Source of the DNA: Chitinophagaceae bacterium
GTDB taxonomy: Bacteria; Bacteroidota; Bacteroidia; Chitinophagales; Chitinophagaceae
NCBI GenBank assembly: GCA_004173355.1
Contig: SEAD01000004.1
Coordinates: forward strand, 1-64,000
Length of the DNA stretch: 64,000 nt
Direction: 5' to 3'
Shown: piece after piece, positions 1-64,000 of the stretch
Layout: each line of letters begins with the position of its first letter
How positions within the stretch are numbered: the stretch's first letter is position 1
Notes under the pieces: generated by a model
Told to the model about the DNA's origin: nothing
Database searches by the model: none
What the model saw: the letters and a program-made list of their open reading frames with translations, nothing else
Translations under genes and position numbers: made by a program

Positions 1-228
1 CACGGACACCTGTTGCTGAGGGGGCGCATTCACCACCCCATTCACCCGGATCAAATCGCTCAGCGTGCGGGTCTGTAAGGAGCCAACTTGAATGCGGGCC
101 GTCTGAAACTGAATGACTGAAAGCTCGACGGTGCCCGCTTCCTCGGCTTCCTCCGAGGGTTTGTCGGCTTGTTGTTCGGTGGATTCCGCTTTGGGGCGGT
201 CTTCCGCCGGTTTATCCTGTTGTTTCAC
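1..228 (-). CDS. Partial efflux RND periplasmic adaptor (membrane fusion protein) subunit
   Basis: This is the amino-terminal part of a reading frame that leaves the window at the left edge. After a charged, low-complexity stretch rich in Glu, Lys and Gln, the protein reads VELSVIQFQTARIQVGSLQ and then LIRVNGVVNAPPQQQVSV. This is the usual opening of CusB/HlyD-type adaptors that link an inner-membrane RND pump to a TolC-like channel. The frame stays open up to a stop at 298-300, and GTG at 226-228 is the only standard start in it. No lipoprotein or signal peptide precedes the charged stretch, although these adaptors normally have one. The start is therefore uncertain: a frameshift, an unusual start or an assembly junction are all possible. 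Confidence 0.6.
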   Translation of the reverse strand, partial: MKQQDKPAEDRPKAESTEQQADKPSEEAEEAGTVELSVIQFQTARIQVGSLQTRTLSDLIRVNGVVNAPPQQQVSV

Positions 229-270
229 CGAAAGACCGGCCGGCTTCCTGCTGCTCTCAGGGTGAACAGG

Positions 271-278
271 TATCTTCG
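271..278 (+). promoter_or_regulatory. Possible -7 box (TATCTTCG) before the small membrane protein/nagA pair
   Basis: TATCTTCG differs from the Bacteroidota -7 consensus TAnnTTTG at one position and lies 12 bases before the ATG at 291. No convincing -33 box was seen. Confidence 0.35.
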
Positions 279-290
279 CAAAAAGTACAG

Positions 291-566
291 ATGAAATTCA
301 GACGTCTTGTCCTGCTGCTGATCTTCCTCGTTGTAGTGGCTGCGTGGTATACCAAACCGACACGGGAAGAGTTTGTGCAGTTTTATACCAGCCAGGCCTC
401 ACTGCCCGGTCCCCCTTCCATTGAATTTACCGACCGCTTTGTATACAGTTCAGTAACAGTGAATTTTTATACACCTGCACGCGTGGAACCCGGTGAACCA
501 CTGAAAGCGGTATCGGCAAAAAAAGAAGAATACCTTGGGCTTTTTGGAAGATTCTGGAAACTCTGA
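291..566 (+). CDS. Small conserved-looking membrane-anchored or exported protein, DUF4359-like
   Basis: This 91-residue protein begins with MKFRR and a hydrophobic segment (about residues 5-20) that acts as a signal anchor or uncleaved signal. It is followed by a short periplasmic part ending YLGLFGRFWKL. The TKPTREEFVQF motif after the membrane segment and the YLG(L/I)FG ending recall DUF4359-type proteins, but this is a family resemblance from memory and is tentative. The stop overlaps the nagA start by one base (TGATG), so the two are probably translationally coupled. No function can be assigned. Confidence 0.65.
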   Translation: MKFRRLVLLLIFLVVVAAWYTKPTREEFVQFYTSQASLPGPPSIEFTDRFVYSSVTVNFYTPARVEPGEPLKAVSAKKEEYLGLFGRFWKL

Positions 567-1669
567 TGGAACAGCTTACTGCCTATATCGCTGATGGTTT
601 GTTTACCGGTGAAAGCTGGTTGCCTGGCCATGCCGTGATTGTGCGTGATGGCCGGATCAGTTCACTGCTGCCGGCTGCAGACCTGCCGGCGGACTTCCCT
701 GCCGTGCGTTTCAGCGATGCGATTATTGCACCGGCGTTTATTGATATACAGATTTATGGTGCGGGGGAAAGATTGTTTTCTGCCTGGCCCGAACCCGCAT
801 CACTGGAAAAGCTGGTGACGCATAACCGCGGAGGCGGTACCATACTGTGCCTGCCGACCATTGCGACCAACAGCGGTGATATTTACCGGATGGGGATCGA
901 TGCAATCCGCAGTTACTGGGATGCCGGCGGAAAGGGGGTTTATGGATTACACCTCGAAGGTCCATGGATCAATCCGGTTAAGCGCGGTGCACATGTGAGT
1001 GGGTTTATCTGCCATCCCGATCCGGTGGAAGTAGCAGCCCTGCTTGAGTATGGCCGCGGTGTGATCCGGATGGTTACACTGGCTCCCGAGTCCTGTAGTG
1101 ATGAAGTACTGGAAATGATCAGGGCCGAAGGCATTGTTATTTCCGCAGGGCATAGCGATGCCAGTTATGCCCAGGCAATGGATTCATTTGATAAAGGCAT
1201 TCCCGCTGTCACACACCTGTTCAATGCCATGAGCCCGCTGCAGCACCGTGCCCCGGGGCTTGCGGGTGCGGCGATGGATCACGGACGGGTGATGGCCAGT
1301 ATCATTCCCGACGGTGTGCATGTGGATTTTGCAGCAGTGCGGATTGCGAAGGCAGTGATGAAGGAACGGCTGTTTGTGATCACCGATGCCGTGACCGCCA
1401 CGGATACCGGCCCTTATCCGCATAGGGCCGCAGGTAATAAGTTTGAATCCGGCGGTGTGCTCAGTGGCTCGGCGTTGCGGATGAATGCGGCAGTCCGCAA
1501 CCTGGTAGAACAGGTCCATATCAGTATGGATGAGGCATTACGGATGTGTTCATTGTATCCTGCACGGTTGCTGGGCAAGGATGGGCATGCTGGTAAACTC
1601 CGCGAAGGATATGAAGCTTCGCTGGTTGTCCTCAATAAAAACTTTGATGTGCTGGAGCTGGTTGGCTGA
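566..1669 (+). CDS. nagA: N-acetylglucosamine-6-phosphate deacetylase
   Basis: NagA removes the acetyl group from GlcNAc-6-phosphate, giving glucosamine-6-phosphate for glycolysis or cell-wall recycling in the cytoplasm. The 367-residue length is normal. The amidohydrolase motifs are in order: the HLEGPW metal ligand Glu131, AGHSDA with His196, THLFNAM with His217, and the catalytic Asp274 in VITDAV. It overlaps the small membrane protein upstream by one base and is followed after only two bases by the convergent murA. No nagB or PTS gene is adjacent, so a role in recycling is as likely as one in chitin-derived sugar use. Confidence 0.95.
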   Translation: MEQLTAYIADGLFTGESWLPGHAVIVRDGRISSLLPAADLPADFPAVRFSDAIIAPAFIDIQIYGAGERLFSAWPEPASLEKLVTHNRGGGTILCLPTIATNSGDIYRMGIDAIRSYWDAGGKGVYGLHLEGPWINPVKRGAHVSGFICHPDPVEVAALLEYGRGVIRMVTLAPESCSDEVLEMIRAEGIVISAGHSDASYAQAMDSFDKGIPAVTHLFNAMSPLQHRAPGLAGAAMDHGRVMASIIPDGVHVDFAAVRIAKAVMKERLFVITDAVTATDTGPYPHRAAGNKFESGGVLSGSALRMNAAVRNLVEQVHISMDEALRMCSLYPARLLGKDGHAGKLREGYEASLVVLNKNFDVLELVG

Positions 1670-1671
1670 CC

Positions 1672-2982
1672 TTATGCTTCGACCCGCCGGATGTCGGCAC
1701 CCAGTGCGCGCAGTCGGTCATCGATGTACTGGTAACCCCTGTCGATCTGTTCGATATTCTGGATCGTGCTTTTCCCTTCAGCGCTCAGGGCTGCGATCAG
1801 CAGTGACACACCGGCACGGATATCGGGACTGCTCATGGTGATACCCCGTAGCTGCTGCCGGCGTTCAAGACCTATAACCACCGCCCGGTGCGGGTCGCAG
1901 AGGATAATCTGCGCGCCCATGTCGATCAGTTTGTCAACAAAAAAGAGGCGGCTTTCAAACATTTTCTGGTGGATCAGTACACTTCCTTTTGCCTGGATAG
2001 CGGTTACCAGCACGATACTCAGCAGGTCAGGTGTAAAACCCGGCCATGGGTGATCGTAGATGGTGAGTGCGCCGCCATCGAGGTAGCGTTGTACTTCGTA
2101 CAATTCCTGTGAAGGGATATGGATATCATCACCACGGAACTCCATCTGGATTCCGAGTAGTTTGAATTTATCGGGAATGATGCCGAGGTGTTGGAGTCCT
2201 GCGTTTTTTATGGTGATTTCACTTTGCGTCATTGCTGCGAGTCCGATAAAGGAACCGACTTCGATCATATCGGGCAGGATGCGGTGTTCGGTACCGCCCA
2301 GTTTTTCCACGCCTTCAATCACCAGCAGGTTGCTGCCGACGCCGGAAATCTTTGCACCCATGCGGTTGAGCATTGCGCAAAGCTGTTGCAGGTATGGTTC
2401 ACATGCTGCGTTGTAAATCGTGGTGGTGCCCGGCACCAGTACGGCTGCCATTACAAGGTTGGCAGTACCGGTTACCGACGGTTCGTCCAGCAGCATGGAT
2501 ACACCATGCAGCTTGTTGCCTTCGAGATGGAAAAAACCGTTTTCCGGATGATAGTTGAATGTTGCCCCCATTTTCTCGAACCCGATGATATGGGTATCGA
2601 GCCTGCGGCGGCCGATTTTGTCGCCACCGGGTTTGGGTATGAATGCTTCGCGGAAACGGCCAAGCATCGGACCGGCAAGCATTACAGAACCTCGTAGCCG
2701 TCCGCTCTTTTTCTTGTATTCATCACTGTGGAGGAACGCGATGTTCACATCATCGGCCTGGAAGGTGCAGGTGTCCCTGGTTGGGCGCGATACTTTCACG
2801 TTCATGTCCTGCAGCAGTTCAATCAGCAGGTTGACGTCGATGATGTCCGGGATATTGGTGATGGTAACGGGTTGGGCTGTTACCAATACAGCACTGATGA
2901 TCTGGAGAGCCTCGTTCTTGGCACCCTGCGGCGTGATCTCCCCTTTGAGTCGTTTGCCACCCCTTACTTCAAATGAATGCAT
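1672..2982 (-). CDS. murA: UDP-N-acetylglucosamine 1-carboxyvinyltransferase
   Basis: MurA transfers enolpyruvate from PEP to UDP-GlcNAc, the first committed step of peptidoglycan synthesis in the cytoplasm. The 436-residue protein has the Lys22-Asn23 pair in QGAKNEA and the two inside-out alpha/beta domains of the EPSP synthase family. In the mobile loop the usual GGC is GGDKIGRRRLDTH, so the residue equivalent to E. coli Cys115 is Asp121 (codon at 2620-2622). In other bacteria an Asp here keeps activity but prevents covalent inactivation by fosfomycin. The gene lies 26 bases after the DUF4290 gene and is probably cotranscribed with it. Confidence 0.96.
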   Translation of the reverse strand: MHSFEVRGGKRLKGEITPQGAKNEALQIISAVLVTAQPVTITNIPDIIDVNLLIELLQDMNVKVSRPTRDTCTFQADDVNIAFLHSDEYKKKSGRLRGSVMLAGPMLGRFREAFIPKPGGDKIGRRRLDTHIIGFEKMGATFNYHPENGFFHLEGNKLHGVSMLLDEPSVTGTANLVMAAVLVPGTTTIYNAACEPYLQQLCAMLNRMGAKISGVGSNLLVIEGVEKLGGTEHRILPDMIEVGSFIGLAAMTQSEITIKNAGLQHLGIIPDKFKLLGIQMEFRGDDIHIPSQELYEVQRYLDGGALTIYDHPWPGFTPDLLSIVLVTAIQAKGSVLIHQKMFESRLFFVDKLIDMGAQIILCDPHRAVVIGLERRQQLRGITMSSPDIRAGVSLLIAALSAEGKSTIQNIEQIDRGYQYIDDRLRALGADIRRVEA

Positions 2983-3008
2983 GTCAGAAAATTATTTTCC
3001 CGGAGGGA

Positions 3009-3755
3009 TTAATAGCGCTTCTTTTTGAAATTACCACCGCCGCCGCCACTGTTGCCGCGGTTGTCGTTCCGGCGCTGGTTATTGTTGCCATTGCCATTAC
3101 TGTTGCCATTGCCATTACCGTTGCCGCCACCGCCGCTGCGATGCTGGAACTTGCCACGTTGTTTGCCGCCAAAGTTGCGCTGCTCGCGGCTTTCCTGTGG
3201 GCGGAATGCTTTCACGCTTGGAGTATTGCTGAATTGAAGCTGCCCCTGTGTGATACCGGTCAGTTCACTCTGGATGGCGTCATCATGGACAGTTTCCTTG
3301 TGCCAGTTGTTATAGGCCAGTTTCATGTAGTAGGCGATAGCGTTGGAGAAGCCCAGTCGTTTTTCAGGATCCTGTTCGGCCAGTGCCTTCCGGATAATGA
3401 GTTCGAGATTCTTGCCGAGATGCGAATGTTTCGGGTACCGTTTCGGGTAAGGCAATGGCTTGGGACGTTCTGCCAGTTGCTCCCTGGTAGGGATCGGGTA
3501 GGGTGATTTTACTTCCAGTTTGAAATCGGAGATCAGGAAAAGGTGATCCCAGAGTTTATGCCGGAAGTCCTCCACGTTTTTCAGGTGAGGATTGAGGAAG
3601 CCCATCAGTTCAATCACCGCATGGGAGTTAGCCTGGCGGCGGTCATCATCCTCGATGGTGAGTACATGCTCAATCATCTTCTGTACATGGCGGCCATATT
3701 CACGCATAGCCAGTCCATTACGGGTGGTATTATATTCCATGTTCGCTATATCCAT
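3009..3755 (-). CDS. DUF4290 protein with Gly/Asn/Arg-rich tail
   Basis: This 248-residue protein starts MDIANMEYNTTRNGLAMREYGRHVQ; the second Met (residue 6) is an equally good start. Residues 1-170 match the DUF4290 family, which is found almost only in Bacteroidota and commonly lies beside murA, as here. The last 70 or so residues are low-complexity: Gly/Asn repeats mixed with Arg and Lys, ending GGGGGNFKKKRY, like a disordered RNA-binding RGG-type tail. The DNA behind the tail is a run of GGCAAT/GGCAAC hexamers (about 3085-3130), prone to slippage. The biochemical function is unknown; RNA binding is an inference from composition. Confidence 0.88.
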   Translation of the reverse strand: MDIANMEYNTTRNGLAMREYGRHVQKMIEHVLTIEDDDRRQANSHAVIELMGFLNPHLKNVEDFRHKLWDHLFLISDFKLEVKSPYPIPTREQLAERPKPLPYPKRYPKHSHLGKNLELIIRKALAEQDPEKRLGFSNAIAYYMKLAYNNWHKETVHDDAIQSELTGITQGQLQFSNTPSVKAFRPQESREQRNFGGKQRGKFQHRSGGGGNGNGNGNSNGNGNNNQRRNDNRGNSGGGGGNFKKKRY

Positions 3756-3998
3756 AATCGGGAGAGGGTAAAAGAGGTAAAAGTTGTATGCACACTGTCA
3801 GTTCGTGGCTGGCCTGGTAGTTCAGGCGTTTGGACGCCATAAATATAGGAAATAATTTTTTAGACATCCAATGCTGCCGGTAATCAGCCATTTAAAGAGG
3901 ATAAAAGGAAGGGTGATGGTATAATCCACGGTCCGGAACGATGTGATCCACGACCGGGGGAGCGATAAGCCACGATCCCTTACTGGTATAACATAAAA

Positions 3999-4025
3999 CT
4001 GCCGGTCCTTTAACGGGACCGGCAG
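3999..4025 (-). terminator. Terminator-like hairpin downstream of the T9SS-sorted protein gene
   Basis: A perfect 10-bp stem, CTGCCGGTCC against GGACCGGCAG, with a 7-base loop. On the minus strand it is followed by TTTTATGT. It is the second of two hairpins beyond the stop of the minus-strand gene ending at 4136. Confidence 0.6.
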
Positions 4026-4069
4026 CGTGCCGAAAGATATTCAGGCTGGACAGAGGGAAGGTTTAAAAG

Positions 4070-4097
4070 AAAGGGGCCCCGAACCAAGGCCCCTTTT
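4070..4097 (-). terminator. Rho-independent terminator of the T9SS-sorted protein gene
   Basis: Stem AAAGGGGCC/GGCCCCTTT (9 bp) with a 9-base loop, followed on the minus strand by TCTTTT. It starts about 40 bases past the stop of the minus-strand gene. Confidence 0.75.
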
Positions 4098-4135
4098 ACA
4101 AGCCACCATCCTCTTCCACCTAAGAGGTCGTTTAA

Positions 4136-5338
4136 TTACTTTATTATGATCTGGCTGACATTGGACTCATCGGTGTCTTTGTCAGTCAGTCGGACCCAGT
4201 AGATACCGGCCCCGAGTTTTGCTACCTGCATATAAGAAGAACTACCTACGGACAGCTCTTTACTCACTACTACCTGGCCAATGGAATTAAAAATCCGGAG
4301 GCCGTATTGTCCGCTCCGATTATTATCAAATTTGATACCAACAATGCCTGTTGATGGATTAGGATACACAGAAAATTTTGGACCTGCGGAATTTCCCAGT
4401 TCCACCTGACGGATATTACTGAAGCGGGTATAGCCATTGGAATATACCTGGCGGATCCGGAAATAATAGACTCCCTGGCCGAGTGTTGCAGTATAATCGG
4501 TTGAATAAGTGGCGTCGGCGTCGTCCTGTTTGGCAAAGCTGCGGATCGGGCTGAAGCTCCGTCCATCGCGGCTTACCTCGGCTGTGTAGGTGTAGTTGCC
4601 GCTTACATCATCAAAGCCACCCCAGGTAAGCTTTGCTTTATCGGCCAGCATTTTCTGTACTTCGAATGAGTGGACGTTGACCGGCAGTACGATTGCAGGG
4701 CAGGTGCAGTAAGTCATCCGGAAGTTGGCGAGGGCGGTCGTGGAAAATGACATGTTACCGATGTCTCCACCGGTGTTTACCACAACAAATGCAGAGATAT
4801 TGTACTGGTACTGCACGCTGTCGGTCCCGTAAAACTGCGACAGGGTCGCTGAATCGGAGATGCTGCGGCAGATGGTGGTAGTGTTCATGATGGTGTCATT
4901 GGTCACGCTGAAAAAGTCAGGACCGGAGTTGGGTACCCCGTTGTTCGGACCAAGGGGTATTGAGCCGTAGGGGTCAATGCTCACATTGCTGTTGATCGGA
5001 GTGCTCAAACCCGGACCGGTAATATTATCGGACCGCTGGTAAAAGATGGTAGCGGATGTTCCGGATACCGGGTCATCGTTTTCCATTTTAAAGTTGCGGA
5101 GGATACCGGTGATGGTCACACAAAGGTTGGCGCAGGTGACCATACCGTTGGCCGGATTCATCTTGGGCAGGCGGACCTGGAAGCTGGACATGCCACCGGG
5201 GGCAGTGACACTATGGTTAAACGCGGTATTGCCCTGTGGGCTGCCGTCCGGGCAGGTCTGGGATTTACTTAGGATGGGTGCACATAACATACCCAGTATG
5301 ACCAGGCACGTTATGAGACGGGAGTACAATTGTTTCAT
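4136..5338 (-). CDS. Secreted protein with choice-of-anchor E-like domain and T9SS sorting domain
   Basis: The 400-residue protein has an N-terminal signal peptide (about residues 1-27, MKQLYSRLITCLVILG through SKS). Residues 30-215 read like the choice-of-anchor E type: FQVRLPKMNPANG, then alternating strands and paired Cys. A fibronectin-like stretch follows (about 220-310, SFEVQKMLADKAKLTW...). The C-terminus is a type A T9SS sorting domain with YPNPSTG near residue 330, then GIYWVRL and QIIIK. It is predicted to cross the outer membrane through type IX secretion and be anchored or released at the cell surface. The gene stands alone with its own terminators. The function is unknown; adhesion is a guess. 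Confidence 0.85.
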   Translation of the reverse strand: MKQLYSRLITCLVILGMLCAPILSKSQTCPDGSPQGNTAFNHSVTAPGGMSSFQVRLPKMNPANGMVTCANLCVTITGILRNFKMENDDPVSGTSATIFYQRSDNITGPGLSTPINSNVSIDPYGSIPLGPNNGVPNSGPDFFSVTNDTIMNTTTICRSISDSATLSQFYGTDSVQYQYNISAFVVVNTGGDIGNMSFSTTALANFRMTYCTCPAIVLPVNVHSFEVQKMLADKAKLTWGGFDDVSGNYTYTAEVSRDGRSFSPIRSFAKQDDADATYSTDYTATLGQGVYYFRIRQVYSNGYTRFSNIRQVELGNSAGPKFSVYPNPSTGIVGIKFDNNRSGQYGLRIFNSIGQVVVSKELSVGSSSYMQVAKLGAGIYWVRLTDKDTDESNVSQIIIK

Positions 5339-5581
5339 TGGAAACTGATTTTACACAAGGATTTGGAATGTTCACAACAGGGATAAAGATAGTGCCGGGG
5401 TTTCCGGCCCGCAACGGTACTTGTTCGCAGTTTGGGGTTCCGTAAATGCTGTAAAAACGGGGATGATCGACTGCGTTAATCCCCGTTGTGTTTTGTCGTA
5501 CTATGACTACAGGCATTGTAGTGGAATGTCTATACGGACACCTTCGCAGGCATTGACCGGGAAATTCTAACTTCGCCCCGC

Positions 5582-6634
5582 ATGAAAATCCTTGTGTATC
5601 TCGACTGGCCTGCCACGGAAGGGCTGAAGCCGCCCTCGTCCTTTACCACCCTGCTTTTGCCGGCGCTCTGTGAGAGCCTGGCCGGGCATGAGGTGCTGGT
5701 CTGGACCTATGGCCTGGAACGCCCGCCGGGACTGGTTTTGCCCGGAAATCCGGAATGGACAGCATTTCCCGGAAAAAACGGCCTTGCCGGCTGGTGGTGG
5801 CGCTTTCGCACATTGCCCTCGCGGATCCGGGCAGCGGCACCTGACCATCTCCTCGTGGTCAATGCAGCATCCCCCCTGAAAGGTATAAAGCATTCACTGC
5901 TGGTCGAAGGGAACCGTAATTTTACCATATGCCGCGGGTCGGGAAAAGACAGGGGCCCTGCCGCAATTTTCCGGTTTGGCGCGTTTGCACCCCATGCCCC
6001 AAAAGACATACAACCGGTTCCTGTAATTGATGTTCACCTCGTACGACCCGCCTCTGCCGGTTTCGGTCCGCTGGAACCTGCGTCCATGGAGGCTACCCGG
6101 CTGGTGCATACAGGGGGCAGGAGTTATTTTATTTACATGGGCCCGCTTGATCCCGGCGTCACGGATCTGGTTAAAGCATTCTCCGTTTTTAAGAAACGGC
6201 AAAAAAGTGACTGGAAGCTGGTGCTAGCCGGACAGGGGGAAATCAACCGGAAATTTGTGGAGAGCCTTTCTTATTACAAGTACCGGGAAGACCTGGTGCT
6301 GTTCCGCGAAACGAATCCGGCCATCATGCCATCGCTGATCGGTGCAGCCTATGCGGTATTGGTACCTGCGGGTGGCGGTACGGAGTGGCTGCCGGAGGTG
6401 CTGGCCGCCGGCGTGCCGGCTATAGTGCCCGACCAGCCTGCATTCCGCGGCAGTGCGGATGAAACATTCAGTTTTTATGATACTGTTTCGCAAACTGATA
6501 TTGCGGAGACTATGATGACCCTGTACAAGGATGAATCGCTCCGTAACCGTCGCAGGCAGGCCGGTCTCGCCCTTGCCACGGCTGCCAGCTGGCAAGATTT
6601 AGCCCGGCAGATAACCGCCCACCTGCTGAAATAG
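5582..6634 (+). CDS. Glycosyltransferase, GT-B fold (GT4/family 1 type)
   Basis: This 350-residue cytoplasmic or membrane-associated protein transfers a sugar from a nucleotide-sugar donor; the acceptor is unknown. The N-terminal half is variable. The C-terminal half has the GT-B nucleotide-binding pattern: IYMGPLDPGVTDLVKAF, WKLVLAGQGE (about residue 211), and the E-x7-E-like motif GGTEWLPEVLAAGVPAIVPD at 265-284. It lacks a standard N-terminal glycine-rich acceptor loop (it starts MKILVYLDWPATEG). A weak -7-like box, TAACTTCG, lies at 5568-5575. It is not in a polysaccharide cluster, which leaves its pathway open. Confidence 0.8.
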   Translation: MKILVYLDWPATEGLKPPSSFTTLLLPALCESLAGHEVLVWTYGLERPPGLVLPGNPEWTAFPGKNGLAGWWWRFRTLPSRIRAAAPDHLLVVNAASPLKGIKHSLLVEGNRNFTICRGSGKDRGPAAIFRFGAFAPHAPKDIQPVPVIDVHLVRPASAGFGPLEPASMEATRLVHTGGRSYFIYMGPLDPGVTDLVKAFSVFKKRQKSDWKLVLAGQGEINRKFVESLSYYKYREDLVLFRETNPAIMPSLIGAAYAVLVPAGGGTEWLPEVLAAGVPAIVPDQPAFRGSADETFSFYDTVSQTDIAETMMTLYKDESLRNRRRQAGLALATAASWQDLARQITAHLLK

Positions 6635-6635
6635 T

Positions 6636-6643
6636 TAACTTTG
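6636..6643 (+). promoter_or_regulatory. Promoter -7 box TAACTTTG of gldC
   Basis: It matches TAnnTTTG exactly, directly after the glycosyltransferase stop and 22 bases before the gldC ATG. Confidence 0.55.
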
Positions 6644-6665
6644 CTTCCTTTAATCCACATAAGAA

Positions 6666-7010
6666 ATGAAGCAGATCGTAATAGATGTACAGACCGATGA
6701 TAAGAAAGTGCCCGAAGCCATCTGGTGGAATGCCACTGATAACCCGGCAGATGATGCGCAGAAAGCAAAGGCGATGATGTTGTCCTTCTGGGATGGTGCC
6801 GATAAATCCGCTTTGCGGATAGACCTGTGGACCAAGGATATGATGGTGGATGAAATGGCTGACTTTTTTTACCAGACCATGATGACCATGGCGGACACGT
6901 ATGGCCGTGCCACGCAGCATATGGACCTGGTAAAGGACATGAAAGATGCGGCGAAGGTGTTTTATGAGAAATTCCGTGAAAAACAACTGAAGGAAAACAA
7001 GGCCAGCTAA
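6666..7010 (+). CDS. gldC: Gliding motility-associated protein GldC
   Basis: GldC is a small soluble protein linked to gliding motility in Bacteroidota; its exact role is not settled. The 114 residues match the family along their whole length, with VPEAIWWNATDNP, KAMMLSFWD, LRIDLWTKDMMVDEM and FFYQTMMTMADTYGRAT. It has its own -7 box and is followed 29 bases later by the YqeY-like gene. gldH lies about 35 kb away in the same window, and a T9SS-sorted protein is nearby, consistent with a T9SS-positive organism. Whether the cell glides cannot be told from the sequence. Confidence 0.93.
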   Translation: MKQIVIDVQTDDKKVPEAIWWNATDNPADDAQKAKAMMLSFWDGADKSALRIDLWTKDMMVDEMADFFYQTMMTMADTYGRATQHMDLVKDMKDAAKVFYEKFREKQLKENKAS

Positions 7011-7039
7011 GCTGGATATAACATCCAAAAAGGAAATAT

Positions 7040-7492
7040 ATGAGTCTCGAACAAAAGATAATGACCGACCTCAAAACGGCCATGCTCGCAAAAAATGAAG
7101 TGGCATTACGCAGCCTCCGTGCCATCAAGGCCGCGATCCTGAACGCCAAAACCGCCGAGGGCGCAAAAGGGGAACTGACAGAGGACGATGAAACCAGACT
7201 GCTGCAGAAGCTGGTGAAATCACGGAAAGATTCCCTGGAGATTTTTGTAACGCAGAACCGCGAAGACCTTGCGCAGAAGGAACGGGATGAACTGGATGTG
7301 ATTGAAAAATTCCTGCCCAAACAGATGGAAGAATCCGAGGTCAGGGAAATTATCAAAGGCATCATATCAAGGGTTGGCGCAAGTTCACCGGCCGATATGG
7401 GTAAGGTGATGGGGGCCGCCACGAAGGAGCTTGCCGGCAAAGCCGAAGGCAAGACTATTTCCGGTATCGTCAAGGAAGAACTCGCCAGATAA
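7040..7492 (+). CDS. GatB/YqeY domain-containing protein
   Basis: The 150-residue protein is a free-standing version of the helical C-terminal domain of GatB/GatE amidotransferase subunits, which bind tRNA. Typical family features are MSLEQKIMTDLKTAMLAKNEVALRSLRAIKAAI, KSRKDSLEIF, LPKQM and MGKVMGAATKELAGKAEGKTIS near the end. Free-standing YqeY proteins are widespread, and their role is unproven beyond a suspected link to tRNA or aminoacyl-tRNA. The gene is followed 20 bases later by the CvpA gene, so the two are probably cotranscribed. Confidence 0.92.
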   Translation: MSLEQKIMTDLKTAMLAKNEVALRSLRAIKAAILNAKTAEGAKGELTEDDETRLLQKLVKSRKDSLEIFVTQNREDLAQKERDELDVIEKFLPKQMEESEVREIIKGIISRVGASSPADMGKVMGAATKELAGKAEGKTISGIVKEELAR

Positions 7493-7512
7493 AAACATTT
7501 TAACCGCAGCCG

Positions 7513-8055
7513 ATGATGATAGACGGGATACTTATTGTGCTGCTTATCCTTGCTGTGGTGAAGGGATACCAACGGGGTTTTATCGTCGGTATCTTTTCAT
7601 TTATTGCTGTCATTGTCGGACTTGCCGCGGCCATGAAACTTTCGGCCGTGACGGCCAGCTGGCTCGGCGAGTCCACATCCGTGTCAAAGCAATGGCTGCC
7701 TTTCCTTGCTTTCGCGCTGGTATTCCTGGCCGTGGTTCTGCTGATCCGACTGGGGGCGAACCTGTTACAGAAAACAGCCGAACTGGGTATGCTTGGCTGG
7801 ATAAACCGGCTGGCTGGCATCGTACTCTATGCGCTCCTTTATGTCACCGTATTCAGTGTAATACTGTTTTATGCCACCGGAATCGGTTTTATTAAACCAG
7901 AAACCGCCGGAAATTCCGTTACTTACGGATATATCAGTCCCATCGGCCCCTGGTTTATCAACGCCCTTGGCGTAATCCTTCCCTTTTTCCGCGATATGTT
8001 CGCCCAGTTGTCCGGCTTCTTTGACAACGTGGCCGTGAAAGCCGGCAGTGCATAA
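7513..8055 (+). CDS. CvpA family membrane protein
   Basis: This 180-residue inner-membrane protein has four predicted hydrophobic segments (about residues 4-23, 27-45, 60-85 and 100-125) and the opening IDGILIVLLILAVVKGYQRGFIVGIFSF typical of CvpA. The family was named for colicin V production, but its members appear to be general envelope-stress or membrane-maintenance proteins. It is probably cotranscribed with the YqeY-like gene upstream; the next gene has its own promoter. Confidence 0.9.
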   Translation: MMIDGILIVLLILAVVKGYQRGFIVGIFSFIAVIVGLAAAMKLSAVTASWLGESTSVSKQWLPFLAFALVFLAVVLLIRLGANLLQKTAELGMLGWINRLAGIVLYALLYVTVFSVILFYATGIGFIKPETAGNSVTYGYISPIGPWFINALGVILPFFRDMFAQLSGFFDNVAVKAGSA

Positions 8056-8083
8056 TTCTCTTGGTTAAACCAGCACACTACAT

Positions 8084-8091
8084 TACTTTTG
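8084..8091 (+). promoter_or_regulatory. Promoter -7 box TACTTTTG of the sterol desaturase-like gene
   Basis: Exact TAnnTTTG match, with TTG at 8061-8063 twenty bases upstream as a -33 element and the ATG 52 bases downstream. Confidence 0.6.
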
Positions 8092-8142
8092 AACAGTCTA
8101 TAAAAAAGGTAGACTAGGTGTCCGTTTAAAAAAACATACGCT

Positions 8143-9357
8143 ATGCATTGGAATTTCATAGGGCTGGCAGTGCCGCTGTTCCTGTTCTTTATCGGGCTGG
8201 AATATTATGTGTCGAAGAAAAGGGGGAAGAATTTTTTCCAGTATGCGGAGTCGGTCGCCAACCTCAACGTGGGAATAGCCGAGCGGCTGATGGATATTTT
8301 TGTAACCGGCCTGTTCTTTTTTGTGTTCCAGTGGGTGCACAAAAACTTTGCAATATTTGATATAAAACCTGCCTGGTATACCTGGATCCTGCTGTTCCTG
8401 GCTACCGACCTGGTCTGGTACTGGTACCACCGGTTTGCCCATGAGGTCAATGCTTTCTGGGCGGCGCACGTGGTGCATCACCAGAGTGAGGATTTCAACT
8501 ATACGGTATCGGCCCGCATTACGGTATTCCAGGCGATGATCCGCAGCGGTTTCTGGTCGGTACTGCCTTTGATTGGGTTCCCGCCGGAAATGATCACCGT
8601 GCTGCTGCTGGTGCATGGCCTTTATCCCTTCTTTATCCATACACAGGTGCTGGGCAGGTGGGGCTGGTTTGAGAAAGTACTTGTAACCCCTACCCACCAC
8701 GGGATCCATCACGCCTCTAATCCGGAGTATCTCGACAGGAATTACGGGGATGTGCTGATCATCTGGGATAAGATGTTTGGAACATTCAAACAGGAGGACA
8801 AAAATATCAAAATAGTGTACGGCCTTACCAAACAGCTGAACAGCCATAGTTTCCTCTGGCAGCATTTCCATTTTCCCATGGAAATATTCATGAACTTCCG
8901 CTATGCACGCGGATTCAGGGCCAGGTGGAAAGTCCTGTTTGGCAAACCCGATGACCTGGATCCACGTTATCGCGCGGTGCTCGAACGCAAACTGCTGAAT
9001 GTGCACCCGGTGAAAGATACTACCGACGCCATGCGGCAGTATGTAACGGCGCAGACAACATTCTCCCTTTGCCTGTTGTTTGTGATTGTGACCTTTGAGG
9101 CATGGTTTCCCACTGCACAGCTGCTGCTCTGGTCGGCCTTCATCCTGGTGAGCCTGGTCAACAGCGGGGCCATCCTTGACCAGCGGAGATGGATTTTTTA
9201 CCTTGAATACTCGAGGCTGGCACTGGTTATGATTTCGGTTTTACTGGTGTACCCCAATGGCTGGACATCGGTTGGACTGCTCCTCGCAACTGCCTGCCTC
9301 TTAGTATATTTCCGGAAGATCAGGAGATATTATTTCAGGATTTTATATCGCGGGTAA
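8143..9357 (+). CDS. Sterol desaturase/fatty acid hydroxylase family membrane di-iron enzyme
   Basis: This is a 404-residue integral membrane oxidase of the fatty acid hydroxylase superfamily. The three histidine clusters that bind the di-iron centre are present: HRFAH (96-100), HVVHH (109-113) and HHGIHH (185-190), with extra His around 158-166. Hydrophobic segments lie at about 5-19, 50-65, 80-95 and 140-165, with further helices at 305-400. It would use O2 to hydroxylate or desaturate a lipid, but the family does not reveal the substrate; a sterol is unlikely in this organism, while fatty acyl or hopanoid-like lipids are possible. The C-terminal helices (after about 300) make it longer than minimal members. 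Confidence 0.88.
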   Translation: MHWNFIGLAVPLFLFFIGLEYYVSKKRGKNFFQYAESVANLNVGIAERLMDIFVTGLFFFVFQWVHKNFAIFDIKPAWYTWILLFLATDLVWYWYHRFAHEVNAFWAAHVVHHQSEDFNYTVSARITVFQAMIRSGFWSVLPLIGFPPEMITVLLLVHGLYPFFIHTQVLGRWGWFEKVLVTPTHHGIHHASNPEYLDRNYGDVLIIWDKMFGTFKQEDKNIKIVYGLTKQLNSHSFLWQHFHFPMEIFMNFRYARGFRARWKVLFGKPDDLDPRYRAVLERKLLNVHPVKDTTDAMRQYVTAQTTFSLCLLFVIVTFEAWFPTAQLLLWSAFILVSLVNSGAILDQRRWIFYLEYSRLALVMISVLLVYPNGWTSVGLLLATACLLVYFRKIRRYYFRILYRG

Positions 9358-9405
9358 AAAAGGGTTAAAACCCACGTTGCACCTGCGTTTGAACACATAT
9401 GATGT

Positions 9406-9413
9406 TATCTTTG
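9406..9413 (+). promoter_or_regulatory. Promoter -7 box TATCTTTG of the alpha/beta hydrolase gene
   Basis: Exact TAnnTTTG match, 87 bases before the ATG at 9501. TTTG at 9388-9391 is nearby but closer than the usual -33 spacing. Confidence 0.5.
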
Positions 9414-9500
9414 CAATAATAAGCGGAACGGTCGTTCCTTAGTAGTGGATTATTTGCAGCAAAACGACTATTTTAGCAAAAATTAACAGCCCCGGCCCAA

Positions 9501-10280
9501 ATGAGTTACGAGATTAAAGAGTTTGAGAAATTCAGGTATATCGAGGAAGGCGAGGGCGAACCGCTGATACTGCTCCATGGACTTTTTGGTGCATTGAGCA
9601 ATTTTTCCAGCCTCATCGATTACTTCCGGCAGTACAACAAGGTTGTGGTGCCCATATTGCCATTGCTCGAAATGGACCTACTCCACACATCTGTTGGGGG
9701 ACTGGCCAAGTTCGTGAATAAATTTGTCGAAGCAAGAGGCTACGAGAATGCACACCTCCTCGGGAATTCCCTGGGTGGGCACGTGGGTATGGTATACCTG
9801 CTCAAGAATAAACCCCCGCAGATCAAATCACTCATCCTGACCGGAAGCTCCGGCCTTTTTGAGAACGGGATGGGAGACTCCTATCCGAAGCGCGGCGACT
9901 ACGAGTACATCCGCAAAAAAACAGAACTTACATTTTTTGACCCCGCTATGGCATCCAAGGAGCTGGTGGATGACGTATTTGCTATAACGAATAACCGCCT
10001 GAAGGTTATCAAGATCATCGCCCTGGCAAAAAGCGCAATCCGCAACAACCTTGGCGAAGAGCTGAAGGAGATCACCCTTCCGACATTACTTATCTGGGGC
10101 AATAACGATACAATCACCCCGCCGTTTGTGGCACAGGAGTTCAACAAGCTGATACCAAACAGCGAACTCCAGTTCATCGACAAGTGCGGACATGCCCCGA
10201 TGATGGAAGTGCCGGATGAGTTCAATGCGATCCTTCATAAATTTTTGAAAAAACTCAACGAGCCTGCAACAGTTGCATGA
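9501..10280 (+). CDS. Alpha/beta hydrolase
   Basis: This 259-residue cytoplasmic hydrolase has a complete catalytic triad: Ser90 in the nucleophile elbow GNSLGG, Asp203 in IWGNNDTITPP and His231 in CGHAPMME. The oxyanion-hole motif LLHGLFGALSNF is at about residue 24. The fold covers esterases, lipases and C-C bond hydrolases, so the substrate cannot be named. It starts a plus-strand run (CBS protein, Omp85 protein, nadK, DUF6089, uppS, bamA) with short gaps, although several members have their own promoter-like boxes. Confidence 0.9.
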   Translation: MSYEIKEFEKFRYIEEGEGEPLILLHGLFGALSNFSSLIDYFRQYNKVVVPILPLLEMDLLHTSVGGLAKFVNKFVEARGYENAHLLGNSLGGHVGMVYLLKNKPPQIKSLILTGSSGLFENGMGDSYPKRGDYEYIRKKTELTFFDPAMASKELVDDVFAITNNRLKVIKIIALAKSAIRNNLGEELKEITLPTLLIWGNNDTITPPFVAQEFNKLIPNSELQFIDKCGHAPMMEVPDEFNAILHKFLKKLNEPATVA

Positions 10281-10313
10281 GCATTGGGGTCTAGTTGAAA
10301 AAGGAACACGCAC

Positions 10314-10976
10314 ATGTTAACCCGGGAATTACCATCGCAGACCCTTCCATACTTACGCCTTCACGATAAAGTGTACCAGGCTGTCCAGCTGATGGCCGAT
10401 CACCACGTGACCCATCTTCCGGTAACGGATGAAGGTAAATACATCGGACTGCTTGGTGAGGATGACCTCCTTCAGGCGATGGATGATGATGCCCCGGTAT
10501 TACTTCTCCAGCCACATTTCGGGAATGTATCGGTAAAGGAAGGGGAGCATTTCCTCAAAGCGGTACAGGTGGCCGCAGAAAACGCGCTCAGCGTGGTTCC
10601 TGTGGTGAATGAGGAAGGGGAACTGACCGGTACTGTGGTATACAATGACCTGCTCAAACATGCATCTGCCTTTATGAGCCTGAAAGAACCAGGCGGCCTG
10701 ATTGTGCTGGAGATGGATGGAAACCAGTACTCCTTCAACGAAATAAGTAAACTGGTGGAAATGAATGAAGCCCAGATTACCCAGCTCAATACCTCCAATG
10801 ATGCGGAAACCGGCCTGATGCAGGTAACTATCCGGATCAACAAACCGGAAGTGTCTGATATTGTTGCTACCTTCCAGCGCTACGAATACAATGTAAAATA
10901 CTATTTCGGTGAAGAACTGTTCACCAATGAAATCCGCAGCAACTACGATAACCTGATGAATTACCTTAACGTATAA
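10314..10976 (+). CDS. CBS domain pair protein with ACT-like C-terminus
   Basis: The 220-residue protein has two CBS motifs (about residues 8-60 and 75-128: MADHHVTHLPVTDEGKYIGLL and NALSVVPVVNEEGELTGTVV), which form a Bateman module that binds adenine nucleotides. The remaining ~85 residues (GGLIVLEMDGNQYSF through MNYLNV) resemble an ACT-like regulatory domain. There is no enzyme domain, so it probably works as a soluble nucleotide or energy sensor acting on a partner. Genes of this type sit next to nadK in many Bacteroidota; here the Omp85 gene lies between them. Confidence 0.85.
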   Translation: MLTRELPSQTLPYLRLHDKVYQAVQLMADHHVTHLPVTDEGKYIGLLGEDDLLQAMDDDAPVLLLQPHFGNVSVKEGEHFLKAVQVAAENALSVVPVVNEEGELTGTVVYNDLLKHASAFMSLKEPGGLIVLEMDGNQYSFNEISKLVEMNEAQITQLNTSNDAETGLMQVTIRINKPEVSDIVATFQRYEYNVKYYFGEELFTNEIRSNYDNLMNYLNV

Positions 10977-11048
10977 CAGGTTTTTCGCTTGTCCACATGG
11001 ACAGTCTTTAAAATCCCCTAAATTACCGGTCCGGTTTGTCACTTGTAA

Positions 11049-12527
11049 ATGCAGAGGCTCTGTAAATACTGTCTTTGGCTTTCATTAGCGCTGCTCTGCT
11101 GTCAACACCTGACTGCGCAGGACACGATCCCCGTTGAAAAAAAAGACCGGCCCCATGAGAAAAAAGAGAGGCTGAATCCGGAACCGGAAACATACATCCT
11201 TACCCCGGAAGACAGGCCCTTTACTGTGCGGGATATCGTCATTGAAGGCAACAGGAAGACAAGACCTGAAATCATTACCCGTGAGATTTCTTTCAAACGC
11301 GGCGACAAGCTCCTGCTGCAGGACCTGGTAAAACGTTTTGAGTTTGCCCGCCGCCAGCTGATGAACACCACCCTTTTCCATGAAGTAACGGTAGCCCTGA
11401 AAAGTTTTGACGGGTATGAAGTGGATGTACTGGTGGTAGTTCGTGAACGCTGGTATATTTTCCCCTTACCTTACTTCAAACCGGTGGACAGGAACCTCAA
11501 CCAGTGGCTGTTTGAGCAGGATGCAAGCCTGAAGCGGGTTAACTATGGTGCAAAGGTATTGTGGAACAACTTCAGCGGAAGGAATGACAAGCTGCGGCTC
11601 TGGGCCATCCTTGGTTACACAAAACAGTTCCAGTTCAGCTACGACCGCAAGTATATCGACCGGGCAATGAAATGGGGGGCGAATATCAATTTCTCCACGG
11701 GCAACAACAAGGAAGTCAATTATAATACGATCGGTGATAAACAGGTGTTCCTCCGCAATGAAGGCAATAACCTTCGCAACTTTACTTCGGCCTCGGCGCA
11801 GCTGACCTACCGGAAAGCGATCCGCACCATCCATCGTTTTGGCTTTGCCTATACCTGGGAGCGGCTGGCTGATACGGTGATCAAGGAGAATCCGGAGTAT
11901 TTCCATAACCGGAGCAACAAGGTCCAGTTTCCCGAATTCACCTATAACCTCAATTACCTCAATCTTGATTACAACCCTTATCCCACACGCGGATATGCAC
12001 TGGACCTGCTTCTCAGCAAAAAGGGGATCGACCGCGCCATGAATTCCTGGCAGGCATCGGTGCAGGCACTGGGTTACTGGCCAACCAGCAAACGGTCCTT
12101 TTTCAGCGTCAACCTTTTTGGCTCTATCAAGGTGCCGTTTTCACAGCCCTATTATAACCGCAGGCTGCTGGGATACGGTGATGTGTTTATGCAGGGTTAT
12201 GAATACTATGTGGTGGACGGCGTGGCCGGGGGGTATGTCAAGGCTTCCTATACCCGCAAGATGCTCAGCTTCGGCTTCAATATCCCGGGCACTAAAAAAA
12301 TAGCACCGCAGCGGATCCCGATAAATATCTACGGCCGCGTGTATGGAAATGCGGGGTATATTTATAACCCGGACCAGGGTGACAACTTCCTCGCAAACAA
12401 AATGCTTTATTCCACCGGGGTGGGACTGGATATCACCAGTATCTATGATTTTACCCTGAAGATAGAATGGTCATTTAACCAGTTAGGGCAAAACGGGATA
12501 TTTTTGCACCGCAAAACGATTTTCTGA
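11049..12527 (+). CDS. Omp85-family outer membrane protein (BamA/TamA-like, short POTRA region)
   Basis: The 492-residue protein starts with a signal peptide (about 1-23, ending LTAQ). A charged linker is followed by a POTRA-like domain (about 58-135, VRDIVIEGNRKTRPEIITREISFKRGD ... VVVRERW). The rest is a beta-barrel rich in alternating aromatic strands, with YPTRGYALDL and an aromatic C-terminus (LHRKTIF). The family inserts or translocates proteins across the outer membrane. It is shorter than the BamA encoded 3 kb downstream (911 residues) and has only about one POTRA domain, so it is likely a specialised paralogue instead of the main assembly factor. Confidence 0.85.
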   Translation: MQRLCKYCLWLSLALLCCQHLTAQDTIPVEKKDRPHEKKERLNPEPETYILTPEDRPFTVRDIVIEGNRKTRPEIITREISFKRGDKLLLQDLVKRFEFARRQLMNTTLFHEVTVALKSFDGYEVDVLVVVRERWYIFPLPYFKPVDRNLNQWLFEQDASLKRVNYGAKVLWNNFSGRNDKLRLWAILGYTKQFQFSYDRKYIDRAMKWGANINFSTGNNKEVNYNTIGDKQVFLRNEGNNLRNFTSASAQLTYRKAIRTIHRFGFAYTWERLADTVIKENPEYFHNRSNKVQFPEFTYNLNYLNLDYNPYPTRGYALDLLLSKKGIDRAMNSWQASVQALGYWPTSKRSFFSVNLFGSIKVPFSQPYYNRRLLGYGDVFMQGYEYYVVDGVAGGYVKASYTRKMLSFGFNIPGTKKIAPQRIPINIYGRVYGNAGYIYNPDQGDNFLANKMLYSTGVGLDITSIYDFTLKIEWSFNQLGQNGIFLHRKTIF

Positions 12528-12613
12528 TGCGGGCAGGGATGCGCAGTCCGGTGGTGGGCAAGACTATCTTCGCCGGTTGCCTTCAGTGAGGAATCCGGGT
12601 AAACAACAAAACA

Positions 12614-13492
12614 ATGAAAGCAGCGGTCTACAGCAGGGTAATGGATGAAAGCCAGGCGGTCAACGTGCAGCTGTTCTTCGACGAATTATATCGCCAGAAG
12701 ATCGAGCCTGTAGTCTTCCTTCCCTTCCTGGAACAGGTCCGGAGCTACATCAGCCTCCCCGCAGATATTGCCACTTTTTCGCTGGCAGAACACCTCACCC
12801 CGGAGTTTGAATATATATTCAGTCTTGGCGGCGATGGTACCATGCTCGATACCGTGACGCTGGTCAGGGATAAGAAGATTGCCATCATGGGCATCAATTT
12901 CGGCCGGCTTGGTTTCCTCGCGGGGATCGGGCAGGAAGAGATCCAAGAAGCGGTGCAGGCGATCGCCAAGAGCACTTATGTGGTGGACAAACGCACCATG
13001 ATCCATCTCGATGCCGACTTCCCGATGTTTGGCAATATCCCCTATGCACTCAATGAATTTGCCATCCATAAACGTGATACCGCCTCGATGATCAAGGTGC
13101 ATACCTATCTCAACGGCGAATTCCTGAATACCTATTGGGCGGACGGGGTGATCGTGGCCACACCAACCGGGTCAACCGGTTATTCACTGAGTTGTGGCGG
13201 ACCGATCGTGTTCCCCGATGCGGGGAGTTTTGTAATTACCCCGGTGGCGCCGCATAACCTGAACGTGCGGCCGATCATTGTACCGGATGACAATGTCATT
13301 TCATTTGAGGTGGAGAGCCGGTCGGAGAATATTATCTGTGCACTGGATTCCCGGAGGGAGATCGTAGGCAAGAATGTGTCACTGGCCGTGAAAAAAGAAG
13401 ACTTCCGGGTGAGCCTGCTGAGGCTCGGGGCAAACAGTTTCCTGCAGACCCTGCAGAACAAACTTACCTGGGGGCTGGACAAGCGAAATTAA
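12614..13492 (+). CDS. nadK: NAD kinase
   Basis: NadK phosphorylates NAD+ to NADP+ in the cytoplasm. The 292-residue protein has the diagnostic GGDGTML (72-78, catalytic Asp74), NFGRLGFLAG (about 95-104), NEFAIHKRD and the second-domain motif TPTGSTGYSLSCGGPIV. Its length and motif order are normal. It lies between the Omp85 gene and the DUF6089 gene, a neighbourhood that recurs with uppS and bamA in Bacteroidota. No separate promoter box stood out. Confidence 0.96.
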   Translation: MKAAVYSRVMDESQAVNVQLFFDELYRQKIEPVVFLPFLEQVRSYISLPADIATFSLAEHLTPEFEYIFSLGGDGTMLDTVTLVRDKKIAIMGINFGRLGFLAGIGQEEIQEAVQAIAKSTYVVDKRTMIHLDADFPMFGNIPYALNEFAIHKRDTASMIKVHTYLNGEFLNTYWADGVIVATPTGSTGYSLSCGGPIVFPDAGSFVITPVAPHNLNVRPIIVPDDNVISFEVESRSENIICALDSRREIVGKNVSLAVKKEDFRVSLLRLGANSFLQTLQNKLTWGLDKRN

Positions 13493-13558
13493 TTCAGCCG
13501 GGCAAGTAAGAAAATCCCTATTTTTCCGTTTAAAGCCTGAACGTTCATTTTATTGTTT

Positions 13559-14416
13559 ATGATGAAGAAGATTTTTGCAGTAGCCCTGCTTACCGCAGGA
13601 TTTGTGTTTCCCGGTAAAGTGAATGCCCAGAATGAGATCGTGCAGGAAGGGGAATTTGGTGTGGGCGTAGGTGCTGCGCATTATTTCGGCGACCTGAACA
13701 CCACGGCCTCCCTGAACCGTCCCAAACTTGCGGCAACGGTTTTTTTCCGTAAAAATTTCTCCAATTACATCTCCGGCCGGATCGGCGCCAGTTTCGCCCG
13801 TGTCGGCTACTCCGACGTATACAATACGCATAATGAATACATGCAGCGCCGCAACCTGAGCTTCAACAGCAATGTGTGGGAGATCTCGCTGCAGGGTGAC
13901 TTCAACTTTTTCAAATTTATGCCCGGTGAGCCCCAGTATAATTTTACACCATATGTAACCATCGGGGTGGGTGCTTTCAGTTATGATCCGTTTACCTACC
14001 TGGGTGGTGAGAAGGTCTTCCTCCGCCAGCTGGGCACGGAAGGACAGGGTTCGGCCCTGTACCCTGACCGTAAAAAATACGGTGCGATGGCCATCAGCCT
14101 CCCGCTGGGCGTGGGTATCAAGTACGCGATAAATGAACGTTTCAATATCGGGTTCGAAATCCTGCACCGGTTTACCAATACCGATTACCTCGATGATGTG
14201 AGCAAGACCTACGTGGACCTCGCCGCATTCCCCCTCAATCCCGACAATACCGTGTCCCAGGGCGCACTGCTGAGTGACCGCTCGTATGAGCTCGGCGAAC
14301 CCATCGGCATCGCCGGCCGCCAGCGTGGCAACAGCCGCCAGAAGGACCAGTTTGTGACGGCGATGATCCATTTCACCTTCAATCTCCAGTCTTACCGCTG
14401 TCCCACAGCCAACTAA
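13559..14416 (+). CDS. DUF6089 family outer membrane beta-barrel protein
   Basis: The ATG at 13559 is chosen (a second ATG follows at 13562, and an in-frame TTG lies at 13553). The protein has about 285 residues with a signal peptide ending VNAQ. The mature part begins GEFGVGVGAAHYFGDLN, the hallmark opening of DUF6089, and continues as amphipathic strands (GRIGASFARVGYSD, FTPYVTIGVGAFSYDP, NIGFEILHRFTNTDYLDDVS). It is expected to be an eight- to twelve-stranded porin-like barrel. The position between nadK and uppS/bamA is conserved in Bacteroidota, hinting at a role in envelope assembly; none has been shown. Confidence 0.88.
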   Translation: MMKKIFAVALLTAGFVFPGKVNAQNEIVQEGEFGVGVGAAHYFGDLNTTASLNRPKLAATVFFRKNFSNYISGRIGASFARVGYSDVYNTHNEYMQRRNLSFNSNVWEISLQGDFNFFKFMPGEPQYNFTPYVTIGVGAFSYDPFTYLGGEKVFLRQLGTEGQGSALYPDRKKYGAMAISLPLGVGIKYAINERFNIGFEILHRFTNTDYLDDVSKTYVDLAAFPLNPDNTVSQGALLSDRSYELGEPIGIAGRQRGNSRQKDQFVTAMIHFTFNLQSYRCPTAN

Positions 14417-14484
14417 CCCGGACAGCCCGGTATCACCCGGCGGCCTTTTTATTCAGAATTTGCCGGTGATGAACCGAAATCAGA

Positions 14485-14492
14485 TACCTTTG
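14485..14492 (+). promoter_or_regulatory. Promoter -7 box TACCTTTG of uppS
   Basis: Exact TAnnTTTG match, 32 bases before the uppS ATG, with TTTG at 14459-14462 as a candidate -33 element. Confidence 0.6.
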
Positions 14493-14524
14493 CCCCCCTG
14501 TATACCAGCGGTCCAGGAAAAATT

Positions 14525-15295
14525 ATGTCTGCTTTAGTCGAAAAAATAGATAAGTCACACCTCCCGAAGCACATTGCCATTATCATGGATGGTAACGGCC
14601 GCTGGGCAAAGGAGCAGGGCGAAGACCGCCTTTTTGGGCACTTCCATGGCGTGGAAAGCGTGCGGGATATCGTGGAAGGCTGCGCCGAACTCGGGGTCGG
14701 TTACCTGACCCTTTATGCTTTCTCCACTGAAAACTGGGACCGTCCGAAGGCAGAGGTGATCGGGCTGATGGAGCTTCTGGTCAGCACTATCCGGAAGGAA
14801 GTGGAAACATTACACAAGAACAATATCAAACTGCATGTGATCGGTGACCTTGGTATGCTGCCGGATTATGCGCAGCAGGAACTGGATGAAGCCAGGGAGT
14901 TCACCAAAGATAATACTGGCCTGCAGCTGGTGATGGCACTCAGTTACAGCGGACGCTGGGAACTGCTGCATGCTGTCCGGAAAATTGCTGAAGAAGTGAA
15001 GGCGGGTAACCTGCAGCCGGAAGCGATTGACCAGGATGTATTCCGCAGCCATCTGAGTACACGGGATTTTCCCGATCCTGAATTGATGATCCGTACCAGC
15101 GGGGAGTTCCGGATCAGCAACTTCCTGTTGTACCAGCTTGCCTATGCCGAGTTATATTTTACGGATGTGCGCTGGCCCGACTTCCGGAAAGAGAACCTGT
15201 ATACAGCCATCCTCGATTACCAGTCGCGCGAACGCCGGTTTGGCAAAACAGGCGACCAGATGGCGGATGAAAAAGGAACCGGACCAGTAAATTAA
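14525..15295 (+). CDS. uppS: Isoprenyl transferase (undecaprenyl diphosphate synthase)
   Basis: This 256-residue cis-prenyltransferase builds the C55 lipid carrier for peptidoglycan and other glycans by adding isopentenyl diphosphate to farnesyl diphosphate at the cytoplasmic membrane. The family markers are all present: HIAIIMDGNGRWAK with catalytic Asp22, GHFHGVESVRDIV, LTLYAFSTENWDRP, and the C-terminal DPELMIRTSGEFRISNFLLYQLAYAELYFTD. It is followed by bamA after a 175-bp gap. Its place in a bamA/ompH/murI block matches an envelope-biogenesis gene group. Confidence 0.96.
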   Translation: MSALVEKIDKSHLPKHIAIIMDGNGRWAKEQGEDRLFGHFHGVESVRDIVEGCAELGVGYLTLYAFSTENWDRPKAEVIGLMELLVSTIRKEVETLHKNNIKLHVIGDLGMLPDYAQQELDEAREFTKDNTGLQLVMALSYSGRWELLHAVRKIAEEVKAGNLQPEAIDQDVFRSHLSTRDFPDPELMIRTSGEFRISNFLLYQLAYAELYFTDVRWPDFRKENLYTAILDYQSRERRFGKTGDQMADEKGTGPVN

Positions 15296-15470
15296 AAAGG
15301 TCACGGAAGTGCCGCCAGATAAGGCCCCGGGACCGACGAAGAGCATGCCGTTTTAACAAACACTTTCGATATTTACTGTTAATTTGCCGCCGCAACAGTT
15401 TTGGATCTTCATAAAAATACGGGTACCAGACTAATTGTAGCTTATTAAAGACTGACTTGAACAATCAACC

Positions 15471-18206
15471 ATGCAACGACTTTCACTTCGTATCAGTGTT
15501 TTTTTGATGATGATGGTTGCCTTCGTATCCCAGGTACAGGCACAGGAAGATACAACCCGGCCAACTTCGCTTGATCCGAAGCTTATAGAGTGGCAGGACG
15601 CGCGCGTTCCGCGCGAATATGTGATCGGGGATATCTCCGTAACGGGTCTGCGCCATCTCGACACCACAATCGTACAGTCCCTCTCCGGCCTGCAGGTAGG
15701 TGATAAGTTCAACCATCCCGGCAGTGACATCTTTGCTAAAGCAATCAACAATCTCTGGCGCCAGAAGTTCTTTTCCTCTGTAGACATTTATGTAACACGT
15801 ATCGTTGACAACAAAGTCAGCATCGAGGTTGCAGTACAGGAACGGCCGAGGCTGGGAAATTTCAAATTTATCGGCATTAAAAAAGCCGATGCAGAAGAAC
15901 TCCAGGGTAAAATCGGCTTTGCCAAACAAACCATTATCACCGAGAACATGCGACGCACTGCACGCGAGGTGATTACCAAGTTTTACCAGGACAAAGGCTA
16001 CCAGAATATCAAAATCTCGATTGAAGAAAAGCCTGACCCGGCATACCCGAATTCCAATTCACTGACCATCTATATCGACAAGGGCCGCAAGGTGCGGATC
16101 GACGAAGTGAATTTTTATGGCAATGAAACAGTGGATGGCCTCCGCCTTAAAAAACAAATGAAGGGCACGAAGGAAATGAGCAAGTTCTCGCTCTACCCTT
16201 CAAAATATGTAAGTACTTACGGAACCAATCCCCGCCCGAGTTTCAAGGAGTACCTGAACGACTGGGGACCGATGTCTTTTACCAAGACCAAAAAAGTAAT
16301 CGATCCGTATTTCCGTTTCAAACTTTTCAGCTCTGCAAAATTCAACCCGACCAAATACGAAGAAGACAAGGATAAAGTCCTCGCGTTTTATAACTCACTC
16401 GGTTACCGCGATGCCTCGATCGTTGAAGACACACAGGTGATCGATACTTCCAATGCCCGGCTGTATGTCGATATCAGGGTGAACGAAGGCCGCCGGTATT
16501 ACTTCGGTAATATTACCTGGAAGGGTAACTCGCGTTATTCCGATTCGGTGCTGAATGTGATCCTCGGTATCAATAAGGGTGATATCTATAACCTCGATAT
16601 CCTCAACAAACGCCTGGGTAAAGAACTTTCACAGGAAGGTGGTGATATCAGCGGATACTACATGGATGAAGGATACCTGTTCTTCCGGGTGGAACCGGTT
16701 GAAACGGCTGTATATAATGATACCATTGATCACGAGATCCGGATCACCGAAGGCCCGCAGGCCAGGATCAAAAATGTAACCATTTCAGGTAACGAACGCA
16801 CGAAGGACCACGTAATCCGTCGGGAGCTGCGGACCGTGCCTGGTGAGCTTTTCAGCCGGACCGACCTTATCCGTTCACAGCGTGAACTGGGTAACCTGCA
16901 GTTCTTCAACCAGGAGACGATCAACCCGGGTGTGGTTCCGAATGCGGAAGATGGTACAGTGGATATCAACTGGAAACTGGAGGAAAAATCATCTGACCAG
17001 CTCGAACTGTCTGCCGGCTGGGGTGGTGGTATCGGTCTTACCGGTACACTGGGCGTCACCTTCAACAACTTTTCCATAAAGAATATCTGGAAGAAAACGG
17101 CATGGGATCCATTGCCAACGGGTGACGGACAGAAACTCAGTCTCCGTGTGCAGTCCAACGGCCGCGCCTTCCGTTCCTATAACTTCTCTTTCACCGAGCC
17201 CTGGCTGGGTGGCAAGAAACGTAACTCACTGACGGTTGGTTACAACAACAGTAAGTACTCCAATGCATTTGACCCGTATACCGGTCGTATCGACCGTGCC
17301 CGTTCGGATACCAACTACCTTAAGGTAAACGGATTCAGTGTTGCCCTCGGCAAGCAGCTGAAGTGGCCGGATGACTATTTCAACCTTGTATACTCGGTGA
17401 ATTTCACCCAGTATATCCGGAGCAACTATGCCATCTTCGAAGGTGTCAGTGGCACAGGCCGCTCGAATAACCTGAGCTTCAAAGTGGCGTTGCAGCGGTC
17501 TTCCGTGTTTGACCCGATCTTCCCGCGAAGTGGTTCGAACCTGCTTGCCAGCGTGCAGTTTACCCCGCCCTATTCCTTATTCAACCCGGATATCGTGGAT
17601 TCAAAGGATCCATATAAAAACCCCGAATACCACAAGTGGCGCTTCAATGCTGAATGGTATGTACCACTGGGCCGCCCGATGGGTGCCGACAAGAACCGCC
17701 AGTTCGTGCTGAAGATGGCAGCGAAATATGGTTTCATGGGTAAATACAACCAGGACCTGGACTATTCACCGTTTGAAAGGTTCCAGGTGGGTGATGCGGG
17801 CCTGACCAATAACTTCGGGCTGCTCGGTTATGATATCGTGGCACACCGTGGCTACCCTGTTTACCAGAATTCAGATCCTACCATCAACCCTGACCAGCAG
17901 AATGCCTCCAGGTTCTTTACCATATTCAACAAATACCAGCTTGAGCTGAGGTATCCGCTCGTGACCAACCCGGGAAGTACGATCTATGGTCTTGCTTTCT
18001 TTGAGGCGGCAAACGGCTGGTACAACTTCAAGGACTATAACCCCTTCCGCCTGCGTCGCAGTGCGGGTCTGGGTATGCGCTTCTTCCTGCCTATGTTCGG
18101 ACTGCTCGGGTTCGACTATGGTGTCGGGTTCGACCGCATGCAACCCGGCCAGGGCCTGAAAGGCGCGTCCCGCTTCACATTCATGCTTGGGTTTGAACCG
18201 GAATAA
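15471..18206 (+). CDS. bamA: Outer membrane protein assembly factor BamA
   Basis: BamA is the essential Omp85 protein that folds beta-barrel proteins into the outer membrane. The 911-residue protein has a signal peptide (about 1-24, ending VQAQ) and several POTRA domains (about residues 45-480; for example VIGDISVTGLRHLDTTIVQSLSGLQVGD and ARIKNVTISGNERTKDHVIRREL). A 16-strand barrel follows, with the family motif VRGY-like HRGYPVY and a C-terminal SRFTFMLGFEPE. The POTRA part is longer than in E. coli (810 residues), as is common in Bacteroidota. The two OmpH/Skp-like chaperone genes downstream are its usual partners. Confidence 0.95.
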   Translation: MQRLSLRISVFLMMMVAFVSQVQAQEDTTRPTSLDPKLIEWQDARVPREYVIGDISVTGLRHLDTTIVQSLSGLQVGDKFNHPGSDIFAKAINNLWRQKFFSSVDIYVTRIVDNKVSIEVAVQERPRLGNFKFIGIKKADAEELQGKIGFAKQTIITENMRRTAREVITKFYQDKGYQNIKISIEEKPDPAYPNSNSLTIYIDKGRKVRIDEVNFYGNETVDGLRLKKQMKGTKEMSKFSLYPSKYVSTYGTNPRPSFKEYLNDWGPMSFTKTKKVIDPYFRFKLFSSAKFNPTKYEEDKDKVLAFYNSLGYRDASIVEDTQVIDTSNARLYVDIRVNEGRRYYFGNITWKGNSRYSDSVLNVILGINKGDIYNLDILNKRLGKELSQEGGDISGYYMDEGYLFFRVEPVETAVYNDTIDHEIRITEGPQARIKNVTISGNERTKDHVIRRELRTVPGELFSRTDLIRSQRELGNLQFFNQETINPGVVPNAEDGTVDINWKLEEKSSDQLELSAGWGGGIGLTGTLGVTFNNFSIKNIWKKTAWDPLPTGDGQKLSLRVQSNGRAFRSYNFSFTEPWLGGKKRNSLTVGYNNSKYSNAFDPYTGRIDRARSDTNYLKVNGFSVALGKQLKWPDDYFNLVYSVNFTQYIRSNYAIFEGVSGTGRSNNLSFKVALQRSSVFDPIFPRSGSNLLASVQFTPPYSLFNPDIVDSKDPYKNPEYHKWRFNAEWYVPLGRPMGADKNRQFVLKMAAKYGFMGKYNQDLDYSPFERFQVGDAGLTNNFGLLGYDIVAHRGYPVYQNSDPTINPDQQNASRFFTIFNKYQLELRYPLVTNPGSTIYGLAFFEAANGWYNFKDYNPFRLRRSAGLGMRFFLPMFGLLGFDYGVGFDRMQPGQGLKGASRFTFMLGFEPE

Positions 18207-18256
18207 TTTTGTATCATGTGGCGAAACAGCAAACCCGCCACTAAAAAAAACGATAT

Positions 18257-18769
18257 ATGAAAAAGATAACCCTGATCGTAACCCTTGTACTTGCTGTTGC
18301 AATGAATCTCTCCGCGCAGAAGTATGCAATTATCGATACCCGTTACATCCTTGACAAGATGCCCGAATACACGGCTGCACAGAAACAGCTGGACCAGACC
18401 GCAGCCGAATGGCAGAAAGATATTGACCTCAAACAGACAGCGCTCGACCGGATGTACAAGGATTATGACGCCGAGCAGGTCATGCTCAGCGAGGACCTGA
18501 AGAAAAAACGCCAGGACCAGCTCTTCCTGAAAGAGAAAGAACTGCGGGACATCCAGCGTCAACGTTTTGGTTTTGAGGGAGATCTGTTTAAGAAAAGACA
18601 GGAACTGGTGAAACCGATCCAGGATAAGGTGTACAATGCCGTACAGAAGATCGCGACCCAGCGCACCTACGATTTCGTGCTCGATAAAAGTGAAGGAATT
18701 ACCATTATATTTGCCGACCCCAAACTCGACAAGAGTGAGGATGTATTAAGGGAACTCGGCATCAAATAA
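18257..18769 (+). CDS. OmpH/Skp family periplasmic chaperone (first copy)
   Basis: The 170-residue exported protein has a signal peptide (1-21, ending LSAQ), then KYAIIDTRYILDKMPEYTAAQKQLDQ, the standard OmpH opening. A long coiled-coil rich in Lys, Glu and Gln follows (about 45-120), then the closing strand YDFVLDKSEGITIIFADPKLD. Skp trimers hold unfolded outer-membrane proteins in the periplasm before BamA. It lies 50 bases after bamA and 118 bases before a second OmpH gene, probably in one operon with bamA. Confidence 0.92.
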   Translation: MKKITLIVTLVLAVAMNLSAQKYAIIDTRYILDKMPEYTAAQKQLDQTAAEWQKDIDLKQTALDRMYKDYDAEQVMLSEDLKKKRQDQLFLKEKELRDIQRQRFGFEGDLFKKRQELVKPIQDKVYNAVQKIATQRTYDFVLDKSEGITIIFADPKLDKSEDVLRELGIK

Positions 18770-18887
18770 GGGTTTGCGGTCACTGTGGATATGTTAAATC
18801 AGGGGTGCAAGCAACTAATTAAAGCGAAACCATCTCTTACTCACAAATAAAAAACACCAACCCTGTTAAGGGGGAAAAAGAAAACAA

Positions 18888-19454
18888 ATGCAGATGAAAA
18901 AATTGAAAGTATTAGTAGTAGCGGCTTGCCTGGTGCTGGTAGCTAACGAATCACAGGCCCAGACCAAGATCGGCTACATTGATGCGGAGACGGTCCTGTA
19001 CCTGATGCCGGAAGTGGCAAAAATCGACACACTGGTTAACCAGTACCGTGTTGACACCGTTGGTAAAGAGTTCAACTCACTGATGGCGACTTACCAATAC
19101 AAAGACAGCATTTTCAGGGACTCCAGCAAGCCAATGCCCCCTGCAGTCCGCGAACAATACCAGCGTGAGCTGGCTGAACTGACCCAGACCCTCCAGAGCT
19201 GGCAGCAGATCGCACAGGAAGCTATCCAGAACAAACAACAACAGCTCCTTGCGCCGGTTATGAAAAAAATCCAGGATGCAATCAATGCAGTAGCGAAAGA
19301 AAAGGGTTACACCTATGTGGTTTCCCGCGAATCACTGATTGTTGCCCCGGATGCTGACAACCTGCTTTCCGCAGTTGCCACCAAACTTAAGATCACCCTG
19401 CCTCCGCAACTCCAGCCCGGTTACAAACCACCAGCTGGCGGCGCAAGGCCATAA
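18888..19454 (+). CDS. OmpH/Skp family periplasmic chaperone (second copy)
   Basis: The protein has 188 residues from ATG 18888; ATG 18894 (MKKLKV) is equally plausible. A signal peptide ends ESQAQ, followed by TKIGYIDAETVLYLMPEVAKID, a Gln-rich coiled coil and YTYVVSRESLIVAPDADNLLSAV. It has the same architecture as the preceding gene but a Pro/Gly-rich C-terminal tail (PGYKPPAGGARP). Twin OmpH genes after bamA are typical of Bacteroidota. A strong terminator follows, after which murI has its own promoter. Confidence 0.92.
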   Translation: MQMKKLKVLVVAACLVLVANESQAQTKIGYIDAETVLYLMPEVAKIDTLVNQYRVDTVGKEFNSLMATYQYKDSIFRDSSKPMPPAVREQYQRELAELTQTLQSWQQIAQEAIQNKQQQLLAPVMKKIQDAINAVAKEKGYTYVVSRESLIVAPDADNLLSAVATKLKITLPPQLQPGYKPPAGGARP

Positions 19455-19471
19455 TAAAAAACTTCTGGTAC

Positions 19472-19505
19472 AAAACCCCGTTGCATCCGCAGCGGGGTTT
19501 TTTGT
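19472..19505 (+). terminator. Rho-independent terminator after the ompH pair
   Basis: Thirteen-bp stem AAAACCCCGTTGC/GCAGCGGGGTTTT (one T-G wobble) with a 4-base loop and a T run ending TTTG. The last TTTG (19501-19504) also sits where the murI -33 box is expected. Confidence 0.88.
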
Positions 19506-19522
19506 TTTCCGTGCCAGCCCGT

Positions 19523-19530
19523 TAACTTTG
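19523..19530 (+). promoter_or_regulatory. Promoter -7 box TAACTTTG of murI
   Basis: Exact TAnnTTTG match 4 bases before the murI ATG. TTTG at 19501-19504, 18 bases upstream, gives near-ideal -33/-7 spacing. The leader would be very short or absent. Confidence 0.65.
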
Positions 19531-19534
19531 GATC

Positions 19535-20362
19535 ATGCAAAAAGCAAATCCCATCGGGGTGTTTGACTCCGGTTACGGAGGCCTGAGTGTGCTGAAAGAA
19601 ATCATTGGCAAACTGCCGGAGTACGATTACATCTATCTTGGCGACAATGCGCGGGCACCGTATGGCAACCGCTCCTTCGATACCGTGTATGAATACACCC
19701 TGCAATGTGTCAGATGGTTTTTCGACCAGGGCTGCTCACTGGTCATCCTGGCCTGTAATACCGCATCGGCAAAAGCCCTGCGATCGATCCAGCAGCGCGA
19801 CCTCCCGGGAATGGGTGCCGAAAAACGGGTGCTTGGGGTGATCCGCCCCACCACCGAACTGATTGGGAGCCTGACCGAAACGGGCAGTGTAGGGATCCTG
19901 GCCACAAATGGCACCGTTGCTTCCAATTCATACCCCGTGGAGATTGCAAAGTTTTATCCCGGTGTAAAAGTATACCAGGAAGCCTGCCCGATGTGGGTGC
20001 CGCTGGTCGAGAACAATGAGTTTGACAATGCAGGGGCCGATTTTTTTATCCGTAAAAATCTCCAGAACATTTTCCATACCGGCAAACAGATCGATGTGCT
20101 CCTCATGGCCTGCACACACTACCCGCTGATGAAGGACCGGATCCGGGAACATGTGCCGGTGCAGGTAAAACTGCTTTCCCAGGGAGAGATCGTGGCCGAG
20201 AGCCTCGACGATTACCTCATGCGCCATCCCGGGATGGCCGCGCTTTGCAGCCGCAATGGTACCCGCGAGTTTTACACCACCGATTCCCCCCAGGATTTTG
20301 ATAACCATGCTACCCGCTTTTTCGGCGAAGCCGTGAAATCCCATCATGTACAGATTGGGTGA
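19535..20362 (+). CDS. murI: Glutamate racemase
   Basis: MurI makes D-glutamate for peptidoglycan by a two-cysteine racemisation in the cytoplasm. The 275-residue protein has the substrate motif GVFDSGYGGLSVL (Asp11, Ser12), the first catalytic Cys74 in ILACNTAS and the second, Cys193, in MACTHYPL, plus the YLGDNARAPYG motif. It follows the ompH terminator with its own promoter. With uppS and murA in this window, it makes the third cell-wall precursor enzyme, though the three are not one operon. Confidence 0.96.
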   Translation: MQKANPIGVFDSGYGGLSVLKEIIGKLPEYDYIYLGDNARAPYGNRSFDTVYEYTLQCVRWFFDQGCSLVILACNTASAKALRSIQQRDLPGMGAEKRVLGVIRPTTELIGSLTETGSVGILATNGTVASNSYPVEIAKFYPGVKVYQEACPMWVPLVENNEFDNAGADFFIRKNLQNIFHTGKQIDVLLMACTHYPLMKDRIREHVPVQVKLLSQGEIVAESLDDYLMRHPGMAALCSRNGTREFYTTDSPQDFDNHATRFFGEAVKSHHVQIG

Positions 20363-20449
20363 GGCGAAATCATTATTGTGTTGCAGCGAGTTATGGAGGC
20401 ACCTGAAAAGAAATCGGGTATTCTGTGCGTTCTTCTGCCGATGAAACCC

Positions 20450-20457
20450 TACCTTTG
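20450..20457 (+). promoter_or_regulatory. Promoter -7 box TACCTTTG of rpmH
   Basis: Exact TAnnTTTG match about 100 bases before the rpmH ATG, which leaves a leader of roughly 95 bases in the 195-bp gap after murI. Confidence 0.55.
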
Positions 20458-20557
20458 CCGTCCTTTCACAAACCAGCGGGTGTGGTGACCTGCCGGCCAA
20501 TGAAACCAGGTCCGTTCTCCCGGGCCACCTTTCAAACAGTGAAAAAGTAAAAAAATT

Positions 20558-20713
20558 ATGAAACGTACATTCCAGCCCCACGTTCGCCGTCGTAAAACCG
20601 TTCACGGATTCCGTAAACGCATGCAAACCGCTAATGGCCGTAAGGTGTTAGCCAGCCGTCGCGCGAAAGGCCGTCATAAACTGACTGTTTCTGACGAACG
20701 CAAACTGAAGTAA
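20558..20713 (+). CDS. rpmH: Large ribosomal subunit protein bL34
   Basis: This 51-residue, very basic protein ([20 protein letters not shown] ... [20 protein letters not shown]) is full-length L34 of the 50S subunit. The start is fixed by the invariant MKRTFQP. It precedes rnpA and yidD, the classic bacterial order. A leader of about 100 bases and a terminator immediately after the gene suggest it can be transcribed alone at high level. Confidence 0.98.
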
Positions 20714-20755
20714 TCCATTACGCCGTTCAACGGCGAACGATACAGATATTCCTGA

Positions 20756-20782
20756 ATAGCTCCTCCTGAAGGGGCTATTTTT
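20756..20782 (+). terminator. Terminator after rpmH, overlapping the rnpA promoter
   Basis: Nine-bp stem ATAGCTCCT/AGGGGCTAT (one T-G pair) with a 5-base loop and a run of five T. The end of the stem and its T run also spell TATTTTTG (20776-20783), an exact match to the -7 box. Confidence 0.75.
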
Positions 20783-20783
20783 G
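20776..20783 (+). promoter_or_regulatory. Promoter -7 box TATTTTTG of rnpA, embedded in the rpmH terminator tail
   Basis: Exact TAnnTTTG match. The in-frame TTG at 20781 lies inside the box and so could not be in the transcript; this favours the GTG at 20823 as the rnpA start, with a leader of about 35 bases. Confidence 0.5.
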
Positions 20784-20822
20784 TACCCGGATACCGGCTG
20801 CCTTGATGCCGCAAAAAATTAC

Positions 20823-21224
20823 GTGCAGAAAAAATTTACCATAGGGAAAACGGAGCGGCTCAAAAGCCGGAAGAAGATCGATGAGCTCTTCCGTGGCGGA
20901 CGTCGGTTTAATGCCGGTCCGTTCCGGGTGTCATTTGCCATTGAAGCAGGTGCCGCAGTCATGCAGTTTGGTACCGGCGCGGGCACCCGCAATTTCAAAC
21001 GCGCGCATGACCGCAACCGGATCAAACGGCTTTGCCGCGAAAACTGGCGCTTGGCCAACCAGCCGCTGAAGGAACTGATGCTGCAGCGTCAACTTTCACT
21101 CTTTGTATTTGTACTTTATACGGGTAAGGAACTGCCGGATTATACGTTTACCCGGTCGCATTTTACCCGTATCACCGATAACCTGCTTCGAGCCTGTAAT
21201 GAAACAATTACTCCGGATACTTAG
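20823..21224 (+). CDS. rnpA: Ribonuclease P protein component
   Basis: RnpA is the protein cofactor that helps RNase P RNA process tRNA 5' ends. From GTG 20823 it has 133 residues: [22 protein letters not shown], the usual N-terminus, then the RNR signature in [16 protein letters not shown]. The frame opens 42 bases earlier with TTG at 20781, but that codon lies in the promoter-like box and the extra residues do not resemble the family. The 3' end overlaps yidD by 26 bases in another frame. Confidence 0.92.
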
Positions 21225-21429
21225 CCTGCCGTTCCTGGCACTGATAAAAATCTACCAGGTGATGATCTCACCCTGGCTGGGACCAAAGTGCCGGTACACT
21301 CCTACCTGCTCGCATTATGCAGCCGAGTCACTGAAGAAATATGGTGTCTTCAAAGGGATCTGGCTTTCGGTCAAACGGATTGCACGCTGTCATCCATGGG
21401 GCGGCAGCGGATATGACCCGGTACCATAA
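21199..21429 (+). CDS. yidD: Membrane protein insertion efficiency factor YidD
   Basis: The 76-residue protein matches YidD along its whole length: [40 protein letters not shown] ... [15 protein letters not shown]. It is a small, membrane-associated amphipathic protein thought to assist YidC-dependent insertion. The ATG at 21199 is inside the end of rnpA (26-base overlap), so translation is probably coupled. yidC, often the next gene in other phyla, is absent here. Confidence 0.95.
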
Positions 21430-21462
21430 AAAAAATCCCCTGCCGTGAGTCACAGCAGGGGA
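21428..21462 (-). terminator. Rho-independent terminator of the superoxide dismutase gene
   Basis: Stem TCCCCTGC/GCAGGGGA (8 bp, 21436-21462). On the minus strand it is followed by eight T (A run at 21428-21435). It lies between the converging yidD and superoxide dismutase genes. Confidence 0.8.
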
Positions 21463-21489
21463 AAATATAATTCCAAGGGAAGCGCCCGG

Positions 21490-22095
21490 TTATTTTGCTG
21501 CGGCTTCGTAAAGCTCGCCCACTTTTGACCAGTTGATTACCGCCCAGATCGCTTTCAGGTAATCAGGACGTTTGTTCTGGTACTTCAGGTAATATGCATG
21601 TTCCCATACATCAATACCCAGCACCGGTGTGCCTTTCACTTCAGCAATATCCATCAGTGGGTTATCCTGGTTGGGGGTTGACGTCACTTCCAGTTTACCA
21701 TCTTTTACAATCAGCCAGGCCCATCCTGACCCAAAACGGGTGGTTCCGGCTGCATTTACTTTTTCTTTCAGGCCATCGAGTGAGCCGAAAGTGCTGTTGA
21801 TCGCCTCAGCCAGTTTGCCGGAAGGCTCACCGCCATTAGCTGACAGCTGGTTCCAGAAAAATGTATGGTTCCAGTGACCACCGCCATTGTTGCGCACGGC
21901 AGGGGAAATTTTTCCTGCAGAAGCCACAAGTTCTTCGATGGTTTTATTTTCATGCTCAGTGCCTGCGATTGCCTTGTTCAGGTTGTCGACATATGCCTGG
22001 TGGTGTTTGCCATGGTGGATTTCCATTGTCTGCTTGTCAATATGAGGTTCCAGAGCATCGGGTGCGTAAGGCAACGCCGGTAATGTAAATGCCAT
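21490..22095 (-). CDS. Superoxide dismutase, Fe/Mn type
   Basis: It converts superoxide to oxygen and hydrogen peroxide in the cytoplasm. The 201-residue protein carries the four metal ligands His27, His77 (in [10 protein letters not shown]), Asp162 and His166 (DVWEHAYY), plus the closing family sequence [21 protein letters not shown]. Choosing Fe or Mn from sequence alone is unsafe; the QDNPL context is frequent in both Mn and cambialistic enzymes. It has an exact -7 box on the minus strand and its own terminator, so it is a single-gene unit divergent from the SusC locus. Confidence 0.95.
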
Positions 22096-22138
22096 AATTA
22101 AAATTTTAAAGTTGAGAAATAGATCCCTGAATAGGTAA

Positions 22139-22146
22139 CAAATTTA
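22139..22146 (-). promoter_or_regulatory. Promoter -7 box TAAATTTG of the superoxide dismutase gene
   Basis: Exact TAnnTTTG match on the minus strand (CAAATTTA on plus), 43 bases before the start codon. Confidence 0.55.
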
Positions 22147-22184
22147 TTGCCTTACTGTTGATATACAGGAATAATTTCATGTTA

Positions 22185-22221
22185 TCACTTAGTGAATACA
22201 CCTATCACTAGAAATAGTGAT
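22185..22221. promoter_or_regulatory. Pair of inverted repeats with a shared TCACT half-site, candidate operators
   Basis: Two perfect inverted repeats stand next to each other: TCACTtAGTGA (22185-22195) and ATCACTAgaaaTAGTGAT (22204-22221). Their centres are about 22 bp apart, two helical turns. They lie between the superoxide dismutase -7 box and the susC start. No regulator gene is adjacent; binding by a dimeric regulator is an inference. Confidence 0.5.
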
Positions 22222-22326
22222 GCTTTCCTCTCAGATTCACGCCTGTCGCGGAAAGAACAAAGCTTCTTTTTCCGTATTTTCCATGTCTCCATTTTATACA
22301 AAACTGCGAAAACAAAATCAACTCTT

Positions 22327-25300
22327 ATGGGAAGGACAAGGCATTTACTGCACCTGCTGTTCTGGCTATTCGCATTGCCCCTTACCCTGGCGGCACAGAC
22401 CAGGGAAGTTTCGGGAACGATTACCAACAGCAAAGGCGAACCTGTACCGTCGGCCACGGTCCAGCAGAAAGGAACCGGCAATTCAGTAGCGGCCAGCGCC
22501 CAGGGGCGTTACAGCATCACCGTCAGCGGCGCGAATATCGTCCTGCTTATTTCATCCGCCGGTTTTACCAGCACCGAATTCCCGATCGGGGATGCGGCCA
22601 GTTATGATTTCCAGCTGACAGAGTCCGGTTCACTATCCGAAGTAGTGGTCACCGGTGCCTTTGGTGTAAAGCAGCGCAAGAAGACGCTTGGGTACAATGT
22701 GCAGGAGGTCAATTCAGCCGAACTTGCCAAGGGGAAAGAAAACAGTTTTATCAATGCCCTGCAGGGTAAGGTGAGTGGGGTCAATATCAATTCCACGGGT
22801 GGCGCACCCGGGGCAGGTACCGATATCGTGATCCGCGGGATTTCTTCCCTTAACCCCGGCGCCAACAACCAGCCGCTGATCATCGTTGATGGAATGCCGG
22901 TTGACAACAGCACTGTTGTGGGAAGCCTTATGCCAAGTGCCGGTTCAAACGGTAACCAGGCTGGTTCACGTGACCAGTTTGCCACTGCCAACCGCGGGCT
23001 GGATATCAACCCCGACGATATCGAATCTATCTCCGTGCTGAAAGGTGCGGGTGCCACGGCACTTTATGGATTGCAGGCCGCCAATGGTGTGATCATTATA
23101 ACTACAAAAAAGGGAGCGGCAGGGAAAATGGTCGTCAGCGCCAGTTCATCCGCATCGATCGACTTCCTGACCAAGTACCCCGAGATCCAGAAGAAATACC
23201 GGGAAGGCCAGGGCGGCCGGATCAATATCGCACAGACCGGACTACTAGGTACCCGTTTCCAGACATTCGGACCCGCGATCAGTGCACAGGACCATGTGTA
23301 TGAAAATTTCCGTGATGCCTTTGATAATGGTGCACGTTACAACAACTCCATTTCGGTGCAGGGAGGCAATGGCAAGAGTACTTATTATACTTCTTTCTCT
23401 TCGCTCAACCAGAAAGGGATGATCCCCACTACCAAATTCAACCGGTATACATTCAAACTGGCCGGATCCACACAGGTGACGGACAGGTTCCAGGTGCTGG
23501 GCTCGGCTACGCTGACCTCTTCCCGCAACGTGCAGCCATCTGCCGGTGATAAAGGCATCATGACCGCATTGTCGTACCATACCACTACCGTGGATGTGCG
23601 TGATTATATCCGTCCTGATGGTACCATCAACAGCTACGCCGGGTCAACGATCGATAACCCATTGTATGTGGCACGATTCAGCCAGCTGCAGAGCAACCTG
23701 TTCCGTTTTGTGGGGAATATGGGATTCAGCTGGAATATCCTCAACGGACTTAAGTTTGATTACAAGATAGGGGGCGACTTCTACGGGGATAACCGCACGC
23801 GTATTGTGCCCGGTCCGATCTTCCCCGGTGCAGTGGCACTTGACCTGGCAGCCGCAACCGGCGGGTATATCGCAGAGGACCGTGTGAGTTTCCGTGACGT
23901 GACTTCCAATGCTTTCCTGACATACAACAACAAGATCAATGAAGACTTCGACTATTCGGTGCTGGTGGGTAACACGATCCAGAATACATATACTGACCTG
24001 ATCAGTGCAAGGGGTGAAGGGTTTTCGTCACCCAACTTTTTTGACCTGAGTAATACCGCTAACCTGTACAATAACCGGGTGACCACCCGCCGCCGTTACG
24101 CGGGTATTTTTGGTACTGCGAAAATCGGGTTCCGCAATGCACTGTACCTCGAGCTTTCCGGCAGGAACGATTACAGTTCAACACTGCCACCCGGCAACAA
24201 CTCGTTCTTTTATCCGGCAACCAGTCTCAGTTATGTGTTCACTGACCTGCACAAGATCTCCGGTTCGGTGCTGAACTATGGTAAACTGCGTGCATCCTAT
24301 GCCCAGGTCGGGAAGGATGCCTCCCCTTATAGCGATCGTGTATACTACTACCCCGCATCCGGATTCCCCTTCAATGGTGTAGGTGGTATCCGCAGGGGCG
24401 GTACATATGCTGACTTCAGTTTGCTTCCTGAAAAACAAAAATCCATCGAACTGGGTACGGAGCTGCATTTCCTTGCATCACGCATCACACTTGACCTTTC
24501 TGTGTACCAGAGCAAAAACGTGGACCAGATCCTGTCCGTTCCCATCTCCTATGCCAGCGGATATTTCAACTACCTGACCAATTCCGGTTCGATCCGCAAC
24601 CGCGGTGTGGAAGTGGAACTGGGTGGATCGCCGGTAAAGACCGAAGCGCTCACATGGACGGCTACCATCAACTGGTCGATGAACCGCAGCAAGGTGCTGT
24701 CGATCAAGGAAGGCATCACCGAAGTGCCATTCTATAATGAAGGCAGGGTGAGCAATAAACTGGTGGTTGGCGGATCCGCAGGTGATATGTATGGCGTGGC
24801 TTACCAGCGCAATGATGACGGGCAACTGATTATCAACGACAATACGGCAAGCGCTCAGTATGGCCGCCCGCTGGTTACCCCTTCCGCAGCCAATCTCTGG
24901 GTGAAAGTGGGCAATGCCATCCCTGACTGGCTGGGCAGTCTCAACAACTCAGTCACCTACAAAGGCTTCAATCTCTCTTTCCTGCTGGAAGTGAAAAAAG
25001 GCGGGGACATGATGGATGTAACCATGCGGAACTCTATCCGCAACGGTGTGCTGAAGATCACGGAAAACCGTTACCAGCAGATCGTGTTCCAGGGTGTGAA
25101 AGCAACCGACGGTCGTCCGAATGATATCCCCACCATCCTTGATGAAAATTATTACCGTGATGCCGATGTGTTTAACAATATCGCAGACGTGATTGTACAG
25201 GATGCAAGCTGGGTGAGGCTTCGCAACGTCAGCATCGGATATGAGCTCCCCCGTAAATGGTTGTCGGCCCAGAAAGTGGTGAAGAGTGCCAACCTGAGTG

Positions 25301-25452
25301 TAACGGGCAGCAACTTCATCCTGCAAACGCCTTACAAAGGTTATGATCCGCAATCGACGGCTTATGGTTCGGGGTATAACGTATATGGGTTTACCGGTAG
25401 TAATATACCCAACTACAGTTCGGTAATCTTTTCGTTAAACGCAACATTCTAA
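22327..25452 (+). CDS. SusC/RagA family TonB-linked outer membrane transporter
   Basis: The chosen start (ATG 22327) gives about 1,041 residues with a signal peptide MGRTRHLLHLLFWLFALPLTLAAQ; an upstream in-frame ATG at 22192 only adds unlikely sequence. After the signal comes a CarboxypepD_reg-like domain (REVSGTITNSKGEPVPSATV), then the TonB-dependent plug (GKVSGVNINSTGGAPGAGTDI ... PLIIVDGMPVDN, SISVLKGAGATALYG) and a 22-strand barrel. SusC proteins import glycans or peptides with a SusD lid and energy from TonB. SusD is the next gene (10 bases later). No degradative enzyme is nearby, so the substrate is unknown. Confidence 0.93.
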   Translation: MGRTRHLLHLLFWLFALPLTLAAQTREVSGTITNSKGEPVPSATVQQKGTGNSVAASAQGRYSITVSGANIVLLISSAGFTSTEFPIGDAASYDFQLTESGSLSEVVVTGAFGVKQRKKTLGYNVQEVNSAELAKGKENSFINALQGKVSGVNINSTGGAPGAGTDIVIRGISSLNPGANNQPLIIVDGMPVDNSTVVGSLMPSAGSNGNQAGSRDQFATANRGLDINPDDIESISVLKGAGATALYGLQAANGVIIITTKKGAAGKMVVSASSSASIDFLTKYPEIQKKYREGQGGRINIAQTGLLGTRFQTFGPAISAQDHVYENFRDAFDNGARYNNSISVQGGNGKSTYYTSFSSLNQKGMIPTTKFNRYTFKLAGSTQVTDRFQVLGSATLTSSRNVQPSAGDKGIMTALSYHTTTVDVRDYIRPDGTINSYAGSTIDNPLYVARFSQLQSNLFRFVGNMGFSWNILNGLKFDYKIGGDFYGDNRTRIVPGPIFPGAVALDLAAATGGYIAEDRVSFRDVTSNAFLTYNNKINEDFDYSVLVGNTIQNTYTDLISARGEGFSSPNFFDLSNTANLYNNRVTTRRRYAGIFGTAKIGFRNALYLELSGRNDYSSTLPPGNNSFFYPATSLSYVFTDLHKISGSVLNYGKLRASYAQVGKDASPYSDRVYYYPASGFPFNGVGGIRRGGTYADFSLLPEKQKSIELGTELHFLASRITLDLSVYQSKNVDQILSVPISYASGYFNYLTNSGSIRNRGVEVELGGSPVKTEALTWTATINWSMNRSKVLSIKEGITEVPFYNEGRVSNKLVVGGSAGDMYGVAYQRNDDGQLIINDNTASAQYGRPLVTPSAANLWVKVGNAIPDWLGSLNNSVTYKGFNLSFLLEVKKGGDMMDVTMRNSIRNGVLKITENRYQQIVFQGVKATDGRPNDIPTILDENYYRDADVFNNIADVIVQDASWVRLRNVSIGYELPRKWLSAQKVVKSANLSVTGSNFILQTPYKGYDPQSTAYGSGYNVYGFTGSNIPNYSSVIFSLNATF

Positions 25453-25462
25453 ATTACCAAGC

Positions 25463-26920
25463 ATGAAAAAATATTCAGTCAACCTCGTTTTTATAGCCTT
25501 CCTGCTGGCAGCGGCAACGGGTTGTAAAAAATATGTGGAGAACGGGATCAATGTCAATCCCAATGCATCCAGCCAGCCAACACTGAAAACCCTGTTACCG
25601 GCAATTGAGGATGCAACAGCCACAAACCATTACAGTGTGGCGTTCACTACTTCGCTGTTTGCCCAGCAGATGGCAGCTTATACCTCGGCTGCGATCAATG
25701 ACGACCGCCAGCAGAACGTGCGGATGAGTGCATTCTACAACCTTTACCAGAACGGGATGACCAATGCAAAACTGCTGATCGACCTCGCCAATGCACAGGG
25801 GTCGAACCATTACGCAGCGATGGGCAAAGTACTGCTGGTATTCAACCTGATGCTTGCCACCGATGTGTACGGTGAAGTGCCTTTCAGCCAGGCTTTCCAG
25901 GCGCCCGCAATTATTTATCCTGCATATGACCAGCAGGCGGATCTCTACCCGCTGATGCATACTTTCCTTGACGAAGCCATTGCGCAGGCAACTGCACCAC
26001 TGACCGGGATTGTGACACCGGCCGGCGATGATCTTATTTTTGCGGGAGTGATGGCATCCTGGGTGGAAACGGCCTGGTTCCTGAAAGCGCGGCTGTATAT
26101 GCATACCACTAAAAAAGGTGCAGCCACAGCGGCCAACAGTGCACTTACTGCACTGGCCAATGCATTCAAACCGGCTTCAAAGGATTTCCAGCTGGTGTAC
26201 AATACGCGAAACCTGAATCCATGGAACGCAAATATTGCGAAACGATTCAAAACGGGTAACCTTTTCATGACTCCGTCAAAACGTTTTACTGATGTGATGA
26301 ACGGCACGGCGTATCCCGGGCTCGTCGATCCGCGCATCAGCCGGATGATGGACAAAAAAGGGAATGCGAATTATGTCGGTATGCCAAACGGAACAGGGGC
26401 CGGCAACAACGTTGACCTCACGGAAGAGACTTACTATGGCAAGGATGTGACACCTTTATTCATGGCCACCTATTCCGAACAGAAACTGATGGAGGCCGAA
26501 GCCAGGTTCCTTGCCAATGGCGGTACGATAAGTACGGTTGGTTCTACCCAGGAAGCATACGATGCATACCTGGCGGGCATCGTGGCACATATGACCAAAC
26601 TCGGTGTGGATGGGGCGGCACAGACTGCTTATCTCTCCAATCCGCTGGTGGCGGTGACACCGGCCGGGCTTACCCTCGAGCTGATCATGAAAGAAAAACA
26701 GACTGCACTGTACCTGCATCCCGAAGCATGGGTGGATGTACGCAGGTATGATTACAACCCGGCCATCTTCCGGGGTATGGCATTACCGGCAAACCACTGG
26801 ACGGATATGGGCGGACAATTCATCCGTCGCTCCGGTCTTCCGGCTGATGAACTCAGCCGTAACCCGAATGCCGCCGCAACGGCGAAACCGACGTTTGAAA
26901 AAGTATGGTGGGACCAGTAA
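25463..26920 (+). CDS. SusD/RagB family surface lipoprotein (SusD-like_2 type)
   Basis: The 485-residue lipoprotein has a lipobox Cys at about residue 21 (AAATGCKKY), followed by NPNASSQPTLKTLLPA, typical of the SusD-like_2 branch. TPR-like helices include NLYQNGMTNAKLLIDLANAQGSNHYAAMGKVLLVFNLMLATDVYGEVPFSQAF, and the C-terminus has LELIMKEKQTALYLHPEAWVDVRRYDYN, the family hallmark. It would form a lid on the SusC barrel and capture ligand at the cell surface. A third lipoprotein follows 26 bases later, probably in the same operon. Confidence 0.92.
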   Translation: MKKYSVNLVFIAFLLAAATGCKKYVENGINVNPNASSQPTLKTLLPAIEDATATNHYSVAFTTSLFAQQMAAYTSAAINDDRQQNVRMSAFYNLYQNGMTNAKLLIDLANAQGSNHYAAMGKVLLVFNLMLATDVYGEVPFSQAFQAPAIIYPAYDQQADLYPLMHTFLDEAIAQATAPLTGIVTPAGDDLIFAGVMASWVETAWFLKARLYMHTTKKGAATAANSALTALANAFKPASKDFQLVYNTRNLNPWNANIAKRFKTGNLFMTPSKRFTDVMNGTAYPGLVDPRISRMMDKKGNANYVGMPNGTGAGNNVDLTEETYYGKDVTPLFMATYSEQKLMEAEARFLANGGTISTVGSTQEAYDAYLAGIVAHMTKLGVDGAAQTAYLSNPLVAVTPAGLTLELIMKEKQTALYLHPEAWVDVRRYDYNPAIFRGMALPANHWTDMGGQFIRRSGLPADELSRNPNAAATAKPTFEKVWWDQ

Positions 26921-26946
26921 TCCACTTCAAACCAAAAATATTCAAC

Positions 26947-27396
26947 ATGAAAAAATTAATGTTCGTCCTTCTATCCGCCGCCATACTGCTGGCCTGCACA
27001 AAGGAAAAAGATTTTATTGATGACAACTCCGATCCAACCGGTGTGGGATATCGCCCGGTATCAACCAATACCCTGTATGATGTGGGGCGTACGGGTAACC
27101 CTGCGCTGAACAACGGTGTGTATGCGGTTGGGGCCACGGCGAAAACGGAAATCCAGTTTTTCAGTGAAAGCCCGGTCCAGGAAATCAACCTGTATACAAC
27201 CATCAGCGCGGTGCGCACCTTGGCACAGACTATCCCGTATGCACCGGCGTTCTCCAGTTTCAAGGGCGCCGATACCCTGCTGGTGAGTTATGTGGTGCCT
27301 ACGTTACCATCCGGCACTTCCGTCAAACTGGACTATGAAATCAAAAACCAGAATACACTGACCCTCACCAAAACCGCTACCATCAAGGTGCAGTAA
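26947..27396 (+). CDS. Putative lipoprotein, third gene of the first SusC/SusD locus
   Basis: From ATG 26947 the protein has 149 residues (an in-frame ATG 42 bases upstream lacks support). MKKLMFVLLSAAILLACTKEKDF has a lipobox Cys at 17. The rest is a single beta-rich domain (EIQFFSESPVQEINLYTTI, TLLVSYVVPTLPSGTSVKLDYEIKNQNTLTLTKTATIKV), Ig-like in pattern. I do not recognise a named family. By position it is comparable to SusE/SusF-type accessory lipoproteins, which bind ligand next to SusD; this is inferred from context only. A strong terminator closes the operon. Confidence 0.7.
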   Translation: MKKLMFVLLSAAILLACTKEKDFIDDNSDPTGVGYRPVSTNTLYDVGRTGNPALNNGVYAVGATAKTEIQFFSESPVQEINLYTTISAVRTLAQTIPYAPAFSSFKGADTLLVSYVVPTLPSGTSVKLDYEIKNQNTLTLTKTATIKVQ

Positions 27397-27418
27397 GGAA
27401 AGGCAGGAATTAATAGAT

Positions 27419-27450
27419 GGCCTTCCGGAGCTGATCCGGAAGGCCTTTTT
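27419..27450 (+). terminator. Rho-independent terminator of the first SusC/SusD operon
   Basis: Perfect 11-bp stem GGCCTTCCGGA/TCCGGAAGGCC, 5-base loop, five T. It ends 87 bases before the convergent deaminase stop. Confidence 0.9.
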
Positions 27451-27536
27451 GTGCTGTCTGCAAAGCATGCTGACAACAGCAGCGCCAGGAGAATGGTGCA
27501 TTCGCAGGTCCTGACACGACGCTTTATCAAAAACCC

Positions 27537-27974
27537 TCAGCGACGGCTCCGGAAAAACTCCTTCATCAATGAGGCACATTCGGTTTCGAGGATACCGGAC
27601 ACCAGTTCCGAACGGGGATGGAAAGGCGAGTTAGTCCCGGTGGTTTTTTTATAACCGTTTTTTTCATCGGCTGCGCCGAAAACGATCCGGCCGAGTTTGC
27701 CCCAGTAAATAGCTCCTGCACACATCAGGCAGGGCTCAATTGTCACATAGAGGGTGGCTTCGGGGAGGTATTTACTGCCCAGGTGGTTAAACGCAGAAGT
27801 CAGCGCGATCATTTCCGCATGGGCTGTGGGGTCTTTCAGGCGCTCGGTCATATTCCGCCCGCGCGCAACCACCTGTTTATTGATAACGACTACGGCACCG
27901 ATCGGGATTTCCTCCTCTTCAAAGGCCAGTTCCGCTTCTTTCAGAGCAAGGCGCATAAAATGTTCATCTGTCAT
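27537..27974 (-). CDS. tadA: Nucleoside deaminase, probable tRNA-specific adenosine deaminase
   Basis: The 145-residue (from MTDEHFMRLAL) zinc deaminase has the HAE motif (TAHAEM) and PCLMCAGA, which hold the catalytic Glu and the zinc ligands. TadA converts adenosine 34 to inosine in tRNA-Arg(ACG), in the cytoplasm. An earlier in-frame ATG at 28020-28022 would add 16 residues without family support. The IPIGAVVV and SPFHPRSEL stretches fit TadA better than guanine or cytosine deaminases, but a general nucleoside deaminase cannot be excluded. Confidence 0.85.
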   Translation of the reverse strand: MTDEHFMRLALKEAELAFEEEEIPIGAVVVINKQVVARGRNMTERLKDPTAHAEMIALTSAFNHLGSKYLPEATLYVTIEPCLMCAGAIYWGKLGRIVFGAADEKNGYKKTTGTNSPFHPRSELVSGILETECASLMKEFFRSRR

Positions 27975-28075
27975 CGGCCTGAAATTAGCGATTTTACCCT
28001 GACCGCTTTTCCATGATGGCATGATATTTTGGAAGTTGACAGGGTAAGTACATTAATCATCTAAAAAATACTTTT

Positions 28076-28300
28076 ATGAGTAAATTACTAATAGGATTTT
28101 CCGTGGGACTGCTCACCGGGCTGCTCTTTGCCCCGGCAAAAGGTTCAGAAACACGCGATACCATTGCCCGCCGCGGCCGGGATATAAAGGATAAATTCAA
28201 TGATCTCGTGGATACGTTCAGCGACAAGATCGATGAACTGCAGACCGAGTCGGAAGTATATGCGGATCGCCAGAGGGCGCATATCCGTGCAGAGATTTAA
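28076..28300 (+). CDS. YtxH domain-containing small membrane protein
   Basis: The 74-residue protein opens with MSKLLIGFSVGLLTGLLFAPAKGSETRDTIA, the glycine-rich membrane segment and (L/A)FAPxxGxExR motif of YtxH proteins. A charged helix follows (DIKDKFNDLVDTFSDKIDELQTES). Family members are often stress-linked and have no known activity. It is a monocistronic unit with its own terminator. Confidence 0.87.
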   Translation: MSKLLIGFSVGLLTGLLFAPAKGSETRDTIARRGRDIKDKFNDLVDTFSDKIDELQTESEVYADRQRAHIRAEI

Positions 28301-28329
28301 CGTTCCCTGCTTTTATTGACATTGTGTTA

Positions 28330-28354
28330 AGACACCATAAGGGTGTCTTTTTTT
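28330..28354 (+). terminator. Rho-independent terminator after the YtxH gene
   Basis: Stem AGACACC/GGTGTCT (7 bp), 5-base loop, seven T. Confidence 0.85.
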
Positions 28355-28367
28355 ATGTATTGCCGGT

Positions 28368-28534
28368 AAGGGGGACCTGGCAAGGGAGATACGGCGAAGG
28401 AGATCCGGCAAGGGAAATCCGTTATGGGAGATCCGGCGAGGGAGATCTGTTAAGGGAGATCCGGTGAGGGAGATCCGTCAAGGGAAATCTGTTATGGGAG
28501 ATCCGGCGCGGAGGTCCGTCAATAGAGATCCTGC
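28368..28534. repeat. Tandem array of twelve 14-bp units (consensus AAGGGAGATCCGGC)
   Basis: The array has twelve units in head-to-tail register with a 14-bp period (one unit of 13). Units 4-5 (AAGGGAAATCCGTT, ATGGGAGATCCGGC) recur as units 9-10, giving a 70-bp higher-order repeat. It lies in the 308-bp gap between the YtxH terminator and the terminator of the minus-strand small protein. No coding frame covers it. Confidence 0.9.
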
Positions 28535-28539
28535 ATAAA

Positions 28540-28564
28540 AAAGCCCCTGGTTAACAGGGGCTTT
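28540..28564 (-). terminator. Rho-independent terminator of the minus-strand small membrane protein gene
   Basis: Ten-bp stem AAAGCCCCTG/CAGGGGCTTT, 5-base loop. On the minus strand it runs on into further T. It lies 45 bases past the stop of the gene at 28609-28944. Confidence 0.85.
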
Positions 28565-28608
28565 CAGCCTTGGAAAGGCGATATAGTGACAATGTAAAAA
28601 AAGGCTGC

Positions 28609-28944
28609 TTACAGGATCAGGATCAGCAACAGGATGATGATAATGATCGCACCAACTGAGAGGTATACACCGCCGCGCATTGCTTTGGCTTCCCTGTTCA
28701 TTTCCTTCAGTTCCTTCTTCATCGATTTCCTTTCTGACCTGGTCAGCGTCGACTTGTCGGTCGCCTTGATCTCTTCAGCGCGGAGGCGGATCACTTCGAG
28801 GCGGGCAGCTTTCTGCTCATCGCTCATCGTGTTGGTTGTTTTTGCCTTGCCCTTGAAAATCGGGTCAATGACCGATGCGTGCGAACTGACAACGGTCAGT
28901 GTGAGAAGGAGGCTTAAGAATGCTACACTCAGTTTTGCTTTCAT
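28609..28944 (-). CDS. Small exported protein with C-terminal membrane anchor
   Basis: This 111-residue protein has a signal peptide (1-23, ending SSHAS), then a highly charged helix (TMSDEQKAARLEVIRLRAEEIKA ... TLTRSERKSMKKELKEMNREAKA) and a C-terminal hydrophobic segment GGVYLSVGAIIIIILLLILIL. The same arrangement and the GGVYLSVGAIIII tail occur in short proteins widespread in Bacteroidota. They have no assigned function and are sometimes misnamed seryl-tRNA synthetase because of the coiled coil. It is a single-gene unit with its own terminator. Confidence 0.82.
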   Translation of the reverse strand: MKAKLSVAFLSLLLTLTVVSSHASVIDPIFKGKAKTTNTMSDEQKAARLEVIRLRAEEIKATDKSTLTRSERKSMKKELKEMNREAKAMRGGVYLSVGAIIIIILLLILIL

Positions 28945-29118
28945 GATGTTGTATTTAGATTAACTGAATTTACAAAAACTTATCCATTAGAGAAAACCCG
29001 CTGCTGACGTGCATGGATAAGTCAGCACTCCCGGAAAGTGGGGTTTAAATTCCTCATTTCTGTCCGGCCGGGTTAAACGACACGAATGGATTAAATTGGA
29101 AGTGCTTAAACTAACGAT

Positions 29119-30495
29119 ATGGAAGACCTTCACGCGCAGCTGGCTGCCTGCCGCCAATTTTACCGGTCCGGCGTTACCCGTCCGTATGAATACCGGATTG
29201 ACCAGCTGAAACGATTGCGCAAGTCATTACTGGATCACGAAGAACAGATTTACGCAGCCCTTCACAGCGACCTCCGGAAAGGCAAAGAAGAGGTATGGGT
29301 GACCGAGACCGGGTTTACGCTGACCGGGCTGAACCATACTATCCGTCACCTGAAAAAATGGATGAAACCCGTCCGCAAGACAACCAACCTGCTCAATCTC
29401 CCTTCCCGCAGCCATGTGTATCGTGAGCCACTGGGTACTGTACTGATTATTTCACCATGGAATTATCCGCTGCAGTTGCTGCTCACCCCGCTCGCCGGTG
29501 CGCTTGCCGCGGGTAATACAGTGGTGCTCAAACCCAGCGAATTTGCACCGGCTACCAGTGCGGTCATGCGATCGGTTATCGGTGCCGCCTTCCGTCCGGA
29601 AGAAGTGCTCTTCGTTGAAGGTGATGGCGCAACGGTTATCCCGGCCATGCTCGATCAATTTGTATTCGATCATATTTTTTATACCGGCAGTACCGCGGTC
29701 GGCAGGATCATTTACCAGGCGGCGGCAAAAAACCTGGTACCCGTCACGCTCGAGCTGGGTGGTAAGAGTCCCTGCTTGATCGAGGAAGATGCTGATATCA
29801 GCGTAGCGGCAAAACGGATCATGATGACCAAGTTTTCCAACGCAGGGCAGATGTGTGTGGCCCCGGATTATGTGCTGGTGCATCATTCGAGGATGGACGC
29901 ATTTGTGGACGCCTGTAAAAAAGCGCTGCTGCAGTTTTTTGGCAATGATGCTGCCGCGAGTGCTGAATACGGACGGATTATCAACCACCGTCAGTTTGAC
30001 CGGCTGGCTGCATACCTCCCCGAAGGCAGGGTGCTGGCCGGGGGACACACGGACCGTGCGCAATTGTATATCGCGCCAACCCTGCTGACGGATATCCGGC
30101 CGGATGCGAAGCTGATGCAGGAAGAGATTTTTGGTCCCCTGCTGCCGTTGATCCCATTTTCCCGGAGGGAGGAAGCCGAAGCGATCATTGACCTGCATCC
30201 CAATCCGCTTGCTTTCTACCTGTTCACGTCTTCTTCCGCAAGTGAAAAATACTGGATCGGGAAACTGCCATTCGGCGGTGGTTGTGTCAACAATGCCGCG
30301 CTGCACCTGACCAACCAGCGGTTGCCATTCGGTGGCCGTGGCGCCAGCGGGATCGGACGTTACCATGGTCCGTACTCCTTCCTTACATTTACCCACGAGA
30401 AGGCAGTGATGAAAACACCGACCTGGTTTGACCCCGCGATAAAATACCCTCCGTTCGCGGGGAAGCTGAATTTGTTCAGGCGTTTGATCCGCTAA
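29119..30495 (+). CDS. Aldehyde dehydrogenase (class 3-like)
   Basis: The 458-residue NAD(P)-dependent enzyme oxidises aldehydes to acids. Its active-site residues are in place: Asn115 in SPWNYP, Lys138 in VLKPSE, Glu212 in LELGGKSP and the nucleophile Cys246 in NAGQMCVAPDY. The C-terminus (FTHEKAVMKTPTWFDPAIKYPPF ... FRRL) matches the class 3 fatty-aldehyde/coniferyl aldehyde branch, which lacks the longer tail of class 1/2 enzymes. A -7-like TAAATTGG lies at 29092-29099. The glutathione peroxidase gene follows 28 bases later; both would remove lipid-peroxidation products. Confidence 0.93.
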   Translation: MEDLHAQLAACRQFYRSGVTRPYEYRIDQLKRLRKSLLDHEEQIYAALHSDLRKGKEEVWVTETGFTLTGLNHTIRHLKKWMKPVRKTTNLLNLPSRSHVYREPLGTVLIISPWNYPLQLLLTPLAGALAAGNTVVLKPSEFAPATSAVMRSVIGAAFRPEEVLFVEGDGATVIPAMLDQFVFDHIFYTGSTAVGRIIYQAAAKNLVPVTLELGGKSPCLIEEDADISVAAKRIMMTKFSNAGQMCVAPDYVLVHHSRMDAFVDACKKALLQFFGNDAAASAEYGRIINHRQFDRLAAYLPEGRVLAGGHTDRAQLYIAPTLLTDIRPDAKLMQEEIFGPLLPLIPFSRREEAEAIIDLHPNPLAFYLFTSSSASEKYWIGKLPFGGGCVNNAALHLTNQRLPFGGRGASGIGRYHGPYSFLTFTHEKAVMKTPTWFDPAIKYPPFAGKLNLFRRLIR

Positions 30496-30523
30496 ACGTA
30501 ATTTCGTTTTTTAAAATACAGGC

Positions 30524-31120
30524 ATGGATACCAGGCAGAAAATAATGAAAGCACTTTATCCTGTCGTGATGTTTGTAAGCAGGTTAACCGGTAAAAATTT
30601 CAGGACCATGGAAAATGATAATGGCGCAACAGCAGGTAGTTCATTGTATAATTTATCCGTGCAACTCAATGACGGATCGGAACTGAGGCTGGAAAAATTA
30701 CAGGGTAAAAAAATCCTGCTGGTCAATACCGCCAGCAACTGCGGTTATACCGGTCAGTACGATGAGCTGCAGAAACTGTACAAACAATTTGAAAGCAGCC
30801 TTGTGATCATTGCCTTTCCTGCCAACGATTTCAAGGAACAGGAGAAAGGGGATGATGCACAGATCGCGGAATTCTGCCGGGTCAACTACGGGGTTACATT
30901 CCCGCTTGCGAAAAAAAGTACAGTGATCCGCTCGCCAAAGCAGAACGCGATATTCCAATGGCTGAGTACTGCCGGACTGAATGGGTGGAACAACCAGGAA
31001 CCAACCTGGAATTTTTCAAAATACCTCGTGGACGAGAACGGCACTCTGGTGAAATATTTTGACCCGGGGGTATCTCCCTTGTCGAAAGAAGTAGTGCAGG
31101 CCATCGCCCAGCCCCTTTAA
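30524..31120 (+). CDS. Glutathione peroxidase-family thiol peroxidase
   Basis: The 198-residue protein has the Cys version of the active site: VNTASNCGYTGQYDELQ with Cys73, and WNF with Trp162-Asn163. The expected catalytic Gln in the FPxNQF motif is Asp102 here (FPANDFKEQE). An N-terminal hydrophobic stretch (about 9-23) may tether it to the membrane. Bacterial Cys-type members usually use thioredoxin instead of glutathione. It reduces hydroperoxides. Its stop overlaps the end of the convergent MutS-like gene by 4 bases. It is probably cotranscribed with the aldehyde dehydrogenase. Confidence 0.9.
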   Translation: MDTRQKIMKALYPVVMFVSRLTGKNFRTMENDNGATAGSSLYNLSVQLNDGSELRLEKLQGKKILLVNTASNCGYTGQYDELQKLYKQFESSLVIIAFPANDFKEQEKGDDAQIAEFCRVNYGVTFPLAKKSTVIRSPKQNAIFQWLSTAGLNGWNNQEPTWNFSKYLVDENGTLVKYFDPGVSPLSKEVVQAIAQPL

Positions 31121-32916
31121 TCAATCACTCCCATTTTTTTCATCAGGAAGGATGCGCTGAGGCGTGAACATACACCGGGTTTGAGTTTGTAGTCAAACAG
31201 CAGTTCGTCGTTCACGATCTCCGATTCAAAACACTGGTTGCCGATATAGCCGGGGTATACCCCCTTGAGTTCGGACACGGTGAGGTCATGCGTGGCGATG
31301 ATACCGGTTGCTTTTGCTTCCACCAGTTTATTGATCAGCCCGATAGTGCCGCTATGTTTATCATTGCTGTTGGTTCCCCGGAGGATTTCATCCAGGATCA
31401 CAAATGTCTTTTTCCCTTCTTCCAGTTCGGTGATGATTGCCCGCAGGCGTTTCAGTTCCGCGTAAAAAAACGATTCGCTGTCCTGCAATGAATCGGTGAT
31501 ACGCATGCTGACATGTACGCTGTAGGGATAAAAGGCCAGTTCGCCGGCACAGACCCTGCTTCCCGCGCGGGCCAGTACGAGATTGATCCCGACTGTGCGG
31601 AGGAATGTGCTTTTACCCGACATGTTTGAACCGGTCAGTATAACAAAACGTTCATCGTGGAAAGAAAGGCTGTTATAAATCCTTTTCCCGGGTGCGATCA
31701 GCGGATGACCCATCTCCCGGCATTCGAGCGTTTCGGTAGCGGACAGCGAAGGGATGCAGAAATCGGGATTGTTGAAGGAGAGATTGGCAAAGCTGTTCAG
31801 CGCTTCCACTTCACCCAGCAGTTCGAGCCACTGGTATACATTCCCGCCCTCCCGCGCTTTCCATTTTTCCAGGAAAAAAAGAATATGTACATGGAAGAGG
31901 AAAAGACCATTGAGCAACATACTCACCACAAGGTTGACGATCGTTTCGAGGTAATTGAACAGTGAAGCAAGCTGGCCGAGTGAGGCCGATGCGGTGCGTC
32001 CGTTTGCTGATGAAAGGTCACGTTGCAGGCGCTGCAGCAGGGGTGAATCAAACTTCTCATTTTCCACCTGGCTAAGCTGTCCGCTGTATTGCTGCAGGAT
32101 ATTATTAACCGAAGTGGACACGGAAAGGTGTCGGCTGATTTTACCGCCAAAGGCCGCAGCTGCCGCGAGGTTCAGCACAAAGAGGGTGTAGAAATTATTG
32201 AGCGACCGGTCTGTTTCCGTCAGCAGGTAATGGGTTAAAAAACCCAGTGTGGCGACCGGCAGCAGCCAGAGCAGGTAATACAACGTTTTGTTGGTGAAGG
32301 ATGCGGGTGATTTCAGCCAGGCGTCGAGTTGTTTCATTTCGCGGGTGCGGGTATCGAGCAGCAGGCCATGTCCCTGCAGGTGTTGCCTGAACTGCAGTTT
32401 ACCTTTCAATTCTTCAATGGCTTCCTGCCGTTCGCTGATAGCACTGGTGCCTGGACTTAACAGGGAGGTGGCGAGGGCCTGTTTCCCGAACGAAGTGCTG
32501 CAACGGTTCAGATAAGGAAAAAGACCTGCATCCCCGAAGAGATCGAGGTCATAGGAGTAGTTGTGATGCGGATCTGTATACTCTTTGCCGGCAGCATAGT
32601 TTGAATTGCCTGTTTCGAGGAAACGGATTTCATCGAGGTTGATTTTCACCAATGCCTGGTAAAAACCGGTCTGGCGCTGGAGCCGGTCGTACAACCGGAT
32701 CAGGAACACAAATCCACCAAGCAGCACAAGTGTGGCCAGGATAAGCAGTGTGTGACCCGTCACGAAGGAGCGGTATCCGAGGTAAATAAACAGGACGAAT
32801 AAAACGAGCCGGAACAAGCTCAGCCATCCAAGCCGTGTTTTGAGTGAAGACGCGCGCAGGCGGTAGTTGCCGGCCAGCGAAGTGTAGGCCTGTATGGCCG
32901 CATCCTGTGTGTTCAT
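31117..32916 (-). CDS. Membrane-associated MutS-like ATPase
   Basis: This 599-residue protein has only the C-terminal half of MutS: a helical core and the ATPase domain with Walker A GSNMSGKST (429-437), Walker B FVILDEILRGT (505-515) and ATHD (541-544). The mismatch-binding and connector domains are missing. In their place are hydrophobic segments predicted to span the membrane (about 33-50, 54-74, 211-231, 238-258 and a weaker one at 325-350). Such proteins are common in Bacteroidota and annotated MutS, but a membrane location makes mismatch repair unlikely. The real role is unknown. It lies 9 bases downstream of dusB, in the same direction. Confidence 0.85.
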   Translation of the reverse strand: MNTQDAAIQAYTSLAGNYRLRASSLKTRLGWLSLFRLVLFVLFIYLGYRSFVTGHTLLILATLVLLGGFVFLIRLYDRLQRQTGFYQALVKINLDEIRFLETGNSNYAAGKEYTDPHHNYSYDLDLFGDAGLFPYLNRCSTSFGKQALATSLLSPGTSAISERQEAIEELKGKLQFRQHLQGHGLLLDTRTREMKQLDAWLKSPASFTNKTLYYLLWLLPVATLGFLTHYLLTETDRSLNNFYTLFVLNLAAAAAFGGKISRHLSVSTSVNNILQQYSGQLSQVENEKFDSPLLQRLQRDLSSANGRTASASLGQLASLFNYLETIVNLVVSMLLNGLFLFHVHILFFLEKWKAREGGNVYQWLELLGEVEALNSFANLSFNNPDFCIPSLSATETLECREMGHPLIAPGKRIYNSLSFHDERFVILTGSNMSGKSTFLRTVGINLVLARAGSRVCAGELAFYPYSVHVSMRITDSLQDSESFFYAELKRLRAIITELEEGKKTFVILDEILRGTNSNDKHSGTIGLINKLVEAKATGIIATHDLTVSELKGVYPGYIGNQCFESEIVNDELLFDYKLKPGVCSRLSASFLMKKMGVID

Positions 32917-32925
32917 GTAATCAGC

Positions 32926-33966
32926 TTAGTCGACCGGGCAATTCTCGTGGTAATTGATCAGTTCGATCGGGGTTTTTTCAAAACTATAGCCTTCGTAACG
33001 GACAATGATTTCATCCAGCACCGAATTGATTTCCTCTTCGGTGTTGAGGGTGACCAGGCGTGCCCGGTATTCCTTGATATTCGGGAGCCCTTTCAGGTAA
33101 TTGGCATAGTGGCGGCGCATTTCGAGGATACCCACGATCGGGCCTTTCCATTCCACGCTTTTGTGCAGGTGTTTGCGCGCCACACCCACCCGCTCTTCTA
33201 TACCTGGTGAGCCAAGGTGTTCACCGGTTGCCAGGAAATGTTTGATCTCGTCGAAGATCCAGGGATAACCGATTGCTGCACGGCCGATCATGATCCCGTC
33301 CACGCCATAGCGGTTCTTGTACTCAAGTGCTTTTTCTGCAGAGTCGATATCGCCATTCCCGAAGATGGGGATTTTGATGCGTGGATTGTTTTTGACCTTG
33401 CCGATGAGGGTCCAGTCAGCCGAACCCTTATACATCTGCGTGCGCGTGCGGCCGTGGATAGCCAGTGCCTGGATGCCCACATCCTGGAGACGTTCGGCCA
33501 CTTCTTCAATATTCCGGGTATTGTCATCCCAGCCGAGGCGGGTCTTGACGGTCACCGGAAGGCTGGTTGATTTTACCACGGCAGAAGTCAGGCGGACCAT
33601 CAGGTCAATATCTTTCAGCACCCCTGCACCCGCACCTTTCAGGGCAACTTTTTTTACCGGGCAGCCAAAGTTGATATCGAGCAGGTCGGGGTTGGTCACC
33701 TCCACGATTTTCGCTGCGAGCGAGAGGCTTTCCTCATCACCCCCGAAGATCTGGATCCCAACGGGGCGTTCGTAATCAAAGATGTCGAGCTTTTTGCGGC
33801 TCTTGATCGCATCGCGGATCAGCCCTTCCGATGAAATGAATTCCGTATACATCAGGTCGGCGCCCTTATCCTTACACACCGCCCGGAATGGCGGGTCACT
33901 CACATCCTCCATGGGGGCGAGCAGAAGTGGGAATTCCGGGAGTTCAATTTTACCTATCCTGACCAT
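32926..33966 (-). CDS. dusB: tRNA-dihydrouridine synthase
   Basis: This FMN enzyme reduces uridine to dihydrouridine in the tRNA D-loop. From MVRIGKIELPEFPLLLAPMEDVSD (ATG complement of 33964-33966) it has 346 residues; a longer upstream frame to 34434 is antisense to the CPBP gene and was discarded. The catalytic Cys102 is in LDINFGCPVKKV, followed by KGAGAGVLKD, VTVKTRLGWDD, LAIHGRTRTQMYKG and the FMN phosphate site FGNGDI/IGRAAIG. The DusB assignment over other Dus families rests on overall similarity. A -7 box lies on the minus strand in the divergent gap. Confidence 0.93.
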   Translation of the reverse strand: MVRIGKIELPEFPLLLAPMEDVSDPPFRAVCKDKGADLMYTEFISSEGLIRDAIKSRKKLDIFDYERPVGIQIFGGDEESLSLAAKIVEVTNPDLLDINFGCPVKKVALKGAGAGVLKDIDLMVRLTSAVVKSTSLPVTVKTRLGWDDNTRNIEEVAERLQDVGIQALAIHGRTRTQMYKGSADWTLIGKVKNNPRIKIPIFGNGDIDSAEKALEYKNRYGVDGIMIGRAAIGYPWIFDEIKHFLATGEHLGSPGIEERVGVARKHLHKSVEWKGPIVGILEMRRHYANYLKGLPNIKEYRARLVTLNTEEEINSVLDEIIVRYEGYSFEKTPIELINYHENCPVD

Positions 33967-34034
33967 AACGAATTTAGTTTTTACCGGTTTTCTTTTGTTT
34001 GCACCGGGAAGCATTCTGCTTATCTTGCAGCCTG

Positions 34035-34042
34035 CAAATTTA
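34035..34042 (-). promoter_or_regulatory. Promoter -7 box TAAATTTG of dusB
   Basis: Exact TAnnTTTG match on the minus strand in the 97-bp gap between the divergent dusB and CPBP protease genes, about 70 bases before the dusB start. Confidence 0.5.
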
Positions 34043-34063
34043 CAGTATAATCGCCGGAAATCT

Positions 34064-34972
34064 ATGTACGACAACGACTCTAAGGGTTTTTCATATAAAG
34101 CTGGCTTTTTCATGCTGATTGCCTTTGCCGTTGCCGGGTTGATTGCCGCCTCGCTGGTCAGCATGCAGGTCTGGCAACTGATGACCGGTACCCCCTTTAC
34201 AGAGATGCAGGAAGGCATGCTGAATCCCGCCAATGCCGGTGCCATGAAAGTGATCCAGTCGCTCAACGCGGTGCTGGGTTTCCTCGTGCCAACCCTGGCC
34301 GTGGCGGCGCTGATCCATAAAAAACCGCTGACCCTGCTGGGTTTCCGGGGAAAAATCAGACCCGAACAGGTTGGGTTGGCCATTGTGATTGTGGCCGCCG
34401 CATTATTGTTTTCCTCCTCCCTTTCGGAAATCACCCGGATGATCCCGATCCCTGCCAGCTGGCAGCTGGAGTTTGAGAAAATGGAATCCGACTATACCCG
34501 CCAGGTTGCCGCGATTGTGTCGCTGAAGAATATGGGTGACTACCTGCTGGCCATCGTGGTGATGGCGTTCCTGCCGGCGCTATGTGAGGAAGCGATTTTC
34601 CGCGGCGGGCTCCAGAATTTCCTGGCCCGCGGCACCAATTCGCCCTGGCTGGCGATTATCCTGGTATCACTGCTGTTCAGTCTCGCCCACGTGTCCTTTT
34701 ACGGTTTCCTTTCCCGGTTTATGCTGGGGGTGGTACTCGGCGCACTATATCATTATTCCGGACGTCTCTGGTTATCCGTGCTTGCGCACTTTATCAATAA
34801 TGCCGCGGCGCTGACCGCCCTGTATGTGGCTACCCGCCAGGGTAAGTCGATGGAGGAAGCGATGACAGAAGGTCCTGGCAGTCTCTGGGGACTCCTGGCT
34901 ATTCCCCTGCTGGTCGCGTTGTTTTACAGCTACCGCAGGCTTTCATCCAGGAGCCTGACGCGTCCCTGGTAA
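34064..34972 (+). CDS. CPBP family intramembrane metalloprotease
   Basis: From MYDNDSKGFSYKAGFF (ATG 34064) the protein has 302 residues and about seven hydrophobic segments. The three active-site motifs of the Abi/CPBP family are present: EEAIFRGGLQ with Glu175-Glu176-Arg180, LAHVSFYG with His209, and LAHFINN with His242. Family members include prenyl-protein and signalling proteases as well as bacteriocin-immunity proteins; the substrate here is unknown. The gene is divergent from dusB and followed after 54 bases by cdsA. Confidence 0.9.
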   Translation: MYDNDSKGFSYKAGFFMLIAFAVAGLIAASLVSMQVWQLMTGTPFTEMQEGMLNPANAGAMKVIQSLNAVLGFLVPTLAVAALIHKKPLTLLGFRGKIRPEQVGLAIVIVAAALLFSSSLSEITRMIPIPASWQLEFEKMESDYTRQVAAIVSLKNMGDYLLAIVVMAFLPALCEEAIFRGGLQNFLARGTNSPWLAIILVSLLFSLAHVSFYGFLSRFMLGVVLGALYHYSGRLWLSVLAHFINNAAALTALYVATRQGKSMEEAMTEGPGSLWGLLAIPLLVALFYSYRRLSSRSLTRPW

Positions 34973-35026
34973 CTGGATTCAATAGTAATTTGCCAGCCCG
35001 CCAGGGCCTGGCCCAAACAACTGACA

Positions 35027-35971
35027 ATGGCATTTCACTGGGCTACATTCCGGACAAGGGCACTGACAGCGATCGTTTTTGCAGCAGTGATGCTTGCCGG
35101 TCTATTCCTCAACCAATGGAGTTTTTTCCTGCTCTTTACCCTGATCCATTTCGGATGCTTCTGGGAGTACCTGAAGCTGATGGGAAAAATTTATGATGTC
35201 CGTTACCATGTCTATTCGAAATTCGGTTACATGCTGCTGGGTTATGGCCTGATGCTCTGGTTTTGTGACTTCCGGGTTTTTGCTGTCCTGGGCTACGGCC
35301 TGCGGGAAAACTTCTCCCTGCCGGTGTCACTCGCGGGATTCATCATGCTGGTGGCCGGGATTTTTATGTCGGCGAGGGTGACCCTGCGTTCGTTTTCCGG
35401 TGCTGCCCTTGGCATCTTTTACATCTCCCTTTCCTGGGGCCTGATGATGGACCTGTACCAGCAAAGCATGAATATCGGTTTTCCCCAACCCGCGGTGGCG
35501 GGACTGGAACAGCCGCCAATGCTGTATACGATGGCGCGCAACTTCATCCCCTTCCTCATTATCTGCGGAATCTGGATCAATGATACCATGGCCTATATCG
35601 TGGGATCGCTGATTGGCCGCCGGCCACTTTCTTCCATTTCCCCCAAAAAGACCTGGGAGGGAACCATTGGCGGGATCCTGCTGGCGGTGGGCCTGCTTGG
35701 CTGGCTCTACCCGCTGATCAGCTTCGGCCGCGTGGAAACCGAACTCGCGATCCTCGTGATGATCATTACGCTGATCACGGCGATCGCCGGTACTTTCGGG
35801 GACCTGCTGGAATCCAAACTCAAACGGCTTGCGGGGGTAAAAGACAGCGGTAATATTATGCCCGGACATGGCGGTTTTATGGACCGGTTTGATTCACTGC
35901 TTATCGCGGTCCCCTTTGTATGGCTTTTCCTGCATTTCCTTTTGGAGAAAACCCTCAATGCACTGATCTGA
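35027..35971 (+). CDS. cdsA: Phosphatidate cytidylyltransferase
   Basis: CdsA makes CDP-diacylglycerol from phosphatidate and CTP at the inner membrane, the branch point of phospholipid synthesis. The 314-residue polytopic protein has the family signature in its last third: SPKKTWEGTIGG, then DLLESKLKRLAGVKDSG and MPGHGGFMDRFDSLL (Asp-rich metal and CTP site). Its neighbour psd, 37 bases downstream, completes phosphatidylethanolamine synthesis, so the pair forms a phospholipid unit; the phosphatidylserine synthase gene is not in view. Confidence 0.95.
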   Translation: MAFHWATFRTRALTAIVFAAVMLAGLFLNQWSFFLLFTLIHFGCFWEYLKLMGKIYDVRYHVYSKFGYMLLGYGLMLWFCDFRVFAVLGYGLRENFSLPVSLAGFIMLVAGIFMSARVTLRSFSGAALGIFYISLSWGLMMDLYQQSMNIGFPQPAVAGLEQPPMLYTMARNFIPFLIICGIWINDTMAYIVGSLIGRRPLSSISPKKTWEGTIGGILLAVGLLGWLYPLISFGRVETELAILVMIITLITAIAGTFGDLLESKLKRLAGVKDSGNIMPGHGGFMDRFDSLLIAVPFVWLFLHFLLEKTLNALI

Positions 35972-35983
35972 AGTATCCTTGCG

Positions 35984-35991
35984 TATATTTG
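35984..35991 (+). promoter_or_regulatory. Promoter -7 box TATATTTG of psd
   Basis: Exact TAnnTTTG match between cdsA and psd, 17 bases before the psd ATG. Confidence 0.5.
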
Positions 35992-36008
35992 CGGCTCAAA
36001 TTCCTGTT

Positions 36009-36671
36009 ATGACTTTACATAAAGAAGGTGCGAAATCGATAGCATGGGCAGTCATCATTTTTGTGGTGATCAGCCTCCTGACCGTCAACCTGCTTGGCCT
36101 GAATTACCCGATCATAGCAGGGATCATCATTTTTGCGGCGCTGGTGATGCTGTTGCTGATTATTTCTTTTTTCCGGATCCCATCCCGCACACATACCATC
36201 GGCGACAATGTGATCGTGGCACCGGCCGATGGGAAGGTTGTGGTGATCGAGGAAGTGCAGGCGGATGAATATTTCACCGATCGCCGGATCCAGGTATCGA
36301 TCTTCATGAGCCCGCTCAACGTACACGTACAGCGCAACCCGGTTGCGGGTGAAGTAATATACAGCCAGTACCATAAAGGGAAGTTCCTCGTGGCCTGGCA
36401 TCCCAAGTCATCTACCGAAAACGAACGTCATACCGTGGTGTACCGTGCCGGCAATGGCAGGGAAATCCTCACCAAACAGATTGCAGGTGCGGTAGCCAAA
36501 CGCATTATCAACTACCTTAAACCCGGCCAGGTTGTAAAACAGGGTGATGAAATGGGTTTTATAAAATTCGGGTCAAGGGTTGATATCCTGCTTCCGCTGG
36601 ATGCGAAGATCCATTGCAAGCTGGGTGACAAGCCAAAGAATGGCGTGACGGTTATTGCAAGCTGGTCTTAA
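36009..36671 (+). CDS. psd: Phosphatidylserine decarboxylase, short (PSD-A) form
   Basis: From ATG 36009 the protein has 220 residues with two N-terminal membrane segments (about 10-30 and 35-55). The self-cleavage site that creates the pyruvoyl cofactor is FGSRVD, with cleavage expected between Gly188 and Ser189. APADGKVV (Asp74) and MSPLNVHVQRNPVAG (His105) complete the site. It converts phosphatidylserine to phosphatidylethanolamine. The short length is typical of the PSD-A class. The stop overlaps the end of the convergent HAD gene by four bases. Confidence 0.94.
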   Translation: MTLHKEGAKSIAWAVIIFVVISLLTVNLLGLNYPIIAGIIIFAALVMLLLIISFFRIPSRTHTIGDNVIVAPADGKVVVIEEVQADEYFTDRRIQVSIFMSPLNVHVQRNPVAGEVIYSQYHKGKFLVAWHPKSSTENERHTVVYRAGNGREILTKQIAGAVAKRIINYLKPGQVVKQGDEMGFIKFGSRVDILLPLDAKIHCKLGDKPKNGVTVIASWS

Positions 36672-37363
36672 AAAATCCCTTCGAGTTCACGCAGGTGTGT
36701 GACCGTGTATGTTGCGGGCACGGTGCTGGCAGCGCCGGTATGGTTGACAAATACCTGGTCGATCCCGGCATTGATAGCCCCCTGTATGTCCACTTCCTGG
36801 GTGTCCCCGATCATAATGCTGGAATCAAGGCTGGCATTGGTTTTCCGGAAAGCATACTCAAATATTTCACGGCTTGGTTTGAGGCTGTTTGACCCCTCGG
36901 ATGTAATCACTTCACCAAAGAACCCTGCGAGTCCGGAGTTTTTTAGTTTACTGTGCTGTACTTTTTCAAACCCGTTGGTGATGAGATGCAGTTGGTAGTT
37001 TTTTCCTGCGAGATACTGCAGTATTTCTTTTGTATGGGGAAACAGGATGGTACGTGTAGGCAGCAGGTCAATGAATAATCCGCTCATTTCCCGGGTGAGT
37101 GCATCATCGGCAATCCTGAAATCCAGCAGTGAAAGGAACATACGTTTGATGCGCAGGTCTTCCTGTTTGATGAATCCCTTGCGGTAGCGCTCCCAGAGGC
37201 GTTCGTTATGCGCGAGATAGTTGCGGTAAAATAATTCAAAGTCATCTACCCCGCGCTCCCGCAGGTGAAGGTCTTCATAGAGGGTTTCAAGGGTTACACG
37301 CGCGTTGGCCTCAAAATCCCAGAGCGTATGGTCGAGGTCGAAAAAGAGATGACGGTATTTCAT
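36668..37363 (-). CDS. HAD family hydrolase, YjjG-type nucleotidase
   Basis: The start chosen is MKYRHLFFDLDHTLWDFEANA (complement of 37363), giving 231 residues; an upstream frame reaching 37789 is antisense to the SDR gene and discarded. Motif I is FDLDHTLWDF with Asp9 and Asp11; motif II is LITNGFEK; motif III is the Lys in SLKPSREIFEYA; motif IV is MIGDTQEVDIQGA. These fit the YjjG noncanonical pyrimidine nucleotidase family, which dephosphorylates damaged nucleotides, although phosphoglycolate-type activity is possible. Confidence 0.88.
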   Translation of the reverse strand: MKYRHLFFDLDHTLWDFEANARVTLETLYEDLHLRERGVDDFELFYRNYLAHNERLWERYRKGFIKQEDLRIKRMFLSLLDFRIADDALTREMSGLFIDLLPTRTILFPHTKEILQYLAGKNYQLHLITNGFEKVQHSKLKNSGLAGFFGEVITSEGSNSLKPSREIFEYAFRKTNASLDSSIMIGDTQEVDIQGAINAGIDQVFVNHTGAASTVPATYTVTHLRELEGIF

Positions 37364-37435
37364 CGCTGCATGATCGATTTCGTGATGAAGGGGTATCTGA
37401 TTAATTTGCAATCTACACTCTAAAACCTGTTTTTT

Positions 37436-38143
37436 ATGATTATAGTTATCACGGGCGCAACGAAGGGAATAGGCAAGGCGATAGCGGAAGCGTTTGCGCA
37501 GGACAAACAGGGACATACTTTTTACCTCTGTGCACGCAGCGAGGAAACACTGGCGATGCTTGGCAGGGAACTGCAGGGACGTTTTCCACGTACCAATATT
37601 TTTACAAAAGCCTGTGATATGGGTGATGCCGCATCTGTAAAGGCTTTTGCGGCCTGGATCCTCCAGGCGGCTGACAAGATAGATGTGCTGGTAAATAACG
37701 CAGGTGTATTTATCCCGGGCAGTGTGGAATCGGAAGAGGAAGGTGCGCTGGAGAAAATGATGTCGGTTAACCTGTATGGCACTTACCATCTCACGCGTGC
37801 GTTATTGCCGGTGATGACGGCTACCAGGAACGGGCATATTTTTAATATCTGTTCAATCGCTTCACTGAAAGCATACAGCAATGGCGGCTCCTATTCCATC
37901 AGCAAGTTTGCGCTGTATGGTTTCAGCCAGAACCTGCGCGAGGAAATGAAACCGCATGGGGTGAAGGTCACAGCGGTACTGCCGGGTGCGGTGCTTACGG
38001 AATCGTGGGCAGGGTTTGACAACAGTTCCAAAAGGATCATGGAAGCGTCCGATATCGCACGGCTGGTTTATGCGGCAAGTTTCCTGTCGCCGCAGGCCTG
38101 TGTGGAGGAAATCGTGATCCGTCCGCAACTGGGGGACTTGTAA
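37436..38143 (+). CDS. Short-chain dehydrogenase/reductase
   Basis: The 235-residue NAD(P)-dependent oxidoreductase has the cofactor motif GATKGIGKA near the start, NNAGV, and the catalytic Ser/Tyr/Lys as ICSIAS and YSISKFAL. The C-terminal GAVLTESWAGF is normal for the classical SDR family. It is divergent from the HAD gene and 70 bases before batD. The substrate cannot be inferred from sequence or context. Confidence 0.9.
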   Translation: MIIVITGATKGIGKAIAEAFAQDKQGHTFYLCARSEETLAMLGRELQGRFPRTNIFTKACDMGDAASVKAFAAWILQAADKIDVLVNNAGVFIPGSVESEEEGALEKMMSVNLYGTYHLTRALLPVMTATRNGHIFNICSIASLKAYSNGGSYSISKFALYGFSQNLREEMKPHGVKVTAVLPGAVLTESWAGFDNSSKRIMEASDIARLVYAASFLSPQACVEEIVIRPQLGDL

Positions 38144-38213
38144 TCCGGACCGCCAATCCTGCTGCCATCTAATTTAACGTGCCGTTTGACGGTGGTTCGA
38201 TATTTTTAACAGG

Positions 38214-39989
38214 ATGAAAAAACTCATTGCCTTCCCGTTGCTGCTGCTGTCGGCCTTCCTGCTGGCGCAACCTGCCCTGCGTACGATTGTGACGCCGGGT
38301 CCGGTGGCTATGGGCGAGCCGTTCCAGGTACAGTATGTACTGCACGATATGCCGGGAGCTACGGATTTTGAGTTGCCATCATTCAAGAGCTTTAAAGTAA
38401 TCAGTGGCCCGCAGGTGTATAACGGACAGACCTACGATGCGGATGGCAAACTGGTGCAGGTGCAGAATGTGGTGTATACACTCGAAGGGATCCGGCCGGG
38501 GAAATACAGCATAGCTGCCGCAGCTGCGAGGTTCGGCGGTAAATGGGTCAGGAGCAGGCAGGCGGTGATTGAAATCACCGAACGTGAATTCCAGAAGGTA
38601 AAGGAACGGTCGCTGGAAGATTATTATCTCTATGCCGGCGAGGACCCATACCAGAAAATAAAAAAGAACCTTTTCCTGCGCGTGGAAGTGGACAAGCGCA
38701 GCTGTTATGTAGGACAGCCCGTAACAGCCGTATTCAAACTGTATTCATCACTGGAGTCGAGGACGGACATTGTAAAAAATCCGGGTCTGTTCGGGTTTAC
38801 CGTACAGGACATGGTGGGCCTCCGGCAGGGGCAGCGGAGTACCGAGTTGCTGCATGGTAAAAAGTACGAGGTTTACACGATCCGGAAAGTGCAGATGTAT
38901 CCGCTGCGTGCCGGGACCTATGAAGTAGACCCGATGGAAGTGCGTAACAGGGTTGAATTTTATAAAGCAATCATACCTGGGAAGACTGAAGCAGAGCAGA
39001 CGATACGCGAAGGGGTGCTGGATGATGAGGGGTTCAGTTCCCTTGCCAACACGGTAGTATACGAAACCAGCAGCAGCACCGAGCCGGTAAAGATTACCGT
39101 TAAGGCTATACCGGAAGCTGCACGGCCTGATAGTTTCAACGGAGCCACCGGGAAGTTCAGCGTGCAGGCATCAGTGGTGAAAAATGAAGTCCGCAGTAAT
39201 GAGGAAGGCATACTCGAACTGAGGATCAGTGGTGCGGGAAACTTCACGCAGCTGACCGCACCTGATCTTGTATGGCCTGCGGGTGTCACGGCTTTTGATC
39301 CGGAAGTAAAGGATATTCTTGACCCGCAGACTGCACCCCTCCAGGGGCAACGTATCTTCCGGTACCATTTTATCTGTTCAAAGGCCGGGCGTTATGAATT
39401 GCCCGCTCTGAGTTTTTCATTTTTCAACCCTGATAGTAACCGGTACCATACAGTGGTCACAGGTGTGGTGCCGGTTACGGTGATTGATTCGGTGAAAAAA
39501 CGTGCGGGGTTACAGGTGCTGAAAGCCGCTGCGGGTAAGGGTCCGGGGCTGTGGCTGGTAATCGCCGGGGGACTGGCAGTAATCGCTGCTGTTATAATTC
39601 TATTCCTTCGTAAACGCCGTGCGGGGCAGCCTGTACAGGTTGAAATGCCGGCAAGTCCGGGTATACCACCGGTCAGCGAGTTGCTTGCCGATGCACGTAT
39701 GCAGGCAGACCTTGAGCCCAGGAAGTTTTATGCAGTGTTGCGGTCAGCGGTATGGAAATTTTTCTCACTGCACTTTGCGTTGACAGGAAGCCAGCTTGGG
39801 CGGAACAATCTCGTGAATGTGCTCGGGGCAGCAGGTGTAAGTACAGGTATCCAGCAGGAAATAGCGGCCATACTCGACCATTGCGAAACCGGGATGTTTA
39901 CAGATATATCCTCGCAGGATGACCAGCTGGAGCTGCTCGCGCATACCACGGATGTACTGGAGGAAATCGAGAAGCAGGTAAGGCGCTGA
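38214..39989 (+). CDS. batD: BatD family protein
   Basis: The 591-residue protein has a signal peptide (1-18, LLAQ), a beta-sandwich region opening RTIVTPGPVAMGEPFQVQYVL, typical of BatD, several similar domains, and one transmembrane segment (about 443-463, GLWLVIAGGLAVIAAVIILFL) with a C-terminal cytoplasmic part. BatD normally sits in the moxR-batABCDE aerotolerance operon, together with a MoxR ATPase and VWA proteins. None of these is adjacent here (an SDR precedes it and a response regulator converges), so it is an orphan or second copy. Confidence 0.9.
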   Translation: MKKLIAFPLLLLSAFLLAQPALRTIVTPGPVAMGEPFQVQYVLHDMPGATDFELPSFKSFKVISGPQVYNGQTYDADGKLVQVQNVVYTLEGIRPGKYSIAAAAARFGGKWVRSRQAVIEITEREFQKVKERSLEDYYLYAGEDPYQKIKKNLFLRVEVDKRSCYVGQPVTAVFKLYSSLESRTDIVKNPGLFGFTVQDMVGLRQGQRSTELLHGKKYEVYTIRKVQMYPLRAGTYEVDPMEVRNRVEFYKAIIPGKTEAEQTIREGVLDDEGFSSLANTVVYETSSSTEPVKITVKAIPEAARPDSFNGATGKFSVQASVVKNEVRSNEEGILELRISGAGNFTQLTAPDLVWPAGVTAFDPEVKDILDPQTAPLQGQRIFRYHFICSKAGRYELPALSFSFFNPDSNRYHTVVTGVVPVTVIDSVKKRAGLQVLKAAAGKGPGLWLVIAGGLAVIAAVIILFLRKRRAGQPVQVEMPASPGIPPVSELLADARMQADLEPRKFYAVLRSAVWKFFSLHFALTGSQLGRNNLVNVLGAAGVSTGIQQEIAAILDHCETGMFTDISSQDDQLELLAHTTDVLEEIEKQVRR

Positions 39990-39993
39990 ATAA

Positions 39994-40701
39994 TTATTCC
40001 GAATACTTGTAACCCACTCCCCGTACTGAATGGAAGTATTTTGGATTACGGCTGTCGTGTTCGAAATACTTACGGAAGTTGAGGATGAAGTTATCGATGG
40101 TACGCGTGGTCGGATACACGTTGTATCCCCATACTGCCTGCAGGATTTTTTCCCTTGGCACCACCTCATTTTTATTTTCAATCAGGAGTTTGAGCAACAT
40201 GGTTTCCTTCTTGCTCAGCTGGATTTTACCACTCGACTGCGTGGTGGCTTCCTGTGCCTTGAAATCGATGATATTGTTCCCGAAGGTATAACTGTTGCCC
40301 ACTGTTGACCGGTCCTGCATCTTCTTGTTCTTGTCGATCAGCTTGTGTACACGTAACAGTAATTCTTCAAGATTGAATGGTTTGGTGAGGTAATCATCCG
40401 CGCCTTTCTTTAATCCGAGTACCCGGTCGGCACTGCTGTTCTTTGCGCTGAGGATGAGGATCGGCATTTCGTTGTTGCTGATACGGATTGTTTCCGCCAC
40501 GCTTATGCCATCCATTTCCGGAAGCATTACGTCAAGGATCAGCAGGTCGAAATACTCATTGGCAACCGCTTTCAGCGCTGCCGCACCATCGTATGCAGAA
40601 GTAACATCGTATCCTTCCAGCTCGAGGTTGAGTTTGAGAGCCTCGTGCAGGTTCTCTTCGTCTTCAACCAGGAGGATAGAAATTTTCTTTTTATCGTTCA
40701 T
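39994..40701 (-). CDS. OmpR/PhoB-type response regulator
   Basis: The 235-residue protein has a receiver domain with the phosphoacceptor Asp57 (DLLILDVMLPEMDG), the acidic pair in LLVEDEEN, and Lys in KPFNLEELL. A winged-helix DNA-binding domain (about 130-232) includes LSKKETMLLKLLIENKNEVVPRE and TRTIDNFILNFRKYF. It is 3 bases downstream of the sensor kinase gene and clearly its partner. Targets are unknown; the operon also holds gldH. Its end converges on batD with only 4 bases between, and no terminator hairpin was seen there. Confidence 0.94.
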   Translation of the reverse strand: MNDKKKISILLVEDEENLHEALKLNLELEGYDVTSAYDGAAALKAVANEYFDLLILDVMLPEMDGISVAETIRISNNEMPILILSAKNSSADRVLGLKKGADDYLTKPFNLEELLLRVHKLIDKNKKMQDRSTVGNSYTFGNNIIDFKAQEATTQSSGKIQLSKKETMLLKLLIENKNEVVPREKILQAVWGYNVYPTTRTIDNFILNFRKYFEHDSRNPKYFHSVRGVGYKYSE

Positions 40702-40704
40702 GTG

Positions 40705-41697
40705 TCAGAGGTAAAAAATCACCGCAAAATTACTGCCGGATGGAGTATTGTTTGTCACCAGAATGTCCGCATTGTGATCGTCGGCAATCTTGCGGCAAAG
40801 GTACAGCCCAAGCCCCGTTCCCTGCGTTTTACGTGTGCTTTCATTACCCACGCGGTAAAACTTGCCAAAGATCTTTTCCTTTTCATCTTCGGGAATACCT
40901 GCTCCGTTGTCGCGGATCTCCAGGCGGAGCTGGGAATTGCCGCGGGTGAGACTTGCAGCGATCACGGTTTCTTTCGGTGAATACTTGATTGCATTCTCCA
41001 GCAGGTTGTTGATCAGCATCTGGATCAGCAGGGGGTCGGCTTTGAGGTCGGCGTCCGATTCGATCTCATCAGTAAACTGCCGGTCGGGAAAACGTTTCCG
41101 GAAGTCAATGATCCGGTCGCGCAGGAGGTCCGAAAGATCGATCTCTTCCCGGCTGAAGGAATATCCCCCACCTTCCAGCTGGGAGGCGACCAGTATATTA
41201 TTGGTGAGGAAAGTCAGCCGGGCCGTTTCTTCCAGGGTGGCGCGGATCAGCTTTTTCTGTTTCTCCGGGTCCAGTGCATGTTTCTGCAGTGTCTCAAGAT
41301 TGAGCCTGGCCACGGCGATGGGCGTTTTCAGCTCATGGGTAACGGCCATCATAAAGTTCTGCTGCTGCTGCTGTACCCGGAACTGACGGCGGACCGAGCG
41401 GTATACAAAGGTGGCGCCGATCAGGATCAGCAGCAGGAACACGCTGCCTTCCCCTGCATATTTGAGCCGGTTGCGCTGGTGGTCCTTCCGGATCCGGATC
41501 TCTGCTTCATCATATGCCGTGGGTTGTGTGTAGGAGTTGATAGAGGACTGCAGCTGGATTTCCTTGAAGTCCCGCATGCTGTCATTCTGCCGTTCCAGCG
41601 ATATAAACCACCACACGAGGGCTACGACAATATAAGTAAGGAGGAGCCAGTAGATCCAGGTTGCCCGTCGGAGTTTCCTTTTATTGCCATCGGCCAT
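40705..41697 (-). CDS. Sensor histidine kinase
   Basis: The 330-residue membrane kinase has transmembrane segments at about 13-33 and 84-100 flanking a short (about 50-residue) periplasmic loop. HisKA follows with the phosphorylated His121 (MAVTHELKTPIA), then HATPase_c with NNLLENAIKYS, DNGAGIP and GTGLGLYL. The periplasmic sensor is too small for a PAS or Cache fold, so the signal could be membrane- or protein-borne. The gene starts 5 bases after the gldH stop and ends 3 bases before the response regulator, one operon. Confidence 0.94.
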   Translation of the reverse strand: MADGNKRKLRRATWIYWLLLTYIVVALVWWFISLERQNDSMRDFKEIQLQSSINSYTQPTAYDEAEIRIRKDHQRNRLKYAGEGSVFLLLILIGATFVYRSVRRQFRVQQQQQNFMMAVTHELKTPIAVARLNLETLQKHALDPEKQKKLIRATLEETARLTFLTNNILVASQLEGGGYSFSREEIDLSDLLRDRIIDFRKRFPDRQFTDEIESDADLKADPLLIQMLINNLLENAIKYSPKETVIAASLTRGNSQLRLEIRDNGAGIPEDEKEKIFGKFYRVGNESTRKTQGTGLGLYLCRKIADDHNADILVTNNTPSGSNFAVIFYL

Positions 41698-41702
41698 CGG
41701 TG

Positions 41703-42176
41703 TCAGGGTTTGAGTTTCTCCACCCGGATGCCTGCATCCAGCACATTCTTCAGCGGGTTTTCGCGCATGATCTGTTCAAGGGTGAAATGATAGGTGCCGG
41801 ATTTGAAGTTCTGTTCGGCAAGCAGTGTACGGTGTTCATATACATCATCCATGCCCTTGCCAAGCCAGCCTTTCTCATTGTTGCCCAGTTCGAGATCGCG
41901 CTGTACTTTCTGTGCGGTGTCCTGTCCCGGGCCTTTGATATAGAGATTGACGTAGATATTGTTGAAGTTATAACGGTCATTGTGCCGCAGTACGAGGAAT
42001 ACACGGTAGGTAGCCAGGCTGTCGCCGATCTGGAAATCAAAATCGGGTTTGAAGTTGCTCGCCCAGGCATGGCCCGGTATGCTCACCGACTTTTCGTAAA
42101 GGTCGACGGTGGTGCAGGAAAAAGCAATAGGCAGGGCCAGCAGCAGGAGGAGTCGGAACGGTGACCGTTTTTTCAC
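41703..42176 (-). CDS. gldH: Gliding motility lipoprotein GldH
   Basis: The 157-residue lipoprotein has a lipobox Cys at 21 (LPIAFSCTTVDLYEKS). The mature sequence shows family features: IPGHAWASNFKPDFDFQIGDS, VLRHNDRYNFNNIYVNL, GWLGKGMDDVYEHR and LEQIMRENPLKNVLDAGIRVEK. GldH is needed for gliding in Flavobacterium, though its biochemical role is not defined. It heads an operon with a two-component system, an arrangement that hints at, but does not prove, a signalling link to gliding or T9SS. Confidence 0.92.
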   Translation of the reverse strand: MKKRSPFRLLLLLALPIAFSCTTVDLYEKSVSIPGHAWASNFKPDFDFQIGDSLATYRVFLVLRHNDRYNFNNIYVNLYIKGPGQDTAQKVQRDLELGNNEKGWLGKGMDDVYEHRTLLAEQNFKSGTYHFTLEQIMRENPLKNVLDAGIRVEKLKP

Positions 42177-42212
42177 TGGAAACGTTTTTACAAAAATAAA
42201 AGAACTACCCGA

Positions 42213-43088
42213 TCAAAGTACATTCAGTACCTGCTCCTTGGCTTTTTCCAGTTCGTCCTTCATCATCACTACCGCTTTCTGGATAGTGGAGTCATATGCT
42301 TTTGATCCGGTGGTGTTGATCTCTCGGCCAACTTCCTGCAGGATAAATGAAAGCTTTTTCCCCTTTGCCTCATCCGCATCATTGAGCAGGCTGCGGAAAT
42401 AATCACAGTGGTTTTTCAGGCGCACCTGTTCTTCCGTGATGTCGATCTTTTCAATATAATAAACCAGTTCCTGCTCCAGCCGGTTGCCATCGTAATTTTC
42501 CTTTCCGACATTTTCCTCCAGCAGGCGGGTAATACCTTCCCGGATTTTCTGTTTACGTAATGGTTCAAGACGGATCACTTCCAGCTGCTGCTCTTCGATA
42601 TTGGCAATCCGGGTTTCGAGTTCCTGTTCCAGCACACTGCCTTCATTCAGGCGGTGCTTGTTGAGGTTGTCGATCGCCTTCAGTAATACCTGCTGCAGTT
42701 GCTGCCATTCCTGGTCGGTCAGGGTTTCGCTGCTGGGGGTGATCACCTCCGGCAGCTTGACCAGCGTACTCAGGATATGCGAGGTATCGAGACCGAGCTC
42801 TGCCGATAATTCCGCAAGGGGTTTGAAGTAAGTGCGGGCGAGGTCCGTATTGATGGTCACCGGTTTTGCACTGCCTGTTTCCTTCAGGCTGATCATGCAA
42901 TCCACGCTGCCCCGGATCAGTTTCTCTGAAAGGGTGCGGCGGATGTCAAACTCAAAGGGCTTGAGGATCGCCGGCATTTTCAACTGGAGCTCAAACTGTT
43001 TCCCGTTCAGTGATTTGATATCGATCAGGAAAGTTTTATCACCCACGTTCTGTTCCGATCTTCCAAAGCCTGTCATTGATTTCAACAT
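42213..43088 (-). CDS. YicC family endoribonuclease-like protein
   Basis: The 291-residue protein begins MLKSMTGFGRSEQNVGDKTFLIDIKSLNGKQFELQLKMP, the invariant YicC N-terminus, and ends with the DUF1732 region (GREINTTGSKAYDSTIQKAVVMMKDELEKAKEQVLNVL). YicC proteins in E. coli act on small RNAs as an endoribonuclease; the function here is presumed similar but unproven. It is separated from gldH by 36 bases and probably leads the same transcript, whose upstream region is the 592-bp gap. Confidence 0.93.
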   Translation of the reverse strand: MLKSMTGFGRSEQNVGDKTFLIDIKSLNGKQFELQLKMPAILKPFEFDIRRTLSEKLIRGSVDCMISLKETGSAKPVTINTDLARTYFKPLAELSAELGLDTSHILSTLVKLPEVITPSSETLTDQEWQQLQQVLLKAIDNLNKHRLNEGSVLEQELETRIANIEEQQLEVIRLEPLRKQKIREGITRLLEENVGKENYDGNRLEQELVYYIEKIDITEEQVRLKNHCDYFRSLLNDADEAKGKKLSFILQEVGREINTTGSKAYDSTIQKAVVMMKDELEKAKEQVLNVL

Positions 43089-43218
43089 GTAGAAAAGAAT
43101 TTTATTGCTATAAAGGTATCTGAATTATTGCGAAAGCACTGAACGCAGTCCGGGCTTGGTTACAAAGGCGGGAAACGCCATGATGGGTTGTGTCTTTGCC
43201 GGCTTCCTGAAACTAAAA

Positions 43219-43242
43219 ATCCCTCCGAGGAATCGAAGGGAT
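43219..43242 (-). terminator. Terminator-like hairpin upstream of yicC
   Basis: Stem ATCCCT/AGGGAT extended by CGA/TCG around one mismatch, with a GGAA tetraloop. On the minus strand it is followed by TTTTTAG. It lies in the upstream region of yicC, so it could end a leader or small RNA instead of a gene. Confidence 0.4.
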
Positions 43243-43658
43243 CATTATAATGGATGGGTTAGTAAGTACAGGGAAATAAATTTCCCTACACAATATTAAA
43301 TATAATTTCTGCTAACCAAAAAAAATTTATAAAGAATTTTATTCACATTTTATTCCGGCTGTGGATAAGGCGAAGGTGAATGGTTGTTTGAAAGGAGACT
43401 GCCCAATGTGTTTGTGCGGATAAACGTAAGCGTTGCAGATGTATGCCGGACGCTTGCGAGCGATGTTGACCGTTGGGTGAAAGACTATACCGGAAGTATA
43501 AAACAAACATGAAAGCGTTGCCCTGAAACTGTTGCCTGGCAAGTGTTACAAAGGTTTACTTATATAATGTAAATACGCTGCACAATAAAGCGGACGAGCA
43601 TAGAGCCTGCTCAATTTTATTCTTTCACAAACGAGGTCAGTGATGGCCTGATTGCAAG

Positions 43659-43666
43659 TACCTTTG
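43659..43666 (+). promoter_or_regulatory. Promoter -7 box TACCTTTG of lpxD
   Basis: Exact TAnnTTTG match, 14 bases before the lpxD ATG. Confidence 0.6.
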
Positions 43667-43680
43667 TCAAAATCCCTGCT

Positions 43681-44625
43681 ATGCGTTTTAATGAACCAGT
43701 TCCCCTGAGTGAGATAGCCCGCCTGATCGGCGCCCGCCTTATCGGCAATACCGGAGCTTCGGCTACGGGGATAAACGAGATCCACAAGGTGGAGCCTGGC
43801 GACCTGGTGTTTGTTGATCACCCAAAATACTACGACAAGTGTATCCACTCCGACGCGAGTTTTATCATCATCAATAAAGAGACAGCGTACCCGGAAGGCA
43901 AGGCCCTGCTGGTGACGGAAGATCCGTTTGAAGCCTACCAGGCTATCGTACGCACTTACCGTCCGTTTGTCCCGGCGGTTAAGGCCTTCGGCGACGGGTC
44001 CACCCTGGGGGAAGGCAGTGTGGTGATGCCGAATGCGTTTATCGGTAACCAGGTGAGCATCGGGAAGAACTGTGTGATTTATCCGAACGTTACCATCCTT
44101 GACCACTGTGTGATCGGGGATGATGTGGTGATCCAGTCGGGTACCGTGATCGGCAGTGATGCATTTTACTATAATAAAAAAACCAACCGCGACATCCATT
44201 ATAAACGTATGCTCAGCGGCGGACGTGTGGTGATCGGACAGGGAGTGGAGATCGGGGCCAACTGCACGATCGACCGTGGGGTGAGTGGTGATACTGTGAT
44301 CGGTGCGGGCACCAAGATGGATAACCTTGTACATATCGGGCATGATACGGTGGTCGGGCGCAACTGCCTGTTTGCTGCGCAGGTGGGTATAGCTGGTGCT
44401 ACAACCATCGAGGACGAGGTCATTCTCTGGGGACAGGTTGGCGTAAGCAAAACGCTGACCATTGGTAAGGGTGCCGTGATTTATGCGCAGAGCGGTGTAC
44501 CTGCAACGCTCGAAGGCGGCAAGACCTATTTTGGCTCACCCGTTGAGGAGGCGAAAGTAAAAATGAAAGAGTTCGTGTGGATCCGCCGGATACCCGAACT
44601 CTGGGAAAAGATGATGGGAAAATAA
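43681..44625 (+). CDS. lpxD: UDP-3-O-(3-hydroxyacyl)glucosamine N-acyltransferase (LpxD type)
   Basis: This 314-residue trimeric acyltransferase adds a hydroxyacyl chain from acyl carrier protein in lipid A synthesis. The N-terminal uridine-binding domain ([36 protein letters not shown]) is followed by a left-handed parallel beta-helix of hexapeptide repeats ([19 protein letters not shown] ... [18 protein letters not shown]). The likely catalytic His221 is in HIGHDTVVG. Bacteroidota often have a second LpxD-like gene; whether this is the main enzyme is unclear, since no other lpx gene is adjacent. Confidence 0.87.
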
Positions 44626-44631
44626 AAGGAC

Positions 44632-45699
44632 TTACGGTTCGTAATCGTATGGCAGCTGGTCGGCCAGGTTTTTCCAGCTCCAGTATCCCTGGTTCACCCA
44701 GTCGCGCTGGTCGTAGAAATAACCATTCTGCATGATGGCGATTGCTTCCCGCATATCCACATAGGAAATCTGGACCAGCACATTTTTGGGAAGTTTGAAT
44801 TGTTTGAGGTATTCCGGTGCGGGAATCCGGTTGTACTGGATGCTCGCTTTCCGGGGAAACCACAACTCCACCTGGTTGGTACTGTCAAGTCCCCCGTAGT
44901 AAGCGCTGTCATAAACATTCGCCACCGGGATAAATTTTTTATTATCCTGTTCGTCGAGCAGGCTCACCACCCATCCATCTTCAGTGAGTGTACTGTCGTA
45001 GAGACTCCGCATAAACTGCAGTTTGGAACCCTGGTAGGCATTGGACCGGTTGGCGGCCCATACTTTCTTCAGGCTGTCGCTCCCCTCCAGTTGTGTATAG
45101 AGGCAATAGCCGCGGTAGGAATTGATATCGTTGTTGTAGTTGTAAATAAACGAATCCAGTTCGTAACGCATCACGTACCCGAGTGCCTGGTTTTCGATCT
45201 GTAATGGTTCGGTGGCAAGTACGCGCAGTTTATTACTTTTCTTCAGCAGGTAAAACTTCAGCGCATCCGGGTTGAGCAGTTTGCTTTGTGTGGCATTCGG
45301 CGTTGTGCCGATAAAATGGTCGACAAAGAAGCCACCATATTTCACCCAGCCGTCTTTGACTTCACTGCTGGTTTTTATTACTACTTCGCCCAGGCTTTTT
45401 TCTTCCTTGGACATTTCAATATCTGCCAGGCGTCCTTCCGATGCGTTGATCCGCAGCAATCTTGCCTGGTAACCGGTGAAAGTGACCACGAGGTCATACC
45501 CTCCGGGTTTGAGCTCCAGCGAAAATTCACCTTGTTTATTGGAAGCTGAACCAAGTGTGGTATTCTGGCAATAGACGGAAGCACCGCCAAGTGGTTCACG
45601 TGTTGCGGAATCGATAATCCGACCCGAGATGATCTGGGCGGAGAGACCGGCGCTGCAGCTGAGCAGCAGCAGGCAAAACAGGAAACGTGTCACAGCCAT
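44632..45699 (-). CDS. Exported protein with carboxypeptidase-like regulatory domain
   Basis: From MAVTRFLFCLLLLSC (complement of 45699) the protein has 355 residues with a signal peptide ending AGLSAQ. Residues 22-100 are a CarboxypepD_reg-like Ig-type domain (IISGRIIDSATREPLGGASVYCQNTTLGSASNKQGEFSLEL). The remainder (about 110-355) is a beta-rich domain with many Tyr, Asn and Asp that I do not recognise; it recalls the DUF5686-like proteins that carry the same N-terminal domain but is shorter. It is likely periplasmic or outer-membrane associated; the function is unknown. Confidence 0.8.
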   Translation of the reverse strand: MAVTRFLFCLLLLSCSAGLSAQIISGRIIDSATREPLGGASVYCQNTTLGSASNKQGEFSLELKPGGYDLVVTFTGYQARLLRINASEGRLADIEMSKEEKSLGEVVIKTSSEVKDGWVKYGGFFVDHFIGTTPNATQSKLLNPDALKFYLLKKSNKLRVLATEPLQIENQALGYVMRYELDSFIYNYNNDINSYRGYCLYTQLEGSDSLKKVWAANRSNAYQGSKLQFMRSLYDSTLTEDGWVVSLLDEQDNKKFIPVANVYDSAYYGGLDSTNQVELWFPRKASIQYNRIPAPEYLKQFKLPKNVLVQISYVDMREAIAIMQNGYFYDQRDWVNQGYWSWKNLADQLPYDYEP

Positions 45700-45801
45700 A
45701 TTGAATTTTGGGGTAAGGTACAATTTACATGCCGTTGGTTCAAGTGCCATCCGGGGTAATGCTAACCCGTTTAAACACCGGCTGTTGGATCCGGCAGTTG
45801 T

Positions 45802-46803
45802 TTATTTTCCGGAATTCGCCGCTTCAAGGTAACGGCTGCCGGCTTTACGGATGGTTTCGTCAAGGGAAGTGAAACTGAATCCCGGAAGTGCTGCCAGCAG
45901 TTTGCTGCTGTTGAACATGGTTTTGCTGAAGGCAACCCTTGCGCTTTCACGCGTCAGTACCGGACGGCTTCCTGTCAGCATTGATTTTATTTTTTCCAGT
46001 CGCCATGCAACGCCCGCGAGGAACCGCGTGGTTTCCCTGGAAGGGCGTTTTTTGTGGAGATGGTCCGCCATGGTCTCAAACAGCCGCTGGAATGTCCAGT
46101 TGTCGCCATTGATAATAAAGCGTTCTTCCGTGATAGCGGACTCCATCAGGAGTACAGTGGCACGGGCCACATCCTCCACGTCTACAAAACCATTCAGGCC
46201 TGGACTGTACCAGGGGAATTCATTGTATACATTCCGGAAAAGGGCAGAGCTTCCCGATTGCCAGTCGCCGAAACCAAGGATAGTGGAAGGGTTGAGGATC
46301 ACGGCATCCAGGCCTTCGCCCATTGCGCGCCAGACTTCCATCTCTGCCTTGTGTTTGCTGATGGCATATTGAGTGCTGGTGGATGATTCCTGCCACTTGC
46401 GGCTTTCATCCACCGAACCGCCCGCGGCATCACGACCTACGGCAGCTACCGAACTGATGTATACGAAACGGCTGGTCCCTGCTTCCAGTGCCATGTTCAC
46501 CACATTTGCGGTGCCATCCACATTGACCTGCATCATTTTTTGTTTATCGGAGGCGGAGAAAGACACAATGGCGGCAGCATGGATGACGGTATGTATGCCA
46601 TGCATCGCATCTTCCAGTGACATCACATCGAGGATATCCCCCTCTACCCATTCCACCTTTGCGAGGATGGCGGGATCGATATGTGCAGGCAGTTTGTTGC
46701 CCCGCCGGATGGCGCGTACCGGGTAGTTTTTACTGACCAGTTCGGCGATGATGTAGGACCCAAGGAAACCGGTGCCCCCGGTGATCAGGATTTTGTTTGA
46801 CAA
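45802..46803 (-). CDS. NAD-dependent epimerase/dehydratase (extended SDR)
   Basis: The 333-residue oxidoreductase has the cofactor motif ILITGGTGFLGSYI, then EGDILDV, HAAAIVSFSA, SSVAAVG, and the YxxxK motif in YAISKHKAEMEVW. The pattern is closest to dihydroflavonol-4-reductase-like or 3-beta-HSD-like enzymes that act on small-molecule ketones, with NPSTILG after the active site. Its substrate is not evident. It lies 33 bases downstream of the 3-hydroxyacyl-CoA dehydrogenase gene, in the same direction. Confidence 0.88.
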   Translation of the reverse strand: MSNKILITGGTGFLGSYIIAELVSKNYPVRAIRRGNKLPAHIDPAILAKVEWVEGDILDVMSLEDAMHGIHTVIHAAAIVSFSASDKQKMMQVNVDGTANVVNMALEAGTSRFVYISSVAAVGRDAAGGSVDESRKWQESSTSTQYAISKHKAEMEVWRAMGEGLDAVILNPSTILGFGDWQSGSSALFRNVYNEFPWYSPGLNGFVDVEDVARATVLLMESAITEERFIINGDNWTFQRLFETMADHLHKKRPSRETTRFLAGVAWRLEKIKSMLTGSRPVLTRESARVAFSKTMFNSSKLLAALPGFSFTSLDETIRKAGSRYLEAANSGK

Positions 46804-46836
46804 GGAATTTTTTTTGCTGGGTGCAAAGATACTTGC

Positions 46837-47700
46837 TTATGGTTTTCCCGGAGGGGCATCATAATTATAAAAACCCTGTCCGGATTTGCGGCCGAGCTGG
46901 CCGGTTTCGACTTTCTGCTGCTGCAGCGGCGAGGGTTTCAGTCGCTCCGGGCGGCCCAGTTGTTCGTACACGGAAGCACTCACTGCGTAATTGATATCGT
47001 GGCCGATCAGGTCCATCAGCCGGAAGGGTCCCATCCTGAATCCGCTGGCTTCCATGATGCGGTCAATCTGTGCCGGGTCTGCGCCTTCTTCTACCATTCG
47101 GAGTGCCTCGATATAATATGGCCGTGCAACGCGGTTGACGATAAAGCCTGGTGAGTCCTGGCAGAACACCGGTGTTTTCCCGATAGCCCGGGCGAGTGCT
47201 GCGGTGGCATCAACGGTTGCCTGGTTGGTTTGTTTACCAACCACGATTTCCACCAGTGGCATCCGGTCTGCCGGGTTAAAAAAATGCAGGCCGATTACGC
47301 GGCCCGGATGGTTTACCGCTGCCGCGATTTCAGTGATGGGCAGGGAGGAGGTATTGCTTGCGAAAATGCATTCGCTGTGGTTGAGTTCGGCCAGCTGGTT
47401 AAACAGGTTGGCCTTGGCTGCTGTATTTTCAACAATGGCTTCGATAAAAATATCAGCGAGACAGGTCTGCAGGTCACTGGTGTAATGAAGGTGTTCCAGG
47501 GTACTGCGCGATTGTTCCGCGGTCATTTTTTTGCGCGCCACTGCTTCCTGCAGTTGTTTTTTGATTTCGCTGTCGGCCTTGTCCAGCGCGGCCGGACTGA
47601 GGTCAAAGAGCAGTGTGAAGTACCCCGCCCTTGCAGCAGACAAAGCGATACCCCGACCCATGGTGCCTGCCCCGCAGACACAGATACTGTTGATGTCCAT
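46837..47700 (-). CDS. 3-hydroxyacyl-CoA dehydrogenase, monofunctional
   Basis: The 287-residue enzyme oxidises 3-hydroxyacyl-CoA with NAD in beta-oxidation, butanoate or phenylacetate routes. The Rossmann motif VCGAGTMGRGIALSAARAGY opens the protein. IFASNTSSLPITEIAAAV, GLHFFNPADRMPLVEIV (catalytic His) and FCQDSPGFIVNRV follow, with the C-terminal dimer domain (GFRMGPFRLMDLIGHDINYAV). The monofunctional form without an enoyl-CoA hydratase suggests a pathway spread over several loci. It is divergent from a small membrane protein gene. Confidence 0.93.
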   Translation of the reverse strand: MDINSICVCGAGTMGRGIALSAARAGYFTLLFDLSPAALDKADSEIKKQLQEAVARKKMTAEQSRSTLEHLHYTSDLQTCLADIFIEAIVENTAAKANLFNQLAELNHSECIFASNTSSLPITEIAAAVNHPGRVIGLHFFNPADRMPLVEIVVGKQTNQATVDATAALARAIGKTPVFCQDSPGFIVNRVARPYYIEALRMVEEGADPAQIDRIMEASGFRMGPFRLMDLIGHDINYAVSASVYEQLGRPERLKPSPLQQQKVETGQLGRKSGQGFYNYDAPPGKP

Positions 47701-47792
47701 ACCCGTGATTGAACAGCGAAGTTAGTGTTCACTCCGTACCGGTGGGTAGGGCAGCATTTATGTTTTTGATTAACTTGGCCGAAACAAACTGT

Positions 47793-48350
47793 ATGAGCGA
47801 TCCGCAGCCTCCCGTATTTTCAACCAAAATCCCCTCGACTGTTGTACTGGCGATCGGATTACTGCTGTTCCTGATGCCTTTCCTTGAAATCCGCTGCAAT
47901 GGGATGGCATTCGCCAAATTCAGCGGTGTGCAGCTTGCAACAGGATTTAAAATTGAAGCGCCGGGGACCAATGAAACATTAACCGGAAGGTTGCAGGAAG
48001 TTTCCGGGGACAAGGGAAAAAGCCACGGGGCAAATCCTTACGCTATAGCAGCGATCCTGCTTACTGCGGCAGCACTCGCACTTGCCTTTACCAGGAGCAG
48101 GGGTACGGTGACAGCGGGCATGGTGACGGCTATACTTGCCGCCGCCGCACTGATTGCCCTGATGGTTGATATCCGGTCACAGGCGGGAATGGAGGCCGGT
48201 AGCCAGGATGGGGTGCTGATCTCCGTTGACCTCACACACTGGTTTTACCTTTCGGTGATTGCCGCGATTGTGGGAGCAGTGTTCTGCTGGCGGCGATTGC
48301 GATACCTTACTAAAACGAATAACGGGTTGCGGGGTGAAGTGAACGTTTAA
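47793..48350 (+). CDS. Hypothetical integral membrane protein
   Basis: From MSDPQPPV (ATG 47793) the protein has 185 residues and four hydrophobic segments (about 16-33, 84-100, 111-131 and 152-172). A longer loop lies between the first two (residues 40-80, with FAKFSGVQLATGFKIEAPG). I recognise no family or motif. A -7-like TAACTTGG lies at 47771-47778, where the third T is G. It is flanked by a divergent acyl-CoA dehydrogenase-type gene and the convergent DUF2461 gene, with no functional hint. Confidence 0.65.
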   Translation: MSDPQPPVFSTKIPSTVVLAIGLLLFLMPFLEIRCNGMAFAKFSGVQLATGFKIEAPGTNETLTGRLQEVSGDKGKSHGANPYAIAAILLTAAALALAFTRSRGTVTAGMVTAILAAAALIALMVDIRSQAGMEAGSQDGVLISVDLTHWFYLSVIAAIVGAVFCWRRLRYLTKTNNGLRGEVNV

Positions 48351-48366
48351 TTTCAGGCTCGTTTCT

Positions 48367-49035
48367 TTATATCTCCATTGCCTGGTTGAGGAAATCAACC
48401 AGTGGTTTCAGTGCTTCAAAAGCATTCACCGTTGTTTTGAGTAATGATTTATCGGTGAGCTGTGCGTCGGTCAGTGAAAGGGTGCCGAGAAAACTTTTCA
48501 GTTTGATGTATTCTGCCCCGGGGTTGTCCGGTTCGTATCCTTTCGGTACCCGGCTGAGTTTGTACTCGTCGCCCGATGCCAGTTCCCCGTACACTTTCCT
48601 GAAACTTTTTGACGTCACGATTGAGTTGAATTCTTTCAGGTTATAATCGATTTCCTGCCGGATCTTTTTCAGGTCTGCCGGCTCCGGCATCCACACACCA
48701 CCGCCTGTGAAGGATTGTCCCGGCTGCAGGTGGAAGTAGTATCCGGCGGCTGGCGATTTTTTTCCTCCCTGGTTGATACTTGCACCGAGATTGGTTTTGT
48801 AGGGCGACTTGTCCTTGGCAAAACGGATATCGCGGTTGATGCGGAACATGCAGTCTTTTGCAACCAGGTTGGCGATTTTTGGTTCTTTTTTACCAAAAGC
48901 GTCGATAGCCTGCTGTATAAATCCGGCGTAGTCTGCCTTTGCGGTTTCGAATGCACCCCGGTTGGCATCCATCCAGGGTTTATTGTTATTTTTTGCGAGG
49001 GCGCGGAGGAACTTGATTGTATTGGGCTGGAACAT
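48367..49035 (-). CDS. DUF2461 domain-containing protein
   Basis: The 222-residue protein matches DUF2461/TIGR02453 along its length: FLRALAKNNNKPWMDANRGAFETAKADY, FRINRDIRFAKDKSPYKTN, GYYFHLQPGQSFTGGGVWMPEPADLKKIRQEID and RVPKGYEPDNPGAEYIKLKSF. The family is widespread and uncharacterised, with no catalytic residues established. The gene is 5 bases downstream of ligA and so probably cotranscribed with it; no further link is visible. Confidence 0.93.
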   Translation of the reverse strand: MFQPNTIKFLRALAKNNNKPWMDANRGAFETAKADYAGFIQQAIDAFGKKEPKIANLVAKDCMFRINRDIRFAKDKSPYKTNLGASINQGGKKSPAAGYYFHLQPGQSFTGGGVWMPEPADLKKIRQEIDYNLKEFNSIVTSKSFRKVYGELASGDEYKLSRVPKGYEPDNPGAEYIKLKSFLGTLSLTDAQLTDKSLLKTTVNAFEALKPLVDFLNQAMEI

Positions 49036-49040
49036 AACTA

Positions 49041-51146
49041 TCAGGACTGTTCAATAAGTTTAAGGAATTCTGCTTCGGAGATAACCCGCACAGTGTTTAT
49101 TTTTTTTGCTTTCTCAAGTTTGCTGCCGGCGTCTTCGCCCACCACGAGGTAATTCAGTTTTGCGCTGACACCACTGAGGAGTTTGGCCCCCTTTGCTTCC
49201 GCCATTGCTTCGGCGTCACTGCGTTTGAGTGTGGGGAGTGTGCCGGTGAAGAGGAAGGTTTGTCCCGCTAGTCCACCCGTCACGGCCGGTGTATCACGTT
49301 TGGTGTTTTTCAGTTGCAGGCCGAGTGATTCCAGTTCGTCCAGCATCTGCAGGTTGGATGCATTGCTGAAAAAATGTTCGATGCTGCCGGCCACTTTTGG
49401 TCCGATATCTTCCAGGCTTTTCAGCTGTTCCTGTGAATAGCCGGACAGGTCTTTCAGGTGTGTGACAGTATTGGCAATGGTTTTAGCGGTTGTCTCACCC
49501 ACGAAGCGGATACCAAGGCCAAACACCAGCCGGTGCAGTGGTTGTGATTTGGATGCTTCGATTGCCGACTGCAGGTTATCGATTGACTTCTGGCCGAAGC
49601 CTTCGAGTTTACCGATCTGTGCAAAGTCCAGTTTATAGATTCCGGGCACATCTTTCAGCAGACCCATTTCATAAAACTTGCGGATATTGGCTTCCCCGAA
49701 GCCGCGGATATCCATGGCATCCTTGCTGGTGAAATGGATCATGCGTTCGGCTACCTGCGCCGGGCATTCGATATTGACACATCTCCATACCGCTTCCCCT
49801 TCTTCCCGGAACAACCCGGAGGCACATGCCGGGCAGGTTTTGGGAAAAATGATTTTTGTTTCCTTCCCTGTGCGGACCTCAGCGAGTGACTTGACGATAT
49901 AGGGAATCACATCCCCTGCACGTTCCACCAGTACACTGTCGCCGATCATCAGGTCTTTTTCCCGGATGATTTCTTCATTGAACAGGGAAATGGAGGAAAC
50001 GGTCACACCACCGATGGGTACGGGCTGGATTTTTGCAACCGGTGTGATGGATCCGGTGCGTCCAACCTGGAATTCCACGGCGAGCAGCTGGCTGGTTCCC
50101 TGCCTCGCTTTAAATTTATAGGCCATCGCCCATCGCGGGTGGTGGGAGGTCATCCCCATTTTATCCTGCAGTGCGAAGTCATTTACCTTGATCACCATGC
50201 CATCGATTTCGTAGGGCAGTGCATCGCGGCCTTTTTCAAATTCGTTGCAGTATGCGATTACGGCGTCGATGCCTTTTAATACTTTCTTTTCTTTCTGCGG
50301 GCTGCGGAAGCCAAGGTTCCAGAGCAGTTGCAGTGAGCCTGCATGGGTTTTCAGTTCTTCCGGTTCATTTGCCCCGGGCAATAAAGTGTAATAGCTGATA
50401 TGATACACGAATGCTTCCAGTTTCCTTCGGGACACTTCAGCAGGATCCTTGATGCGAAGCGTTCCGGCCGCTGCATTGCGGGGATTGGCCAGTGGCGGCA
50501 GTCCCTGCGATACGAGTCCCTCGTTGTACCTGGCGAAATTGGTTTTATTGATCAGCACTTCCCCGCGGATCTCCACTGTCTGCAGGCCATAGGCTGAAAA
50601 CCTTGCTGATAGCGGAATGGAGCGGATCTGCCTGATATTGGTTGTTATTTCATCACCTGTTTCCCCATTACCCCTGGTGGCACCACGTTGCAGTTGGTCA
50701 GCTTCATAGATCAGTGAGATACTGCCGCCGTCAAATTTTGGTTCCACACAATATTCGAGGATCGCCAGGCCTGCCAGTTCACGTGCCTTGCGGTCGAAGC
50801 TGGTGAGGTCATCGCTGTTGTAGGAGTTGTCGAGCGACAGCATCGGCACCAGGTGGTCCGCGTTGGGAAAATCCTTTGTCAGGCCTTTTGCCACTCGTTG
50901 GGTCGGGGAGTCAGCGGTGATTAATGAAGGGGTACCTGTTTCGATGCGGCCCAGTTCATGGTACAGGATATCGTATTCCTGGTCGGCGATCAGCGGATCA
51001 TTCTGCAGGTAATAGCGGTGTTCGTGGAAGCGCAGCACTTCGCGTAGTGATTCCACCTCTGCTGGCGCAATCGATTTCGTTGCAGCTTTTTCCAGCAGTG
51101 CCACGGAATGCGCCTGTAATTTTTTAACCTGTTCAGTTGTGTACAT
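49041..51146 (-). CDS. ligA: NAD-dependent DNA ligase
   Basis: LigA seals nicks in DNA replication and repair using NAD+. The 701-residue protein has the domains in order: the Ia NAD-binding part (HEHRYYLQNDPLIADQEYDILYHEL), the adenylation domain with Lys137 in VEPKFDGGS (the usual Asp after Lys is Phe; DG retained), OB fold, a Cys4 zinc finger (CPACASGLF ... CVNIECP), helix-hairpin-helix repeats and a C-terminal BRCT (about 625-701, GLAGQTFLFTGTL). Length and order are normal. The gene starts about 130 bases from the divergent Nudix gene. Confidence 0.96.
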   Translation of the reverse strand: MYTTEQVKKLQAHSVALLEKAATKSIAPAEVESLREVLRFHEHRYYLQNDPLIADQEYDILYHELGRIETGTPSLITADSPTQRVAKGLTKDFPNADHLVPMLSLDNSYNSDDLTSFDRKARELAGLAILEYCVEPKFDGGSISLIYEADQLQRGATRGNGETGDEITTNIRQIRSIPLSARFSAYGLQTVEIRGEVLINKTNFARYNEGLVSQGLPPLANPRNAAAGTLRIKDPAEVSRRKLEAFVYHISYYTLLPGANEPEELKTHAGSLQLLWNLGFRSPQKEKKVLKGIDAVIAYCNEFEKGRDALPYEIDGMVIKVNDFALQDKMGMTSHHPRWAMAYKFKARQGTSQLLAVEFQVGRTGSITPVAKIQPVPIGGVTVSSISLFNEEIIREKDLMIGDSVLVERAGDVIPYIVKSLAEVRTGKETKIIFPKTCPACASGLFREEGEAVWRCVNIECPAQVAERMIHFTSKDAMDIRGFGEANIRKFYEMGLLKDVPGIYKLDFAQIGKLEGFGQKSIDNLQSAIEASKSQPLHRLVFGLGIRFVGETTAKTIANTVTHLKDLSGYSQEQLKSLEDIGPKVAGSIEHFFSNASNLQMLDELESLGLQLKNTKRDTPAVTGGLAGQTFLFTGTLPTLKRSDAEAMAEAKGAKLLSGVSAKLNYLVVGEDAGSKLEKAKKINTVRVISEAEFLKLIEQS

Positions 51147-51210
51147 GGTAACGGTTTCGCTGTAAAGTTAACTAACGACGGCGATCCGGACTTTCAATGC
51201 AACGAATAAT

Positions 51211-51246
51211 GCAGGACAGTAATTGATGCAGGCAGGACAGTAATTG
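51211..51246 (+). promoter_or_regulatory. Perfect 15-bp direct repeat (GCAGGACAGTAATTG x2), candidate operator before the Nudix regulator gene
   Basis: Two identical copies of GCAGGACAGTAATTG lie at 51211-51225 and 51232-51246, 21 bp from start to start, two helical turns. They end 13 bases before a -7-like TACTTTG (51260-51266) of the Nudix regulator gene. The core CAGGACAGT also occurs, inverted, upstream of susC at 52264-52272. Binding by the regulator is an inference. Confidence 0.55.
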
Positions 51247-51277
51247 GTTTTTAATCCAGTACTTTGCCGGAAGCCAG

Positions 51278-52009
51278 ATGACTATGAAAGAAATTTTAAA
51301 AACCGCGCAGGCTGAGAAAAACAGCCACCTCGATTACTTCAATATTGCGATTTCGGTCGACTGTGTGATCTTCTGTTACGAAGACCGCGAGCTGAAAGTG
51401 CTGACGATGCCATCGGACCTGAAGGAATTTGCCGGGCTCCCTTCATTGCTGGGTGACCTTGTGCGTCCCGATGAGGATCTGGATTCAGCATCGTACCGCG
51501 TATTGCTGGAGCGTACGGGTATGGAAGATGTATACCTCGAGCAGGTGCACACATTTGGTTCCATTGGCAGGCACCCTTCCGGCCGCGTAATCACTACCGC
51601 TTATTATGCCCTGATCGATATCAAGCACCAGCACCTGAAGCTGGGGAACAAGCTGCTGACCTGGCAGCGGGTGAAGGACCTGAAAAGGATGGCCTTCGAC
51701 CACAAGCCGATCCTGGATACCTGCCTGATCAGCCTGCGGGAAAAAGTGATGGACCAGCCGGTGGTTTTCAACCTGCTGCCCGAGAAGTTTTCCCTGCGTG
51801 AACTGCAGGAGCTGTACCAGTCGATCCTCCTGGTTGAACTCGACCGCCGGAATTTTCGGAAGAAGATCGGGATCAAGGACTGGCTGCTGGACCTTGATGA
51901 GATGGAAGTGGACGTCCCCCATAGACCCGGCAAGTTATATAAGGTAAAACCGGAAATCCGCCGGCGAACTGCTGCCCGTCGTCCGGGTTCCCTGATGATG
52001 AGGGACTAG
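51278..52009 (+). CDS. Nudix-fold transcriptional regulator (NrtR/AraR-like)
   Basis: The 243-residue protein has an N-terminal Nudix-fold domain (about 20-150) and a C-terminal winged-helix domain (about 158-243, LLPEKFSLRELQELYQ ... RRNFRKKIGIKDWL). In the Nudix box (59-81) the catalytic RExxEExG is degraded: RVLLERTG, so the metal-binding Glu residues are largely lost. This combination defines the NrtR/AraR group of non-hydrolytic regulators, which sense a nucleotide-like or sugar effector and control neighbouring genes. It lies directly upstream of a susC/susD/ASPIC locus, on the same strand. The effector is unknown. Confidence 0.88.
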   Translation: MTMKEILKTAQAEKNSHLDYFNIAISVDCVIFCYEDRELKVLTMPSDLKEFAGLPSLLGDLVRPDEDLDSASYRVLLERTGMEDVYLEQVHTFGSIGRHPSGRVITTAYYALIDIKHQHLKLGNKLLTWQRVKDLKRMAFDHKPILDTCLISLREKVMDQPVVFNLLPEKFSLRELQELYQSILLVELDRRNFRKKIGIKDWLLDLDEMEVDVPHRPGKLYKVKPEIRRRTAARRPGSLMMRD

Positions 52010-52101
52010 CCCCTGGCACGGTCCGGTTTCACGCGTATTTAATACAGATGAGCTTTCCCGCCTCCGTAATATGTTTCCCGGACCCGTTCGGTGAGGGTTT
52101 A

Positions 52102-52114
52102 TGTACATTGTACA
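52102..52114. promoter_or_regulatory. Inverted repeat TGTACAtTGTACA, candidate regulator site
   Basis: Two copies of the self-complementary hexamer TGTACA flank one base, about 285 bases before susC and 90 bases past the Nudix regulator stop. Confidence 0.3.
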
Positions 52115-52264
52115 CCGTGAAAGCACTGATTTTTACTAAAGTTTAACAATCAATTATCCACCGCAAACGTTTCCGCAAACAATTTCTCGCAAAAAACCCA
52201 TCTTGCGAAGCAGCAATAAGTTGCAGTATGAGTCATAATTAATGTAATTTGTTTGAAAATGAGA

Positions 52265-52276
52265 CTGTCCTGACAG
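52265..52276. promoter_or_regulatory. Palindrome CTGTCctGACAG, candidate operator of the second susC
   Basis: A perfect 5-2-5 palindrome just downstream of the -7-like TAATTTG. Read on the minus strand it contains CAGGACAG, the core of the direct repeats before the Nudix regulator gene. In this position a bound protein would block transcription, which fits a repressor; this is an inference. Confidence 0.5.
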
Positions 52277-52390
52277 AATCAAAACGTTAGTAAACTGAAA
52301 ACTAGCAGCTTATGATACCAGAATGACCGCTGGCGCATAGGCAGGTTCCGAAGGGCTTATCACACATTGTAAACCTCTTATTTAACGCTT

Positions 52391-55381
52391 ATGCTTGCCA
52401 GAAAACGTCCAGGGTCCCTCCTGGGTTTTGTGCTGCTATTACTCTTCCCGGCAGCTGTCTTCGCCCAGAACAAAACAATCACCGGAAAAGTCACTGATTC
52501 AAAAAATGCGCCTGTGGCGGGAGCGAGTGTTGTAGCTAAAGGCTCAACAACCGGTACTTCCACCAATGCAAGCGGGGATTTCACCCTTCTTGTGCCTGAA
52601 GCAATCAACACCCTCGTTGTCTCTTCAGTAGGTTTTACGTCCATCGATGTGGACATCACCGGTAAAAGCTCCGTGGAAATCAGCCTGGCTGATGCGGCCA
52701 CCAATGACCTCAACGAGGTTGTGGTTATCGGTTATGGTACTGCCCGCAAACGGGACCTTACCGGTTCGGTTGCCACGGTAGGCTCAAAAGATTTTAACAA
52801 GGGTGTGTTCACCGCACCCGACCAGCTGATCCAGGGTAAGGCAGCCGGTGTACAGGTATTAAACAACAGCGGCCAGCCCGGTGGTGGTACTACGGTAAGG
52901 ATCCGTGGTAACTCTGCGCTTACCGGTAGCGGCCAGCCTTTATATGTGGTCGATGGTATTCCTCTCGATGGCCGTTCTTCCCGTCCGGGTCTGAGTGGTC
53001 CGAACCTGGGTAACTCACCTGGTACCAACCCGCTCAACTTCCTCAACCCCGCAGACATCGCCAGCATGGACATCCTGAAGGATGCTTCTGCCACAGCGAT
53101 CTACGGTTCACGTGCCGCTTATGGTGTGGTCCTCATCACAACCAAGAAAGGCCAGTCCGGCCAGCCGAAAATTGACTTTGGTGCATCAGTAGGTGTGTCT
53201 TCAGTAATGCGGAAAATCGACGTACTCGATGCTTCCCAGTACCGTGCGGCGCTGACCTATTACGGTGCTCCGGGTACCAACGACAAAGGATCCAGTGTGG
53301 ATGCTTTCGACGAAATCACCCAGAAGGCCCTGCTGCAGAACTACAACGTAGCGATCAGCGGTGGAAACGAAAACGGCCGTTACCGTTTATCAATGAGTGT
53401 ACTGGACCAGGAAGGCGTGGTGAAAAAGACCGGCTTCAAAAAGTACACCGCCAACTTCAGCTCAACATTTAAATTCCTCGAGAGCAAACGTCTCGGTCTT
53501 GATATCAATGTTATCCCTAGCCAGACTATCGAAGATCTTGCGCCGATCAGTAACAACGCGGGTGCAACCGGTAGCCTTATCGGCCACGCTTTACAGTGGA
53601 ATCCGACAGAAGCACTTTATGATGCAAACAATCCATCGGGCTTCAATATCAAGGCCGGTGACATTGTAAACCCGGTTGGTATGCAGAATGCGTACAACGA
53701 CCGCGCGAAGACCACAACGATCCTCGCAAGCATCTCCCCTTATTTCAAAATCACCAATTGGCTGGAATACCGTCTCCTTTACAGTATCAACTACGGAACC
53801 GGTAACCGTCGTGCATCCATCAAACAATACATCAACCTTGCTGATGTGCTGAACAGGGGATGGGCCAGTATCGCCAACAACGAACTGATTACCCAGCAGG
53901 TTACACACACACTCAACCTGAACAGGGAAATTGCCCCGGGCCTGAACCTGAGTGCACTTGCCGGTTTCGAGTACATGAAGTACACCAACAAGGGTAGCAG
54001 CATGAGCGGATTCGGACCATCTGCGGGTGGTTTTGGCCAGTATGGCCTCGACTACACTGATTACATCCAGTACTCAAACTCTACTACACGTAATATCGGT
54101 TCGTTCTACGATCCGCTGACCGAACTGCAATCTTACTTCGGTCGTGTGGGTCTGAACTACAAAGACAAATACCTGCTGACTGCGACCATACGTGCTGACG
54201 GATCTTCCAAGTTCGGTGCGGATAATAAATATGGTTACTTCCCTTCTGCAGGTGCAGCATGGAATATCAGCAACGAAGAATTCTTTACCAAGGGTTTTGT
54301 GAACACACTGAAACTCCGCGCTGGCTGGGGTAAAGTAGGTAACCAGGAATTCCCTGCGGGTTCTTCACTGGAAACCTATTCACTCGGAAACAACGGTTCT
54401 TCAGGACAATCAAACAACCCGAACCCCGCGCTGAAATGGCAGTCTGACCGCCAGTACAACGTAGGTGTTGATTTCGGCCTGATGAAAGGTCGCATCACCG
54501 GTTCGGTCGATTACTTCAACAAACGCACAACTGACCTCCTGTTCCCAACCTTCCCGATCCAGCCTGCACCTCCGGGTACAGTGGTTACCTGGAAAAACCT
54601 GGATGGTAACATCGACAACAGTGGTGTGGAAGTAACCATCAATGCGAACCTCGTTAACAAGAAAGACTTCAGCTGGGATCTCGGAGTGTTTGCCACTTTC
54701 CTTGACAACAAGGTTGAAGGACTGGCAGCACCAATCTTCACCGGTGAGCTGAACGGCCAGGGTGTGAGCGGTACATTTGTGCAGACCATCCAGAATGGTT
54801 TACCGATGAACGCCTTCTATACCCGTGACTTCCAGGGCATCGATCCGCAGACCGGCCAGGCGATTTATGCCGACGGTGGTAGCTCGTTCTTCTATGTAGG
54901 CAACCCGAATGCACGTACACTGCTCGGTATCAGCACTACAGTGAATTACAAGAAACTTGCACTCACAATCAACATGAACGGTTCGTTCGGACAGGATGTA
55001 TATAATAACACCCTTAACAACGTAATCAACGTAGGTAGTATCAATGGCGGTCGTAATATCGCTGTTGAGAATTATGAAGCATCAATCAAAGAGGCGCTGT
55101 CAAACCCGGTAACATCTTCTTCAAGGTTTATCCAGAAAGGCAGCTATATGAAAATGGCCAACGCCACTTTCTCTTATTCACTTGGCAATGTTGGGAAATC
55201 ATTCAAGGGTGCAAACATCTTCGTGACCGGCCAGAACCTGTTTGTGCTGACCGACTTCACCGGATTTGATCCTGAAGTAAACGTCGACAAAAACCTGAAC
55301 GGTGTTCCTTCAGTTGGTATCGAGTACACTCCTTACCCATCAGCAAGGACAATCACACTCGGTGTAAATTTCTCCCTCTAA
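52391..55381 (+). CDS. SusC/RagA family TonB-linked outer membrane transporter (second locus)
   Basis: The 996-residue transporter has a signal peptide (1-25, ending VFAQ), a CarboxypepD_reg-like domain (KTITGKVTDSKNAPVAGASV ... ISLADAATNDLNEVVVIGYG), a TonB plug (GKAAGVQVLNNSGQPGGGTTVRIRG, PLYVVDGIPLDG, SMDILKDASATAIYGSRAAYGVVLITTKKG) and a barrel closing LGVNFSL. It imports a substrate captured by the SusD protein encoded 22 bases downstream. Arg codons are mostly CGT/CGC, unlike the neighbouring lipoprotein genes, suggesting high expression. The substrate is unknown, with no enzyme in the locus. Confidence 0.95.
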   Translation: MLARKRPGSLLGFVLLLLFPAAVFAQNKTITGKVTDSKNAPVAGASVVAKGSTTGTSTNASGDFTLLVPEAINTLVVSSVGFTSIDVDITGKSSVEISLADAATNDLNEVVVIGYGTARKRDLTGSVATVGSKDFNKGVFTAPDQLIQGKAAGVQVLNNSGQPGGGTTVRIRGNSALTGSGQPLYVVDGIPLDGRSSRPGLSGPNLGNSPGTNPLNFLNPADIASMDILKDASATAIYGSRAAYGVVLITTKKGQSGQPKIDFGASVGVSSVMRKIDVLDASQYRAALTYYGAPGTNDKGSSVDAFDEITQKALLQNYNVAISGGNENGRYRLSMSVLDQEGVVKKTGFKKYTANFSSTFKFLESKRLGLDINVIPSQTIEDLAPISNNAGATGSLIGHALQWNPTEALYDANNPSGFNIKAGDIVNPVGMQNAYNDRAKTTTILASISPYFKITNWLEYRLLYSINYGTGNRRASIKQYINLADVLNRGWASIANNELITQQVTHTLNLNREIAPGLNLSALAGFEYMKYTNKGSSMSGFGPSAGGFGQYGLDYTDYIQYSNSTTRNIGSFYDPLTELQSYFGRVGLNYKDKYLLTATIRADGSSKFGADNKYGYFPSAGAAWNISNEEFFTKGFVNTLKLRAGWGKVGNQEFPAGSSLETYSLGNNGSSGQSNNPNPALKWQSDRQYNVGVDFGLMKGRITGSVDYFNKRTTDLLFPTFPIQPAPPGTVVTWKNLDGNIDNSGVEVTINANLVNKKDFSWDLGVFATFLDNKVEGLAAPIFTGELNGQGVSGTFVQTIQNGLPMNAFYTRDFQGIDPQTGQAIYADGGSSFFYVGNPNARTLLGISTTVNYKKLALTINMNGSFGQDVYNNTLNNVINVGSINGGRNIAVENYEASIKEALSNPVTSSSRFIQKGSYMKMANATFSYSLGNVGKSFKGANIFVTGQNLFVLTDFTGFDPEVNVDKNLNGVPSVGIEYTPYPSARTITLGVNFSL

Positions 55382-55403
55382 CCTAACCTGAAAAAAACGA
55401 ATT

Positions 55404-56981
55404 ATGATACGCAAAGCATTATTAGTCGCTGCCTTACCGCTGGCATTTGTCAGCTGTACCAAGCTCGACGAGGAATTTAAAGGCTCACTCGCCCCTGACC
55501 AGGTAGGTGGTGGAGCAATCGATGTGGCTGCCCTTCTCCGTGGTACCTACAACTCGATGCAGACCAACTTCCAGGACCAGTCATTTATCTATGCCCTTAC
55601 CGAAATGTCAACCGATGAACTGATCGGGCCAACCCGTGGTCCGGACTGGGATGATAACGGTGTATGGCGTGTAATCCATGAACACAAATGGGATGCGGAA
55701 AATACCCGTATCCGGGATACTTATAATAACCTGCTCGGTACTGTGTACTCTGCTACCAACCTGCTCCAGTTCAGCCCATCGGCCCAGCAGGCGGCGGAAG
55801 CACGACTGCTCCGTGCTATTTCCAACTTCTACATCCTTGACCTCTACGACCAGACTCCATACCGCGATCCGGGTGAATCCACCCTGGAAGCTGCACGTGT
55901 CCGTAAAGGCGCAGAAGCATGGCAGTTTATCGTTGATGAACTGAACGAAATCCTGCCTAACCTGCCGGATGGCCCGAAAGGTACCGCGAACAAAAACGCA
56001 GCAAGGGTACTCCTGATGAAGATGTACCTCAACAAAGGTGTTTGGGCATCTACCGAACAAAGGAATGCACCAACTTTTGACGCGGCGGACATGAACCAGG
56101 TAATTGCCCTGGCGGATGTGATCATCAATTCAAACCTCTATTCATTTACCCCTAACTTTTTCGATAATTTCTCTCCCAACAACAGTACACTGGGTACGGA
56201 AAACATCTTCACCCGTGTGAATGATGTGGGTGTATCAGGAAGCACCGGCGCAACGGTACGCGCATTCTGGCACGCCGGCCTGCACTACAATATGAATCCG
56301 TCCGGATGGAATGGTTTCTCTACACTGACTGACCTGTACAACCGTTTTGAAGCAACCGACAAGCGCCGTGGTGCTTCGTACAACCAGGTGGGTGGTCCGG
56401 CTAACCCGGGCAACCGCATCAACGTAGGTATCCTCACCGGTCAGCAGTATAACCTGGCAACGGATGCCCCGCTGACTAACCGCGCAGGTGCACCACTGGT
56501 ATTCACGCCCGATGTTAACCTGATTGAAACGGATGTGAACACACTGGAACAAACCGGATACCGTGCCTACAAATACCCGATCGATTACGTAAACACTGGT
56601 GACGGTAACGTTGGCAATGACTATGTATTTTTCCGTCTCGCCGACGTCCTGCTGATGAAGGCTGAGGCAATCCTCCGTGGTGGTACAGGAACTGTTGCCG
56701 GCGTATATGGCAGCACCCCGCTCGCACTTGTGAACTCTATCCGTACACAGGTATCCCGTGGCGCAAGTGCCCTTGCATCGGTTGACCTGGACGTATTACT
56801 GGATGAAAGGTCAAGGGAACTGTATCTTGAGTCATGGAGAAGGCAGGATCTGATCCGCTTCGGTAAATTCCTCCAGCCTTTTGGTAAAAAAGGGCAGAGT
56901 GATCCGAAGTACCTGGTTTATGCGATCCCTAACCAGCAACTTGCGGTGAATCCAAATCTTACACCGAACCCCGGTTACTAA
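55404..56981 (+). CDS. SusD/RagB family surface lipoprotein (second locus)
   Basis: The 525-residue lipoprotein has a lipobox Cys at 18 (LAFVSCTKLDE). Helical TPR-like regions follow (YNNLLGTVYSATNLLQF ... EARLLRAISNFYILDLYDQTPYRDPGE), then YFFRLADVLLMKAEAILR-like FFRLADVLLMKAEA and LLDERSRELYLESWRRQDLIRFGKF, both typical of SusD. It covers the SusC barrel and binds ligand at the surface. Arg codons are mainly CGT as in the susC gene. A strong terminator follows, separating it from the ASPIC lipoprotein genes. Confidence 0.95.
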   Translation: MIRKALLVAALPLAFVSCTKLDEEFKGSLAPDQVGGGAIDVAALLRGTYNSMQTNFQDQSFIYALTEMSTDELIGPTRGPDWDDNGVWRVIHEHKWDAENTRIRDTYNNLLGTVYSATNLLQFSPSAQQAAEARLLRAISNFYILDLYDQTPYRDPGESTLEAARVRKGAEAWQFIVDELNEILPNLPDGPKGTANKNAARVLLMKMYLNKGVWASTEQRNAPTFDAADMNQVIALADVIINSNLYSFTPNFFDNFSPNNSTLGTENIFTRVNDVGVSGSTGATVRAFWHAGLHYNMNPSGWNGFSTLTDLYNRFEATDKRRGASYNQVGGPANPGNRINVGILTGQQYNLATDAPLTNRAGAPLVFTPDVNLIETDVNTLEQTGYRAYKYPIDYVNTGDGNVGNDYVFFRLADVLLMKAEAILRGGTGTVAGVYGSTPLALVNSIRTQVSRGASALASVDLDVLLDERSRELYLESWRRQDLIRFGKFLQPFGKKGQSDPKYLVYAIPNQQLAVNPNLTPNPGY

Positions 56982-57000
56982 CCAATACCAACATATCGTC

Positions 57001-57035
57001 GCAAAAGGCCATCAATCGATGGCCTTTTGCTTTTT
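57001..57035 (+). terminator. Rho-independent terminator after the second susD
   Basis: Perfect 12-bp stem GCAAAAGGCCAT/ATGGCCTTTTGC, 6-base loop, five T. It would separate susC/susD transcription from the following ASPIC/VCBS genes, or act as a partial terminator. Confidence 0.9.
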
Positions 57036-57074
57036 ATAAACACTGCCCAACTGCTGCATTCACCGGGATTTACT

Positions 57075-57082
57075 TAGATTCG
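57075..57082 (+). promoter_or_regulatory. Possible -7 box TAGATTCG before the first ASPIC/VCBS gene
   Basis: It differs from TAnnTTTG at one position and lies 48 bases before the ATG, just past the susD terminator. It suggests a separate, weaker promoter. Confidence 0.35.
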
Positions 57083-57130
57083 CCTGTATACGCGCCGGTC
57101 CGACATTGACCGCGCCAATCGCTCCTGAAA

Positions 57131-60100
57131 ATGAATTATTGCCGGATGAAATTCACTTGTTGCTCCCTCCTGCTGCTTCTCCTTCTCTCCTGCAACCAGA
57201 AGGAAAAACCTAAACTGTTTGACCTGGTCACCGATTCCGGGATCAGTTTCAATAATACCGTTACCGATGGGAAAGATGAAAACAGCTTTTACTACCGAAA
57301 CTATTACAACGGGGGTGGTGTGGCAATCGGCGATATCAATAACGACGGTCTCTGCGATGTGCTGATGACGTCCAATATGGGCAGCAGTAAACTTTTCCTG
57401 AATGAAGGCAACTTCAAATTCAGGGATGTCACTGCGGGTTCAGGTATCCGTCAGGACAGCATGTGGAACACCGGTGTAGTCATGGCGGATATCAATAGTG
57501 ATGGATGGCTGGACATTTACGTGTGCAGTGCCGGACACCTGCTCGATGGCAACCGCCGCAACAAACTTTACATCAACAACCAGAAAGGCGGCTTTGTGGA
57601 ATCCGCCGCACAATACGGGCTCGATATCAAATCATTCAGCACACATGCCAGCTTCTTTGACTATGATCTCGACGGGGACCTCGATTGTTTCCTGATCAAC
57701 AACAGTCCCATTCCCGTGAATACCCTCGGACATGCCAACCGCCGCGATGTGCCCGATTCGCTCTGGCAGATCGCCTCACTGTTCCGCGGCGGGGGCGACC
57801 ACCTCTACCGCAACGACAACGGCCGGTTCACGGAAGTCACCCAGCAGGCAGGAATTCACGGATCACTGATCAGCTTTGGCCTTGGCGTATCAGTTGGCGA
57901 TCTTAACAGTGATGGTTACCCCGATGTTTACGTCTCCAATGATTTTTATGAACGTGATTACCTCTATATCAACCAGCGGGATGGTACTTTCAGTGATGAA
58001 ATGGAATCGCGGATGGAACAAAACAGTTTTGCTTCCATGGGTGCCGATCTCGCCGATATCAATAACGACGGGTACATGGATGCTTTTACCACCGATATGC
58101 TGCCGGATGACGACAAACGCCTGAAGACCCTGGGCGCTTTTGATAATATCGATCTCTATAATAACCGCATCCGGCTTGGCTTTTACCACCAGTTTACCAA
58201 AAACTGCCTGTATGTAAATAACCGCGAGGGCAAGTTTATCGAAAGTGCCTACTATAGCGGTGTGTCGGCCTCCGACTGGAGCTGGGGTGCGATTTTCTTC
58301 GATGCCGATAATGATGGACGCAATGATATCTATGTCTGCAACGGGGTTAACCGCGACGTGACCAATCTCGATTTCATGGACTTTTTTGCCAACGACATCA
58401 TCCAGCGGATGGTGGCATCGGGACAAAAAGAAAACGTGGATTCGGTGATTGCAAAAATCCCGGTGCATGCCGTGCCCAATAAAGTATTCCAGAACCGCGG
58501 GGGCCTCCGCTTTGAGGATGCGGGTAAGGAATGGGGGATGGACCAGCTCTCTTTCTCCAACGGGGCGGCCTACGGGGACCTGGACAATGACGGCGATCTT
58601 GACCTGGTGGTCAACAATGAAAACATGGAGTCGTTTGTTTACCGGAACAACAGCCGCGAACAGAACAAACACAATTATATCAGCGTGATGCTGAAAGGCG
58701 AAGGCAAAAACAGTTTCGCCGTCGGCGCCAAGGTGACGATCTACAGCAAGGACTCGGTATTCATGCGGGAAGTGATGCCCAGCAGGGGTTTCCAGTCGTC
58801 CAGCGATTATAAACAGGTAATCGGGCTGGGTACACTGACGGCAGTGGATTCGATGGTTATTACCTGGCCTGACCGGACTTACAGCCATTTCCCCAAACCG
58901 CAGCTGAACAAGCTCCATATGATCGAACAGGGAAAACAGCAACGCTATCCCGTTGTGTATCCCCCGCCGCCTGATCTTTCCAGGGCATTGTTTATCGAAC
59001 AGCCGGTGGCCATGGAAGCGCACCGGGAAGACGATCATATCGATTTCTATTACGAAAGGAATATACCCGAATTGCTTTCCCGCGAAGGGCCGGCGATGGC
59101 AACGGGTGATGTAAATGGTGACGGACTCGATGACCTCTATGTCGGGGGTGCACATAACCAGCCCGGACAACTTTACCTGCAGCTGGCCGCTGGCGGCTTT
59201 GCGCGCAACCAGCAGGCGATCTTTGATGAGTTTGCACGGTTTGAAGATGTAACCGCATTGTTTTTTGATGCCGACCGGGATGGTGACCTGGACCTCTTTA
59301 TCGGTGCAGGAGGCAACAATGTGGAAATGGGGATGCGCGAACTGGAACACCGGCTTTATATGAATGACGGGCAGGGGAATTTCAGTCTCGACACCAAAGC
59401 CTTCCCGAGCAACAATATGAATATTGCCACCGCAGTGTCGGCGGATTTTGACGGCGATGGTGATCCCGACCTGTTTGTCGGGGCGCGCAGCCAGCCATAC
59501 AACTACTCGAGGATCCCGCAGAGTTACCTGTTGAGCAATGATGGCAAAGGCCATTTCACGGACGTGACCGCCCAGATGGCCCCAGCACTGAAAGCGATCG
59601 GGATGGTAACCGCGGCCGACTGGGGGGACCTGGATAAAGATGGACTGCCCGAACTGATCGTGACCGGTGAATGGATGAGCACACATGTATTTTCATTCAA
59701 CAGGAAATCCGGCAGGATGGAGGAGTGGAAAAAAACCGGTCTGGAAAAACTCAAAGGCTGGTGGAAGTCAGTGAAAGCTGCTGACCTGAATGGCGATGGT
59801 TTTGCGGACCTGGTGATCGGGAATATCGGGCAGAACTTTTACCTCCGCCCCAACCAGGACCAGGCGGTGAAGTTCTGGGTAAATGACTACGACAACAATG
59901 GCAACACAGAAGGGTTTCTCACCCGCACAATCGCCGGCAAAAGGGATGTACCGGTTTTCCTGAAACGTGAAGTGACCGACCAGTTCCCCGCATTAAAAAA
60001 ACAAAACCTGAAACACGAAGACTTCGCAGGCAAAACGATCCAGGAATTATTCCCTGCCGCCCTGCTGGATAAATCACGCGTCGAGGAATTCAACTATACT

Positions 60101-60496
60101 TCATCCGTTGTTGCGATCAATGATGGCAAGGGTGGGTTCACCATCACTGAATTGCCCCAGCAGGTCCAGCTTTCGAGTGTCAACAGTATTTATATTGCCG
60201 ACGTGAACCAGGACAAAACACCCGACCTGATACTCGGGGGAAATATGTTTACGTTCCAGCCACAGTTTGGCCGGCTGGATGGCAGTTACGGCCATGTGCT
60301 CGCGAATGACGGGAAAGGGACGTTCAGTGCGCTGCCGTATGCACAATCCGGGATCCAGGTAAGGGAGCAGATCCGCAATATTGCCACCCTGAAAGGCAGG
60401 GACCGCAACTATCTTGTGATGGTACGCAACAATGCAACCCCGAAAGTGTACGAGGTCAATAACAAATCGGCCTGGTTAAAATCTACGTCCAGGTAA
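57131..60496 (+). CDS. Giant surface lipoprotein: FG-GAP/VCBS repeats with central ASPIC/UnbV domain (first of two)
   Basis: The 1,121-residue lipoprotein has a lipobox Cys in LLLLSCNQKEK (start at ATG 57131; ATG 57146 is possible). Fourteen calcium-type motifs of the DxNxDGxxD kind occur in order: seven before (DINNDGLCD through DLDNDGDLD) and seven after (DVNGDGLDD through DVNQDKTPD) a central ASPIC/UnbV domain (about 515-590, VGAKVTIYSKDSVFMREVMPSRGF ... VITWPDRTY). Two FG-GAP-type beta-propellers are the likely fold. Such proteins often accompany SusC/SusD systems, but no activity is known; the label RNA-binding protein sometimes given to the family is unsupported here. It follows susD's terminator and has its own promoter-like box. 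Confidence 0.88.
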   Translation: MNYCRMKFTCCSLLLLLLLSCNQKEKPKLFDLVTDSGISFNNTVTDGKDENSFYYRNYYNGGGVAIGDINNDGLCDVLMTSNMGSSKLFLNEGNFKFRDVTAGSGIRQDSMWNTGVVMADINSDGWLDIYVCSAGHLLDGNRRNKLYINNQKGGFVESAAQYGLDIKSFSTHASFFDYDLDGDLDCFLINNSPIPVNTLGHANRRDVPDSLWQIASLFRGGGDHLYRNDNGRFTEVTQQAGIHGSLISFGLGVSVGDLNSDGYPDVYVSNDFYERDYLYINQRDGTFSDEMESRMEQNSFASMGADLADINNDGYMDAFTTDMLPDDDKRLKTLGAFDNIDLYNNRIRLGFYHQFTKNCLYVNNREGKFIESAYYSGVSASDWSWGAIFFDADNDGRNDIYVCNGVNRDVTNLDFMDFFANDIIQRMVASGQKENVDSVIAKIPVHAVPNKVFQNRGGLRFEDAGKEWGMDQLSFSNGAAYGDLDNDGDLDLVVNNENMESFVYRNNSREQNKHNYISVMLKGEGKNSFAVGAKVTIYSKDSVFMREVMPSRGFQSSSDYKQVIGLGTLTAVDSMVITWPDRTYSHFPKPQLNKLHMIEQGKQQRYPVVYPPPPDLSRALFIEQPVAMEAHREDDHIDFYYERNIPELLSREGPAMATGDVNGDGLDDLYVGGAHNQPGQLYLQLAAGGFARNQQAIFDEFARFEDVTALFFDADRDGDLDLFIGAGGNNVEMGMRELEHRLYMNDGQGNFSLDTKAFPSNNMNIATAVSADFDGDGDPDLFVGARSQPYNYSRIPQSYLLSNDGKGHFTDVTAQMAPALKAIGMVTAADWGDLDKDGLPELIVTGEWMSTHVFSFNRKSGRMEEWKKTGLEKLKGWWKSVKAADLNGDGFADLVIGNIGQNFYLRPNQDQAVKFWVNDYDNNGNTEGFLTRTIAGKRDVPVFLKREVTDQFPALKKQNLKHEDFAGKTIQELFPAALLDKSRVEEFNYTSSVVAINDGKGGFTITELPQQVQLSSVNSIYIADVNQDKTPDLILGGNMFTFQPQFGRLDGSYGHVLANDGKGTFSALPYAQSGIQVREQIRNIATLKGRDRNYLVMVRNNATPKVYEVNNKSAWLKSTSR

Positions 60497-60527
60497 CCGG
60501 ACGCTCACGTTACAGAAAAAGCTATCA

Positions 60528-63500
60528 ATGGGATCGAAGAACAATATATCATTTGCAGGGATGATGAATACTTTAACGGCCGGACTGAAAATTATCCCGC
60601 TTGGGCTGACCGTCGTGGCGATGCTGGCATCCTGTAAAAACAATAAAGACGCCTCATCTGCCCCGTTGTTTGTGGCGCTCGACAGTAAACGGACCGGACT
60701 CGACTTCAGCAATAATCTAAGTTACAACCAGCAGTTCAACCTTTTCAAATACATCTATTTCTACAATGGCAGCGGGCTGGGTGCGGGGGATTTTAATAAT
60801 GACGGACTGACCGACCTGTTTTTCGGGTCCAATCAGGGCTCCAACAAAATTTACCTCAACAATGGCGGCTTGAAATTCCGGGATGTGTCGAAGGAAGCCG
60901 GCATTGTAGCGGATGGCGGGTGGACCACCGGTATTTCAGTCGTGGATATTAATAATGATGGCTGGCTGGATGTGTACATCAGTCGCGTCGGCCAATACGA
61001 AATCCTGCACAGCAGTAACCTGCTGCTGGTTAACCAGGGACTGGATAAAAACGGTATACCCCAGTTTAAGGAAATGGCGAAAGAGTATGGGCTTGATTTT
61101 TCAGGGTTCAGCACACAGGCAGCTTTCCTCGATTATGATGTGGATGGCGATCTCGACATGATCCTGCTCAACCACTCTGTCCATGAGAATGGCACATTCA
61201 AGCCACGCGGGAATTTCCTTGGTACCTACCACCCGCTTTCCGGTGACCGTTTTTACCGTAATGATGGCGGGAAGTACACCGATGTGACCCACGAGACCAT
61301 GATCAACAGCAGCGCCATCAGTTACGGGCTGGGTATCGCCATATCGGATATCGATCTCGATGGTTATCCCGATATGTATATCGGTAATGATTTCCATGAA
61401 AACGATTACCTCTATATCAACCAGCGGAATGGCACGTTCCGCGAGGAAGGGGAGGAGCGCCTGCAACATACCAGCCAGTACTCGATGGGTGTGGATGTGG
61501 CAGATATAAATAATGACGCCTATCCCGAAATCATTTCGATGGATATGCTGCCCGAAGATCCCTATATCCTGAAGCGCTCCCTTGGAGAGGACGCCTATGA
61601 TATATTCAAGTTCAAGATCGGCGCGGGTTATTCCCATCAGTACACGCGGAACAACCTTCAGTACAACCGGCGCAACGGGAGTTTCAGTGAAATCGGCCTG
61701 TACAGCGGCGTGGCCGCCACGGATTGGAGCTGGGCGCCGCTCTGGGTTGATTTTGACAACGATGGTTACAAAGACCTGTTTATTTCCAATGGCATCCCCA
61801 AAAGGATGAATGATATGGACTACATCAATTTCGTTTCCAATGCGGAAATCCAGCAGCGGATCCAGGGCAACAATATGCAGGAGAAGGACCTTGCACTGAT
61901 CAACAAGTTTCCCGAAATCAAATTGCCCAACCGATTTTACCGGAACAACAGGAACCTTTCGTTTACCGATGAGAACAGTCGTATCGATGGGCAGGAAGCG
62001 AGTTTTTCCAATGGGGCGGTGTATGCCGACCTGGATAATGATGGCGACCTCGACATTGTGGTGAATAATATTGATGCAACCGCAGTTGTCTATGAAAATA
62101 AATTGCAGCGTACGGATTCCACGGCATCGGCAAGGATAACGTTGAAAGGACAACCTGGGAATATCAATGCGGTAGGGGCGAAAGTGGTGCTTTACCAGGG
62201 CGCCGAGGTGCGGACCTATGATAAATCACCCGTGCGTGGGTTTATGTCGAGCATGGAAGTGCCGATGCTGGTTGGTTATGATAAACGCAAGGTGGATTCA
62301 ATGGTACTGGTTTGGCCCGACAACAGTTGCCAGACCTTTACGCCGATTGATTCCGGGCTCACAAAAATCATTTACCAGCCAGGCCTCCGGAAATTTGACT
62401 ACCAGCAGTTGAAGGACCGCAGCCGTGATTCGATTGCAGTGGCCTATGATGTCACCCAAAATTCCGGACTCGATTACCAGCATAAGGAAAATTACTTTGT
62501 GGAGTTTGACCGCGAACCACTGGTGCCACATATGTTGTCTACCGAAGGTCCGGCCATCGCGGTAGGTGATATCAATAACGATGGACTGGAGGATATTTAC
62601 TTCGGTGGTGCCCGGGATGGGAAAAGCGGTGTGTACCTGCAGACCGCCGCAGGCAGATTCAACCGTGTCCCGCAGCCCCGGCTTGACCTCGACAGTGTGT
62701 ATGAAAATACGGATGCCATTTTTGTGGACCTCAACAATGATGGCTTCCGCGACCTGGTGGTGGCAAGCGGCGGTAACGAATTCTACGGGGCGGACTACCA
62801 CAATATGCCGCGTGCGTATATGAATGATGGTAAAGCTGTTTTCAATCTTGTACCAAAGGCTTTCGGCAACACCCTGCTGACTGCATCCTGTGTGGTGGCG
62901 AACGATATCAACGGTGATGGATTTGCCGACCTGTTTATCGGTGCACGGGCAGTGCCATATGCATTCGGGCAAACCCCTTCATCCTATTTATTCCAGAACG
63001 ACGGCAAAGGTCATTTCACCGATGTGACGGCGAAGTATATGCCGGCTGTAAAAGACCTGGGTTTTGTAACCAATGCCAGCTGGGCGGATCTTGATAAAAA
63101 TGGCAGGGCCGACCTCCTGGTCTCACTGGAATGGGGAGGGCTGTATGCCTTTATGGAAAAGGACGGGAAGTATACAAAAGAAGTACTGACAGATAGAAGT
63201 GGCTGGTGGAATTTTGTGTTCCCGTATGATATCGATAACGACGGTGATCTTGACCTGGTAGCAGGTAACCTTGGGTTGAACAGCCGGCTGACAGGTTCAG
63301 CCGAACATCCCGTACGGATGTACTACAACGATTTTGATGGCAATGGCCGGAAGGAACAGGTGATGACCTATTATTTGCAGGGACGTGAGTTGCCATTTGC
63401 CAATAAGTCGGAACTTGAAAAACAGATCCCCCCGCTGAAAAAGAAATTCCTGTATGCCGAGGACTTCGCCAAGGCTTCGCTGGAGGATTTATTCGGGGCG

Positions 63501-63902
63501 GAAAAACTGAAGGGTGCCACGGTATTGAAAGCTGATTATTTCGCCAATGCTATCTTGGTCAATGATGGCAAAGGGAAGTTTGAAGTGCGGGCAATGCCTG
63601 CGGAGGCGCAATTTACCCCCTTCCGGGATGCCGCGATCACAGATGTAAACAATGACAGGCTTCCTGATATCCTGTTGTTTGGTAATTACTACGACAATAA
63701 TATCCAGATGGGCAGGTACGATGCCGATGGCGGAACCGTGCTGGTGAATAAAGGAGGGGGAAATTTTGAAGCCCATCCATTGAATGGCCTGACCGTGCAT
63801 GGGCAGGTGAGGCATATCCGGAAGATCACGGTTGGTGGCAGGGAAACATTTGTGCTGGCAAGGAATAATGACAGCACGAAGCTGATCCGTTTTGATCAGT
63901 AG
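60528..63902 (+). CDS. Giant surface lipoprotein: FG-GAP/VCBS repeats with central ASPIC/UnbV domain (second of two)
   Basis: The 1,124-residue paralogue of the preceding gene starts 31 bases after it. It has a lipobox Cys in VVAMLASCKNN, the same order of seven calcium-type motifs (DFNNDGLTD ... DLDNDGDLD), an ASPIC/UnbV domain (VGAKVVLYQGAEVRTYDKSPVRGF ... LVWPDNS) and seven more (DINNDGLED ... DVNNDRLPD). Both proteins also share a non-repeat segment (residues about 950-1010; here LKKKFLYAEDFAKASLEDLF) between motifs 13 and 14. The pair looks like an old tandem duplication. Function is unknown. Its last codons (LIRFDQ) lie inside a 39-bp tandem repeat. Confidence 0.88.
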   Translation: MGSKNNISFAGMMNTLTAGLKIIPLGLTVVAMLASCKNNKDASSAPLFVALDSKRTGLDFSNNLSYNQQFNLFKYIYFYNGSGLGAGDFNNDGLTDLFFGSNQGSNKIYLNNGGLKFRDVSKEAGIVADGGWTTGISVVDINNDGWLDVYISRVGQYEILHSSNLLLVNQGLDKNGIPQFKEMAKEYGLDFSGFSTQAAFLDYDVDGDLDMILLNHSVHENGTFKPRGNFLGTYHPLSGDRFYRNDGGKYTDVTHETMINSSAISYGLGIAISDIDLDGYPDMYIGNDFHENDYLYINQRNGTFREEGEERLQHTSQYSMGVDVADINNDAYPEIISMDMLPEDPYILKRSLGEDAYDIFKFKIGAGYSHQYTRNNLQYNRRNGSFSEIGLYSGVAATDWSWAPLWVDFDNDGYKDLFISNGIPKRMNDMDYINFVSNAEIQQRIQGNNMQEKDLALINKFPEIKLPNRFYRNNRNLSFTDENSRIDGQEASFSNGAVYADLDNDGDLDIVVNNIDATAVVYENKLQRTDSTASARITLKGQPGNINAVGAKVVLYQGAEVRTYDKSPVRGFMSSMEVPMLVGYDKRKVDSMVLVWPDNSCQTFTPIDSGLTKIIYQPGLRKFDYQQLKDRSRDSIAVAYDVTQNSGLDYQHKENYFVEFDREPLVPHMLSTEGPAIAVGDINNDGLEDIYFGGARDGKSGVYLQTAAGRFNRVPQPRLDLDSVYENTDAIFVDLNNDGFRDLVVASGGNEFYGADYHNMPRAYMNDGKAVFNLVPKAFGNTLLTASCVVANDINGDGFADLFIGARAVPYAFGQTPSSYLFQNDGKGHFTDVTAKYMPAVKDLGFVTNASWADLDKNGRADLLVSLEWGGLYAFMEKDGKYTKEVLTDRSGWWNFVFPYDIDNDGDLDLVAGNLGLNSRLTGSAEHPVRMYYNDFDGNGRKEQVMTYYLQGRELPFANKSELEKQIPPLKKKFLYAEDFAKASLEDLFGAEKLKGATVLKADYFANAILVNDGKGKFEVRAMPAEAQFTPFRDAAITDVNNDRLPDILLFGNYYDNNIQMGRYDADGGTVLVNKGGGNFEAHPLNGLTVHGQVRHIRKITVGGRETFVLARNNDSTKLIRFDQ

Positions 63903-64000
63903 CAAGGACAGTAAATCCTGGTGATTCGTTTTGATCAGGAGTAAGCACAGTAGATCCTGCTGATCCGTTTTGATCAGTAATAGGGACAGTAGATCCGTGT
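63882..64000. repeat. 39-bp tandem repeat overlapping the end of the second ASPIC gene, running off the window
   Basis: Three units with an exact 39-bp period start at 63882, 63921 and 63960; the last is cut or drifts at the edge. Each has the inverted repeat CTGATC-CGTTTT-GATCAG (first half GTGATT in unit 2) and a second block like GGACAGTAGATCC. The first unit includes the final codons and stop of the gene; later units keep the CGTTTTGATCAG sequence but carry stops in frame. Confidence 0.85.

Follow-up and report, generated by a model that had tools for sequence, protein, structure and literature searches.

Closest described systems

The levan and dextran utilisomes of Bacteroides thetaiotaomicron are described as SusC and SusD together with two lipoproteins, one a surface glycan-binding protein and the other a glycanase (PMC7618045). 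The stretch of DNA analysed here (the window; 64,000 nucleotides of a Chitinophagaceae bacterium) carries genes for the same four components, SusC, SusD and two lipoproteins, but the two lipoproteins, A and B, are paralogous double propellers. Like the SGBP-like surface lipoproteins associated with SusCD systems, A and B have a lipoprotein signal and are encoded directly after susC and susD.

Also close in architecture is CRTAC1 (cartilage acidic protein 1, PDB 9ETN), which shares with A and B an FG-GAP propeller followed by an ASPIC/UnbV domain. CRTAC1 has one propeller in a chain of 551 residues, whereas A and B have a second propeller after ASPIC (residues 617-1110 and 635-1123, respectively) and belong to the lipoproteins that bacteria encode in a SusCD operon. 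Judged by their predicted models, A and B are a variant of the CRTAC1 / ASPIC-UnbV type and not CRTAC1 proper. Bacterial ASPIC/UnbV proteins with a single propeller, of about 500-770 aa, carry seven calcium-type motifs and ASPIC, arranged 7+0 in most; unlike A and B, they fall on the other side of a tree branch.

The integrin alpha propeller likewise has FG-GAP blades that bear calcium-type Dx[DN]xDG motifs (profile A2 matches alpha-V at E 5e-10), although a Pfam scan found no integrin leg domains in A or B. The Dx[DN]xDG motif is placed at the blade tips of integrin, PilY1, Psathyrella lectin and rhamnogalacturonan lyase propellers (PMC3123361). Those four examples have one to three sites as described there, compared with 14 motifs per chain in A and B, spread over two propellers and with one most likely in an insert. 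Finally, the EPTP domain of LGI1 (PDB 5Y31, 9KZC) is seven-bladed, its N-terminal strand completing blade 7 (PMC5906670), and the second propeller predicted for A and B resembles it in blade number and in closure by an N-terminal strand. In the open-licence papers listed by the searches, such long ASPIC proteins were named by domain only, and a literature search found no functional test of this SusC-SusD-giant operon.

Two giant lipoproteins with seven motifs on either side of ASPIC

Coordinates are window positions, and all accepted features lie on the forward strand. Lipoprotein A (57131..60496, 1121 aa, lipobox LLSC) and its old paralogue B (60528..63902, 1124 aa) align almost end to end at 40% identity. 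We scored calcium-type, DxNxDGxxD-like motifs with the pattern D.[DN].[DN]...[DE], which gave 14 matches in A (residues 68, 120, 177, 257, 309, 391 and 483 before ASPIC; 660, 713, 772, 833, 885, 919 and 1024 after it) and 14 in B (88, 140, 202, 274, 326, 408 and 501; 681, 734, 793, 854, 901, 935 and 1039). The UnbV_ASPIC domain was detected by Pfam at residues 530-595 of A (62.6 bits) and 548-607 of B (36.3 bits; curated cut-off 23.4), so the layout of seven motifs, ASPIC and seven motifs proposed in the sequence-only reading is true of both proteins. Chance was ruled out by shuffling each sequence 2000 times, which left a mean of 0.44 (A) and 0.42 (B) motifs and a maximum of 4. When glycine was demanded at position 6, the ninth residue again being D or E, 13 matches were left in A and 12 in B. 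Among 158 long proteins of orthologous loci, a count that leaves out the two window proteins and own-genome copies, 73 had 14 motifs, 63 had 13, 10 had 12, eight had 15 and four had 11; this count replaces a wider set of 170 frames that took in A and B of the window, their second copies (L004, L009) and five truncated paralogues of the same genome.

Two motifs, DINNDAYPE and DVNQDKTPD, had been taken as decayed and perhaps unable to bind calcium. That view is not supported, as both keep D1, N3, D5 and D/E9 and lose Gly6 alone. The Gly6 of a calcium-type loop is not known to act as a side-chain ligand. Positions 1, 3, 5 and 9 are intact in all 14 motifs of A and of B, and also in relatives, where each motif is intact in 69 to 119 of 119 proteins (minimum at motif 11) and, in a second set, in 43 to 56 of 56 (minimum at motif 14); we therefore rejected the decayed motifs as a sign of lost calcium sites. 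Calcium, if bound, would probably be a structural brace of the blade edges and not a carrier of activity.

An NCBIfam scan returned a sub-threshold model only for B and no model for A. A 598-aa antisense ORF (57890-59686) was judged to mirror the repeat coding and was rejected as a gene.

Predicted folds of A and B

AlphaFold models of A (pLDDT 93.4, pTM 0.93) and B (pLDDT 92.0, pTM 0.91) showed two propellers in each chain. Residues 28-602 of A matched CRTAC1 (9etn_A) with Z 39.7 over 456 residues at 2.4 A and 23% identity, and residues 43-631 of B matched it with Z 39.0. The second halves matched the LGI1 EPTP propeller, A over residues 617-1110 (Z 31.9, 322 of 330 residues, 2.5 A) and B over residues 635-1123 (Z 30.4, 320 of 330 residues, 2.7 A). 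At 8-13% identity this second likeness is one of fold only and implies no common function; likewise, absence of a family from the fold-match lists does not exclude that family. The earlier suggestion of two seven-bladed propellers per protein is supported by both models, which are confident, and by the folds they match; neither a different blade count nor a single continuous propeller or solenoid appeared; the models and the CRTAC1 and LGI1 matches rule against the latter two. Each giant is thus predicted to consist of two seven-bladed propellers with a CRTAC1-type domain between them.

In propeller 1 of A (57218..58648), the strand list places motifs 1-7 between strands 1 and 2 of seven blades, and blade 7 would be closed by the N-terminal strand 30-32. 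Propeller 1 of B (60669..62099), modelled similarly, contains its motifs 1-7. The ASPIC/UnbV beta domain follows at 58667..58930 in A (residues 513-600, from the Pfam match, the strands and the CRTAC1 alignment) and at 62127..62387 in B. It had been seen as a neutral joiner of the two propellers; instead, propeller 1 and ASPIC align together to CRTAC1 as a single unit (28-602), so that ASPIC is predicted to go with propeller 1, the arrangement also found in CRTAC1.

The second propeller (A, 58982..60460, residues 618-1110; B, 62430..63896) most likely departs from the simple rule of one motif for one blade, which fits propeller 1. Motifs 12 and 13 of A are only 34 residues apart, and motif 13 most likely lies in a conserved insert of the motif-12 blade. 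In A the insert would span residues 898-992 (59822..60106), a motif-13 hairpin and then helices, as strands, couplings and spacing suggest; in B it would span residues 914-1007 (63267..63548), again with motif 13, as indicated by strands and homology with A. The modelled closing blade of propeller 2 in A is most likely formed by residues 1081-1109 and the N-terminal strand 621-624, and bears no motif. The non-repeat segment noticed between motifs 13 and 14 was confirmed, in that the distance from motif 12 to motif 14 was 129-144 residues in 56/56 aligned proteins, which include A and B of the window, and none of these sampled proteins lacked the insert (0/56). Its helical part, at 2.04 bits, is not more conserved than the overall column average of 2.28.

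An eight-bladed second propeller, in which motifs 12 and 13 would belong to different blades, would also accommodate the strand list of A, which gives strands for eight groups. Coupling scores summed along antiparallel diagonals did not discriminate between the two topologies: the motif-12 blade's strand B scored 0.68 with residues 993-997 and 0.30 with the first hairpin strand, and the second hairpin strand scored 0.59 with 993-997 (background mean 0.66). We nevertheless hold eight blades to be very unlikely, as the best fold matches are to the seven-bladed LGI1 EPTP at nearly full length, and as the strongest couplings of strand B in the motif-12 blade are those to 993-997 (top-three mean 4.15, versus 1.17 and 1.37 for the hairpin strands), where the usual C-D signature, NDGKGGF, is found.

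A conserved SusC-SusD-A-B operon

Upstream of A lie genes for a probable regulator of the NrtR/AraR-type winged-helix class (51278..52009; PF21906, 74.8 bits), just before susC, for a SusC/RagA-type TonB-dependent outer-membrane transporter (52391..55381; TIGR04056, 664 bits, cut-off 368) and for a SusD/RagB lipoprotein (55404..56981; PF07980, 80.2 bits). Orthologous loci were the best 80 of 160 by similarity to protein P0001, and the context that they have in common therefore does not represent independent sampling. Within this set, SusC and SusD were directly upstream of the giants in 62/69 loci with more than 2 kb of upstream sequence, and tandem giants were found in 64/67 loci with 3.5 kb after the first giant (a looser rule gave 70/73; the stricter recount is used here). 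The gap between giants had a median of 1 bp and was at most 60 bp in 83/92 gaps. A regulator-related gene was upstream in 7/80 loci (cluster 8; one of them scanned). Pfam gave nothing above cut-off (E up to 1) for three ~300-aa neighbours of clusters 1 and 3.

Between susD and A lies a terminator-like hairpin of 13 pairs followed by a T run (57001..57030), which recurs in relatives. In a scan limited to gaps of 20-400 bp, such hairpins were present in 48/65 SusD-giant gaps, the window's included, against a shuffled rate of 0.8%, and in none of the 17 giant-giant gaps longer than 20 bp. Because the hairpin precedes the giant genes, A and B are probably produced at lower levels than SusCD.

A wider sample of the phylum, 60 loci hand-picked from the ASPIC-frame list with long frames first and then short, placed SusD within 8 kb of 22/32 double-propeller loci compared with 1/27 single-propeller loci (Fisher 1.3e-7). 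This comparison left out L142, a long frame with too low a motif count, and frames labelled odd, and several loci share a genus (four from g20) and so are not independent. SusD was absent by profile at 10/32 sampled double-propeller loci; a scan of nine neighbours at five of these ten found none. The SusC-SusD-A-B linkage, like the motif layout, the predicted folds and the single tree branch, is a computed result, and A and B are probably two further lipoproteins of a conserved SusC-SusD-A-B operon of Bacteroidota with a role in uptake.

One branch of double-propeller proteins

Long ASPIC frames occurred in 25/99 sampled genomes of the phylum. We built a tree from half of the 55 double proteins of new loci, every ninth A and every seventh B orthologue, and single-propeller relatives. 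One branch separated 50 double from 29 single proteins (SH-aLRT 99), so that, as far as the aligned sequences tell, the double-propeller layout is one branch apart from the single-propeller relatives and has one origin. At L127, L130 and L133 the upstream gene grouped with A and the downstream gene with B, and two of the three giants of L139 grouped with A and B, respectively; by this sorting, A and B are old paralogues. The single-propeller relative L162 carries a type 9 sorting tail; it had been a candidate for a 0+7 arrangement, which was rejected since Pfam gives 7+0 with ASPIC at 532-598.

Probable surface placement and proposed function of the giants

Cys21 of the A lipobox is nearly invariant in the alignment of relatives and the lipid cysteine of B, Cys36, is invariant in alignment A3; by pattern, a lipobox was found in 77/91 A and 50/67 B proteins. 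An Asp/Glu-rich stretch after the cysteine is a surface-export signal in Bacteroidota. Positions +2 to +6 are Lys-rich with some Asp/Glu, which, measured by that consensus, may speak against surface export. By analogy with the extra lipoproteins of known utilisomes, A and B are most likely exposed on the cell surface next to SusCD, where they may form a complex with the transporter and would capture its substrate or hand it on. Each giant would present first a CRTAC1-like unit, a calcium-motif propeller packed with ASPIC, and after it a second seven-bladed propeller, in which one blade would carry the insert with an extra calcium-type loop (motif 13) and the last would be closed by the strand just after ASPIC. 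Pfam found no known carbohydrate-binding or SusE/SusF-type domain in A or B (FG-GAP families, ASPIC and a sub-threshold PliI only), and presumed ligand-face loops did not differ significantly in conservation from C-D loops (p 0.36 and 0.056).

The sequence-only reading proposed no function, and gene context now narrows the choice; the substrate may be read from the neighbouring genes. The window's locus encodes a kojibiose hydrolase (1207 bits, cut-off 800) and, further along, a trehalase, and a kojibiose-type alpha-glucoside is the most likely cargo there. All 17 scanned members of the kojibiose hydrolase cluster match the model, with scores over the cut-off seen for two. Because sugar genes differ between lineages, the cargo may vary.

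A and B could instead be surface enzymes, with one or both propellers trimming the substrate before SusCD import. An enzyme that converts sugars, aldos-2-ulose dehydratase, is among the fold matches of propeller 2 (Z 29.0 and 30.0), and invariant polar or aromatic residues lie outside the calcium motifs (N270, D271, E274, W383 and W385). The locus has disaccharide-splitting enzymes and no endo-acting glycosidase among ten downstream proteins scanned, which might leave surface cleavage to something else; the ten are a part of the downstream reading frames. We consider catalysis unlikely, since a propeller fold does not show activity, LGI1 and many non-enzymes match equally well or better, and no catalytic signature was identified in A or B.

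Capture of sugar by A and B does not by itself explain Flavobacteriaceae-type loci, where the giants have a directly coupled vanadium haloperoxidase gene. Profile A5, built from such neighbours, matches the Zobellia-type enzyme in PDB 4cit at E 3.7e-226. The gene was downstream on the same strand in 26/49 orthologous loci, within 150 bp in 19, and in the phylum sample 10/16 strong A5 matches (>350 bits; 16 of 41 places, the window's own locus included) had a long ASPIC frame no more than 10 kb away, compared with 0.24 expected. SusCD, A, B and the haloperoxidase might together serve halide-linked chemistry or another small molecule and not primarily sugar, the sugar genes being hitch-hikers or an oxidant supply. 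This we regard as quite unlikely. A profile made from haloperoxidases beside giants biases the strong matches, and only two of the 25 weaker places come that close to such a frame, both of them at the window's own locus, where they represent its second haloperoxidase. Furthermore, 23/49 orthologous loci show no downstream haloperoxidase, some of them with just 1.5 kb of sequence, and haloperoxidase-type sites can also be phosphatases. On the other side, iodine uptake by the marine flavobacterium Arenibacter C-21 requires glucose, oxygen and calcium (PMC5064120).

That A and B are adhesins with integrin-like propellers for surfaces, cells or matrix, linked to SusCD by co-expression only, is most improbable: FG-GAP repeats are listed among adhesion-related domains of marine flavobacteria (PMC2668756), and the alpha-V match agrees, but the conserved SusC-SusD-giant order and the near-zero gaps between giants point to a shared machine, and Pfam found neither a cell-wall domain nor a type 9 sorting tail in A or B.

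There is a slim chance that SusC-SusD-A-B and its haloperoxidase form a distinct outer-membrane machine and not an ordinary polysaccharide locus, the two paralogous double propellers making up a heteromeric calcium-braced platform on SusCD. Through it, chemistry that depends on sugar would be linked to the Zobellia-type vanadium haloperoxidase. If true, such a platform would account for the glucose, oxygen and calcium needed for iodine uptake in a marine flavobacterium, and would give Zobellia-type haloperoxidases a genetic partner unnamed in the literature found. The favoured reading of A and B as uptake lipoproteins, if true, would make the recurrent haloperoxidase neighbour a concrete lead to the role of Zobellia-type iodoperoxidases in these bacteria, a double-propeller family of single origin a regular component of one SusCD transporter class, and the operon a ready target for co-purification.

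Calcium-type motifs flank the ASPIC domain in both giant lipoproteins

The giant lipoproteins A (57131-60496, +; 1121 aa) and B (60528-63902, +; 1124 aa) had been read from the sequence alone as each carrying fourteen DxNxDGxxD-like motifs in the same order, seven on either side of a central ASPIC domain. A pattern search for D.[DN].[DN]...[DE] bore this out, with 14 matches in each protein, seven before and seven after Pfam UnbV_ASPIC (residues 530-595 of A and 548-607 of B), compared to means of 0.44 and 0.42 and a maximum of 4 when A and B were shuffled (2000 trials). Since A and B share 40% identity along almost their entire length, the shared motif order reflects common descent. Of 158 long proteins from orthologous loci, 73 carry 14 motifs and another 63 carry 13. 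Alignment columns within motifs are more conserved than the remainder (3.16 vs 2.19 bits).

Two motifs, DINNDAYPE (motif 5) and DVNQDKTPD (motif 14), had been regarded as decayed. This description is not supported: D1, D/N3, D/N5 and D/E9 are intact in 14/14 motifs of both A and B, and these two lack Gly6 alone. Depending on the motif, between 69 (motif 11) and 119 of 119 relatives keep all four intact, with motif 5 intact in all 119 and motif 14 in 102; in a second set of 56 proteins, the numbers run from 43 (motif 14) to 56. Blade tips bearing Dx[DN]xDG motifs are known as calcium blades, and cartilage acidic protein is one of the proteins listed as having them (PMC3123361). In A and B, calcium would brace the blade tips. 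An antisense open frame of 598 aa lies opposite gene A (57890-59686, -) and most likely exists only because of the repeats, which are rich in Asp and Asn.

Models predict two seven-bladed propellers per protein

AlphaFold2 models were built from 119 sequences for A and 101 for B. Mean pLDDT was 93.4 and 92.0 and pTM 0.93 and 0.91, respectively, with high confidence along most of the length. VIA-align placed residues 28-602 of the A model on murine CRTAC1 (Z 39.7, 456 residues, 2.4 A, 23% identity) and residues 43-631 of the B model likewise (Z 39.0); the ASPIC domain of CRTAC1 is reportedly transthyretin-like in an earlier description. The remainder matched the LGI1 EPTP domain (A 617-1110: Z 31.9, 322/330 residues, 2.5 A; B 635-1123: Z 30.4, 320/330). 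LGI1 EPTP has seven blades, with blade 7 formed by the N-terminal strand and three C-terminal strands (PMC5906670). Together, these fold matches suggest that each chain is a CRTAC1-like unit followed by a second seven-bladed propeller, in agreement with the two seven-bladed propellers proposed in the sequence-only reading.

One motif per blade, by comparison, is not what the strands of A indicate. In its predicted propeller 1, all seven blades carry their motif between strands one and two, and strand 30-32 closes blade 7. In propeller 2, motifs 8-11 and 14 fall on regular blades, and motif 12 lies between strands 880-884 and 893-897. Motif 13, 34 residues past motif 12, lies in a predicted hairpin (913-918/927-934) followed by helices (945-980); strands three and four, with an NDGKGGF turn, are at 993-997 and 1003-1007, and the closing blade (1081-1109) is without a motif. 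With seven blades in propeller 2, residues 898-992 would have to be inserted into the blade that carries motif 12, an assignment that we infer from strands and couplings and that would place motif 13 in the insert. In a mean-field analysis of 214 sequences, strand 893-897 coupled best with 993-997 (top-three mean z 4.15; hairpin strands 1.17 and 1.37), which agrees with the insert topology; a cruder diagonal coupling score did not tell the two propeller-2 topologies apart. The second-to-third-strand loops of blades 3, 5 and 6 in propeller 1 are likewise long, in keeping with such an insert. The motif 12-to-14 distance is 129-144 residues in 56/56 aligned proteins.

Double-propeller genes are linked to SusC and SusD

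SusC (664 bits, cut-off 368) and SusD are encoded upstream of A. Among the best 80 of 160 orthologous loci found, the giants come directly after SusC and SusD in 62/69 with enough upstream DNA; the seven exceptions include two with SusCD ~3 kb off (L031, L047) and one with SusCD on the other side (L066). At least two giants stand in tandem in 64/67 loci with 3.5 kb after the first giant, with a median gap of 1 bp between neighbours. A less biased sample came from a PF07593 search of 99 phylum genomes (41 positive), from which 60 loci were taken by hand. Same-strand SusD within 8 kb upstream was found at 22/32 double-propeller vs 1/27 single-propeller loci (Fisher 1.3e-7), some loci sharing one genus and hence not being independent. 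At least two doubles occur in 15/32 double-propeller loci. SusD was not found at 10/32; nine neighbours scanned at five such loci were varied, L147 having a sulfatase as well as a GH99 match below threshold. L161 is the sole case among the 27 singles of an ASPIC protein directly adjoining SusD. The window's own genome has nine ASPIC matches: three further long proteins adjoin SusCD (L092, L093 and L095), L091 and L094 lie near contig ends where no SusCD is visible, and L096 belongs to the singles.

The gap separating susD from A holds a terminator-like stem of 13 pairs and a T run (57001-57030). Stems of this kind are present in 48/65 SusD-giant gaps vs 0.8% of shuffled gaps, and in 0/17 giant-giant gaps longer than 20 bp. 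Of the first 20 SusD-giant gaps, 16 contain one, 15 of these with GG(C/T)CAT, which the window's stem also contains. The simplest reading is read-through control that would hold A and B below SusCD, and these operons may share the stem, with its recurring arm, as a regulatory element.

The tandem pair is old and has expanded

In a quick, unrooted tree of the N-terminal halves of 50 double and 29 single proteins, in which several single-protein branches are long, one branch (SH-aLRT 99) divides the doubles from the singles, suggesting that the 7-ASPIC-7 layout most likely arose once. A and B fall in two old clades within the doubles (supports 100 and 99). At L127, L130 and L133 the upstream gene belongs to the A clade and the downstream gene to the B clade, and L139, which has three giants, shows this split for two of them, so the tandem pair is old. 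Among L011, L012, L018, L021, L024, L026, L029, L030, L032 and L046, and L067, L070, L073, L075 and L076, some loci have two A-type genes ahead of B and others B-A-B; given these varied orders, the pair has expanded more than once.

Haloperoxidase-like and sugar genes lie downstream

The own-genome locus L090 continues past the window end. A 39-base unit repeated in tandem (3.3 copies) straddles the end of gene B, from 63883-64000 on to L090:4009; one 121-base stretch within the array folds somewhat better than shuffles (z -2.1). Proteins of ~300 aa with a hydrophobic N-terminus lie beside the operon (cluster 1 in 27 loci, cluster 3 in 18; here L090:3974-4900, -). Identity between members of cluster 1 and cluster 3 is only 11-16%, and none of three proteins scanned had a Pfam match above cut-off.

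Two PAP2 proteins resembling vanadium haloperoxidases are encoded ~4 and ~6 kb past gene B (L090:7801-9288 and L090:10233-11894); one scores 22.7 bits, short of the 27.2-bit Pfam cut-off, and the other 52.8 bits. In the alignment of such proteins, the K, R, SGH, R and H columns, which we take to be the vanadate site of haloperoxidases, show no or almost no variation. A profile built from 23 such proteins matched PDB 4cit, named vanadium-dependent haloperoxidase (E 3.7e-226), listed with the same sequence as 4USZ, the Zobellia iodoperoxidase (PMC5064120). At 26/49 orthologous loci the gene lies downstream of the giants in the same orientation, within 150 bp at 19, and in the phylum sample it occurs at 9/32 double (one on the opposite strand) vs 1/27 single loci (p 0.016). 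Conversely, of 16 strong profile matches in the 99 genomes, 10 have a long ASPIC frame no more than 10 kb away (0.24 expected), and such a frame is present in 13/13 genomes with a strong match vs 12/86 without. The strength of this linkage is inflated because the profile was built from genes beside double-propeller loci. Only two of 25 weaker matches have a long frame within 10 kb, and both are the second haloperoxidase-like gene at the window's own locus; two others (G077:C2:232687, G093:C14:21146) are ~750-aa frames 2-3 kb from single-propeller ASPIC frames (L169). Across the phylum, the haloperoxidase family recurs beside double-propeller genes.

Directly after the operon lies a GH65 kojibiose hydrolase gene (L090:4980-7013; 1207 bits, model cut-off 800), and a TonB receptor, LacI regulator, MFS transporter and trehalase are also encoded downstream of B; no dextranase family was found in ten downstream proteins scanned. 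The GH65 cluster is present in 19 orthologous loci, and 16 complete relatives plus the own-genome protein all match the kojibiose hydrolase model (17/17, E up to 0.001). Flavobacteriaceae-type loci have an MFS protein, a PfkB kinase and GH32 or GH13 genes nearby (one representative each scanned), the MFS protein matching a sucrose symporter model below cut-off. The F. johnsoniae kojibiose hydrolase works in a branched-dextran locus with SusCDE, and the genes listed for that locus include no double propeller (PMC10316084). Collectively, the kojibiose hydrolase, the other sugar genes and the dextran locus point to alpha-glucosides as cargo, differing between lineages.

Proposed role of the double-propeller lipoproteins

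Propellers with ASPIC, calcium blades and SusCD lipoproteins are already known; in the portions of open-licence literature surveyed, we found no description of the double-propeller layout or of its SusCD and haloperoxidase linkages. Less likely readings take A and B for surface enzymes, part of a halide-linked machine, or adhesins. In the levan and dextran utilisomes, two lipoproteins assemble with SusCD (PMC7618045). By analogy, A and B are most likely outer lipoproteins that assemble with SusCD and would hand substrate to the transporter.
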